Source of the DNA: Ectocarpus siliculosus
Taxonomy: Eukaryota; Sar; Phaeophyceae; Ectocarpales; Ectocarpaceae
DNA: 64,000 nucleotides
NCBI GenBank assembly: GCA_000310025.1
Contig: FN649758.1
Span: forward strand, 2,515,221-2,579,220
Direction: 5' to 3'
Under the pieces are notes generated by a model, which was given only the letters and a program-made list of their open reading frames with translations, did not search any database and was not told where the DNA came from. The translations under genes and the position numbers were made by a program. Positions 1-64,000 of this stretch are shown here, one piece after another. Numbering within the stretch: the first letter of the stretch is position 1; every line of letters starts with the position of its first letter.

Positions 1-2247
1 CCGATCCGCCAGACTAGTGCACATGATCCTTTGCTGGTGGTCCGGTGGTTGTGTGTGTTGTGTGTAGTGTGCTTGGTACGCCGTGGTATTGTTGACAAAT
101 GTAGGTGTATTTTGAAGAGGGTTAGTGACGTAAGCGACCAGTTTCAGGGGGTTGATTGGTTGTTTAGCACTGGATCTAATCTGTTCGGCAAACGACCTAG
201 ACATTGTTTGGCCTCAAAACCTAATCTCGATGTCTAACTGAAAATAGCTCCCGACGTTGGGTTGCGACACTTGAAGTGCTCGCGCGTGATCGTTACCGTC
301 GACTCGGAGAACGAGAAAATCTCCTTCCCTTTATGTCCTCCGCCATGTAACAGTTGTTAAATGCACCCAAAACATGAATGTTCATGCACATTACTTGGAG
401 GAAAACTGGGATGGATCGGACGTATGTGTTCCGAGGAGAAAAAAGAGGTCATCAACATGCAGGCACTCACGCATATTAACAATGGCAGACGTCGAATTGC
501 GATGGACCGTTATCCCGCGTGAAGGTGGCAGCACCCTCTCCTTGGCAGGCTACCTAGGCGCAATCCTGCGTCAAAGTTATCATTTACATTTGTAGATTTA
601 CCAAGCTTTCATTATTTGGCGAATAGGCACGTTTACGCGCAAATTGATCGAGATCGGAGCAATTTTGGTCGCAAGTGCCTTCTGCATGCTCGTGTTTTGT
701 GAGGCGGCCGATCACCGACATACAAAAAATTGTGACCTCACCAATCAAACTCAATCTTCTGTAAAGCAGCGAAGCACAGCCGATAGTAATTTCTTGACCC
801 CCAGTGGTTCGACACCAAAAAATGCATGGTTCGGGCCTTCCGATTGAACGTGATCAGACATTTACATGTGTGTTTCTGTGAGATGGGGCTCTACTTTGAG
901 ATATGCACGTAGCACACCCTGGAGGATTCGGGAGCAATGGCAGCAAGAGCAAGGCAAGTTGCAAATCATAGAACAGAACGGTCTTCTAAGACAACATAGT
1001 GCGGAGGGTGACGTGTGAAGAATCAAGAAGTTTCTTGATGAAAAATTGAAGGATTAACGCACTGTTTCTCGCACGGCCTAACGGCCGGGAACTGGGCGAG
1101 AACGCGGCTGCTGTGGAACGGCGAGAAGACGCTGAAGAGGAATCGACCGCCAGAACCAACGCCAAATTGACCGAATGTGAAGAATTTACCCGCAAAAACA
1201 TGTGGTACACGAGCACTGCTTCTCGCCGCGAGGTCATCCCGTCGAGTCCGTCGGCCAAAGGACTGCGCCACGTGTACACTACCAATCATGCTCTACTGCG
1301 GGCGGGGCTCCTCCTTGGCTGCTTTCTCTTGATCTCTCCCGCACAGTCTTCAAGTTTGGACTTGTGTCAATCAATCTTTTAAGCATCGCATAGCTTCGCA
1401 TACAGACTACACTGGAAAGTTCTTGAATCGTCACCCGCGGCTCATGAACCCTCCCTATCTCGTTCGTATATGGCTGACTGTCAACTGGGCGCGCGCGCCC
1501 GATGGGTTCATCTCCTGTTAGCGTTCCCTGGGTGTATTGAACGTTTGTGCTTTTACTGGGGCCTACAGGAGAATTCAGAATTGAAACCGGCATTTTCGCC
1601 TAAAAGCACATTTCTGCTGCTGACTTGCAGTTTTATCTATAAATTGGTCAGCACATCGTGCAAAGAACGTCTCGACTGCCTGTAATGCTTATCAATCCCA
1701 CACACAAGCGGAAAAGCTGTTGCTTCTACATGGGGGACAGTCGAAGGAACGAGGACAGGTCCCTCGCTATTCACTGCTGAAGCATGATAAACGTACGATC
1801 GTCCTTCTTTCAGGCGCGAAACAGACGCTCAGCGGGCTTGATGCCTCGCTCGCCCTCCATGTATGTACATAGATGGGAGCACACGATCCTCAAAAAGCCA
1901 GGGTTGGGAAAAACAGCGGACGGCCGGGGTTGTCGAAAACAAAAAAATGACGACACAGTGAACGACGATTCGCTAGGTAGGTCTCAAAGGACATTTGGGC
2001 ACCACATGGTCCACTCCCAACATCTATCCCCACAAATATTTTACATGCAAAGTCGACGCCACACCAACCGGCAGATAAAAACCCGTTTAAACGGATTATT
2101 AACCTATCCGCTCCGCTAACATCTCCAGCGCTCCGTCATTGGAGGTAGACACTAGCAGTGCGCCTCGGCACCACCCAACACCTTAGGTCCCGAAAGAGTT
2201 AGGTATCTTGGGAGCATTCGGCTTCCATCCTCACAAATTCCCTTGCG
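1..2247. other. 3' flank of the giant gene, no gene recognised
   Basis: No open frame here shows a recognisable domain or the exon-phase pattern seen elsewhere. Short frames exist on both strands (the longest is about 110 codons at 1784-2119 on the plus strand) but their composition looks non-coding. The polyadenylation region of the minus-strand gene should lie just below 2248, but I see no clear signal. Confidence 0.5.
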
Positions 2248-4682
2248 TCACATGCCCATGAACAGGCAAGACTCCAGTTTCCTGTCCAGGAAGAGATCCC
2301 ACCCTCCAGCGGCCGACTTCTTAAGGAGTAGACGTTTGGTCAAGAGGAAGATTGTTCCAAGTAGCCGACCGTCTTCCAGCAAATGCACTTTGTCGTCTAC
2401 CTGAGGTCATTCATTACAGGAGTGTGTAGCACGACGACGGTCACCATGTGTTCCCAACATATTCGTTGATACCTAACATTTTAATCGATTTCAGGCAATG
2501 AAACGCACTTTATCTCACTCGCTATCCCTTTATGACATTGCAACTTGTTCTTGCCATGCGTCCACATTGACCATAGGAACTGACCATAAGAACGATTGGA
2601 TGTGAGGTACCCTGCTCAACACCTTTCAGAGCTGCATCAACGTTAGCACTTGCCTGATGAAGAAGGTGCTGTGATGAGACATGCAACGTGGCCGTGGCGG
2701 AAGTCTCTTGATTGTAAATCTCGAAAACCAGGCCCTCTTTACCAGGTCGTCCCCTCTCTTTCGTGTACACGCTAAGTAGTACCTTCAGACCTCCAAGAGA
2801 AATTCCCTGACAAGAACAACACAACGAAACGTTGAGTATGAGTAGTCAGGTCAAGCAAAACAATGCAGAGGTTCTCGGGGGGGGTACCGACACTCGTCTT
2901 GACCATCCTTACAACGGGTAGGTGTCCATACGTCTACCGGCAACGAAAGATACTCTTGTCAGATTACCTGACACGTGGTTGCGAACAGCCTTATCCCCTG
3001 CGAAAATGACGTTAAACATCATTTTCACGCTCAAACACCGGTCTCTATTTATCAATACCAACGAAGATGGATACCCCCCCCCAAAAAAGTGAACTGAATG
3101 AAAGCTGAATGTCAAAGGCTCAAGCAAGTGCTTTGACATTTCTTGGCAGGCCGACCAAAAGTTGTTCGTGTTACTTATGAAGCAGGTGACACACTAGACA
3201 GTCGGGCTCAAGTTTGCATAAGTTCGCATCGCAACAACTGAAGGTAAAAAACCAAAGTACCGCCGTTCCTAACAGAACGTTGTCTAGGGGGTGATTCTTC
3301 CGTGCTTTTGGTGCAACCACGTCACAACAGGGGTTTACCCGTAGTTTAGTCTTCATGACAGCACGCGTGTGAACCACAAAGTCCAAAAAACACAGCTACG
3401 AAACGCTTACCTAGTTGTTTGCATTACTGGACTCGAGGACCGAAGCTACACCACGGACCGGAGCGGGTACCGAGACGAGAGACAATACACTAAAAATATA
3501 TGTACTACCTAGGAGAAACATTTCGCAGGCAATCACCTTGGATGTGATCAGATCACCATCTGTATCCGCCGGAACAAAGATGAGCGGCTGCCCCCGGGGT
3601 CTTTGGGAAGGAGGGCAGTCAGACGTATCCAGCTCACTGTATGCCACCAACCACGGCTTTTGGGCCTTAAACAAAAACTGATGAGCAAGTTTCAATGCGA
3701 GGGAGTACGAGTCAGCGTTGGGCGAGAGCTTCGGCTGGTTATCATATATCATGGTCTTTAATCGTCCGTACAATTTCCGCGAGAAAAGGATGTAATCTGA
3801 GAGCTACGTGTGCTACCGCCGATGGAGTGAAACACTCATACAAACATATACGGGCCTGGAACAAACATTTGACCGCCAAGATTGTACGCTTCGCGCCAAA
3901 CGTCATTGTTGTGAGCGTGAGGCTTATTCAGGGCCTACATCCGTATTGTTGATAGCACTACTCAGCTTGGTCGAACACCGCTCGCACTAACAACTTTGTC
4001 CTGCTCAAACTGAGATCTGCGGGCAATGGTCGGGGAGTGACTGAAACGCAAAGGAGCAGTGATCTACCATCACGTACCTCTGCTTGTAAGCCTTTTGATG
4101 AAGGTGGTAGCGATACGCATAGAAATCGTGCAGTTCGCCTTATCGCCGAGGATCGAGCTTCACCTTTGGGGATTTGGAATATACTCCGACCTTCAAGAGC
4201 ACGGGATTCAGGGAGAGGTGAAGTCTCTTGTTAAATCGCCAACCACACATACATTCCACAAGTGCGGGACATCCTTTATCAATTGGATTATGAGAAGCGC
4301 AATCGCTTTGCAATGTTTTTCTCTGGAAGCGAACAGACTATTTACAGGCTTATGTCCCACCTGGAACACTGAGTCACACCATCTTTACCAGATTCTCCCG
4401 TGCATGATACACGAGCGCACCCAACAATGTGGTCGCACAGAAAGCCTAGATTTGGAACGCATGGTTGGCAAACATGGAAACACACAAAGAAAAGAAGCAC
4501 ATACCAGTCATCATTTTCTGCATCGCGTAAGGCAGATCGATGTCGACGCTCTCGGTCAGCTTAGGGCAGTACAAGTTGAAGGTTAGCGACGGTCGCTCAT
4601 CGTCTTCGGCATCATCATCATCGGCCGTCACCGCTGGGACGGATGAGGGTGCATCAGTCTTCCCGAATACTGTGATAATCAC
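2248..4682 (-). CDS. C-terminal end of the giant gene
   Basis: Exons 4682-4505, 4190-4078, 3734-3537, 2997-2968, 2806-2654 and 2400-2248. The first continues a module (VIITVFGKTDAP, an acidic Asp/Glu run, then SLTFNLYCPKLTE). The 30-nt exon 2997-2968 (GIRLFATTCQ) and exon 2806-2654 (LGGLKVLLSVYTKE ... LVFEIYNQETSA ... SSQHLLHQ) form the last module. Exon 2806-2654 appears to end at a GC donor (CAG|GCAAGT), as other module exons end in the same place after Gln. The final exon reads LLLKKSAAGGWDLFLDRKLE and stops at 2250-2248, which I take as the protein's C-terminus. A GTGACG donor overlapping the stop cannot be fully excluded. Confidence 0.72.
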
Positions 4683-7600
4683 CTGTCAGGTGGGCATGCA
4701 TGCAATTTGAATATGTTTCCGATGCAGAAACGAAAAGATAGAAGTAACACCCTATGACAAACAAGGTCTGCGAGGAACAGGTGATTCAACATGTGGACCT
4801 GGGCTCAAGGGGGCTCACGAAATGCAGGGCTGACAACACTGCCACCACCCCCCCACCCACCCACCCGTTTTTATTGGGTGCTACATCCAGTTTGGTCAAG
4901 GGTTTATTATTCTATTACTCTTAAACTAACGACTTAGAATATTGTATAGACTTTAATCAGTATTGCAAAATAAAACCCGTCTAGCAAGAGCTGAACAGGA
5001 TTTCATTCGTGACCATACGAAATATGCATATGTAGGATTACAACTTTGTTACTCTTCGCAGTCGCTTCTCTCCGCTGGGACAGCGCTTTTTCTCACACTT
5101 TCTTCTGCATGGCACGGAGAGGACCCGTCGGTACATTACCCGTTACGTGTGAGGCTCGCGAGACACCAGTTGTGCGCGTTAGGGCCGCCTAAAGTCGCTG
5201 GGACTGGCTCTTTTTTCAGGGGTTGGGAATCCGAACCAAGAAAGCCTTCTCAAACGGCACGAAAGCTGAAAACAGAACTTTTTTTTACCCCGCGCCACGC
5301 GCCACGCGCCACACGCCACGCGCCCACGCGCCACGCGCCCACGCGCCCACACACCTGCTGCTGTGATTGTTGTGCACACAACCACCACACGGCAACTGGC
5401 GCATGCGTACCCACAGCGGGGATCAAGACTCTTGATGCCCTCGGGAACACACCACGCGACACAGAATATTCCTCTCCCACACCTCTGGCAGTAGCAAATT
5501 TGTACTTCGATTTGCATTTCAATTCCGAAAAATCGAAAAAGTCAAACATAGAAATTTGGTGCGGTAGCAGTCTACATCTATCTGTGACTGTTCTTGGGCA
5601 CGTTCAGCGTCTCTTTGATCCGTTGTTGTTGATGTATGCGTGAAACGTCCCACAGACCATGGGAAACACGATCACACCAGAAGAGAAAGTGATCAAACGC
5701 AGCGGATTACAGCAGTAGGACCTGCAGCAAACCGCTAGCCAAAACCACTCACTCGCGCACAAGGGAAAGTCACGGCGGGAGAAAAAAAAATACCCCGCAC
5801 ATATGATGCGACTTCCAGCCAAATTATTAGAATGCAGGTTGCACGCAAGTCGGCACTTCTGGACGTTATGACGACCAACCATGCGATCGCGATGGCATTG
5901 ATTGGCCATGTCTTGCGTCGCCCCCGGGAGGCAAATCACCTACCTCCCGCAGGGGAACCTTGTATAAATATATCGTTTGCAAGCACCCTACAACCACGGT
6001 ATTCTACCACCATCCAGTTTGCCGTGCTTCCAGTATTTCATTCCTTGAACCCCCGCTGGTTCTTGTCACATCTTGAGGGCCTCTATTGACCCCTCTTTAT
6101 TTACCCTGTCTAATAAGCCAGTTGTTATGGAAAGAATCCCGATATTACGCCTTTTACATCCAAACCCCCATGAGGCCGCAACAGATCTGCGTACTTCGTC
6201 GGAAAAGCTCACAAAAGCGCTTTGGCACTCAGTACTCGCCTCACAGAGACCCGTTTGCATTCAAACCTTCGAGACCGCGTAGAGCATTGCTGTGAGCCTC
6301 TTCGAGCCAAGTTTGGGGAGCTGCGGTGCAGTGTGTGTTCACCATGCTTGGTAAAATAGGAATTCCAATTTGAATTGCTGGACGATCCTGGTGGGAATTC
6401 CTCATGAATTCCCAACTGTAATTGGTTGGAATTCCAAATTGGGAATCGTGAATTTGCTTTCATATCATCGCACACTACGCACACTGCACTCTAGCTGCCC
6501 AAACTTGGCTCCGAGAAGCTCACAGTAGTGGAGTGGGTGTACAGCCTTATCGGTTAGATGGCAAACAGGGCTCTGTGAGGCGAGGACGAACTGACAAAGC
6601 GCTTTGGTGCTCTCTGCTTGCTGCCCAGTACGCAGACCTCCTACTTTTATGGGGTGGTGGAGCATTATCTGCCGATCCCCCGGATTCCCATCTTGGAAAA
6701 ATTTCCACTCCAACTGGCCTAAGACCCTTCTTTATGGAAACATAATCTTGCAATTATATCTTGGCATTTTGACCCAAAATTTGCTCACAATATATCTCCG
6801 CGAAGATTTGCAGTATCGCGATTTATGGGGGAAATATCTTGAATGTTGAAAAAGCGGCGTGTTGTTCCTCTCTTCTGCTTGAAGTTGAAAAAGGCACAAC
6901 GGCCACTTGGTCCACAGAAAATGCCAAGGTGTGGCGAAAAGTGAGCATGACGCAGTTGTAGAAGGGGCATCCCTCCCCCAGCTGTATTGCCTCAACACTG
7001 TGGGTGGATACTAGCGATGGGCGCCTACCTGGGGTGCAAAATTGAATTCGTTGCCCACGAGCTCATGTCAAGCGGAGAAACAAAACTGTTCCATTGCTGT
7101 CCAACTGACAAGAAAGTGCATCGACCCGAAGCCGATGACACCCATGCACGTATCTCACGATGTAGCAGGCGTACCGAGGTCAAACCTCCGGCGCTGTCAT
7201 CTGCACTCACGGATTGGCTCGGGTGCAAACGGGTCGGGTGTGGGGTGATTCGATGAAGAGATAGAAGCGTCGCACACGACAGAGCAGTGTTGGCAACACG
7301 TTCCTCCTCCTCTATTTTTCTACTTCAAAATAAAATACTCTTTGAACGGTCCCTCCACAGACTGGTGATGACGCACGTGGAACGAGCCAGGGCAAAAATA
7401 CGCATTTTTTTCGCGCGCCTTGGTTGTTTTCGTTCGCTGTCGGCGCCCGTGGCGCCGACATAGTGACGCCAGGGTGCGTTAGAGACCCTTGCGAGTGTGC
7501 CACGTGCAGATTTCATGGCGTTATGGACGATTAGGTTGACTGACCTTCGGTGATCGCGCCGCACTGAGGCAAGATTTGTTACGCCGCCTCAAGATTTGTC

Positions 7601-10600
7601 GGAAGGCGGAAGGCTCGTTTCGACAGATCTTGGGTCAAGATTTGTTCGAAAGGGAAGATTTCGGGCCTCGAGAAATCTTGGCCAAGATATATCGGAAGAT
7701 TTCGCTCCCATAAATCGTGAAACTGGCAGATCTTGGCCAAGATCAAGATTTATCGACAAGATTTTGTTCCCATAAATCGGGGTCTAATAATATAAGGGGT
7801 TTGGTGGCTCGGCCTCCCCCCTCACATCGTAGGGAGGCCGCACCTGGGGGATCAGCTGAGGGCATATGGCTCTCCGTTCCATAAACAACGTCCTCTTCGA
7901 GCTGTGCGTGTAGTATGGGTTAACTAATATGAATACACCGAAAGGCTGGCTGCCTTTTGATGCAAACAACACGCATTGCGGACATGAACAAGGGTGTCAA
8001 CACACATTCCCACCTCGAAATCCGTTACCCGAGTGGAAAACACTTCCAGCTTTGAAAGGCCCTTCCGCTTCGCGAACTTCAGAACCTTATCCCTTCGAGG
8101 TCTGGTCGTTTCTCCAGGTTGAACCTCATCCACAATCGCCAGGTTCTCACCGGACCATGGCACCACGAGGGTTGGAGAACCGTCGTGGGCGACCTGCAAG
8201 GATAGGTAAACAAGCAAGTTTTCACCGGCCGAGTTCGTTGCATCGTTGTGTATCATCACACTTGCTATTATCCATCCAGACGAACACATTGTCGGCATTT
8301 TCCTCATCATGTACTTTGATATGGTCATACGTGTAACATTATGGCTCACGAGCACCATCTATCTGCCTACACGGGTCGCCGGAAGGCACGGATGGAGGCA
8401 GTAGAGTGAGGTCTAACAACTTTTGTAAGTGCTCACCTTGAGGCGGAGGGCCCGTGCGATGATGCCGGCCAAAACCTCGCGTTTATCTCTGGCCATCCAG
8501 GGTGAATGCTGTCCGCCACCGAGCTCAAGAACGGCATCAGGCTGTGCCACAGCAACAAGCTGCAACCCAAGCGCGGTTCACAGAGTGGGAAACCATAAAT
8601 ATCACCATTCACGTAAAGCGCACTATGCTGCCACTACTTCATCCAGCACAAGTTTCGAGCTGACTTACACCGCACCAACCCTTGCTAGCATCACCTGAAG
8701 CTGTGTCTTGGGGTCATACGCGATAAATCGGAGAGATGGTGTTGCATCAGCACTTTTTTCTGGGGGTAATTCGTATCCCGTCATCTGGAACAGTGTGCTG
8801 CTGATGTTTACAGCACAGCGGAACACCTGTCGTCATTGGGCAGACAAGAATAGACGTCTGGATGAGGCAGGCCAATGGTGTAAACTAAACGGGTGCGTCT
8901 TTGAGGCGGGTGAGAATTTCGTTCTGTGGCCAACAAAGTGTACGATCGTTGTTGTGGGCGACGACAATCACATTAAATACATTGGTCTACGTTGTGGTTC
9001 ACCGTCGGGCTGGGTAATTGATCAGTACACACATCATAGGGAAGAGCGATCTTCCCCCTCTCGTTGTATGGATGGATATCCAGCGCCAAGGCAACGGGCG
9101 CATTGTAACCTCCACGTTCGTATGATAAAGAATCGTACGCCTGTTGCGTGCTTTACTGTACAAACAACAAATATTCAAAGAACCAATGCGGAAGAAGCTC
9201 TTGCCTACACGGAGTAAAGACGGTGTTCAAACACCAGTCTCTCGGGGAACAAGACGAGAGAGAATATTTAGTTGCTATGGCTTGCGTAAACCTGTTCAAA
9301 CCAAAACTTCGTGATAAACCGCCATGCGCATCGTGTGCGATCTCTGACCTTTTTTCCACGTCGGTCGGCGCCATCGATGAGCCGATTGGCGTTGGCCTGA
9401 GCATCTTTCTCCCCGGAAAGGTGGACGGGTGTTTGCTTGAAGGAATTGTACAGTCTGCTTCGCTTCAGTACTACCGTGAAGTCCCTGCCATTCTCAACAT
9501 ACCCATCGCAGTCACCATTCCATTTCCCGACCACGATCATGGCGCGTTCGTGAAATATGAAATTAAACAGAGCTTCAGCCGTTCCGTCGCCCTCTGGTTG
9601 ACGCCTCCACTCGTGTGCGAGCGATTGGTTCAGCGCTCCAACAACCTACGTACAACAAGCGGATCATGCTTGTGGTAAGGCGTTGTGGCAAATTGGAAAC
9701 CTGGCGGTTTTCTTGGTTTGGCGCCCCTAAGGCAAGCAAGGAATCCCTTCCCCTGGACCGGCACAAGTTGCTACATCTTCACACACTCAAACCCTCTTTT
9801 GTGTATGCATATGCCAAATCATTTGGCGCAATGAAAGCTTCAATCAGTTAGACGGGGACACTGGAAAAAAAACTACTGTTAACAAAACAGACACAAGGTG
9901 GAGGTAGGTGTGGAACCTACACAATAGTTGAGAGAGAACGTTGTCGGCGGTTCCTCCGCTACAGGTGAGTAACTCAATACCAGGGGGCACTGGAGCAACC
10001 TTGTTAGGTATCAAGACTTTTGGCACCACGCCTGGTCAGAAGGAAACACAATGCATCTGCACGGCACGTGGGTTTTCTCAATGGACTAAAATAAAATTTT
10101 TGTACCGGTATTGGGTACTGGGACGCCAGTTCGAGCGCACCAGCACGAAATCTGACATTTTCCGACAAAAATGCCGGCCTGAACCCGACCAGTTCTTACG
10201 ACGCTATCAAAACGCATTTCGTGTCGAAAGCGAGGAGTCGGTCGACCAACAAAGCAAAAGTTTGCTGAGAAACCCTTGAAGTTCACGGGCATCCTCACGA
10301 GGCCATGGTATTGGCCAATCCCCGATGTTCAAATGTATGCTCACCCAACACCTTTCAAGGATAAGAATGTAGAATATTGTCACGAACTTCCAAGCGCCAT
10401 TCCTATTCCAAAATATCTTATTGAAGTATTCAAGGACGAAGCAGAACGTCCAACCAAATCTGCGTTGTTTGCACACTCTACGATACCTGGCGAAGATCTT
10501 CGAAACCTTTGATCGATACTTCCGCATACGCCCCAAGTTTCGAGTAGTACACCGCCGCACGCAGGCACGATTCATCGTCGACAGCAGAAGATGAGAAGAC

Positions 10601-13600
10601 GGTCACCACCGTATCACACACTGGTTGATGCTCTTCCCAGTCATTTTTTCGTATCGAAATTGCTCCGTGAAAGATGTTGCGTTCGCCACTTCGCGCCAAG
10701 CATATAGGTGCAGTCCCACCACTGACAGAACGAATAGGATCCACCTGAGGCTCATCCTGCGGTGAATATCAAAGTGATGACACCATGCGCATGTTGGTAG
10801 GTCATGGATCTGTTCGGACGCCACGGCGCAAGTTACAAGCTTTACATACTGGAGGTACTTATCAGGTCACGCAAATGAAAGTGTCGAAATACGAGCGCTT
10901 CTAAATATGCCAAACACAAGGTTGGACACTGGGTACATTGACTCGCTCCCTGGGTACAGGCCTTGTGTGACAGTCGTGCCCCCGTTGCCGCGGCGGTGAT
11001 GCTGTCAGATAACATGATTCCGTCTCTGAGCTCGGAGAGACCTGCGCTCGGGCTCCCGCCTTCATTTACAGGCTTCTGGAATTTGTCTCGTTTTCGCTTT
11101 CCTTTCTTACGTTTTGGTGATTCCCTGCAATGCAATCGTAACCGTAAGATGAGAATGCTGTCATCAACAACGCGAGATGTTCATGCGTTTTAGTCATGAA
11201 CCGTTAGTTGGCTTCCTTTTTCGCAATCTGAAGCCGACATCTGCCTTCGACAACCAAACATTGTCCTATGATCAACGCTATGCACAGCGTTTGACTGTTT
11301 TCCCACATCCTGCTCTTTCCCCGCTTGCTTTCGGTCATTAGGGTGCACTGTCATTTGCAGACGCGGTGAACATCCACGACCCTGACAAGTGGCGAAGTAA
11401 TTCAAACACAGCACAAGCAACACCTGCGACAAAACCATGTCACTCAACCGCTGATGTAACAACTGGCTCCGACATCACACCTGGGGGTGGAGTCAACTAT
11501 CCGGTTCTTGCCGGTTTGCCGCATGCGAGGAGACAAACGTCCATGTAGTAGAACGCACGGCTGATGACGCTGCTTGAGAAACCCCGCGACAAAACCGCAA
11601 CGCCCGACGGCGTACGATCCTGTCCTGGCTTGTGAGAAAGCGATCGCCATGGTACTCTGAGGGCGTCGTTGTTGCGCGATGATCGAATACTCCATTGCAC
11701 TGATTCTCGAGTCCCCATCGATAGAAAGAATAACGCTATTGGAGTCTGGAGCGAAACACAGATGGCGCGTGAGCTGACGCACAGCGGCTTCTCTGCTTCC
11801 AGGTCCAATTAGCATGCCGGTCATCGCACCACTTTGTCCAGAACATCGAGTAGTGGAGGTAGCCCTAGTCCTAGAGTCATCCGTCTGAGAGCCGTTCGGG
11901 CAGGCCGTGCATGGCTCAAGACCCAGCGCTGCAAGGTCCTCTTCAGTGAGTAGAATGCGGCACTGTTTCGAGGTGTCAGCTTGATACAAATCGAGTGCGA
12001 GAGATTGCCCAGCATCTGCCAGTTCTGCCCGCATTCGGAAGAGGCGGGCGTCAATCCGTCCCGCAGCTACCCGACAGGCAGTTGAAAAAATTGTCTTGTC
12101 CAGGAGCATTGTTCGTCTGGCTGGAAGTGGCTCTCCCGGTGCCTCCGCACCCTCCATGATGGTGGTCTCCGTTGTTCTCCGCAAGCTTAAACGCGGGCAT
12201 AGGTGCTTGATCCAATACTTACGATCGTCGCCGTTGCAACCAAAAAAAGCTCGTTCAGCCTTTGAAATCCCGATTCCATACGTCATGCTCGTCGCTGGAT
12301 CGTAAGCAGTCAAACGTAGCCCCCCCCCCCTGCCTAGCTCCCACACGGACACGACATGAGGAGCTCCAGATATGACGCAGACGGCCCGAAGCACGCGCCT
12401 ACCGGGCCCACCCTTGACCGCAAGGAAACAATGTAGCAGATCGGTCGCAAGGCATACCTGGTCAGCGATTGCTTGTTCGTGCTACATCATCATATGCGTA
12501 TCATATTCTATTCGGCACGCACCTTGCAGCGGATTTTAAGGACGAAACCTTGACTGGACGATGTCATCTTCTTGCCACCACATCCTGCACCCATGGTGAC
12601 AACAGCTGCTCGTGACGGCGATATGACGAGTCGATCAGTAACCGGAACAAGAAGGCGACCAGTGTCTTCGCTCGTGATCGCTTGCCGCTCTCCTGTCACG
12701 TCGCTGCTGTCTTGAAGCACCTTCTCTAGTAACCTTGCGTCCACTTTGAGCTGGATCCTTGCCGCATGGTCTGCAAGATAGAGGCAATACCGAAGCTCGC
12801 CTTTCGCCTCCTCGTACACGGTAACTTGGGCACGATATCCAGATATCAATCGAGTATCGCGAAGAAGACATCGGAGGCGCCGCTGACACACCAAGTGCGG
12901 CACACCCCAACACACCTGCTTGTCGTGTTTGGTCATTCGCCAACACCGCAATAAGATTACTCGACGGCTGTAACAAAAGTCGTGGAAGTCGTATTTGCTG
13001 GTGATGCCGTCATGTAGTTCACATATTTTTCTCCACTCAAAATTAACGTGTAGATCATATTGCTAGATACTGTCGTTAGGTTACGTAACTGACCGTATTT
13101 AACGGAGCGGCCTCGAAGCTGAGAAGGGTTGCGAGGCGCGTAAACATGTCTTGCCGATCGCAAGGCACGGTGCTCGGTCCGAACTCGGGTGGTTGATCCA
13201 AGGCAGGGGCCAGAAGATGGCTAACCTGCGACACAAGGATGAGGAACACGTGATCGAATAACATCCAGCATCAGGCAATTCGTGCGAGAATGCCTCGCTT
13301 CGCTCTACCGAAAGAATGTATGCGTGATGGACAAGAAAAACACTTCGATTGATAATTCACCGTATTCGCAGCGGCGTAACAATAGCTTTTGAAGTTCAGC
13401 ATGAGCATTTTAACGCCTTAGGTCCCGTTTGGGCATACTGCGCTACCTTACTCTGTTTAGGATTCGTCAGATATCTGCTTCTTAATTGCGAGCTAGTTTC
13501 GGAACACTTTTCCTAGGTCTATCACCTTGTACCTCTGTATCTTACACCCGGATCAACCTGTGACGGATCAACCTGTGACGACGAAGTCTTGTCTCCTATG

Positions 13601-16600
13601 TTTGTCCTATATTTTGCAGGGTACCCAAAGAAGACAGACAAAAGTAGGGAGGGGGGAGAATGATTTCATTGTGAAGACAACCACGAAAGGAAACCACGAG
13701 CCTACGTGCACATACGTTCCACGCGTACCTTGCTCTCCTCAATGACGCAAAAGTTGCTGACACAGGATTCTGGATCGTAGGTGTGGAAAAACAGCCGCCC
13801 GCATTCCTGGTAGATCTGGTGTGCGTGCAAGAAAGCAGGGAAAGGTACTCGGTCAGAATCTTGGATGTGTCCCTAGAAGGTGTTTTTCACCAGAGGAGGA
13901 TATGACCCAACACGTTTGGCGGCTAGCCAGCCTGCCCCAGGATGCCATCAGAATCTGCAAAGAAACGTGATCACGAGCCATTGCCTACCTCGATGACGTG
14001 AACACCCGCACGAGAAGAACCTCGAATACGCCTGGCCACTCGGAAAACCCGCACATCCTCCAGGACAGCAGTCACAGTCTGGTAATAGGCGGCCCTCCAC
14101 CTGCCAGCCGCCACGACATTTGACACACATGCCGTGCAGTCACGCTCTTGTGATGCGGCCGGCGTTTCCAACTCCAGAAGCATACAGAATTATCGGTGCC
14201 TACAAAGAGTACACCGTATGTGCGTGCGTCGCAAAACAAACCATTGCGAGGAGGACAAGTTCCAGATCTCACCCTCGTTTGAAATGGACGTTGCGGTCCC
14301 GCTGGGTGCAGATATTCGCGTCATACATCGGCACCACGGCTGCCAACAAGCCAACAGGGGCTGTAGAATAGTGGCATAGAGCCTTTGGACGTCCTCCGGC
14401 GTTGGTGAGGAGGGCAGCAAACTCTATTGTTGAGCACGACCAGGCCGCCAGGACGTCTAGGACACCGCCATCACTGCCTGGTGCGCAAGCTTTGCGAGGC
14501 CATCCGTCATGTCCAATGTATGCCTGACAGTGGTAATAAACGTTTCCAGGACGACCAGCATGGCGGATATCGCACTCACGCAAGAGTTGAAAGACACGCT
14601 ACATAGAGCAACACGGGTCTCCAACGGTGATTCTTGCTGGCCATGCTTGTCACTCGGTGAACATCAATGAAAAGCCAGCAGCAGCTCCCTTTCTCACCTG
14701 CAGCGTAGAAAGGTTCGCCGGAGGGATACTGAAAGAATCTACCCGTGCAATCGCAGCGCACAGCTTGTCAGGGTTCCCTAAGATGTGCCGAGCCTCCGTC
14801 CACGTTACTCCCCTCAGAGATGACAAAGGGATATGGTTGTGAAACACTGTTTCTGGAGAAAGCAGAATTATCAACGCCTCCATCACAAGCATGTGGGACT
14901 GCGACGGTGGGGTGACGGCCTGTCCCATTTTCGCCATGGCCTCCATGAAGGTGGAATCCTGGAATTCTTTGATTATACGAGCTACGATTTCGAGCCTCCT
15001 TTTCATTTCTCCATCTCCCATCACAGACAAGTCACGGTCGTTGCACCCAACGGAGCCGTCGAGCGGTCCTCCGGCACGATTTTTGCTATCGCCAACCACC
15101 AAAACGAATTTTGGCGCCGGGATGAGCGCGTCTTTGGCGATAGCCAACTTGTGCAGAAACGCTCTCCTGCATCGTTTACCGATACCCATGTCCACGTTGC
15201 ACACTACGCTACACCTGGTGCCACAGTGGGAACGAAGCTTCATGTCAGGCGTGACGTGATGCATGCACTGCACCATCATGACGAGACCGAAGCAGTGGCA
15301 CATCAAAGGTCGAATTATACTATGTAGCAGGTGTGCCATGTGCCGAACTACAGTAGTACGTGGGCAGTGTGAGATCGGCGTAGCAATCGCGCCGTTGGAA
15401 TTTCACGGATGATAGAGACACTAACGTCATAATCACGCACAGGGCATCCCCACCTGATCGACAGAGCTCGCTGTAGGTCACCAACATGAAGACCCATGTT
15501 CCTTTCCTCATCCATGTGGACTGTTAAACCTGGAAGATCGCTTTCAAGTTGTTGTACGAGTTTCGTTTTCGCTGATCCCGGCAAGTCTCGACTCAAGCAG
15601 ATGACTATGGGGCGTGGACGTTGGAAGGGTCGAACAATCGTCGCGGGTGGTACAAACTGGGTTGCTGCCTGTGCTTCGTATCTCGCGCATTGCTCGTCTT
15701 CTCGAAGATCTTCCTCCCGCTCTTCTTCAGATGGGTCGTCCCACTCGTGAGGCAGGACCGTCTCCTCCTTCTGAAGCTGCAAACAGGCGATTGGAGCAAT
15801 TCTGCTATGAGACAACTTCCGTGTAGGTGTGCACTTCATTTAATGGAAAACTTCTTGTGATGAGGATACTCAGGCACTCACGCTCATCACTCACCTCGGC
15901 TTCGTTGGCGAGCGCGTTGGCGTTTTCTTGCTCCTCTGCCATACAACCTAGTCGTGTTCGTGCTGTGGCCGCCGCCGACTGTGCCTCTTTCGTCCTTGCC
16001 TGGAGCAACTCCAGATCGTGATTGCGAGAACCTGCGGATGTAGCCCCTCTGTCCGGGTCGTATTCGCTCAGATCTTCACTGGCCAAAGTAGACGCGGCCT
16101 CTAACTCGCCCACCACACGCACTTGATGTCGGAGATCTCCCCACACCTCCACATCTACACCTCTGCGTTTGGAGTTACGCCTTCTCTGTGTTCGGAACAT
16201 CTCCACGGAAGCCCAACGCTCTCGACGAACCACCTCACATGTGGTTAGCTCATCAAGACAAAGCTGTAGGTGAACCTGGTCAGTTTCGATCCCATCTCGA
16301 GCTGCTGTTTTTGCTTCTTCAAGTCGGATCAGGCTTTCTGCCAAACTCTTTTCAGTACGATTGAGGTCATCGACAAGCGTGTCCTCCCTTAGTTGCTCAC
16401 GAGCCTTGTCGTTTCTCTGGGCATCCTCTTCTTCTTGTCTCGTCTTGGAAAGGGCATCTCTTGCGCATTCTTCGTGCGACTTAAGCGTTTTCAAAGCACG
16501 CTCCGCCACGCGTAGGCGGAGGTTTCCCCTCATCCTCGAGGAGATAGCCTTTGGTTTTGGCGCCGTCTCACCCGATTCAAGGAGAACCTGCTGCACGCAC

Positions 16601-19600
16601 GTGATAGCGTGTTCCCATACCATGCGCGAGAGCTCCAGATGGCGCATACCACGTACACTTTGTTGAGCACGTGCCACCCAGGGCATGCGGTCGCTGCCAA
16701 TTTCATCAGGAAACTCCCTTTGATACGCGAACACCTCCTGCAGTGCATCGACCCACATCATAAGATGCTGGCAGGCTTTGGCCCCACGGCCAACGAGACC
16801 TATCTTCGATACGTTCCACCCCTGATCGCATCGAAGGGCAGCGTACACCTGCACTGCCGCCTGAGAAAAGTACACCATTCGTGGTCGTCTATTTGAAGGC
16901 CCCTCTGCTATTTGGCGTAAGCGACGAAGGAGCTTGCAGGACCTGCGGAGAAGAACGAGTGCGTCACGCCATGAAAACTGTACTGCTGGGCGCAAATTAT
17001 TCACTGATTTCACGCCTAACGCATTGTACCGGGTTGTTGCTCCCGATTCGGCGTCCTCCTCGAGCATTAGCGCGACCACTTTCAAAAGCCCGAGGACGAT
17101 GCCAGGGAATGCAGCTGCACTGTCCTTCACAAGGAGCGACTCCACTGCGTCGGCAAGCTCGACGATGTCTTGGTGAAATAGCTGTTTAACCCCCACCACT
17201 TCTGATCCTCTGCTGGCACTCTGCCGCAGACCTCGTTTGTGGTCAACTCGTCGCCGGCCGCTACGCCCTCTAGCTATCTTCTGAATGGACCGCGCAGCCA
17301 TCGTTCTCTCCAGCTTCCGGCGGTCGGAGATAGAAGCAAAGCGACCGAGGTGACCGCGCCATACACGCTGAATATTAGTAACAGCTCGCTTGTCGACTAT
17401 CTTAAGCCCAACTCGCGACCGGCCAAGGCGGCCACGTATGATGCCCTGGATCTTGGTGGCAGCGTAGTTGAGAACGGGGCGGAGTTTTCTCACGCGTGTA
17501 CGACCTTGGACACCACGCGTAATGCGTTGGACTTGGGTAGCTGCTCCATCTTCTAAAGTGTACTCATCATCTTCGGATGGCTCAAGAAGATCGGGATCTT
17601 GTTCAAGCAATCTCCTCTTCCGTTCGAGTACTTGTGCTCGCTTCTTGTTTTGTGACGTCCTCTCGTTGGTTTGAAACACTACATATTGCTCTTGTAAGGC
17701 TACCTGTCGGCGTGTCTTCCGTTCAACTTCGTCACACTTCCGTTGAATTTTCAACGCGGCCTCGCCAACTTCCGCTGGAGAACCCTGCCCCAAAACTCCA
17801 CATGTGTACCCTCTTTCTGCTGATGTGTATCCGACCAATCCATGGCACGGGTTTTGGTCTTGTGATACTTCGGAGCTTCTCGATTGGGTCCGAGACTTCT
17901 CCGACAGATGGTGTCGAAGATCTTCCAACTCCTGTTGCAACTGTTTATTTTGTTGTTTTCTGTGCATCATCTCGGCGCGGAGTAGTGCGCCTACAGACCT
18001 GCAAGCAGGCAACGGCATGGTGAAGAGGAACAAATCTAGACAAGCGTGTGTGCGTGTACGCAGACATTCAACTGCCACTGATGTAAGCTTGGGGCCTTTC
18101 TTCACGAAAAGTAAGACCTATCAGCTTCTTGATTGCACACTCCGAAGACAGATAAAAAAGGTAGAGTATTTTTGCCATCCTTTACATCACGTTTGCTATT
18201 TTTATTAAGTCTGTGTAGGCGGTGCTGGTCAACATGACACAAAGCCCAGGGTGCAATCGCTTCTGTGGTATAACTTACACGCCGAAAAATATCGTCCCCC
18301 AAAGAAGAGGCCTTCTGCGTGGCCCCGACTCTATCAAGGTGGCACACGGAGAGAGACAATAGTCTACTGTTGTAGAAAATTGTGGTATGACAAAAAACAC
18401 CACTCGAGGTTGAACATTACAATGGACTGTAAGCTGGAATCCACCTAGCCCTCTTCAGACTTGCCATTGACTACAGTTTCAGCTCGTGAAGGTACTCTGA
18501 GAAGCACCTGGACGAAGGGCGCAATAGCCCTGGAAATGAAGAGGCGGGTAGGCGGGCATATTTTGGTACTGCTCGCCCAGGTCACCCCTGGCTACCCCAT
18601 GTTCTGTGTTATTCTCAAGTGCGTTCCCATCCTTACACTCTAGCACTTGGACCCAGGCAACACGTGCCCACCAACGCCTTTCTACGAAGCCAGTCAAATG
18701 AAGCGCCTGTGAGAGATACCTGCCCGGAAACCCAACCCACATCACATACTGGAAGAACACTTTCTTGTCGCTCAACATTTTCAGTTTGTTCCCTGAAAGA
18801 AACTTACTGTACCTTCCTTCGACAGACCTAAGCGTTGCCACCGACTCTCGCACCTTCGGATGACAGGTGGCCTTTTCCGTGGAGGTGCTGAGTGGACGGT
18901 GACTGGACGAAGCTTTCCACCCGCCCGTTTCGCACTGGCCTTGCCGGAAGCGGAAGGGATAGAACTTGGCTTGGCCAGTCGGTCGCTGATGTCTGAAGTC
19001 AAACCACCAAAGTTATAGGATGAGTTCTCCTCAGGTACTTGACCTACACCAGCAAGGGCTATGAAAGGGGCTGAAACGCTGGCCGGGAGATGCATTCCTT
19101 TTTTGTCATCCAGCACTAGCTGGCGAGAAAACTTGCACTTCTCAGCGGTGCCTACAGGAACCAATCGGGCAGAGCTGTCCACAGTGTACCTGACGGCAAA
19201 AGCGACAATCACGGAAAATGAAGGTGAGTAGTGTAGCGCGTGAGGAAAGCACCAACAGATGTCGAGCAGCGAGCGCGCGCTGTTGACTAGTTCGATTTCC
19301 AAGGGAAGCATGTGCCTTTCCGCTGGGTCTCATTTGCTGGAAGCGATCTCAAGTATATTCGCAGTAGCCCAGGTCAAACGCGGCCAAACAAGAGGCACAG
19401 TTCAGCCAACAAAGTCGGCTCCGCCTCGTGGCTACACTTTGATGCAGTTCGTCCAGAATTCCGTGGTACAATTTGAAGTCAAGGTGGTTAAAAGTCCACA
19501 ATTTTTATCGGAAATAAAAGTAAAATAACAGTTTTGTGCGGGTTTCCTCAATGTCAACATAGTGGACGCATATGCATCCGCTACACGGGGCTCGCGTAGA

Positions 19601-21181
19601 CTATTGCGTCGGGTGTTCTATTGCTCGGGTACTTGTCTGCGTTGACTCCCCCAGCGCGCTTCGTTTAACATACATATATACCCGTCTTCCTCATGGTTGT
19701 TTCAACAAACTCCAGACAAAGCTTGTGACTCGCTATCTTACGCGTGGCTCGAGTGTCCCTCTTCTTTACTCTTGCTTTCCCATCTAATGGACGATAAAAC
19801 AGCGTGCAACGTGTTCCTTTTTCAAGTCCATTCTGCAAACAAGCACACTTGATACGTGGAACAGACACTTTTGCACCTGTGCTTAGTTGGTGTGCCATCA
19901 TCAGGTACATCCTGTATCTCTGTGTTGGCGCCTACCTTTGCCCTCTGTGCAGCTGTCGAAACGCGAGCGACGACATTTTACTTCGTATGGAAACGGAAAC
20001 AATATGAACACCTTTCATGCAAAAACGTTTGGAACGAGTTTGTATACGCCCAGTACTAGAGGGCATGGTAGAGAACTTTCGCAAGGTGTGAAGTGGCGCA
20101 CGCTGGCCACTCAACACGTTCCTAGGAGCGATTACCTGCCATGCAAGACCTCTTCTTGCGCAATCACGGCAGCCGCCCCTCTAATCCGCATCATATCACC
20201 ATCAGCTATCGCGCTCCCACCTACACGCAAATTGCTGGGTGCTGGATCCCACTCGTGCATATCCCTGGTAGTCGCACGAGGATATGATCCGCCCACCGAA
20301 AAAAAACCTTGTTTGTCCTCCGAGAAGGCGTGGTGCCCAGGTCGGGATGCCAAGACGCCTCCCAGAGCAAGCTTTTCCGTAGGTATGGGAACAAGAAACG
20401 GGTTCCGCCTCAAGCTGACCCTCAGCCACATGCGCAACGGCTGGGCATAATGGGAACTGGCGTTAGATAGTATAGCCACAGCTACGGCATGCGCTAAAAG
20501 TGTTGAAGCAATCGCATACTCGTACTTCGTGCATCCGTTGAACGTGAGTTTGCCATCGTACTTGAAGCAAGTAAATGCTTATAGGCAGTGTAAAGGGCTA
20601 AGGACCACGGTTGTAGTAGTAGCGCTATGAAGCAGGTAATGAGACAAGCAAGGCGACAGGCACAATGCTCCGGGTGGGGATTGGTTCACATACATTATAG
20701 AATAGTAGAAAAAAAATCGTACAAGCTTGTTCAACAGGTCCCGAGCAGAGATTCCAGAATGCTATACTTACACAACAGCGTAGCTCACCGCATGAGAATC
20801 TAGGAAGTCGAGGTCGCTCCCGATCTTGAGGAGGTAGTTAACACTCTTCCAGATGAAAGGTGCTGCGGGATTTCCTTGGATCCTTCTCCATTGCTCAATT
20901 GCTTCCACTGTGTCGACGGTTGCAGTCCGTAGTAGATCTACAAGGCTGATAAGACCATCGAAAGCTTCTTGGTCCTTGCCGAACTTCGACTGATGATTGT
21001 CCAGGTTTGCCTTGACCCGCAAAATGTATTCCTCTCTGAGAATAATTGCCTTTGCAACCTCTACCTCGTGATTTATGCTCTGGCGACGGCCTTGCTCCTG
21101 GAGGGGAGGGACGGCGTCACCCTCGCCAGAGGTATTCTGTGCGCTAATCTGGGGCAAGACGACCTCATCCTCATGCCACAT
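2248..21181 (-). CDS. Giant IQ-motif / dynein-stalk-like multidomain protein (about 25 exons)
   Basis: Reconstructed exons, 5' to 3' on the minus strand: 21181-20789, 20440-20136, 19189-18813, 17990-15895, 15776-15454, 15208-14698, 14523-14273, 14100-13989, 13815-13729, 13225-13094, 12882-12523, 12412-11481, 11124-11070, 10756-10487, 10351-10299, 9150-9003, 8784-8695, 8559-8437, 8193-8014, 4682-4505, 4190-4078, 3734-3537, 2997-2968, 2806-2654, 2400-2248 (TGA at 2250-2248). The phases match at every junction, giving about 2,540 residues. Order of parts: alpha-helical N-terminus, coiled coil with four IQ motifs, P-loop-like segment, dynein-stalk-like segment, then about eight copies of a C-terminal module. 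IQ motifs normally bind calmodulin or myosin-type light chains, so a calmodulin-regulated, possibly cytoskeletal role is an inference. The least certain points are the start (the frame is open back to about 21.33 kb), the joint at 18.8-18.0 kb, and exons 11124-11070, 10351-10299 and 9150-9003. An annotation pipeline could split it into two or more genes. Confidence 0.75.
5285..5352. repeat. CGCGCCAC-type minisatellite
   Basis: Tandem, slightly irregular copies of an 8-9 bp unit (CGCGCCA with an extra C in some copies). It creates repetitive Arg/Ala/Val and His/Ala/Pro reading frames on both strands that should not be read as genes. Confidence 0.85.
6080..6735. mobile_element. Fold-back element with long inverted arms
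   Basis: The left arm (about 6190-6345) and right arm (about 6475-6630) are diverged inverted copies. Shared blocks are AAAGCGCTTTGG, GCCTCACAGAG, GAGCCAAGTTTGGG and GTGCAGTGTG. Weaker similarity extends outward to CCAGTTG near 6118 and its inverse near 6710. The centre is AT-rich with repeated GGAATTCC-like palindromes. This is the layout of a fold-back or hairpin-type non-autonomous DNA transposon. No transposase was seen. Exact ends and target duplication were not resolved. Confidence 0.6.
6728..7795. mobile_element. Element with inverted AAGATTT-rich subterminal repeats
   Basis: The right part (7570-7790) repeats CAAGATTT or AAATCTTG many times and includes CCCATAAATCG twice. The left part (6730-6850) has the same motifs in the opposite orientation (ATCTTG, CGATTTATGGG). 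Clustered short subterminal repeats in inverted orientation are typical of hAT- or Mutator-like non-autonomous elements. No transposase frame is visible, and the exact boundaries are unclear. Confidence 0.45.
7438..7460. other. Perfect GC-rich hairpin
   Basis: TGTCGGCGCC then CGT then GGCGCCGACA: a 10-bp stem with a 3-nt loop, inside a giant-gene intron and within the AAGATTT-rich element. Whether it belongs to that element is unknown. Confidence 0.8.
8014..11124 (-). CDS. C-terminal module array of the giant gene, part 2
   Basis: Exons 11124-11070 (basic, KRKKGKRKRDK), 10756-10487, 10351-10299, 9150-9003, 8784-8695, 8559-8437 and 8193-8014. Clear module pieces are VVTVFSSSAVDDESCLRAAV, SLRFIAYDPKTQ and the following LELGGGQHSPWMARDKR with IIARALRLK. 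Exons 10756-10487, 8784-8695 and 8559-8437 are strong: good splice sites, phase 0, module match. Exon 11124-11070 could end at other donors. Exons 10351-10299 and 9150-9003 are inferred because their phases (0 to 2, 2 to 0) bridge the gap exactly, but other frames are also open there. Exon 8193-8014 could instead end at 8151. Confidence 0.62.
11481..14100 (-). CDS. C-terminal module array of the giant gene, part 1
   Basis: Exons 14100-13989, 13815-13729, 13225-13094, 12882-12523 and 12412-11481. They carry diverged copies of one module of about 60-110 residues. Its pattern is a hydrophobic R-x-L strand, a Gly turn, a V-x-V strand, an acidic or Gly loop, an L-x-x-x-x-Y strand often ending YDP, then a Leu-rich helix. 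Copies: VFRVARRIRG then FFHTYDPES; LRCLLRDTRLISG then VTVYEEAKGELRYCLYL; RVLRAVCVISG then VVSVWELG and LRLTAYDPATS; and a weaker one around SLALDLYQADTSK. The short exon 13815-13729 is below normal ORF-finding size but fits phase and module exactly. The last exon's acceptor (AAG at 12415-12413) and donor (GTGTGA, phase 2) are my choices from reading-frame and phase fit. Confidence 0.72.
14273..15776 (-). CDS. P-loop-like and dynein-stalk-like segment of the giant gene
   Basis: Three exons (15776-15454, 15208-14698, 14523-14273), phases 0-2, 2-0 and 0-2. The first is acidic and then carries a beta-strand plus loop reading VICLSRDLPGSAKTKL, which looks like a worn-down Walker A P-loop: the glycine spacing is wrong and the GK[ST] core is replaced by SAKT. 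The second exon holds FVLVVGD, then VMEALIILLS, followed by WTEARHILGN and IPPANLSTLQ. The third exon begins AYIGHDGWPRKA and goes on to LAAWSCSTIEFA. This order (VMEA..L, W..A...L, I....L..Y, L..W......Y) is the pattern at the base of the dynein heavy-chain stalk (MT region, Pfam PF12777 by family knowledge). There is no AAA ring around it here. The dynein link rests on motif reading only. Confidence 0.75.
15895..17990 (-). CDS. Coiled-coil and IQ-motif exon of the giant gene
   Basis: A single open exon of about 698 codons, by far the longest in the window. It begins with a Gln/Lys/Glu-rich coiled coil (KQQNKQLQQELEDLRHHL). It then has four IQ-type repeats around 17.55-17.22 kb: AATQVQRITRGVQGRTRV, AATKIQGIIRGRLGRSRV, AVTNIQRVWRGHLGRF and AARSIQKIARGRSGRRRV. 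A mostly helical middle follows, then a charged coiled coil rich in Glu, Arg and Leu that ends in NALANEAE at a GTGAGT donor. The upstream boundary is uncertain: acceptors at 17990, 17998 and about 18050 are possible, and only the first and third keep phase with the 18813 donor. IQ motifs bind calmodulin or related EF-hand light chains in known proteins. Confidence 0.88.
20136..21181 (-). CDS. N-terminal segment of the giant gene (exons 21181-20789 and 20440-20136)
   Basis: The first exon is Met-initiated at 21181 and mostly helical, with an acidic and Gln-rich start. It ends in a segment reading NYLLKIGSDLDFLDSHA at a GTGAGC donor (phase 0). The second exon begins after a TATGCCCAG acceptor with PLRMWLRVSLRRNPF and ends in phase 2 at a GTAATC donor. 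The sequence across the joint reads like one continuous helical domain. I do not recognise a named family. The frame is open upstream to a TAG near 21.33 kb, so the 5' end may include more coding sequence or an upstream exon whose acceptor lies around 21.2 kb. The 348-bp intron is typical for this locus. Confidence 0.7.
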
Positions 21182-22289
21182 CCCACCAGCACCGCTTGAA
21201 CATTGATGTGAATGACCAAGACAGGGAGAGAGGGATGGAGAAAGGTCAGCGGGAGTGGAGGAGAATGGAAACGAGCAGTGTTGACAACAATCACAAAAAT
21301 CATTAACTGATTGTCCTAAGTGGAATGGCTAAGTGAGGCACGACGAGAGTGAAGGCACTCACAACTTCAGCATTAAAAAAAGAAAAAAGGAACAAAATAC
21401 CGTTGGTGGCTCTTGTCACTATCAAGTGTGTTCCATCGAAAATCGAAAATGCCTCTCATTGGAGAAATGACCCTTGTTCCGCGGCGGAATTTTCGATATG
21501 GTGGGATGGTTTGTGTTTCGAAAGTAATCCATATCGAAAATCAAAACGAAAAACCGAAAATATCGAAATCTAAAATCGAACGCGCGAACGGGAACATCAC
21601 GCTTACTTGCCAAACTCTCTGGATATCCGAGATGCATTCATTTCGCTACTCATCTAGCCTACAGACCGCTTGCGATGAGAGCATTACGTAGGCATGAAGC
21701 TGGCATCCAGCAGAGCACAGCATACTTTCGTTGAACGAGATCTGTTCCAAATTGAGAGAGAGAGGGTCATCGACGCGAAATGTACATCAGACGGGAGCGA
21801 TCCACCATGCATTGCTCGCTGAGTTCGCAGCCTATCGGTGCGAGACCACGATTTTCCATCCCGCCTGATCATGACAGACACCCGGTACTATTGCTCGCTG
21901 TCTGGGCTGCCCTGTGGCTCTGATGATCATGGTGAGAATCAATGCAACGGAAACTTTCAGGCCTTTTTCGTGTCTTCCGTTTTTTTTCCATCTTCGAGTT
22001 CGATACATCACCACGGGCGTTTGAGTGGAGGCAATTCGAAATTTAAAAATCACCCCGAATTCGGTTTATATTTTCGATTTGGAACTCTCTGGTGACACGA
22101 CCCACCCTGAGCTTGAAGTTTGGACAGAAAACGAAAGGAGCAGAAAACTAATACGCACCAAACAGCCGAATCTGGGGTGGTCAGGGAGCTGGGGTTGGCC
22201 AGGGAGATCAAAAACAGGTTCAGCGCACATGCAACCAGGAGTACCCCCCGTCCCCAAGTTCTCAAAATAATTGTTAACAAGGGTGGGGT

Positions 22290-23155
22290 CCATGCCCGAC
22301 TCGCATGTATGCCGACATCTGGACTGCCATCGGAAGGCACATGGGGCTCTTAGACGCATCGATAAGCAACCTGGAGAGGTTGTCGCAAAGCGGTGATGCC
22401 GACTACATCAAGCTGGGTTAGCAATGACGGCAGACGGGCCGCTGGACGACCGCATCGCTCCGGAGCATGTTGTCGGGCCTCCCAACGTATGGACAGGAAC
22501 ACACAGCAAGAGAAGATGCCCGGCTCGGAGTATCAGGACTGCATCAACCGTAGGGGCGGGGTGGGGTATCAAGCTCCGACGGTGACTCAAGATCCGACCC
22601 AGAGACCTACCCCCGCCGTTGTTGGTGAGTTCGACAATTTGTAGTGGGTTGATTTGTCACCAACTCCCCCGAACGTGACAAAGCGAGACCCTGCGGGCAG
22701 CCTGCTATATGAAAATTCGCTAATTTATATCCGCTGTTTACACCCGCATCTCTTTCGCCGATAGACCACGTGATCCTCATCGGCAGCACCCGACGCCGAC
22801 GCTCGCAGCTTGCTACTGATGACGACCTTGACCCTGAAGATAGCATTCTTCTGATGCAGCTTCCCAACGGATTTGGTCCTCAGGAGTGTCCTCTAGCAGC
22901 GTTATTCCGGGCACCGATTGAGCGTTGTTCTCGAGGCGTGGTTCGGCGATGTTCCTGGGGCAGATTAGCCCGGACAGCGGCCCGGCAAACTAGCCACATC
23001 TATCTTCGACTACCGCGCGCAAAATTCGGCGTTCAATCAATGCACCATCATTGTGAAGTGGCCTCTAGATGCTCCTACCGCAGACGAGGCAAACGCAAGC
23101 GTAGATGCTTCGGCGTTGCTGGAGTCGATCGCCGTTAGCGGCGTGTTGGTGGGGT
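22290..23155 (+). pseudogene. Frame-broken coding-like stretch of unknown family
   Basis: Several segments read like protein but in different frames, with stops between them. About 22.31 kb: MYADIWTAIGRH then LLDASISNLERLSQSGDADY. About 22.5 kb: KMPGSEYQDCINRRGG. About 22.8 kb: DDDLDPEDSILLMQLPNGFG. About 22.97 kb: KLATSIFDYRAQNSAFNQC then IVKWPLDAP. The shifts point to a decayed gene or mobile-element protein, though undetected introns could also explain them. No family recognised. Confidence 0.35.
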
Positions 23156-24419
23156 AGGGTTGCGAGAACACACAGGCACGCTGGAATCTCATCAGGGCGC
23201 GGGTCCCCAAGACCTTTGTTCACAACAGCGGTCAGCCGGGATGGGGTATATAGGTTGTAGGGACCAATGGACCAGCGGACGGTGAACGTTCCAACCTAGG
23301 GCTTCATCCGCATTGCTTCTCAATCAATCATGACTTTGGGTTGTGTTCGAGATTTCAGTACTACTGTACTGTGGAACGAGTGCATACGGAGTATGTGGCG
23401 TATGAGTGTAAGTAAGAAGGACGCGGTAATGGTAGAGAAAGCTCGTGCTGTACATGCCGGGAAGGACCTCAAATACAGTGAGATGAGAGAAATTGCTTCG
23501 CCGGAATGAAAACATCGGCAACATACGTCATTGTTGGTCAGAACCCAGACATGATGAAAGAAGACAACACATCACTTCACCTGCACAACAAAGTTTTGCG
23601 CCTCGCTCAAAACAGGTTTCTCGCATGAGCAGGCCGGCACTGTGTCACAAGGGCCTCGCTGGCGCGTTCTCGCTCAACTGAGCGAAACCAAGACCATTGT
23701 TTTACTAGTTTCATGTACATTGTGCACCGCCCGCGGCGAAAACCACTTGTCCAGAACGAATAACTACTGTAACAACGGGCATCAAGAGAACAGGCAAGAG
23801 CTTGTGAGGGAGATTTCACGAAATTACAGAAACGAGGTGGCGAATTACCGCACGGGGCATGGAGCACGGTTATTGGTTGCTCCTAGCTCCTAGCGGCAAA
23901 AAAAACATCCAACGAGAGTAAGTAGGTGTGTGGCAGGCAGACGAGGCGACACCTGGTTCGTAGACGTCGTTCCAGCATCCTTCTTCCTGTAGCGAGGTGA
24001 TGACGTTGGGTTTAAACGCTTCTGGCTCAACCAGGACACGATCAAACGAAAGATTGAAAATTATCTACGGTTAATAGACTAGCCACGCTCGGCAATGTAC
24101 TCTACAAATGCATATGTATGCATAGATCCTAAACAATTTTGTGTTCGGCCAGGAGCTCTCCATTCAAGCCCCACATTTCCAGCGGGCCGCTCACGGGTGA
24201 GCAATCCGAATTTTCGGGCTCTCACAGGCAGCCATTCCTCACGTCATACTTCACTTGGATTTAAAGTATGAGGTTATTTCCAGCATTCCGGCCTGTCTTT
24301 CCGGTGTTTTACCGATTATCCAGTTTCCCCAATCACACGCACGCTCGCTCCGTCGCCGCTCTCTCAGCTGAATGCACACTGTGTGCTTTCCGACAGAGCA
24401 GTACACACAGCAGAGTGCG

Positions 24420-24620
24420 TACGAGGTCAGGCGAGGTCTCTCGCTCTCCGCTGTCTGTCTACCTCGCGCTTTGTCTCTCTCCCCCTCTGTCTCCCTCTCT
24501 CTCTGTCTCTCTGTCCCTTGTCTCTCTCTATATATATATCGGTCTATCTCTCTCTGACCCTCTCTCTCTTTCTTCCTCTCCCTCTTTCTCTCTCTCTCTC
24601 TCTCTTTGTCTCTCTCTCTT

Positions 24621-24675
<55 letters not shown>

Positions 24676-24690
24676 CTCTCTCTCTTTCTC
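24420..24690. repeat. TC/CT microsatellite tract
   Basis: More than 200 bp dominated by CT dinucleotides with interruptions, and a short TATATATATA run at about 24.53 kb. It produces Leu-Ser repeat frames of up to 182 codons on the plus strand that are artefacts. Confidence 0.95.
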
Positions 24691-24864
24691 AGCCCACTCA
24701 CACTACTATTTTCTCAGCTAACGAGGGCTCCGCGACATGCCAACACACCCACCCAGTTGTATGTACGACTGCCGGCCATTTCTTCTCCGCATTCCGCACT
24801 TCGCAATATGACATGATATGTTGTTTGCTGTAATGCTGATTCTTGCCCAAACAAAGCGTGTTAC

Positions 24865-24886
24865 CGCCGCCGCCGCCGCCGCCGTG
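24865..24886. repeat. GCC trinucleotide repeat
   Basis: A run of GCC units (about seven) in the giant-gene/GFM1 spacer. No gene context was recognised. Confidence 0.9.
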
Positions 24887-26754
24887 AGTTGCGAAAAAAA
24901 CTGTTGCGCAATAACAATGTACACCCACCCATCGTCAGGTGACGACGTGCTTCAACAACTACCACGTCGACAGCTAGAGGCTGTTATCCGTTCTCGCCTG
25001 CCCACCACCGACGACAAACGATATAGTAACCCCCCCTCGACAAGCAGTGGCGCGCGTCCAGTTCGTAGACTCCAAGCTCGCTTTCTCAGGGCTCGATTTC
25101 AGTGCTTTGCGGCACGTACTGCCGCACCCTTTCGGTCCGCACGCCGAAATCTCCGCACTCCGTAATTTTACTTCTATATCCTTGTGCGTGCTTTTGTACC
25201 GCCGTGTGGTGGGTGAAAAGATAGAGTATCTGTCGCTGCAACGAGCGACAGCTGATAGATGTAACTGTCGTCAGACGTGTGCGTCCACGGGCGGAAGTGC
25301 GTGTTATTGAGGCATATTCCTATTATCGACACCCCAACAAAAACGAATCGGTGACAAAAATTCCCCGATTGGTCAATTAAAAATCGGCGCCGAAAACGTT
25401 TCCTATCGCTGAATGCACGACTTGCTTGACACACAACATGTCAGATTGGCTATGCTCACCATAGAGCGGTGGTACAAGCACAAAAATCAGCACCGATAGA
25501 GGAGAGCACACTTGCAAAGACCCAGTCCACCCGGCCTGCTGTTGTCAGCGCTGGGGGCAGGGAGCAGTGTCACAAACTGGGTGTTGCCTGCGATTTCCTC
25601 AAGTACTTCCGCTCATTTCTCCCGTGGTGACCCACGTGTGACCCCCTTTTTCTACCGCTCCCTGTCGAAAGGTAGACGTGCTCAACAATCTTAGAGAGGC
25701 GGCGGCGCTGAGGCTCAGTAACATATGCATGACGAATCCGAAAAAATGGGCGCGTCGGAGGCCCATGTTGCTCTACTGTTGCGTGGTGCCGTGGATTTGT
25801 GGGACTGTCTTCGACCAAAAACAGGCCATCTCACCGCATTTTTTCAAACGGCAGTTTGGCGAGGTGTTCCACATCTCTCAAACACCTTCTAGAGCAGCAC
25901 CCGAGCCCCCAACACTCACGATACTGCTGTCCTCATTCTACTGCTCTACTGTTTCCGTGTTTGTTTGTCATGTGTGACACAAAAATCCCCTCGCGTCAAC
26001 AGCAGCAGTCGAAGATGAGGGCACCATGCAATGTCTCGGTTTGGACAAACAACGACCTGTGCGTGTATCGCTGTGCCCGCTGTGCGTGTGTTCTGCAGCT
26101 GTAATCTGCTGTGTGCTCCGAAAAAAAAAACATGCTGTCTGCCCTGTAAAATGAAGATGTAGTCTAAAACCTAGATGAAGCATATAGACACACGCGCCGC
26201 GAACTTTTTTTTCTTGATCGAGCGCTATATTGCGCTGAGACCCCAGACTCAAAAGTAGAAATCTCGCTTCGTGTGTGGTGCGTTCATCACTCCCATCGTT
26301 AGGTAGGGGGGGGTGTCATGCATTCTTATGTGTACAGGAGGAGTACCTGGATGTACAGTAGTATAGTGTGGTCTTTCAAGTGGCACGAAATGGATGGGTG
26401 TTGTTATGCTCAGTGGCCCATCCATTTTCTCCGAGAATTCATTCCGGTTTTGCCCTGCAACATGCATGCACACACGCACGAGTACGTTGGGGTCTGCGAG
26501 CTTTGTCATCTGCACCTCCCACCTCAACTCCAACGCTCGCCGCCTGCCAACCAACATCCTGTTCGACGCCAAGAAGTCCACTTCGTGGACTACATGCGGA
26601 CGTATCCAAATATATGTAGAGCAGTAGTAGTATTTACACAGACTCTTTTGTGAAGTTCTTCCTGTTTCGTCCAGGAATAATCGGAACAACTACTTGCATG
26701 TACCAGCAGTGCCGAAGTGCATATGTACTCCCCAAACCCAAAAACAATTAACTA

Positions 26755-26816
26755 AATCAAACACCCCTATAAATATATTAATTAATCAAACACCCCCATA
26801 TATAATACTATAGCGT
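26755..26816. repeat. AT-rich direct repeat with ATCAAACACCCC core
   Basis: ATTAACTAAATCAAACACCCC and ATTAATTAATCAAACACCCC lie about 37 bp apart, each followed by TATA-rich sequence. Intergenic; function unknown. Confidence 0.6.
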
Positions 26817-27005
26817 CTGCCCAAACTCGGATATTACTGATTCACTTGAGTTTGTATAGATTAATTAAATTCTACACAGTCTTCTACACAGTCCCGTTCA
26901 CAGTCTCGTTTCCGACCCCAAAAATATAACAGGTTCGTGGACTGTGCATTGATTTGTGGTTCGTAGAACCTGTTGCACGGTAAAGCGCAATGTACGTACA
27001 ATGTG

Positions 27006-27165
27006 TACAATGCACACACGCCCCAGAGTTCTAAGTACTTTCGAACGAATAATTTCCGACCGGCATAACATGTGAAATGTTAATGTTCAAATAAGTAAGT
27101 GTAGTCCTTCGTGCAATGTACGCACACGCCCCGCAGTTCCAACTGTTTTGAACGAATTTTAGTAG
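27006..27165. repeat. Two diverged copies of a roughly 50-bp direct repeat
   Basis: 27006-27055 and 27111-27162 share CACACGCCCC, AGTTC, and GAACGAAT in the same order and spacing. The unit and spacing are about 105 bp. Function unknown. Confidence 0.6.
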
Positions 27166-28709
27166 ATGATGAGTATTCAACAACAACGCGAGGGAGGAGG
27201 AAGTAGGGGAGGTGGTGGTTTATTATGTTGTTGTAGTCTACGTGCTCCGCGCCGTGCATTTCTGAAATACACTCATGTCTTGAAAGCTTGGAGTATCCGC
27301 GCTGTCGGTCGCTCTTTTCAGCGCTCTTTTTTGTTTCGGTGAACACGACGACACACAACGAAATCGATTAAGTCGACGATCCCAACATTCCAACGCCAAT
27401 TCCATTCGTCCATTCGTCTTGTGACTCGCTTCACTTACCGTGGCGGCGTAAGCCGCAAAAACATTTTATGGATACAAATACATACGCATTCAAAATTCCC
27501 AACACCATCGACCCATCGAACCAAAGCTGGCAAGCGTATCTTTTCTTTCGGTGTTGGCTTCTATGGAGAGTCGGGTCTAGCTACAAGGTACGTGTTCCCA
27601 TACCTGGGGAGAGAGCAGAAGGTGATGTCGTGTTGAAGAGGGAGAGAGAGGGGCGAGGAGCGACATTGAACGCGGTTGAACGGTGCAGTGCAAAACATCC
27701 AACAGGGTGGGGATCGAAACCGTGCGGGGTGACCAAAGGTGTGGACCGAACGGACACATACAGTAGTCGCAAACCAAAATGAAACTTTCACCCGCCACTG
27801 CTGTAGGTATCCCCAGCTCCCCAGACGTAGCCCCAGTTTTTACTTCCTACCTGGTTCTGGCAGTCTTGTGTTTTCCAGCACACACTTGGTATTTTCCCGC
27901 GCTACGCGCTCGAGGTTGTTGTAGTTGTTGGGACACTTACGTCTATGTCGAACATGCGGAGCAAAAATTGGGAATCTTTGTGCAGCGCAGCACGTGGGTA
28001 TTGACCGCTTGGAAACTGCATCTTGACCACGTGTGTGTGCGAGTGTTACCTGCAGACGCGAGTAGTAGCATCGGCACGAACTTCGGCTGATGAGCACTAA
28101 GAAGACCTCCTTTCCTCCATTCCTTTCTGGAGCTACAGCAGTAGTTGTGGACTGCGGACTGCTGTTGCGCTGTTTCGAAAATGGGAGAAAATGGTTCTTA
28201 GTTTTTTTCCGTTGGTGTCCCATCGAGCGAAAAAGTGTGCCCGGCCACCGGCCATATGCTTGCACTCATAGCCCATGGTTCGTTATTAACGACGTCCACT
28301 CCGTGCGATACATAATGGGAGAGGAGAAAAAAAGGGACAAAATAAGTTTGAGAAATCGACAAACAATTCCATGGATTATCGAGGTCTGTGGGCTGCCTTG
28401 GGCGGACATGTGACGTTGATGATCACGGCGCGAACCTCTGTAGACTAGACTATGTACCATATCAGCTACAGCCAACAAGGCCCAGCCTGGACACTTTGAA
28501 GTGTTTTTCTTTCTGAGACTCTGGATACTGGATACTCCTACGTGGCCAGAGTATGGGTGACGGAAGGAGGACCCGTCTGAGACCCGAAAACATTCTGCAG
28601 GATGTGGGTGGCGAGTGATACTACGCGAAATAAACATTGGATTGGACGGACAGTAGCCCTCCTCGGACGCGAAAGTGCCCGGGGCTCACGAACCCCACAC
28701 GGACAAACT

Positions 28710-28737
28710 TGTGTTGTTGTTGTTGTTGTTGTTGTTA
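28710..28737. repeat. TTG trinucleotide repeat
   Basis: About eight to nine TGT/TTG units in intergenic sequence. A shorter copy of the same repeat type occurs at 54.03-54.06 kb inside a MINDY intron. Confidence 0.9.
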
Positions 28738-30689
28738 TCTTCACATTAAAAACCTTTCCGGTCTCCGTAGAAGCCGAACTCAAACCATACGTAGTCTAGA
28801 ATAGCCAGCGCCGCATAGTCTAATGGTTTGATTTCGGCTTCTATGCTCAAGAAGATTTTCCAACAAGACCATATGGGTACCTTGTCCGGCTTCCGCCATT
28901 ATTGGCAGCAGGTCGGTCGCGGACCAATCGCACTACGAGAGTCAGTCAGTCTAAGGTGTGTGCGATGTCTCTCCCACGTTTAACCCACAAACACGTTCCA
29001 TCTCCCTTTCTACAGTATGATAGTACGACGTATATTATCCTTGGACATAACAAAAGACTCCCGAAAGCCGAAAAGAAGCGTCTACCATGATGGGGCACAG
29101 AGCAGAGAATGGAAGACGGCACTTACTTTTGTCTAGTTCTCTGTATGGTCTCGACAAGTGCCCGCGGGTGTTATGTCACAACCATCATACCTAAACATGA
29201 CCCCAGAACGTGCTCTCGTTTTCATACCCGGAGAAAGAGCGCGGGAGAAAGAAGCGCAAACCATTGTTCCTTCCTCTCCCAAAAATAGACAAAGGAGAGA
29301 GAGGAAAAGAAAAAGAAAAGGGCAGAGGCGCCTTTCCGACGCCGTGGACATGGCGTAGAGTCGTTTCTTGCTGTGGAACGTATTGCAATTAGTACATTGC
29401 GTTGTCGAGTCGCTCGCTCACACCTCACAGCGCACACACGACTGATAGATACAAGAGGGGATGATGACCATTTCACACCTACGCAGAGTCGTGCACATAG
29501 GCTACACACATCATCTACAGTAACTCCCTTCAGGACAGAAGCAACCGAAATGCAGCGGCCCCACGGAAACTGTCACACCCGTACTCCAGCAACAGCAAGG
29601 GCAGCAGCATACCATCTCACATATGCATACAGCACCCGGATACAACACGGTTAGCCTCTCACTGACAAAAAAAAACACTTGGCGCGGGCGAACGATGCAC
29701 AAGAATCCATCGATGTGAACCACGAAAAGATAGGAACACTTATCCGTGGGAGATGCGCATTGCTAAACGCGAGAAAAGCCCCGGCTCCTCTAGAGATGCG
29801 CTCCTGTAGACTATTCGCAGATGAATTTGCTGGGGACACCTGCACAGAAGATCACCCATGCTCAACTGAGTAAGAATGAAGACGCATGCCCATCTGCAAG
29901 AACGACCCCTTGTGTGTGGCGAACCTGAGCCCGGTACGATATTATTTGGATGGCGAAACAAACAAATTCGAATCTTGTCCCGCCACAGGAGGCAAAACTC
30001 ATGAAACTGGTATTTACAATTCCTTACCGAGCCATGCTTGAGAGGTGGCAGCATTTGCGGCATAGCTCGGGATCGGCACTTGAGACCCGGTTGGCCAAGG
30101 GTGGGGGAATCGAGACGAGACATCCACCCGCGGACAGGACTCGATGAAATTGCTAAAAGCCTCAGGATTTTCTCTTGATTTCATGAGGATGCCCTCTCTA
30201 GCTAGTTATATCGCCAGTGAACACGGAAGGGGTCAGTTGACCAGTAAAGGTGTCAGAAGATACTAGGCAGATACTGGATTATTCTCAGTCGATGTGAGGA
30301 CAACACATTCATTCCCACCACCAACGATCATGGACTTAGACAAAAAAACGCTCATGTGGGTGGAACCCACAAAATGAGGTGGTTGCACTCCCACCAACAA
30401 ACGCACATGGGCGTGGACCCACAAAATGATGTGATTCCTGTACCCATCCACGCCAACGAAACGGGAATCTTCCACTCGATTACACACCGGTAGCAAGGGG
30501 AGAGACGACGGTTTCCTTGCGAAACTCCGACAGGGTCGATAGAACCCAACAACGAAAGCATCTTCCTCCGGCTAAACTTCTGCCCCGCGAGTGACAAGTA
30601 GCAGTTGACTCCCTCCTGTCGGTCTTGCGTGGCACCCAATGTTCCCTCCAACGTCCAAACACACTGCTTGAACTGTTCGCGATTGGCGT

Positions 30690-33600
30690 TTATTTGCCCC
30701 CAGCTTCAAGCCGTGCACGGTACTCGGCCATCATTGTTTGCTGGGCATCCCTGTTACAAAAAGATTAACGCACGGAAGAGACTCTGGACATGCAATCATT
30801 CATGCCGGTAGTCACTTGCAGAGGAACATACTTTGAGGCGCACCAACGCATGTGTCAACCTTTTGGGGGTTTGATCTTGATACGCGCGAACATTACAAAC
30901 GTAACAAAAAGCACTCTAGGCCAGCGGGATTTAGCGATATCTTACTGTAGCTCCTAACGATCGACGCGGCGTGGCAGCAACTGTTGGTGTGTGCACTTCA
31001 TCCGGTGCACGCACGTACAGGGATGAGTATGCACATTATCATATGACCTTGTTTACCAACAAGAAACCCGTAGAAAAGCGAATGCATAGTGACCTCGTAT
31101 ATCACGTAGCTCCATGTGAATGCCCTAGGGGGGGCATTTCTTATTGTGCACTGGCCACCTAGGTCGTTCTCAAATAACAAAGGGGCGACAAACAACACCC
31201 GAAGACGAAAAGGCCCTGGGGGCGTTGGTCCCGTTTCGCCCTGGAAAAACACACTTACAATTTTTGCCTCAGGTCTATCGCGCTGGAAACCACAACTTGG
31301 GCTGACCAACATCTACGAGACCATTCAAGAAGAATTGTGATTGGGAAAGCTTGCGCGGTTCAGGCCCGGGAATTACACCCCGCCTACATAACCACTTCCG
31401 CTAACAAGGGTCGGAACATGGAGCATGGATTGTGCTCAGTGAGTCAAGCTGTACCATACAGCACTTCCGCGTTGCGCATCGACACACTTGCGACAGCGCG
31501 GCTCGTGCGTTGATCGGTAGGAGTACCGGGGAGGTGGCCCTCGATTTTAGGATAATGAACAGGACATTGAACAACAACGGCAGTCATGACGATGACAACA
31601 GCCACAACGAGAGGAAATCCCAGTGAGTTGGATTGTCCTGTGCGTGCACACAAAATTAGGCGAAAACAGGCGCAAGAGGACCGAAAACAAAAAAATGATG
31701 CAATCCTGGGGGCGCGTTCAAAGCTTTGTGCATCATCCGTGTATTTTTTGTGTTTTTTTTGGGGGGGGAGTGGGGGGTCCCATGGCGGGGGGCGTTCATA
31801 ACGGATATTGCGTTACTCGCCGCGGCCGGTGCTACGGCAGGCCGAAGAATGGCGAAAATTGAGGCAGGTGTAACAGGAATAGCGTGGGGCGCACACGATA
31901 TAGCGATTCATGTCCTGGTACTGGTCAAGTATGGTTGGCATCGTGCGAACGGGGACCAACGTATCTGAGGCCGACTCTCAAGCATGCTTGGGATGCACGA
32001 GTCATGCGTGGCGAGGGGGGGCACTCACATACGGGAGAAATACATCCAACGATGCGCGCTCCAGCCGATGCTATTTCCGACACGTCTGACAACTGGGCAA
32101 GCATGCACAGCAGGTTGTGAATAGGGAACAAATGAACTATGCTGAAAAAAACAAGTCAACGCCGCCCGGCCGGACCATGCCCTTTACCTGCTCACGGGAC
32201 TGTGCTCGTTGTATTCCATGGTGAATTCCCCTTTTCCTTGAGTCGACGATCGCAGGTCCGTGGAGTAACCAAACATCTGGTGGGAAAAAGTAAAAATAGT
32301 GGGATACACTATGCTCTAACGATCATTTCGTGACGTGACGCGTAGTTGCCACCCAACTCAAGGTCGCAAGGCTGTTGGAACAGCCTGTTATTCCGGGGTT
32401 CTCGTGTCCACATGAACAGGGTACATTTTGGCACGCACGGTACAGTCCAAGCGATACCACACGCACACACAAGGTCCCACCAACCGGATTAGATTCAGAC
32501 AAACACAGGAAGCCCTGGCATGTTCTTTTCGTGCTTTCTGAGCATTTAGCACGAAACCCACCACAGGCACACCGGGCAGTGTGTGATAGAGCATGTTAAT
32601 ATTTTCTTGGACAGTTTTATCCGACGTCCATGACTTCTCCCGCAAACCCACAACAAAACAAAAATATTTTTCGAAGGACGACAACGGACGACAACAAATC
32701 ATGTGTGGTTTGGGGGAAGACATCAGGACATCGAGACCTCCGAAAAAAGTTACAACTCACACCCAAATCTCACCTGAGCCAAAGGAACGTCAGCCTGGAT
32801 CACACAACCAGACCCATCGTCACTCATGTCGGTGTTTTGGATGATCCCTGACCGTTTATTGATGCCCCCGATCACAGATCCTTGGAAGTCATTTGGTGCC
32901 ATCACCTAAGTAGCCGTGAAATGAGTGTTGAGCTCGCGACGCGTGGGGCAGCGTGGACGCAGACACATCGCTACGTATTTGCACGGGGTACCAATGTACG
33001 AATACTCCGACACATCGCGAGAACATCCCACAAGTCAACCCGCTGGGCACTTTAATACGAACCCAGTCGGAAGGCGGCGTATCGTAGCTGCTGTAATTTC
33101 ATCCGAAAAAAAGAGACAAAAATAAAACACGTAACTCCACACCAACTCCACCTGCGAATTGGCACTGTGAAGAATTCTTCATGTGAGTGAAATGAACCGT
33201 CCCGACCTCCGTAAGCCGGGGAACTTCCACGAGATTAGTCAACTAGACGGCAAGCTGGCGCCGATCACTATATTATTTTCGGACAAGAAACATCGAGGAA
33301 ACAACCGGTTGGCGCAGGTCAATCTCAATGGCTGCAGCTCACGATAGCAAGAAGACGGACAAAACATCACGCCAACCAAAATCGCCAAGTTGTCCAAGCC
33401 TTCTGCAGACGCCCTTGCCCACCTCCACAGACATGATGGGTTCCAGTACTTGCGCTCCCGCCTTCAAGATGGACTCTCGAACAGCCATCAATGCCGCGAA
33501 ACGGAACGCCATGTCGCTGGAATCTACTGTGTGAGTCTGCCCATCTTCGAGAACCACCCGAACCCCCTGAACTGGATGCCCAATTAAGGCCCCCTTCTCC

Positions 33601-36600
33601 ATCGCTTCCTTCGCGCCTGTGTTGGAGACAGAAAACATGAAGGACAGCAGACAAAACGCTTGGAGGAGTACACACCTTTACCTTTGGCACAACGATCTCG
33701 GTGGCCGAGAAGTTAACAGAATTTGCAAGGAGGCGTCATTGGGCTTCGGACAGAGCCGTCGTGAATTCTCAAGGAAATCAGCAGCAGTCTGTTTAGTAAG
33801 TTGTGTCATCCAATCATGGTACACACGAGGCACAGAAAGCAGGTCAGGCGACTACCTTGCCAGCAAAATGTGACGGAACTAGTAGAGCAATATGTGCTAT
33901 AGTGTCTGGTCTACCTTTTTCCACCGACGAGATGTATTCCGGCGGGATGTTCGATCCCACTGTCCGATTTTGGAACTCGAACTGTACAGGATCGTTGTTG
34001 TCATCGCGCGTCTCGTCAGGGATAGGTTCGACGAAGCCCATGACGCGCGCAAATTGCCCTGATCCTCCCGTCTGCTTCTTGTGCAGGTAGTGGAACGGCA
34101 CCTTCTTCGTAATCGTCTCCCGGTAGTTTACTTGTGGCTGGCCGACCGTGGTTTCAACATCGTACTCGCGTCTGACGCAAAAGGTCGCACAGGTAGCAGC
34201 ACGCCCGCCAAGAAGGGGTGCATTGGTGAGTGCGTTGTGAGCGCCAGGAGATGAATCTTTGCAGATTGAGCTATTATACAAGTATTCGTGAAGTAGACGT
34301 GGTCTTTTAAACGAGAAAGTCACCTTTCGATCTGTGGCTTCTCAATCGCAACAGTATGAACAAGCCCGAGGTCAGCGATGTCGCGTCGCGTCCTACGAAA
34401 GGGAAGAAGTGGCCCAGGAAGCCGATATCCGACTACGGAATAATAAACCATCTCTGGAAATTTTTGCCCAAATGGCTAAAATGGCGATGAAACCTTCAGC
34501 ACGCCGGAGTGAGCCTGCCAGCACGGTCCACCCGGCTCGAGCAAGTAAACAAACGCACGCAACAACGCCACTGATCATCTGGCCTCTGGGGCATCAACCG
34601 ACACTATTATTTGCTGGAGAATGTGCTCTAAGTAGTGTTTTGACAAAGGACGCGGGAATTGTGTCTGGGTGTGTCATTACAAACGTGTGGTCGCAAAATG
34701 GTCCGGCCGTTTATTCGAACTTTGGACACGATCTTAATCTCGGCAATCGCCCACAACTTTTACAAGAGCCTCCGATCGGAACCCACGTCAAAAATGGAGC
34801 GCCGACAACTCTGGCACCATATTCTTGCCACTGACTGCTTCATTGACTGGCATGCACGCTTCGTCAGAGTACTGGAGCGCAAGTTCCAGAAGGGTTGTCG
34901 GTCGATGCCTCAACTACAGGCCGAACGATCACCAGAGCCGTTGCGTGCTGTGTTGAAAGTTGAAATTGTTTTTTATTTCTCCTGCCTGACGGGCAGGCTC
35001 TCAGTCATTTTGGCACGAGAAGGACTCCACATCGAGAGGTGCTTCGTCAGGATCGGAACGAAACAGGTTTTCTCCGGGAGAAAGGAAAACCGATCGTATC
35101 AGCGCGCATGAAAGGGGGTCGGTCCATAGGTATTCAATCGAAAACAATCGCATCGACTCTTGCAAGGTTTTCGAATCCTGCGAGAAACAAGGTGGTTACT
35201 TAATTCACGCCTGAGAGGAGAATTTCTGTAGCAGGGGCAGCAACAAACTATTCAGATTTTTTTTTTACACTAGTGGTGGTGGGCAAGCAATCAGAATGAA
35301 TGCCTACAGTACATACACCAACATAGCGTACCTCAGTCGCTCTACATACACCTCCAGATGCAGCTCGCCCATACCGCTCACGATTGTTTGCTTGCTGTCG
35401 TCGTCAGTGTGTACCCGGAGCGTAGGGTCCTCCTTGGTGAAGCGGGCAAACGCCTAGAAACGGACGCAGTTTGGCGCCCATAGCTGAATTCAGTTGGACA
35501 TTCTGAAGGAATGGAAGCTGTTGAAACCAAAGATCACTTGCATCATCCACACAGCGACACCGAATGCCCTTAGGTAAACCACACAGCGGCGATTGTAGTT
35601 CGGCTTTAACACATACGGCATGGCATTCTGTACGGAGTACGGTATCTTTCTTCGTCATAACACGTCCTCCTGGGGTGCTTGACAAGTTTTCGGCGTATTT
35701 GGAGCCACCCGTCCGTCGAGCATCGCTTCTCACCAACGGCCAGACAGGACTAATAGCTACCAAGTGGGATGATGCCACTGACCTTGCTGAATTTGTCTGC
35801 GGTGTCGCTTCCTCCACCTTTCTTGCTTTTCTTAGGAGTGATCGCTAAAGACATCACAGGTTCCGGCACGAACATAGAAGTCATCGCCAGCTGCGTCCTG
35901 GATTGAAGGCCGGGCGTGTGCAGGAAGTGGGTATCGAGCTCAATTAAGCGGAGCTACACTCCTATCCGAACGACCTACGGCAATATCTTGTCCGCAAGCG
36001 TCGTGCTGGAAAGGGTCAACACTCGAACGGCCGCAACAGCAGCGGTTGTTTTCTGCTCTCGCATCCGTCCGCAGGAACGGCGCGGATTAACACCGTTTGC
36101 CAGCCTCAAGCAGCTACATGCGCAGAAAATGTCAGGTCTCAGTCTGCACCAATAATGCTCTGGTGCCAAACGACATCAGGGTGGCAAGAAACTGCCTGAT
36201 GAATAAATGCCTACAGTGGATCGTGCCTGTTGGTAGTTGATCACGTACTTGAAGGCTTCGCCTACCTCGGTTGCTTTAGCATGCGAAAAAAGCCACAAAC
36301 AGCGCGATCGTTACCTTCCGTCGGTAAAGGTGTCCATGGAGGAGCAGTCGACGCCAAACATCGCCACCACATCTCCTGCCGCCACTGTATCGACGTCCTG
36401 TTTATGTCGCACAGAAGTGGCATATCAAGAGCGCTCGAAACAATTCCGAGAAAAAAAAGAACCACTCATCGGTCGCCCCGGTGGTCTAGTTGTATTCTCG
36501 AAAACCGCTAGTCGCAAAGGTCGTGATCGCGAATCCCCATGGGGTGAAAAATCACGCAATTTGCGGGTGAAACCAAAATATAGCTGAAACAGCTCTCGCG

Positions 36601-39600
36601 AGTATCAAACTTCGACGTCAGCACCGTTGACGAGGGAAAGGGACGGCTGGACCCTTCTCGCGATAAAAACAAACTTCAGCACGCACCGCAGGAGGAACGT
36701 GAGACACAAAAAATAAATTTTAAAAAAAGGGAAAAAGCCCTGGTTTACCCCCTCCTGAGTGACCCTGGACGGTTATAGTTGTACTCTAAATCCATGAAGT
36801 GTAGTACTCTAATACACTGGAGAGAATGTAGTACACGTCTCACCACGAAAAATGGGGGGACTGTCGCCATAATAAATAGGACGAAAACACACACATAACA
36901 CACTGTGCTCTTGACAAACGGACAACTTTCTACGGAACATACCTGCATTTCGGATGAGTGCATGCGCACAAGACGTGGCACCTTCAACTTCTTCCCGCTA
37001 TTGAGGTTGAACAACATGTCCCCCTTGGAGATGCTTCCCTGCAAAAAAATGTGTAAATATCGCGGCTGGGGTCACAGATGTGTGATTCACGCGTCCTACA
37101 TGTACGGTGAGAGCAGAGTAATTCAAGCCTGCGAATAATCACTCCTATAATGCCCCACGCTCGAGCACCGAGTCAATCCTACCCAATTTACCAGCGGCTG
37201 AACGTACCTGATAAAGGCGCATGTACGTGAGCTGGCCGAACTTTCCTTCTTCCAACTTGAAGGCCAGGGCGAGAGTAGGAGAGTCCGGGCAGCACTCAAC
37301 AAGCACCTGCGAGAGTAACCGGCAAATAAAACAACTACTGCTGAGTAGGTGTGATCACAATGCTGCGCTGGAGCAAACTTAGCATTGCCCTTGGTCCAAA
37401 CCTTGTGAATGGGACACATTCGTCACCTTCTTCTCGTCATTTGTTGTATCCAGCGCGAAGTTGGGCACCTCCAACGGGTTCGGCAAGTAGTCGACCACAC
37501 CGTCGAGCAGCAGTTGCACTCCCTGAAGGCCATGCAGGAAAAACGAGGATTGGTGAAGGGCTAGAACAGACAGAAGGTGGCCTATCAATAGGACGAAACT
37601 TGGAAACAATGTTCGCGTTCACCGAAACATCAAACATGCACACCCTGGTATGGCCTTGGGTTCCAACTTAGAGAGCGAACGAACATGACCGCCCGTGCAT
37701 GATGGGCCATGCAGTCAGGATTTCCGCGCACGATTATCCAACTTCTCGGAGGTGAGTTCGGACATTGGTCCCGAGCGTTGGAGACCATACCCCGCCGAAT
37801 ACGAAGTAGACCGTTCAAGGTGTGAGAGGGTTCCAGCACCCGAGAGCTAGGTGAAGATTATTCGGTCCCCTCCGACCTCGGATGAGCGCAAGTGACCGAT
37901 GTCCTGCTAGCTTACCTTATTCTTGTAAGCTGATCCCATAAACACTGGGACGAACTTGAGAGACACCGTCGCTCGTCGCATCGCCGCCTTTAGCGTGGCA
38001 TCATCTACCTGGAGGTACAAGTCGAGCAAACCGGGACAGCAGACAGCAGTGGTGACTTCCATGCGCGCGGCGACATCGTTACGTTCGAGTTGCACCTGGA
38101 CAACAATTAAACAGGCACCTCAAGCGTGGGGTTTGATATCCCAACAAGTCCCAGACATGAACAAATCCCACCTAACCTTTCGGACATAATACTCGTAGAT
38201 ACCTCTTCTTCCATCAGGAACAGTTCTGCCACGTCCTCATCCAGATCTGCCATCATTTCGACGAGCAGCGCCCGTCCAGCTACCACATCATCCTGGACGG
38301 AAGAGAACCATGAGACGAGAGCTGTAAGTGCAACGCCAAACACACACTAAAACTAAAAGCGCTAATGAGAGCAATCAATATTTGTCACAAAGGCAAAACC
38401 AAAAACAACAGGTTGCGGATCGAACTCTTCCCCACGCCGCCTGTTCAATGTTGGCCGGGGCCACGTTCCTGTTGCTCTTCTGCATGTACATCTTGCACTC
38501 TTTTTTCTTCCTTTGTCCCACCAATTCCGGGCGCCAGTCTACAACTTTCCTCCTGCGGTGCTTGCCTTCCACTTTTCATGCGAGAGGAGTGCCTTCCCTG
38601 TTTGTGTGTACTCGAGACTTGTTCGTGTTTTATTTATGATTTTGATTTATGATTTTGGGCTCGCCCTAGCTCCTACTTATGCCGGGAAGGCGGCAGCCTT
38701 CATTTTTTGCGGGCACTGATAAACGGCTACATCTACCGTACCACATGCGAAACCTTAGCCGCGCGCAAGGTTGCCAAACAACTAGCACCGAAGTTTGAGA
38801 ACAAACACGTGCTCCCGAAGTTGAACTAAGAGTAATGGTGTGGTTTACTACGAGTGAACTATTGTGCGGAGGCCGGAACTGACGCGTGGAAGCCAAAATG
38901 AATCTAGCGTGGTGTCAACCGCGAGTACGTACCTTCATACTCTCAGGCACGGCAATCTCCTCCACGTTTTCCCCTTTCACACCCGAAAACTGGAATGCCC
39001 TTCCGCAGACGAGGTCGACAACTCCCGCGTGCCCATCTTCCAAGCCGATGGGCAGTTGGACGGCAGCAGTGTTCAGCTGAAAAGAACGTCAAGCGCGGGA
39101 ATTGAGAGCATCACACTGAAGAAATAATCCGTACCATCAAGGGTGTGCGCGGAAAATATTTTCAACACACGCAAGCCCACGAATCGACAATCTGGGTCTG
39201 TGGGTGGTTGGGGGGGAGGGGGGGCGACATTTTCACAGGTATATATCTCCAGGTTTATGCGGAGGCGTTTTGGCTGAGGCGGGGACATGTACCGAAAATC
39301 CCCGGGATATATGCAGAGATATTCGCTGAGGCTGCTGCTGCTGCTTCTCTGTGTGTGTGAATGCCATCCGGGCTTGAAGACCCCCGAAAGGTGGCGGACA
39401 TCACCCGCGACCCCCATGCTCGTCTTCTGAAGCTGCGCAAGCATACCTCGAATATCCTTCTGGAGCAGCTTTTAGCTATCAACAGCAGCAGTACAATCTG
39501 CAGGTGCACGCTTGCATACACCCTCTTGGATTATGCCCACATGTGCCTACACACAACCTCTTCGTCGCGGGGAATGTAAGATGTAGTGTCGAAGCAACAG

Positions 39601-41012
39601 AACACGAGCGTCCGAAGGTCACAAACCCTAACCGAATGGGTCGTATCTTGTCGGCGATTCATGAAAACTTGTCCAAATTCCCACCGCCCGGAGGGAGGGG
39701 GGGAGGGTCTCACGTATCCGAAATGTTCGTTCGCGAACACCCTTGATTCCTACCAGAATTCCGCAATGACAACTCAACAAGGCCAATGTAGATACCGCAG
39801 AGGTGCATACCTTGAGTTGGCTGCGCATATCGTTGATCACTCTTTGCGGGTTCGCTCCGGCTCGATCCAGCTTGTTGATGAACGCTACTCGAGGTACAGA
39901 ATATCGCTTCATCTGGCGGTCGACGGTAAGAGATTGAGACTGGACCCCAGATACGCCGCACAGCACCAAGACGGCGCCATCGAGAACGCGGAGGGCTCGT
40001 TCGACCTATCGGCGCAGAGCAATAACGCGCCCAAGAAAGTTGGGGGAAACGAAGATGCGGGGGCTCCACGTGAGGAATATGAGCACAAGCGGGGAATGCC
40101 TTTCGAGAAGCTCTAGCCGCCCACGACAACGACATGACATTGTCGCTATTCCTGGTGCCCCACGTAGACAGTTTTTCACCGTTACCATGAAACTCATTTT
40201 CCACCAACCTTGCTTCTGCTTCTGTGAATACCATACCTCGATTGTGAAATCAACGTGTCCTGGCGTGTCAATGATGTTGATGTGGTGGTTATCCCATTCA
40301 CAAAAGGTAGCCGCAGATTGGATGGTGATGCCCTTTTCTCTTTCGAGGTCCATCGAGTCCATCTTTGCCCCAACGCCATCCTTGATAAAAGAAACGAGTA
40401 GGGAAAAGGTGGGAACGTCAGAACGTACAGAATTAACAACATGTTCGTGAGGAAAGGCGCGAAACAGAACATGTGAGAGGACGGTGCCGCTTGCTGGAAG
40501 CTCGAGGGGATACAGTGTTGAGAGCGCCGACAATATTCAATGAGGAAAATCATGCTCCCAAATGCAAAATGTACCCAGGGTACGATACACAGCCCTCACG
40601 CTCGGCGGCGGCGTGGGCAGAGTCAACAACTGGTAGTGATATACTTTCTCCAAGGTCGCGTCACTCAAAGCAGCACCTTTCCCCGGACGTCATGGATAGA
40701 GTTGATTCTCCCAGTGTAGTACAGGATACGTTCCGTAAGCGTAGTCTTGCCGCTATCAATATGGGCAGATATGCCAATGTTTCTCGTTTTTGCGATGTGC
40801 CCAGCCGGAGACGTACGTCCTTCTATCGTCTCCGATGGTTGAGCTGAGAGGGATCTGCGTCGTGGGAAGGGTGCGGCGAGCGATCCAAGTGAGAGAAAGG
40901 GAGAGAGAAAGACAGAGAGCGAACGTCGTGTTGTCGTCCTACAAGAAAGCGTGAAATCGTCGGCTTGCATGGGCTCTGGATAGTCTGCAAAATCTACCTT
41001 CAACCCTTCCAA
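30690..41012 (-). CDS. GFM1: Mitochondrial translation elongation factor G1 (EF-G1), 17 exons, complete
   Basis: GTPase that translocates mRNA and tRNAs on the mitochondrial ribosome. Exons 5' to 3': 41012-40677, 40380-40237, 40005-39811, 39076-38933, 38292-38203, 38008-37916, 37522-37427, 37306-37208, 37038-36943, 36397-36315, 35897-35783, 35453-35332, 34171-33915, 33616-33423, 32905-32774, 32276-32188, 30750-30690. They total 2,346 nt (781 residues plus stop) with every phase consistent; known EF-G1 proteins are about 750 residues. The N-terminus is rich in Arg and Ser ([13 protein letters not shown]), as in a mitochondrial presequence. G motifs: AHIDSGKTT (G1), GITIQSAAT (G2), DTPGHVDF (G3), NKLD (G4). 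Later landmarks are [19 protein letters not shown]-like [44 protein letters not shown] and [10 protein letters not shown]; the last exon ends [11 protein letters not shown]. The GITIQSAAT form marks EF-G1 rather than the recycling factor EF-G2. The start could also be the in-frame Met 14 codons later. Confidence 0.96.
36471..36783 (+). mobile_element. tRNA-derived SINE, copy 1 (old, in GFM1 intron)
   Basis: Begins GGTCGCCCCGGTGGTCTAGT, shared with the copies at 59.27 and 61.18 kb and containing an RNA polymerase III A-box. The B-box region is decayed. The tail shares CCCTTCTCGCGATAAAAA with copy 2, and both end with a CCTCCT...TGACCC block followed by a GGTTRTAGTTG- or GGGTTG-like end. It lies in the intron between GFM1 exons 36397-36315 and 37038-36943, on the strand opposite to the gene. 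Confidence 0.7.
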
Positions 41013-42087
41013 AGCTTCGTAAAGTTGAGGGCGTACGCCTACTTACTGTACTTTGCCTCGGAGAGTTTGCGGGCGCCAAGGTCACACCTGGCACCAGTTC
41101 ACACGCGGACAGTGGGCTGGCGAGAACGAAATGAACCAACACACATTCTGGCCGATGCCAGCTCGGATACAACAGCGTTACACATGCACAAATTCACGTC
41201 GTGGTCTCAGACATTACTGTCCCTTGTCAGACAGACCGAATGCTGAGAGCACGTTCAGAATCGAGTTCAAGACAAGATAAAAAAAATCATGTAATGATTG
41301 GTGGAAAATGTAACCCTGCCCGGCCACTATTCCCACCTCTGAACAAAACCCTATGGCTCAAGTCGGTACGAGAAAGAAAGAAATATGACCGTTCACATCA
41401 CGTGGTGGGCGAACCGGAACTACAGCCCGTAAAACGCGGTCTACTCGCACGCGCAGCGTGTTGCATGTGGAGCGTTTTCAGCCAACTTCGACAAACCGCC
41501 GCTGACATTCAGGGAAAAAAAACACCTCAGAATCTCTTCGATCGGAGCCAACACAGCAACTTGATTTTAAGACTGAAACTTGACATGATTCCCGGCCCGT
41601 CCACCCTTTACATCCAGGACGGATTGTCTGGCGCGAACCGGAATAATTCAAAGAGAAATATAACCATAGGGAAGGCATCACAGCCTGTTGCTCGAGGATC
41701 AGTAGAAACACCAATAATCCGTTGCGATTTAATGCTAGACTCCTGCCTGTAGACACAGACCATCAAATCCAGCTTTGGGCGAACCAGAACCAAAATTGGC
41801 GAAACACCGCATGTACGCACGCACCGCGCGTGCCTGTGCGTATGTGCCACCACCCCCACATCAACACCATGCACCGTTGCACATCGCCGAAGAAAGAAAA
41901 TCACACAAAACCAACAGATGGTGACTGGGCGTCGCTGTTGAATATGACTGGCGTTGAAATATTACATGTGCTGGTATGTGCGTGGTTCTCCCACATGTGG
42001 TTCAATTTCTTTTTCACAGACGAAGTACCAGGAATCTACGCTCGCGATTTTCTGTCCAATGTGGCCCCACTAAGGCGACGCCAGCCT

Positions 42088-42950
42088 CCCTATCGTCCCC
42101 TGTGTCCCAGGGGCTCTTGTGAGCTGCTTTTCCTCCAATCATACGTATGCATACTTTTTTTTTTCACAGGTCAAACTGTCTATAAAAAATCCCGAGTGGT
42201 GCCCCCGCCGAAAGCTGTACACTCCATATTCCCCCGTCTCCCGCTTAGCCCTACTAGGAGGCACAAACCCCTACATCCATGTGGAGAAATCACACCAGCT
42301 TGAGCAACCCCGTCCATTAAAATTGTGCTGCTTATCAGTTTAGGCCTTTTAGAGCGAGATCGAGGTGCTTGAAATTTTGCGAATGGAGGACTGTCGTCCC
42401 GCAGAGATTTTGGTGAACAAACGCAGAAACGTGAGCTTCAACTGCCGACAGCTACAGCACGCCAGAAGCAACCACACTGTTCGGAAGTGCCACAGCCTAC
42501 CGGTGTGGTGTGTGAGTGGCGTCGCATGCCTTGACAGCACCAGCAGACAACCAGAAGCAATTCCAGAGGTGTTCTTGTGAACTGCATGTAGTTGCATGCA
42601 GCAGCCGGAAGATATTGACCAAACTGGCGGATAATCGGGGTACTTTGACGCGTCGCCGCCGTTCTCTGCGTGCGCATGCCCAGTAAACAAACGGGTTGCA
42701 CGCGAATCAAGCTGGTGCACTGGGCGTTCTCCTCTGCTAAAAAATAGTGGTTAGGTTTGGGGACTGATTGATTTTCGATCTACGGCCCAAAACAGTATTT
42801 AAAAGACGCTTCGTCGTGAAGCTGCTTTTGTGCAAAGCCCTTACTCTACATTCAAGTTGCTTCGTTTTGTTTGCGAAAGTCCATTCCCTTGTACATGTAT
42901 GCATATAACGCCTTGTTGGTTGGTTGAAACAAGGCGTAGCCTTAAGTCTC
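42088..42950. repeat. Dispersed repeat family R, copy 1 (uninterrupted)
   Basis: About 860 bp matching 52391-52478 plus 53248-54032 in the same orientation. Shared blocks include CCCCTGTGTCCC, TCACAGGTCAAACTG, CCAGCTTGAGCAACCCCGTC, GCGAGATCGAGGTGCTTGAA, TGACAGCA.CAGCAGACAACCAGAA and TGTAGTTGCAT.CAGCAGCC. It has no recognised coding capacity and no clear terminal repeats. Unlike copy 2 it carries a single TATA at the joint near 42.18 kb. Confidence 0.85.
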
Positions 42951-45900
42951 ACTACCAACACCGTATGAATTTGGCTTGTGCGCACAACCGGGGAATCATT
43001 TTCACATAGCAGGCCCGGTAACTGTCATACGGCAGTTGTTATGGCTTGTGGCGCCGTGTACTCGACAGATGCTCACTCAGTGATCGGATGTAAGGTCTCT
43101 TCTGTTAGGAACCCTCGTAGAAGAGGAAGCCCAAATGGGGACACTTTGGGGACACAGCACTCAAAAGCTTGTAACCGCACCGTGGTCGTCACTATGCTCC
43201 GCTGCATGAAACTTGCGTGGGAAACCTTGGTCTAGCATGCTTGTGTGAGGTACACTGTGTGCCTCTCCTGGGCCTCTGACTTGCTGTACACAATCTCCAA
43301 AGCCGCGAGTCCCCTTGTTGGTAACACTGTACATAGCTCAGTCTGGAGAAATTTGGGGTTCAGAATAGAAAGTGTCCCCGGTGCATTTGGTGACACTTCA
43401 CATACTGAACCCAAGTCAGCCTTCGGCCCTCGGGACCGTACAGCCTCTCCCAATGAGCGGACGCGATTTTCTCTGCACCTACATGTGAAGAAAACCGTAG
43501 CCACTATTGCTGTAGCTAGCATTACCTCGTGACAGATTTGCGGTCCACCACTATCTGTCGACGTCGGCGAGATATGACGGCATCGAGATTTAAACTCCAC
43601 CAGACCGCAACAGACCACATACGACCAAACAGAGAAGTCTTCTCGAAACCACTTGCTACATAGGTTCGCCTACATGCACTGCACAGATTTTTCTTCGCGA
43701 TTCGGTGCTCTGCTGAAGAAGGCATGTCGGCCAAGCGAAAGTATGCTCCAGAGGCCCGGGAGTGGTGTGATACGAGTATGTAGGATGTAATGGCTATGCA
43801 TGGGACTGTATGTATCGTGATCGTAAATCTAGCTTTGGTGAGTCTCGTTGCATACCTACTTACAGCAGTTCCATACAACACGTATGCTATGCGTACGACC
43901 CAGGATCTTGCCTGTCGGAGCGCTTACAGATGATCTCTCTCTATCGTCACGACAGGTTTTGGTACAAAAGCACCCCACTGGCCTGTGAAAGAGCCCACCA
44001 CAAAAAGATCAACTGCGTGATCGACACTTGCTGTCAGTGCCCAACGTTGGTCTGCTTGGCTACATAACGTTGACCCGCGGGTTGTCTGGGCATGCACAAA
44101 CTCTAATTACGTACAAGGGCAGCAAGGCAGCATCAATGATAATTGGACAAACGCAAAAGTCACCATCCCTCCATGTAATTAACCCTTGATAACAACTTTC
44201 GTTACCAGACACCTCCCACTCACCCCTTTGTACACACTCAGGAACTCACCTCCACATCGTCTGGCGATGTCTTGCAGCTGGCCGGCTCCCAGCCACAACT
44301 GCCTGTTGCAAGCCTCGAACGTGGCGGCTGATGTGTAACATACCCCCAGCCAGCTCTTTCTGCAACTGCAATCCTTCTTCTAGCTGTCACCGATGGGCGC
44401 AGGTATTCCGCAAATGTTATGACAGAGGACCTGCTGTCTACAGCACTGCAATGAGCTGTAGCTGCTCCGCATATATCCTCGTGGGATAGTACGGCGGTAC
44501 AGGAAGTAGTTCAATTTGTGGCTCAGCGACCAGGGCAGCGCAAAGCGGGGGCGAATTATATTAATTTCGCGTGAAGCACGAAAAAAATACGAAGAGGCGT
44601 TGTTTGAACACAATACTGCGTGAATCATAAGCCCCGACCTCGTTTATTACATAGACGACTGCTGACACACAAAGGTTACCTTTGATTCCATCCAGTGGTT
44701 TGTTTCCATTTGCTCCTGGTGTGCGTGTTTCACTGCTCTGTTTACTGCTATTGTGGCATAGGGTGTGACTCTACTGTCTACTGATTGAGTGACCATAGTT
44801 TACTTGACGTATGAATCAGAATCATTGCGCTTTTCCCCAATATAATATAGAACCAGACGACGTTCTTGATGTTCAGACCACCAAAAAATTACATAGCATC
44901 ATTGCATGTAGTCAGTGTGTTTCGTCCTCCATCAAACGCTTACTCCTAGAAAATACCGGCGTTGCCTATCTATTATTTGGATGCGAGTCTTCGCCCTTTG
45001 GGTACATGTTCGACGCCAAGCCGAGGTCGCACAGCAGCATCGAAAAAGTAACATCCCTTGAATTGGTACTGTAGTCTACACCTCGTATTTTCTAAAAAAA
45101 CACAGGACTTTGAGCGCATCCTTTCGTGGATGTTTCAGGAGATGTACCTGTTCGAGATATATATTCTGTAACCACAAGCAAGGATTTTTCATACATATGC
45201 ATTGGTCCCCCGGTGTACTTGAGAGTATCACGGCTGTCCGCGTCAGTGTTGCGCCAGAACGGATGTTCTAAAGTACAGGAGGTACCAAACAGGCGGACAC
45301 ATGGCACCGATCGGAGAGATCGCACCGTGGTGTCGGGGAGAGAAAAAAAAATACAAAAACCCAATTATTTTTCAACCGATGGCACTGGTCGGTGAATGAC
45401 CAGGCGCGGGGGTGCGCAAAAACAAACAAACGAGCGCACCCGGTGCCATCTCTCCGCCTCATACGGTACTTGTAGCAGAGATTGGACCGGAAGGCGTGTG
45501 GTTAGATCTATATTTTCGGTTTGCGAATGAGAAGCGTTGCGCCTCAACATCACAGAAATGTTCCGAAAAGGATCATCACACAGAAGAACCCAGTACATGG
45601 CATTCAAAACGTCCCGTCCTCGCTGGTTAGAAGTGGTTGACAGACGTGACCAAACGGATGACCAATCGTACATGCGAAAGCGCCTCGGGGAGTGAAGTAA
45701 CTCCACATCTTGTAAAGCGCTAGTATTGAGTAGACAGACCCCTTGCGCAAAAAATTGAGGGCAAGCACCACAGGAGGAAAAGCGAAGAAACTCCGTCTGG
45801 TGTATGATACGGAAGGAGTCGGGATATATGTCAAAAGGGAAAATGTGCTGCTCATGACTGGCAGTCACGAATGCAGGATGAGCCAGCTATGACGAGAGAT

Positions 45901-46773
45901 TGGTCCTTGCTGATGAGCATGTAATTGCTGCGCACGCTTTCTTTAATCTGCTTGCTTGCTGGACAACAAGCAGTGCACCTGTAGGTCCATGACTCAGCAA
46001 TGTACATTGCATGCCTGCGTCGAATGGAAACATGCCGAGGCCGATCGCCATTCGATCGAGGCCATACTCCAGTGCGCCACCCCGCCATCACCGACACACT
46101 CTGCCCCCCAAAATGAAATACCAAACCGTCACAGATATAACCTGTTCATTCGCGAACTCGCTGACAAGCCTATTCATAGCCCAGTCCTCTGCTGAATACA
46201 CATGACAGGACTTCATGCGAAGAACGTAGGACCTCACACAGGCAGCATTCCTCAGCCCTCTGGCCGAAGTCAGCCCCCACTCTTATCCCCCCTCCCCCCT
46301 CCCGCCCACACTGAACTCCCCCTACGTAGCGGTACAACGCGGTTGAGAGCATCAGTGGTGGGCCCCGACGTGGTGGGCATTGTAAAAGTCGCGGATCTTC
46401 TTCGCCTCCTCCTTCCTGCACACAAGAAATTCGGATCGGAAAAGAGTCAAACTTAAGCGACAGAAGTATACGCCTACGTGGGACATTAGACCCCGTAGGT
46501 AATACAAACCGCGAAATATACTTCGTAAACTGCACAGGGATCGACTGATTGATGGCGCGGGTGAGAGAATGTGTTGTGCGAGAGAGGTACACAGCGAAGA
46601 GCCGCGATTTCTGCAGAAAAAGCTCCGTATACGTTCTACAAACGCCATTCAAATGTCTGCATTGGAATGTAGAGAGAGGTTTGGGCACTGAATATAATTT
46701 GAAAAAAGAGGATATACAGATATACAGTACAGAACCGGCACCGCCTTGCGGATCGATTCCCTGATTATATCTA

Positions 46774-47383
46774 TACCGTATATGACACAAGATAACACAC
46801 CTACATAAGAAAGCACACCCCCCACAGAATACGACACCCCGGTGATAGTTTTGGGCGCTTCTGACAAACCATCGATTTTTATCACAGGGGTACATAAGAT
46901 AACACACCCCAGTGATCTTGTAGTTACGCCGCATATAGTCACGGGGCCCCTCCTTCTTTATCACCGGGGTGACAGCATCTGCCCTGGGCAATCACACACA
47001 CAACCACGTCAGCTGTGTGCGGGGAAACACCCCGCATGGAGACCCCCAACAACATGAACGTGCAGGCAGAGCAGAATGCAGCCGCAAGTACCTCCGCTCC
47101 TTCGACAACTGCTTCGACTGCAGCAGCGCAGGCGCCACAGCAGATCACCTCCTTCTTTGAGCCCGCGCACACCTCTCCGCCCCCAAACACACGCTGTGGG
47201 TGTTCGGACGCGCTATCACACCACCTGTTTTATCACACCCCCTTAAGGGCCCCTGCGAGCTGCACTTTATCACCCGGGGTACACAAGATAACACCCCCCC
47301 CACAGGATACCACACCCGGTGATAATATTTTCAAACTCCAAAATGTTATCACCGGGGTGTGTTATCTTGTGTCATATACGGTA
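46774..47383. mobile_element. 610-bp element with perfect 29-bp terminal inverted repeats
   Basis: The left end 46774-46802 starts ATACCGTATATGACACAAG; the right end 47355-47383 is its exact reverse complement over 29 bp. Inside are repeated subterminal units around TATCACCGGGGTG and ACACAAGATAACACACC. From 47036 an ATG opens a frame reading METPNNMNVQAEQNAAAS then QQITSFFEPAHT, an Ala/Ser/Thr/Gln-rich stretch that could be a captured or residual transposase N-terminus. No target duplication was clear. Confidence 0.8.
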
Positions 47384-47689
47384 TGTCCCCCAACTTGCGG
47401 ACAAATGAATACTAATCTTTGCCGGTGATTCGCGTAAGGGGGTCGTTCGTACTATCACACACCCTTGGGAACAGTACACTTCCCTGATGACTTTTCAACG
47501 CTAAAATGTTACCGCAGGGATGATATCTCCAGTGATGCATGGAGCATATCTATTTAAGGGCCTAGACAGGTGTTTCATCTCGATCTGTAAAAACTGATCA
47601 ACACGTAGCTCGTCGGTATGGTGTCCAGCAAACGGCAAAAAGCGCATCCTGAACCAACGCGTGAGAACGGGTACTCGTATCTAACCCTC

Positions 47690-47886
47690 CCCCCCCGGAC
47701 CAAGATTGACACGCAGGATAGCCACATTGAGCGGCTCACTTGCAGCAGTCTACTGTATAGGAATTAGTGTGTCCATAGTAAAACCACTATACTCTTCATT
47801 GTATCGGCTTTCGATCCGCATTCTGAGAGTCATATCGTACCCTTCTTTGGGTAGGCCCCTCCGCGACCAAGATTGACACGCAATCT
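47690..47886. repeat. Direct repeat GACCAAGATTGACACGCA
   Basis: The 18-mer occurs at about 47.70 kb and again at about 47.87 kb, both preceded by a C-rich run (CCCTCC or CCCCTCC). They may be ends of small elements; nothing further was resolved. Confidence 0.6.
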
Positions 47887-49480
47887 GGGGGGTTTCCATG
47901 GTTTCCACATGGAGGGCCCTCTTGTCTTGATAGTTGACTGGCAGCAGTGGCTACCACACCTCTTGCCGGCATTGAAAGTTATTCGCACAAACGCAAAATA
48001 ATCGTCTGGGCACGCACCAAGCACCAAGAGCCTGGTAGTGACGTACACAAGTAGCAATACGCTTTCGGTTGTGAACGTCACCAGCGTCTGCAGAATCGTT
48101 TCGTGCAGCGAAGGACAGGAGCAAATCACACAAATACAGAACTTACTTTTGCGCGCTTTTGTGTTGCCCAACGACGACGTACTTGATCGACAGGTGGGTC
48201 AGCGCACTGACTCCCATAAAATGAAGAACTGGTGAAAAGCTGGAGACGGACAGCAGTAGGGGAAGGAACGGGACGTGGAGAGCCAAGAATGAAGAAGTAT
48301 CAGGCCGATGGTGCCGAAAAGGCAGAAATTTATGTGTAACTTGAGAAGGTACGGTAGTTTCATCATTTCATGCGGTAGGGCTATGTGCAGTGTGCGGTCA
48401 CATGAAAGCAGCATTTGCCTGCGCACGATGTCTCATGGGTGCAACACCTGAAGAGACCTGCAACGATCGAACTTTTCGTATCCAGCAAGATACTGGTGCA
48501 AAGCAAACACGTTGTCATATCCGCCCTGCTGCACGTGCGTCAAGGTTGACGAAAAAACAATATCCACAGGATGCGATGTTTCATAGTGCAAGCTATTGAA
48601 GTCCCGCACACTTGCCGGCCACAACCTCCGCGGAACGATCGACCCTAGTCGAGCGACGACCACAGCGGGCACAAAGCAGCTACATCAGTTTTATGAATGA
48701 GGGGTTGCCTACATCACCAACTTCATCTCTGCTATTTATCAGTGTTCACCCTGATCAGTATGCAAATTTCGCGCTCAACACCATTGTAGCAGCACATTGC
48801 AACAAGCTCTTGCTTCTTGGTTCTTTCAAAGTACAACCCAATAAATGTTCCCGGAGGAACCGCCCTTGGTTTCGTTGTATCTCCCAATAGAGTTGAGATT
48901 CCAAACGATATGGAGTATTTACAGCAGAATGCTACACTAGTGGCGGAGCGGATGGGGCTTCTTTGGAGCCCCACCAACGCTTCCGATTCTTCGATGCCAG
49001 CTTGCCGGCTGATACGTCAGGTACATACGCCCAAAGAAAGGCCTGTAAACCCGCGCCAGAATAGATGGGAAGAACACCCACACACACACCTCACGAAGTC
49101 CCAGTTCATGGCATTTAGAAGTGTTTTGTGTTTTCAACCGCAGAGATTGACGTATTTTCATTGGTCAGCGGGTTAGCCCAGTCGATGCGAATAATAAAGA
49201 CACACATAGATTAAGGGTTTTGCTTCCAAGTCTTGAACCATCTGCTGCTTACTACTCAATATTAATAGCCGTGGAGCGTTTGTGATCCGCGTGATGGCGG
49301 TCCAAAATCGTAAAATTATGCCACCCAGGGACGTTGCGCCCGTCGCAACCGCTGAGCGGCTACGTTTCTCCCTCGGGCTGCGCTGAACGTGTCAAATTCG
49401 GCTTGAGACGGGCGTGCCGAAGACTATTCAACGGACAATGCCGTATTTCGAGCTGTATCCTCGGTCACACAACACTGATC

Positions 49481-49560
49481 ATTGAGCGGTTCAGTAGGTA
49501 GGCTTCCTTGCAACCTTCTGACGTTTGGAACGTGGGTTCGAATCTCGGTGCCGTCACACT
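49481..49560 (+). mobile_element. tRNA-like sequence, probable relic of another SINE
   Basis: Contains GGTTCAGTAGGTAGGC, resembling a D-arm A-box, and GGTTCGAATCTC at 49535-49546, a one-base-off B-box. The stems do not fold into a convincing cloverleaf by eye, so a functional tRNA gene is unlikely. The 3' flank lacks the tail of the 59- and 61-kb SINEs. Confidence 0.35.
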
Positions 49561-51430
49561 AACTGGGATTTTTCTCACACATGCCCAACCCTCTGGAAAG
49601 CAATACATTCGTGTGTACGCAAAATAATCGACCTGACGGTTGGCGAGGCAAGCATCTGCAGAAGGAAGGTGGAGAAAAACTCTTGTGTGGACCGACATCA
49701 TATTGCGTCCCCACAACTGAAATTTAAAATGTATTCTCCGCTACTCCTCTAGGTCTAAACCAGCTATCGCCCGGGGGCAAACCGACCACGCTCTCGCGTG
49801 CACTCCGATCGGCAGCGGTAGTTTGTTTGACGGAGATGAAGATGAGTGTGTGTTTTCCCAATTCGAAAAACCAAAAGCGACAAGCACCAAACTCCTTCAC
49901 TGTGAGGTTCCATTGCCCCAACACTTGCCATGCTCCCCCCTTTCCCTTGAGGGAGGTCCGCCTGAGAAATGCTTAGTCCCCGAGGTGATGCAGCTATGTA
50001 ACAATGTGCACCGTCATCATAAATCTGCGGGATCACCGGAACAAATAAAACTTCGCGCAACTTCATAACCTTAGTTACGAGTAAACGACCGCCTAACCTC
50101 GCGTGAAGGTGTGGACCGTCAGCTTCTGCTATTAGGCTTAACAACGGTCTCCGTGAAGCACGGTGAAAATCAAGTGATGGTTATGTACGCAGGAGAAGGG
50201 GGACGAACGAATGACTGGGAGGGGTTGAGAAACCACTCCCTGCTTCCGATAGCAGCCTCTATTTTGCAAGACAACTGTGCACACGAAAGTGGAGGATTGT
50301 ACCTATACTGACTGCTGTATGCATACTCTGTAGCATTGTGGTATTTTATTTGCGTGCAGCAGCGCGGTTCCTTGGTTGTTGGGAGGCCAGCGCTGTCTGA
50401 ACTTTCTCAAGATGTACGAAACCCTGTACTGCTGTAGGCGTTCCACTACGTGCTACCTCTGTCATGTTGTGCACCGTTGATGATGTTGGCTCTTGTAGCT
50501 CCAACATTGTCTACACCCAATGTGTAGCTTACCCTCCTGCGGCATCTGGGTGCCTGGAGACGTGGAGGGGTCAGGTAAAGAACCGGAACTTTTGCCCCCG
50601 TTTCTACAGCTGAAAAGTTGTAACGGCGAAGCTGACGAGTGTAGGCAGTTGTATTGTTACAAACAAGCAGATGCAGTAAAATACAAACCGTCTGTGCGGT
50701 GAAATCCCACTGATTTGGTGTGTGCAAAACACAGCAAAGGAGTTAAAGAACTGCTGTCGTGGTTGAAATCTCGAACGGGTCTTGTTGATGCAGACTAAAA
50801 ACACTCTGCTGAAGAACAGCAGTAGTATTTTACAAGAATTCCGCTCTGTGGGCATACGTGCATCATACCGAGAAGCGCACAAGGTGCTACCGTAGATTAG
50901 AGACCGACAGCAGTAGCGGACGCACAAATTCTTGAAAAAGACCTGAAGAAAACAAACACAGAGAGATTGGCGCGAGGCGAAGGAGCAACCCCCGTACAAC
51001 GCTATCGCTCCGGGAATCGAGCATCCCCAGATATAGCGTGGGCTACACGATGAAGAAGAGCCCCCCCCCTAATCGATAGCCTCCACAATATTATCGATCA
51101 AATCACCTTCCAGTTTGAATGTACTTGGCGCTGTATCGCTTCGCGAAGCCAGCAAAAGCAGCAGACATCGCCATTATTGACTCCTAAGGCAAGCTTCTCC
51201 GGCTGGTCGTCTTGCTGATGGTTTGCCAAGACCACTTACCTCAGCACCACTCAGCACTGCTCAGAAACTCTGTCACACACAAATCAAATCTCTGGGGATC
51301 CGTCGGATGAAAAGTGGGGGGGTATTTTCCAAAGGGCGGAACCCACGGCGCGCCACACGCACATGACAAGCGCAGAAAAGCAAAACAACAGTAACCGAGC
51401 TACACCAGCAGCCGTGGAGACCCTCGCAAA

Positions 51431-54400
51431 ATGTCTGCTGTTGATACATACCGCATCAAGAGGGTGCGATTCTTCGGTCGAAAGGTGGGTCCTTGCTTCC
51501 TTGACCTCACCCGGGCAGTGTTGGTCAAGTGTATGGTAAGTGATTTGATGAAGGTACTGATGTAGTTTTTCCGCCGCCTAGACTTCCATGTACCATGTGT
51601 ACTGCTGTAGCACGAAGTTCACTGTCCATACACCATCTGACACACGCTGCTCTCCCGCTCTCCAACGTGCCCGCATCCCTGCAGGTTCCCATATTATGCC
51701 AAAACTTGAATGGACCTTGCCCGCTCCTCGCAATAGGGAACATCCTCCTCCTTCAAAGTAATATTTCGATCCATCCTGTGAGTGGTGATGCAAAGTATGT
51801 TGTAGAAGTTGAATTTCATTCAAATGTGGATGGAGAGTTCGAGATACTGTCAGTACATTTACAGCAGTACTAATCAGATTTCCATTAATGCGTTGTACGT
51901 GTACGAAGTGTATCTAGTGGTAGTATACCTCTGTCGATGTTCCTGGCAGCCTGTCGTAGGACATCAGCACCGGCAATCTCGTATTAGGAAGCCACGGACG
52001 GTAGGTCGTACCAGAGGTCGATACACGTAATGTTGACACACATATTATCATATTATACAATGTGGCTAAGGCCGTGTACATGAGCCGCGGGGTACAATTC
52101 AATACCTCACAGCAAGTAGTCTGTCTATCTGCATTACTGTGCGATGTCAAACGCCGTTGAAACCCATATGAACGTAACCCGTTGATAATATTCAACAGCG
52201 ATGACACGATATGACACCGAGTACTGCTGCAGGTACCTCCAACACGAATTCTTCGTGTGTGGTCGTTAGGTCTTCGTTTAAGGGCGCACTGGGAACCGCA
52301 GGTCTCCTATTCCAAAATCCAGCAAACGCCTGCATATGTCAGTTTTCCAAAGTCTAACTCCAGTACGAAACTTCAAAGGCTAGGTTTCTCGCCGTCCCCT
52401 GTGTCCCTGGGGCTCCGTGATGGTGTTTCCCCGCCAACCATATATATATATAAATTTCTCACAGGTCAAACTGCTATACTAGTAGGGGGGGGGGATGAGC
52501 CGCGGGTGACGACCTAATACCTTGCGGTAGTCTATCTGCGATGCTGTGTGCAAGGTGTGAGACACAATGCTTCCAGGCGACGCAACGCGCAATTCATTAC
52601 TTGCGGAATATATTTCGAACGGATCTTCCACGTAATGCACCCGCTCCCGCTGGAAGTTTGTTGAAAGTGTTTCACATCAACGGCGGAGGAACACACACTG
52701 TTGTCTCGCCTCTTCTACAGCAGTACCGCCAAACGGCACCGAACGGTACTGAGACAAGAATGAACAGTGGTATCTCACGCGAATGCACTTGTAGTGCTGC
52801 TGTTGCTGTAATGGCAAATGTTTTTAGATGATGCTGCGTCTCTTTGCGGTTCTGGTCGTTGCGGGTCTGAACGAGCGGTGTCGGCCAACATTTTGATTTG
52901 AGCGAGCGCACCTGGCCACATGGCAACCACATATCAACGGCTGGGATGGCAGCACAGTGCTCCTGCGAGGGTTGCTCGGGGCCCTTGATGAGCTCGCTAC
53001 GACCAGTACTTGATGCGCAATCGATGGTTTTGTCCGTGTGGTGTGTGCATTTCCAAACGCAAAAAACATACGCGCCATCCGATAAAAAAAAGTAATCATT
53101 TCCGAACGCATGACCGCTTGAAAACATGAAATAAAAAAATGTTCGGAAGCAGAAATTGCACTTTTTTACTGACATAAAAAACATCCATTAGAAACCGCTT
53201 GAGGATGAAGAGAAAAAATGTCACGCTTCGCGCTCTCCGCGGCTAATTATAAAAATCCCGAGCGGTGCCCCCGCCGACTGCTGTAGGTATCTCAATTGTG
53301 CCCTCTGGCGGTTAGCCCCAGGAGACTCAAACCTCTACCATGTTTTTGGAGAAATCATACCAGCTTGAGCAACCCCGTCGATCAAAACTGTGCCGTTTAT
53401 CTGTTTAGGCCTTGTAGCGCGAGATCGAGGTGCTTGAAGTTTTGCGATTTCAGCACAATCTTCGCGCCGAGATTTTGGGCGATTCAGCGCAGCAAATGTG
53501 CTGCAATTGCAGACAGCTATAGCACGCCACCAGCAACTACACTGCTTGAAACTGCCAGAGCCTACCGATATGGTGTGTGAGTGCCGTCGCATGACTTGAC
53601 AGCAGCAGCAGACAACCAGAAACGATTCTAGAGGTGTTCTCGTGAACTGTATGTAGTTGCATACAGCAGCCCGAAATTTGGCCAAAATGCCGGATCTTCT
53701 GGGTCGTTTGACGCGCCGCCGCTGTTCTCCACGTGTGTATGCCCGATCATCAAACGGATTGAACGCGAATGTAGTTGGTTCACCGGTTTTTCTCATACTG
53801 CAATAAACATGTAAGGGCTTTGATTTTGGCACAGTTTGACTTTTCGATCTACGGCGCAAAACGTAAGTACTCCTTAAATAGGTGCTTTTTCGGTCTATTT
53901 TTAGTCCCCCCCCTGTAACGCTTCTTTTGTTCAAATCCCTTACTCTAAATCCCAGTTGTTTCGTTTGGTTTGCGAAACGTCGTTTCCTTTTTGCAACGCT
54001 TGTTTTTGTTAGGAACCTTGGGTAGCCGTAAGTGCTGCTGTTGTTGTTGTTGTTTGGCGTCTCTGATAACCTGAAGTGAGAGATGTTGCTCGTTGCTGCA
54101 GGGCCAAGCCTAATTTTATATTTCCTTTTGTAGGGCAATGGGCGAGCTTTGACCTCTTTCATAGGGTTTAGTAGCGTGCGCACACTTCTCTTATGGCATG
54201 CAGTGCAGTGAGCGGAGTCAACGCGTAGGCGGGCATCCATGAACGTGATTTGCGGTTAACTACATGTTCGCGTTCTTGCTGCTGTGTTTGCGACCCAGGA
54301 CTTGTCCGAGATTTCCTTCAGCGAACTGACGCAACTCGTTGCCGGCTTTTTGCTCGACTCCAATCCTCCCCATGAGGATGAACGGATAAACGTCAACCAG

Positions 54401-57400
54401 CAGACACAGGTATTTGGTTATCTCTATGCTCGTGTATCGCTAACATTGTTACGTTTACTAGATTGTGCGAGTTTTTTTTATGTGAAAAATATATCCCTGC
54501 AGCAATCTACTCCCACCCGTGTTGCAGGAAGCTACAAAAGTATGACTAACGGGCTCCGCGAAACTCGATGGTACCCCACTTGAGCCCCCAAGATGTGTTG
54601 CCCTGTGACACCATCTGGTGCGCACCTTTGTCACCGCTGGTACTCCCACCGATAGCGACGTGCTAAACCAGCCGGATACCTCTAGCTTGTTACGTTTACA
54701 TGCGAAGACATTTGGTACGCCCTGGTTTCGCTCTGAACCTGGCAAATGCCGTGCTATCAAAAATTAATAAGTTGTTGATTCAAGCCCGTTTCGCAGCTCT
54801 CAGCACCAAACTTCACGCTGCTATATACCTGCGAAGGAGTTGACGAACTCGCTCGAGACTTCGCCTGAGTGGATTACATAGGAATAGGTATTGTTAGGAT
54901 ATATCCACTACGTGGGTCGTTCCAGTGAAGCACTCTATCGCCTATCTCGAGCAAACACGCCCCGCGCGTCGACCTCCAATTTTGTTTGGATTTCTCCGGC
55001 AACATCCTCCGAAATTTGACCTTCAGCGCTCTACATGTGTATACACCTAAAAAAAATGATCCAGTCCAATTTTTTTTATGGTATCACGCTGTAGAGACTT
55101 GCCAAAGGTTCCTTTTGAGGGTTGGCCATATTTTGGATCGCCACTGCAGCCGGAGTTGTGGCGAATTTGCGGCCCGTCCTTGTAGGAAAACGGCGGCTGT
55201 GGGGGCTCCGCGTCAACGATGCCTTGTGGTATTACGAAATAATGAATGGCTTTTGTGGGGACTTGCAACAAGGGTGGCACGTCTATTTTGAGCCGGGTGG
55301 GGTTTGGGGAGGGGGTGATTCAAACCCGCGCGCGGAATACCTGCCCCCGTCGTTCAGACAAAGTGGACCAGGGAAGGGAAGAATCGCACACTCAAGGGTA
55401 GGGAGGTGTACAGCATCACAGCAGCAGCTGTGCTACATCATCATCAGTGTTGTGTGTGTGCTGTAGCAGTGGGTGTGTGGTGTTCCTCTGTCTACTCACA
55501 GCTTTGTTCTTCAAGCACAACCAACACGTTTTGAGCGGGAGCAGTTGTGATAGGTCACTTTTAGGCAAATGTCCAGTGCACAAATATTGGCTCTAATTTT
55601 TGTTGCCGTGCTGGTGGGATCGGCTTGAGTCCACTGCTCAAAGATCCACCACGAACGTATACATGGTCGAATTTCGCACGCACTGGAAGTAGCTTTGTTT
55701 TTCGCACGCAGGCGCACGCCTCTGCCCGTGTTTCCGGGGAATATCTTACGCAACGTTTTCTTTCCGAAAAGCCACCTCATTGCGAGCTGCGATGGTCCCT
55801 CCCAAAACAAGTAGTTTTACACGAAAGCACGGTAGTCGTCTGAAAAAGCCCAGCGAAACGTAACGTGTTGAAGCATACGGCAGTTGTTGTGCGCACTTTG
55901 CCTCGCTAATATGTACTAAAGGCCTTGGAGATTCATCAAATTTCATGTAGTAAATACGACTGGGGCCCAATTGTAGCAGGAGGAGGTCGTCATTAGGTAT
56001 AAAGTGCCCCCGGCGACGGTAAGAAACCAGTGTCACTCACGATATGTGGCCAATCCAACATCGCCATTCCACGCGCAACTTTAACAAGCTCAGACAGGAC
56101 ATGGCAGTTTGAATGCACGCGTTGCGAAGTTTCCGTTTCTGCAGATTTCGAGGCGTTGCAAGGCAACGTATTCGCTTTGATGACAACGTGCATGCCCAAA
56201 TAACTTCCGTCAGCTCTGCAGGAGCTTCCCTACCTCGAATTGTTGTAGCCCCTGGGCTAACTCGATTTCTTCCTGCGCGCTGGCCTATTTGTTTGGCGCG
56301 GGCGGGGCAACCCTCCGGATCCTAGCAACTCTAAATATTCAGTTGCTGTAGTTTGGCAGGATCGCTGACCCCAACACAACCTTCCCCACGACCTCAGCTG
56401 GACACAGTTATCAAGCTGCTACCTCGGCTCCAGTATGGGCTTGATGTCAACGTACGCTTCAATAGTGTCCGCGGCTTCGAATTCACTGAGGAGATGGCGG
56501 CGTTCGACATGAGCGGTGTTACTCTGCTGCACGGGTGGATCTTAGACCCAGAGGACAAGCACACGGTGAGGGAGTATGTTATCGATAGTTGAAGATACCC
56601 CTGGCCACAGCACGTTACTTCCAATTTACTTGCTTGACTTGGATACTCTGTCCGCGTGCATTTGCCCATCTCTGCTGCCATCGTAGGGAAGCGTCATCGA
56701 AGGGATGTCATACAACAAGCTAGTTGAAAAGTTACTAGAATTCCGATCTTTGACGGTTGAAGCATCGGGCCCCAGGAAGCAAGACTTTGATAACGTGGGA
56801 GCCAGGCAAAATGTCCCGAGCGACAAATCCGAAAGCAACGACCACCAGGAGGCAGGATCGACGAATTTCGCGAAGACTGCGGGGGAAGAAGATGCTGGAA
56901 CCCAAGCGCAACTCGTGACCAAACCATTACAAACAGCTCAAAGCGTTGGCGCGGTGGTAGTCGACGATGCAAGTGAGCCTTTGGGAGAGAATGCTCCAAC
57001 CCCAGTGAGAAGAAGCGAAGAGGATACTGGTCAGGAGGGACTTTCTTCGGCATCGACGATCACGCGTCAGCAGGGTTCCGAGTCCATCTTGCATCGTGAA
57101 GAGGGGCTTCCCACAGACAAATGTGCACGTGCTTCAAGTGTTACCTCGGAAACAGAGTCTGACAAGATGGCGACTGCTTTGAACGAGGGGCAAGTGGCAG
57201 AGGAGTTCTTTCGAGAGACGGCGAGCCAGCTCACATACTACGGCCTGTCACAGTTGCACCAGGAGGTACGTGACTACAGTAGTAGTTATGTTGCGTATGT
57301 TACCGCTGTTCTCTTGGGCAAAAATCAAGGCGCATAGACGCTTGCGATGTTGAGAGAGAGATGTCGTCCTCTAGTCAATACGGATGATTATTCACTTCGC

Positions 57401-60400
57401 TTAGGAAACTTGGCATAGTAATCGGAAATTGGGTAGGAGAATCGTCTCTTGAGCGCTTAACACGGTAGTGATCACGTGATGACCCCGGGGCCCTTGTAAC
57501 TGTGAGGCTCAAAATATATCAACACGTTGTCTTCTTCTCAGATCGCAGCAATTGCTTCCTCTCTCGGTGCACCGAGCCAGCCGAGTCACCCGGTACTGTG
57601 ACCGCATACTGCACCACGCCCAAAACCCCGTTAAGTGTCTGCGAGCGAAGCGAGTGACGATGCCACTCACATTCACTCAAAACCGATTACATCAACAACA
57701 CACCAAACCAGTCTACCATATGATTTTTTGTACACGCCGTCTTTCTCACATCGCAGCGGATTGATCTGTCGGCGCGCCACTGGCCAGCATTGATGTCACT
57801 TGGATGTAGACTGGGTAAGATTGGTCGTTCGTGCTATCCTTTGCTCTAGCATGTCTCTCTCTACGCACGACAGGCCAGAATCACTTGCACTTTAGAGTAC
57901 GTGTCCGCTGCGACCCATTGGACACCAGGCTGCCGGTCTGTATTTGTCTAGTGCTCCCGCTGGGGCTGCACACTCGCTTCTTTGTCTTGCACCTCGCATT
58001 CTCGTTCGCATCAATCCATTTACAATAGCAGTCATGCCCGCGCGCAAGCGAGATACACCGTCAGTGGCTCGCTGGGATCCAATCCCGGCGATCAACCATG
58101 AAGACCTATCGACTAATCTCCCCCCGGCTGAGGGTTCACGAGATTGCAGGAAAGGCAATCCTGATGCTCTCGTCAGCCTAGAGCGTTTTTTTCGCGGTTT
58201 CTGCACCCGTAGACCTTGCCTCGCAGCGAGACTTGCACCTACCAATAGCCCCCTGTGTTGAGAGGGCCCTGCCGCCGTGCCGCACGCTCTCGGAGGCGGA
58301 CTGCGTGCAGCGCTAGCGAGGGCAGAACGTCGCGTCTCCGAGATCAACAATGACGCCACCAATCACGGCCCGTTCAATTGACGTGCAGGCCATTCATAGA
58401 TTCGGCATGCTTCATAGATTCGGCAAGCCGCTGAGGTGGTGCACCTCACCCTCGCCACACGCGCAACCAAGCAACCACGTCTCCGCATGACATGGCACAA
58501 AGCGCCCTACTACTGTAGTGCGTCTCCCTTTCGATCCCGACGACAAGCGGGGGGGGGGTTGCGGCTGGTGTCGTGCCCGCAGCAATCTGCAAACTATTTA
58601 CACTTCAAGTAGAGCTCATCACGGCTTAGTCGAGCGTAAGTGGCGGTCTCCATGTTGGAATACCATTTCTTGGAACATTCCTTGGGTCAGGTGCAGCCCG
58701 TGCACAGCAGCAGTGCACAGCAACCTACACGGGGGCAGCCGCGTACACAGCAACCTACCTTTTACCCCCGCGGGTTGCTGCGGCTTGAGGCTTACCATTG
58801 TATAGCTTTGGGTCGGGTTGGTCGCTGGGTTTGGTCAGGGATAGGGCTATATCCTGTAGGTTTGGAACAGTGCAAAAAAATGCGTACATCAGGTGCACGG
58901 TTCGGAACCAGAAATCAATAGTTTACACGGTGTAGAAGCGTTGCATCCATCGGGGGGTAAATATCGTCCTCCGCCGCCTCATAGGGGGTCGGTCCTCATT
59001 TTTCCCTCTGGCAGAGCATACAGTATAGCAGTACTACTGCGGTGGGACGTGTACGTGCTGTGGGTTATCGCCCTCCTGATACCATGGCACATCAAATACT
59101 ACTTCAAAGTACACATACATGCTGTGTGTGGTAGTTTATGGGTGGGATGGTGAAGCAGAAGAGATGATGCACCGAACTACTTCGTATTGGTTGTAATGTA
59201 ACCCCACACGTACAGGCTAAATACGACAAATATTTTCCGGTAGTGTTTCGGGGCGACACATACATGGTCGCTCCGGTGGTCTAGTAGGTAACCTCGCAGC
59301 CTACTAAGGGCCAGGTCATGGGTTCGAGTCCCGGCAAAGTGAGTATTTTTCTCACTAAATAAATCCCGGTCTAAGTTGGAAGTGACGCGCTGCGAAGCTC
59401 GTTGTTAGTAAACTCGATCGACTTCATAAGTCGCGAGGGAAGGGATTACTGTACCCTTCTCGCGATAAAAATATCTCAGGCAGGAACCGCAGGAGGGGAT
59501 CCAACCCCCCCCTCCTATGTGACCCCGGTAGGGTTGTCTAGCTAGTAGAAGTGGAGGATAGGGGCCAGAGGGGCAGACGACAGAATCCAATGATGGGAGA
59601 AAAAAAAAAAAAACATAAACGTCCATTTCGGTGCACGGTCTCTGTATGCTTACAACTAACGTTAAAGACGACGAACACTGAGATATATGCCCACAGTCGA
59701 AGGGGATGTATATGCTGAAGTATTTTCCGTGAGTGGAGGGAATCCGGCTGGAAATTGGGCTAATGTTGAGTCTGTCGCTTTACTTGATTAATTCATTACT
59801 TTTTTTAATCGAACAAATAAATGAGCACAAAAACGTTTACAAGATACTGTAGACTACATACACGATGACTCAAGTTGCGGTAGCGAAAATGTGCCAATCA
59901 ATGTCGCCGTGTGTACATAGATTTCCTTTGCGTCTTTTCCTTCTGATGTCTCACCTTATCGGGGTGGATCGTTGTAGTGTTGGCGATTTCGCGTCAACGG
60001 GTGTGGACACATTTACGTTACCAGGGTCTTTTCTTCTTCGTACTTTCATATATACTTCTAAGCTGAAAGGCCTGTATACCGGCGCTATAATAGATGGGAC
60101 GAACACGCACACACACGTTTTTCTACGCGTACCTCGATTATTGTGTGTGGAGGTGTACTTCTTCGTTTTCGGTTTTCGGTTTTTATATGTAGCTTTCGCT
60201 GTCTGTCATGTCTATCCCAGATAGATTCCGCCGTCCGTACGCGTCTTCCACATTTGTAGCTTGCAGTCGATGTTCATCAGCAGAAACAACTTTTCACAAC
60301 AAAACAACACTTAACTCTCGTTTCTCTCCTTTCACAAATTCAACCCGCACACTCTTGCCGTCGCCATGCAACCTACGAGCACAGCGGCGACGGCCGAAAG

Positions 60401-63400
60401 CGGTTTCCGCGAAGTGGCCTTGTATCGTCTGCAGTCATCCGCGCGCAAGATTCCCGCAAGAAGACCCTTTCGTTCGACTCCATACCCAATAAATAACAAG
60501 TTGGCCGTGCACCGTGGTGTCCCTCCCCCCCACCCCCTCTCTCTACTACTTCTAGCTGTTGTATGCAGCAGTCGCTCGGTGCCATTCCTTGGTCACATCC
60601 CGCAGTCATGCCCTCCATGGAATCCCATTTGTTAGCACACGCATGCATACATGAAGTACGCAGTCATGCGCTTGCATAGGAGTTTCGCATAATGTATGTT
60701 GTCTCTCTCATTTTCTCTTCTCTCATTCCGTGTCCTATGGTCGTCAGTCGTCAACCATAATGTTCCTGTCTTCGTGAGTCAGTTACGGTTGTCTATCGGT
60801 TCGTCGTGAAGCGGAACATGTCTGTTGTCATATTTTTTGCGTCCAGTTCTCCACGTGATACGCTGTCATCTTGGTTTTGTCGTTGTGTCGTGAAAGTCAG
60901 TGATCGACACATTTCCAACTTGTTTAACCCGGACCATGTGATGCCGTAATTGCGGGTGAAATACATCATTTTTTCAGTGTTCCCACGCTATCCAACCAAC
61001 TGGCAAAAACACTTTCCTCGCGTTACAGAAACCATTATATTAACCATGCCCACGTGGAAAACGTCTGACAACTGGTTGGTCGCTTCGTTGTAGAGCTGTA
61101 ATAACAGCTGCATCTTGAAACCGCTTCAATACGCGCAGTGGCAGAAGCCGCCGGCAGCCTTGAAGCCTGTCCATAGCCGGTCGCCCCGGTGGTCTAGTAA
61201 TATCCTCGAAACCGTCTAGAGGTCAGGTCAGGGGTTCGAATCCCGGCGTAAGCGAGTTTTTCTTGCAAAGTGAGTTTTTCTCTCGCTCCCGCTCCTGGCC
61301 TAGTGGATAGCGCTAGTTCGTGTGTACACAGAGGGAAGAGAGTACTGAACTCTTCTCTCATTAAAAATCGAAGGCAACGTACCGCACGAGGGGAGGGCAG
61401 AGAGGGACCCTTCTGTGTGACCACGGGTTGGAGTAAACGGCACTAGTGCTGTGAGCGCTGATTTGAAGTGAAGTTTTGGCCTCCGCACGATGCTGCTGCG
61501 GCATGCATTGCCATCATCCCGTGACGTTGGTTTTGAATCATGAGAGAACCGTCGTGAGCGCACCTCCGTATTCGGCACTGAACCTGTTTCGATTTGAAAA
61601 CCTGTTCAGCTGCACCTGTGCCGTATCTGACAAACAACGTTCACGAACTCGTGTGGTACATATTTGCCCAAAGGTTCGCGAGCGCCAGCTGTGCGTTTTT
61701 TTTCGCAATAATCATTTCTCCACGATGTTCAAGTACGAGGGTAAACTCTACCTTCTCATCACGGACTTGGGATACGCAAGAGAGAGCAGGTGAGGATTCA
61801 TTTGAGGTCCGCCAGTACGCTTAGATCACGAAAAGACCACCCAGTAATGACGTATTGGCAGGTACCAGTACGGGTGGCGGTGGTCGCGAGATCGGGGTAT
61901 CGACTTTGGTAGTAGCAAGCGGTTGAGCTCAAATGACTCCATTTGGGCACCGAGACTAAGCAGCAGCGGAACTCAGACAGGTATGGAAGGGCCTCACACT
62001 GCATGGGTATACATAATATACCACCGAATAAAGAGCAGAATCAGTAAGAGAAGGTTTGCGCCTTTGCATGTGAAAATACCGAAGATCGAGGCTGACAGGC
62101 AATGGAGAGAATGCACCCCGTGATAAGATCAGATGACTCTATTTTTCTTTCGGCATGCACGTTTGTGTGTGTGTTTTTTTATGCTCTCGTATACTGTGTC
62201 ATTCACGTAGCTGTTGTGAGTAGCAAAGTGTCCGCTTCAGTTGAGCCAGCACCACCGATGTATGCATACGTAGAAATGTGCGAGGTAGATATCGTTTTTT
62301 TTTTTATGTTGAGAAGTTTCTCTTGAACCGAACCCTGAGCAAAACATCCGCACATTGCAAGAGCTCACAGCTGCCGACATCGTTCTCTTTTTTGCCGGGC
62401 AAACTAGAGCTTGGACGTCGAGGTCTTGGTTCTCTCAGGAGGATTTATCAATTTTCGAGAGGACATATTGCATTTAGACAAGAGACGTCTCAGGTGGGGA
62501 AGCTGTTTTCCCTCCTGCAGCCAGGTCTGAAATGGGCCACATCGTCCAATCAGCAGACTCATTTCGTTCGTTTTAAAATAGAAATCACACCAACATCGAC
62601 TTTTCCGTGGGTCCTTAACGGTTGTTGAAATAAGTTTCTCTTTGATCGTTGGTCAGTTTAAGGGATTGTTCTCTCTCACCGGTTTTTAAGAGAAGGCCGG
62701 CTCTACGAGAGTCTAATTGACTTGTCACGACCCTCTGCCACTATGTACTAAAAAATGCTCTCGCTAACCGTTCTCGTGGCCGCGACGTTGGCACTTATGC
62801 AGCGTAGTATGGGAGAAGCTGGATCAAATCGACGGAAACACCGAATATGCGGACAGCGATTTCGGCCCAAGCTCTCGTTGCAGTCTTGCTAGCGGGGATC
62901 CACAAAGGTAAGGACAGAGCGGCTGCTAACACAATGCAAACACTCCATTGTACAGATTACAGTTTGACCCTGCGCTTTTAACCCTTATGTGACTACATGC
63001 ACGATAGCAGTACGATAACTTTGTGTGCCGAAAATTCGCTGGCGTGCGTCGCCAAGGAGAAAAACACCTGCGCCGTAAAGGCCAGCAGAGAGACCAAGAG
63101 GAGCCCAACACACAAGCACGCACATGGGCAATGTGCGCAGGGGTACACGCAGTACTACCATTTGTACGACAGTCATGTCTCTTATGTGGGGCAGATATAT
63201 CCTTTCTTTCCAGATCCAATCTAGTGCCTACTGCTGTAAGATCCAAACGGTAAATACCACGGGAGGGTACATCCAGCACCCTCAACATGTGATCAACCCA
63301 GGGTCCCACTTGCGCGATGGAGAGCAGAGATAACGCACACCGGAGCCGATGCTAACGTACTGCCTCGGTGCCTGATGCGGTCATGACTGCGGTGTGTGTG

Positions 63401-64000
63401 GTCCAGAATATTGGGGGTGAAGGAGGTTCGTGTGCTGTGTGCAATTTGTGCTCAAGGGAAAGGGTTTTCGGGACTACATGCACGATAGCATGCACAATAA
63501 CCCCTCTCTATCTTTAGTACTGTATGGAATTCTATAATTTGCCGTGATTTTATCCATTTTTTGAGATAGTATTATCGTGGGGTCGATTTGCTGTGTGAGC
63601 CGGAAAAAAAAAAAGTCAAATCAACCCAGTCACCTAAGGGTTAAGAAACAACTGTTTTGCTTCTGTTCGTGGCGCGCAATGGTCGCGTCCGGAAACTCGG
63701 GCAAATAACGATAAAAACATGAGGTTTAACGATCAACTGTACGGATGTGGAGGTAGCCAGTACAGGGATGTGGGAGGTCTCGTCCTGGAATCGAAGCTTC
63801 ACGTGTCAACATCGCATTTTTTAATATAGATTTGCTTAGCCCGAGTTCTCGTGTTTTCCTTGCTGAGCAATGTTCTTTAGCTTGACAAGAGAATGGGCTG
63901 TTTGTGTCATGCAGCGACGCAGACTACATGCTTGCGTTGGCGCTGCAGCAAGAAGGTACGTCAGGACGGCCGATCCCTCGAGCAGCATCGTCTGAACAAT
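51431..64000 (+). CDS. MINDY1: MINDY-family K48-specific deubiquitinase (FAM63-like), 3' end outside window
   Basis: Cysteine protease that trims K48-linked ubiquitin chains in the MINDY1/2 (FAM63) family. Exons: 51431-51484, 51685-51777, 54299-54409, 56398-56565, 56687-57265, 61674-61789, 62803-62907, 63915 onward. All junctions are in phase. The start MSAVDTYRIKRV lies directly before the catalytic block, as in the family. CQNLNGPCPLL supplies the oxyanion Gln and catalytic Cys; FFRNNHFSTM supplies the catalytic His. Other landmarks: LPRLQYGLDVNVRF, LLHGWILDPED, MSYNKLVEKL, AEEFFRETASQLTYYGL, GKLYLLITDLGY, VVWEKLDQIDGN and DADYMLALALQQE. The fifth exon inserts about 130 acidic, low-complexity residues between the KLLEF helix and EGQVAEEFF. 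At 63956 a GTACGT donor is possible, but the frame also stays open to the window end. MINDY1 and MINDY2 cannot be told apart here, so the symbol means the family. Confidence 0.95.
52391..54032. repeat. Dispersed repeat family R, copy 2 (split by an insertion)
   Basis: The 5' piece 52391-52478 and 3' piece 53248-54032 together align with copy 1; the sequence between is absent from copy 1. The copy lies inside the 2.5-kb first long MINDY intron. A 301-codon minus-strand frame crosses the 3' piece, but the equivalent frame is broken in copy 1, so it is probably not a gene. Confidence 0.85.
52479..53247. mobile_element. 769-bp insertion flanked by TATA in repeat R copy 2
   Basis: Copy 1 reads CAAACTGTC-TATA-AAAAATCCCG; copy 2 reads CAAACTGC-TATA-(insertion)-TATA-AAAATCCCG. 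The single TATA in the empty site and TATA on both sides of the insert indicate a short target duplication. The insert begins CTAGTAGGGGGG and ends CCGCGGCTAAT; both ends hold AGCCGCGG in inverted orientation within about 20 bp. No transposase was seen. Part of its left end (ATGAGCCGCGGG ... TAGTCTATCTGC) recurs diverged at 52.08-52.15 kb. Confidence 0.7.
59266..59540 (+). mobile_element. tRNA-derived SINE, copy 2 (best preserved)
   Basis: Head GGTCGCTCCGGTGGTCTAGT with A-box TGGTCTAGTAGG at 59277-59288 and a perfect B-box GGTTCGAGTCC at 59321-59331, the internal pol III promoter of a tRNA. The roughly 200-bp unrelated body and tail (CCCTTCTCGCGATAAAAA near 59.45 kb, CCTCCTATGTGACCCCGGT near 59.51 kb) exclude a simple tRNA gene. 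It sits in the 4.4-kb MINDY intron in the sense orientation. Confidence 0.8.
61179..61437 (+). mobile_element. tRNA-derived SINE, copy 3
   Basis: Head GGTCGCCCCGGTGGTCTAGT, A-box at 61190-61201, B-box GGTTCGAATCC at 61233-61243. The tail keeps CTTCTCTCATTAAAAATCG and a final CTTCTGTGTGACCACGGGTTG, diverged versions of copy 2. A second D-arm-like TGGCCTAGTGGATAGCGC at about 61.29 kb suggests a dimeric or composite head. It lies about 240 bp before MINDY exon 61674-61789. Confidence 0.75.
62982..63640. mobile_element. 659-bp piggyBac-like non-autonomous element
   Basis: The left end CCCTTATGTGACT and the right end (reverse complement CCCTTAGGTGACT) form 13-bp terminal inverted repeats with one mismatch. 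Both are directly flanked by TTAA (62978-62981 and 63641-63644), the strict target site of piggyBac transposons. GACTACATGCACGATAGCA occurs at 62991 and again at 63473. There is no transposase frame. It lies in the MINDY intron after exon 62803-62907. Confidence 0.75.

Follow-up and report, generated by a model that had tools for sequence, protein, structure and literature searches.

The window, the 64,000-nucleotide stretch of Ectocarpus siliculosus DNA analysed here, carries on its minus strand a spliced gene model whose predicted protein (W) joins an N-terminal domain, a set of four IQ motifs, a P-loop domain that has degenerated, a segment whose sequence remotely resembles dynein's microtubule-binding tip, and eight C-terminal modules. 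A second gene of the same genome repeats this layout. Our leading interpretation, which we hold tentatively, is that W would be a non-motor linker of microtubules or axonemes that responds to calcium and calmodulin.

The locus is modelled as one gene of 23 exons

The spliced gene model runs from 21181 to 2248 on the minus strand and contains 23 exons, which encode 2,620 aa in an unbroken frame that ends with a stop at 2248. All 22 introns are GT-AG, the phase is kept and there is no internal stop. The exon joints were set by eye, with the module motif partly as a guide. Several of them are provisional, namely both borders of E13, the junction of E15 with E16 and the acceptor sites used for E11 and E12, as is the choice of 21181 for the start methionine. 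The sequence-only reading had linked 25 exons in phase on one strand into a protein of about 2,540 aa; its strand, phase and coordinates stood, but the count became 23 and the protein is about 80 aa longer. The domain order proposed there could be rebuilt in a single gene model, with the IQ motifs, the degenerate P-loop, the dynein-like part without AAA and about eight modules all present. The features and exons are as follows.

20384..21067, minus strand: N-terminal domain, aa 39-150 (E1 20789-21067, E2 20384-20440), the family signature
17245..17532, minus strand: four IQ motifs, aa 512-607, in E4
16714..16953, minus strand: helical segment in the middle of E4 (E4-mid), aa 705-784, common to the paralogue on contig C135
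15895..16488, minus strand: charged coiled-coil-like stretch, aa 860-1057, in E4
15454..15656, minus strand: degenerate P-loop domain, part 1, in E5
15037..15214, minus strand: degenerate P-loop domain, part 2, in E6, ending in the shared motif SKNRAGG
14698..15009, minus strand: tip-like segment, first part, in E6, from aa 1234
14401..14523, minus strand: tip-like segment, last part, in E7, to aa 1378, with the last helix poorly matched
2248..14100, minus strand: eight-module array, E8-E23, from leave-one-out profiles
Exons, minus strand: E1 20789-21181, E2 20136-20440, E3 18813-19189, E4 15895-17990
Exons, minus strand: E5 15454-15776, E6 14698-15214, E7 14273-14523, E8 13989-14100
Exons, minus strand: E9 13729-13815, E10 13094-13225, E11 12523-12915, E12 11481-12457
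Exons, minus strand: E13 11070-11124, E14 10487-10756, E15 9921-9999, E16 9349-9572
Exons, minus strand: E17 8671-8826, E18 8437-8559, E19 8014-8193, E20 4505-4682
Exons, minus strand: E21 3537-3796, E22 2585-2806, E23 2248-2400

By leave-one-out codon usage, the modelled frame scored best against the other five in 18 of the 23 exons, the misses being E2, E9, E10, E16 and E21. When intronic windows of the same length were scored, the exon score was reached by 253 of 1000 for E9, 94 of 1000 for E17 and 81 of 1000 for E15, and by at most 23 of 1000 for each of the other 20 exons.

Between E19 and E20, an intron of 3.3 kb holds nested imperfect inverted repeats at 6210..6609, outside the protein, with arms of 58 and 54 nt that are 81% complementary; such an insertion would be MITE-like. 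A direct repeat of 22 nt lies at 7696 and 7758. Elsewhere in the window, positions 56690-57334 of the plus strand are part of a MINDY deubiquitinase gene (PF04424, 2.1e-8).

W contains four IQ motifs and a degenerate P-loop

Strict IQ motifs occur at residues 512, 539, 565 and 594, as many as had been claimed, and the shuffled protein never had more than two in 2000 shuffles. Pfam IQ was also above its cut-off in W (22.9 and 23.7 bits versus 20.3). A genome-wide search with PF00612, in which 150 of 205 candidates were scored, listed four other places and not the W gene. Besides IQ, the exons and joined segments of W that were compared with Pfam (all but the 18-residue E13) gave sub-threshold chance matches only, and no P-loop family was among them. 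In the coiled-coil-like stretch, 37% of residues are charged, there is one proline, and the heptad hydrophobic fraction is 0.33-0.75 per block by a rough heuristic.

The Walker-A-like sequence DLPGSAKT was located by reading at residues 1121-1128 (15564-15587). Measured against the usual consensus, it keeps the lysine and the threonine and has two of the three usual glycines replaced, in agreement with the degenerate P-loop described earlier. The corresponding stretch of the C135 paralogue is LGLDLPASVREEV, which is without GK[ST]. An active P-loop NTPase or kinase was rejected on these grounds, since W is missing the intact Walker A glycines and C135 the GK[ST].

The N-terminal domain defines a seven-gene family

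The genome searched comprises 189 Mb in 492 contigs; C2, C3, C15, C20, C22, C27 and C135 are contigs of this genome and serve as names for the genes on them. Genome-wide searches with the N-terminal exon, the C15 domain and the C20 piece as queries identified seven genes with the N-terminal domain: W, C2:3318540, C2:3371895, C15, C135, C3 and C20. The C3 and C20 rows are partial, and the weakest listing was C3 at E 0.02 (0.001 in another search). The core W..NYL.K...D..FL is common to the paralogues. AlphaFold2, given seven paralogue rows, modelled aa 1-131 as three helices (mean pLDDT 82.3, pTM 0.69).

None of the seven N-terminal domains was over a Pfam cut-off, with one sub-threshold match in one member, and the best match in the PDB had an E of 0.13. 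Single-sequence PDB searches gave best E values of 0.28, 0.27, 0.55 and 0.7 and no convincing relative, and no relatives were found for E4 among viral contigs or for E1 among prokaryotic genomes. The sequence-only reading could name no family for this protein; Pfam indeed gives no label beyond IQ, yet W belongs to a family of seven genes in this genome. These paralogues rule out a single-gene curiosity.

The relatives are unspliced, and downstream frames were placed with each gene by position. Downstream of the N-terminal domain, ankyrin repeats and a WW match below threshold lie in C2:3318540 (L025/L026), a sub-threshold IQ match in C2:3371895, and a segment like the dynein tip plus, by reading, one module in C15. 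C20 carries a module piece, and acidic or low-complexity frames follow the domain in C3 and C15. A long run of N extends from about C2:3384500 onward (L032-L033), downstream of the C2:3371895 relative. Because ankyrin and WW-like frames lie downstream of the domain in C2:3318540, we suggest, from sequence, that the N-terminal domain may be mobile.

A paralogue on C135 is collinear with W

In the paralogue at C135:38804 (L034/L035), five domains of W were matched in the same order, each with 0 of 500 shuffles reaching the score: the N-terminal domain, IQ plus helix, E4-mid, the P-loop and the tip-like segment. The diagonal pair was top in all five rows of the five-by-five comparison, and the best off-diagonal pair was reached by 19 of 500 shuffles. 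Like W, C135 has the five domains in order and a module array, all on one strand. It differs from W in a more degenerate P-loop, big insertions, an IQ match that is sub-threshold and an absent dynein signal.

In searches of the whole genome, E4-mid of C135 returned, besides itself, only the W gene (E 0.002, among matches listed to E 0.1). E6 (to E 0.1) and E11 (to E 1) of W returned the W gene alone, the C135 gene not being returned with E11. With the last module of C135 as the query, the matches were that module and a single place at E 0.88, and not the W gene. A shared domain order in relatives had been set as the test that could refute the earlier proposal; run within this genome, it found five shared domains in C135. 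That C135 has the same layout points to a real protein family, which present domain libraries leave unlabelled.

Eight modules form the C-terminal array

About eight C-terminal modules had been claimed and eight were found, starting at residues 1438, 1544, 1682, 1785, 2039, 2196, 2339 and 2498, with borders picked by eye. In leave-one-out profiles, five of the eight beat all 500 shuffles, and the others fell behind 1, 4 and 16. A profile built from the modules of W only detected modules in C135 (0 of 300 shuffles) and in C20 (0 of 300); against C15, 44 of 300 shuffles reached the score and no module was found. No Pfam family was over its cut-off for the modules.

We modelled module 2 (E11) with AlphaFold2, using six other module pieces as rows. 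Its first half has four strands and a helix, with pLDDT of about 75-88 per block over residues ~11-70 and below 50 from residue 74 on. The module was compared with head domains of the SAS-6, CCDC61 and XRCC4 type, with the whole-head fold as the reference, and its structure neighbours are middling. On the model, the modules are predicted to be beta-rich, and they are unclassified.

The dynein-like segment resembles the microtubule-binding tip

The sequence-only reading had described a dynein-stalk-like part without the AAA motor. The dynein likeness and the absence of AAA in Pfam were upheld, and the identity shifted from stalk to tip: the dynein-like part of W corresponds to about positions 76-214 of PF12777 (MT), the microtubule-binding tip. 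The stalk coil was rejected as the homologous part because the match falls on the tip. In profiles with C27 and C22 (described below), W residues ~1234-1378 are remotely similar to the MT of dynein heavy chains (PF12777; 2rr7, 3err, 6rza). Unlike dynein, W has no AAA+ ring or linker in Pfam and no neighbouring stalk coil by eye; its segment sits between the dead P-loop domain and the module array; and its last helix, which is absent from the profile alignment, is poorly kept. In dynein, the last tip helix carries much of the tubulin contact. A dynein heavy chain motor was rejected as an identity for W, since Pfam scans show no AAA+ ring and no N-terminal or linker domains. Pfam MT was not found in the exons and joined segments of W or in the two long frames of C135, and a genome search with PF12777 gave 29 matches, none of them in the W gene.

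Two other genes of the genome have a tip domain outside a motor. Pfam MT was matched in C27:970059 (L055:785-2998; 5.8e-9, span 90-206 of 344) and in C22:556715 (L008; 2.1e-19, span 76-206 of 344), each in a frame without another Pfam match. Their downstream part reads as alpha/beta-hydrolase-like, to which Pfam gives no match. C27 and C22 are like W in having a dynein-tip domain outside a motor, and unlike W in that the stretches read for them, of 3.0 and 3.4 kb, showed no evident N-terminal family domain, IQ or modules. When the C27 tip was searched against the genome, it matched C27 and C22 alone; the W gene and C15 were not returned.

We then scored the tip-like segment of W with profiles, using segments chosen by eye or after seeing the matches, so that their scores are flattered. 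A profile of the genome's own MT exons (C22 piece included) with C27 gave 20.9 bits (0 of 1000 shuffles, best shuffle 5.3), and four control windows gave 40-452 of 1000, the window on module 2 being the one at 40. The C27 and C22 profile gave 20.2 bits (0 of 1000, best shuffle 13.6), and a combined profile of all sequences gave 21.4 bits (0 of 1000, best shuffle 7.3). A dynein-only profile without C22, with exons assigned as dynein by their PF12777 match and not by motor domains exon by exon, gave 2.4 bits, a score that 4 of 1000 shuffles and none of the 37 control windows of W reached. The first small profile, with C22 and without C27, gave 67 of 1000 by best-domain score; it differs from the 4 of 1000 in that C22 was then removed, other build options were used and whole sequences were scored, and the two strengths disagree. 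Among 1003 ORF tiles, the segment ranked first with two of three profiles, and with the dynein-only profile it was outside the best nine. A match of W to one of the genome's own dynein exons (11 residues, 16 of 1000 shuffles) was set aside as too weak.

Against the PDB, a profile of C27, C22, C15 and W returned 85 sequences to E 1, and the best 60 of those 85 are either tip constructs or entries named as dynein heavy chain, DHC or AAA+. Since 2rr7 and 6rza, which are short chains, and 3err, a fusion of the tip, were matched, the matched part is identified as the tip. These matches are probably carried mainly by C27 and C22. Profiles of W, C135 and C15 and of W and C15 returned no dynein. The family member C15 matches PF12777 at E 0.0059, below the curated cut-off. 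The tip counterpart in C135 gave 108, 112, 98, 207 and 119 of 1000 shuffles with dynein profiles, and thus no dynein signal. Taken together, we conclude that the dynein link of W is a remote sequence similarity that leans on C27 and C22.

With the dynein-only profile, the first of the 1003 ORF tiles was E4-mid, at 4.3 bits with one helix matched. It gave 3 of 1000 shuffles with this profile and 258 of 1000 with the C27 and C22 profile. E4-mid ends in a helix that looks like helix 6 of the dynein tip, and the coiled-coil-like stretch comes after it; in dynein, too, helix 6 is followed by a coiled coil. From its sequence, E4-mid is possibly a second degenerate copy of the tip.

Possible functions of W

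From its IQ motifs, tip-like domain, dead P-loop and long array of modules, we tentatively propose that W is a calcium/calmodulin-responsive, non-motor scaffold or linker of microtubules or the axoneme; we infer its location and its binding to calmodulin and to microtubules. The IQ stretch would be occupied by calmodulin, or by light chains resembling it, and calcium would stiffen or release this stretch. The dead P-loop domain would play a structural part, and the tip-like domain and the module array would anchor W to the tubulin lattice or to axonemal partners. The genome holds PF12777 exons and a radial spoke gene, so that motile flagella are likely and a flagellar role is open to W. In oomycetes, one study found both IQ (PF00612) and PF12777 to be under-represented in the Peronospora lineage, linked this to flagella loss, and named P. 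halstedii as the only flagellated downy mildew among those it analysed (PMC6264045).

In a broader form of this proposal, for which we have somewhat less confidence and which we offer as a possibility, the dynein tip was freed from the motor and reused in non-motor proteins, namely scaffolds (W, C15) and a second type (C27, C22). W would then have as many as two degenerate copies (E4-mid and E6-E7), alternating with the coil and the dead P-loop, and would be a calcium-gated passive microtubule linker.

It is also conceivable, if rather unlikely, that the tip-like fold is kept only for protein-protein interaction and that W is a scaffold in signalling or at a membrane, dependent on calmodulin, which does not touch microtubules directly. 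At C2:3318540, which is one gene by position, the N-terminal domain is followed by ankyrin repeats and a WW match below threshold; at C3 and C15 the frames that follow it are acidic or of low complexity. The poorly kept last tip helix of W fits such a role. However, this explanation does not account for the recurrence of non-motor tip-like domains in C15, C27 and C22.

We consider it improbable that the dynein likeness arose by chance or from a convergent helix pattern, which would leave an ordinary IQ scaffold family with unclassified modules. Such an outcome would agree with the lack of Pfam MT in W, with the failure of the W+C15 and W+C135+C15 profiles to reach a dynein, with the absence of a dynein signal in the C135 segment and with the first profile, which 67 of 1000 shuffles reached. 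It is harder to reconcile with three profiles that no shuffle in 1000 reached, with the first rank among ORF tiles for two of three profiles, with the position above all 37 control windows, and with the match of C15 to PF12777. Very improbable is a model that fuses at least two adjacent genes, such as one with the IQ motifs and one with the modules, or describes a decaying copy: the coding signal is weak in E9, E15 and E17 and an inverted-repeat insertion lies within the 3.3-kb intron, yet C135 keeps the same domain order on one strand and 22 introns are crossed in phase with no stop inside.

Relation to known systems and significance

Like IQ scaffolds and IQ-plus-AAA ciliary proteins, W has tandem IQ motifs and a P-loop-type domain. 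It differs in that no AAA domain was found, and its N-terminal domain and modules are below Pfam cut-offs. No dynein tip in an IQ scaffold was found in the titles and abstract openings of the literature searched. IQ scaffolds and dynein tips are each known, and their union in this order, together with two Pfam-unmatched domains, was not seen in those titles and abstract openings. The W family may be known elsewhere under locus names, and novelty is judged here within this genome.

The microtubule-binding domain of dynein is usually treated as part of a motor. If our reading of W is true, a free-standing tip in calmodulin-binding scaffolds would show motors donating parts to passive linkers. 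It would also provide a gene family for tests in the flagella of organisms with calcium-controlled swimming. W also supplies two domains without a Pfam family over the cut-off, the N-terminal domain and the module.
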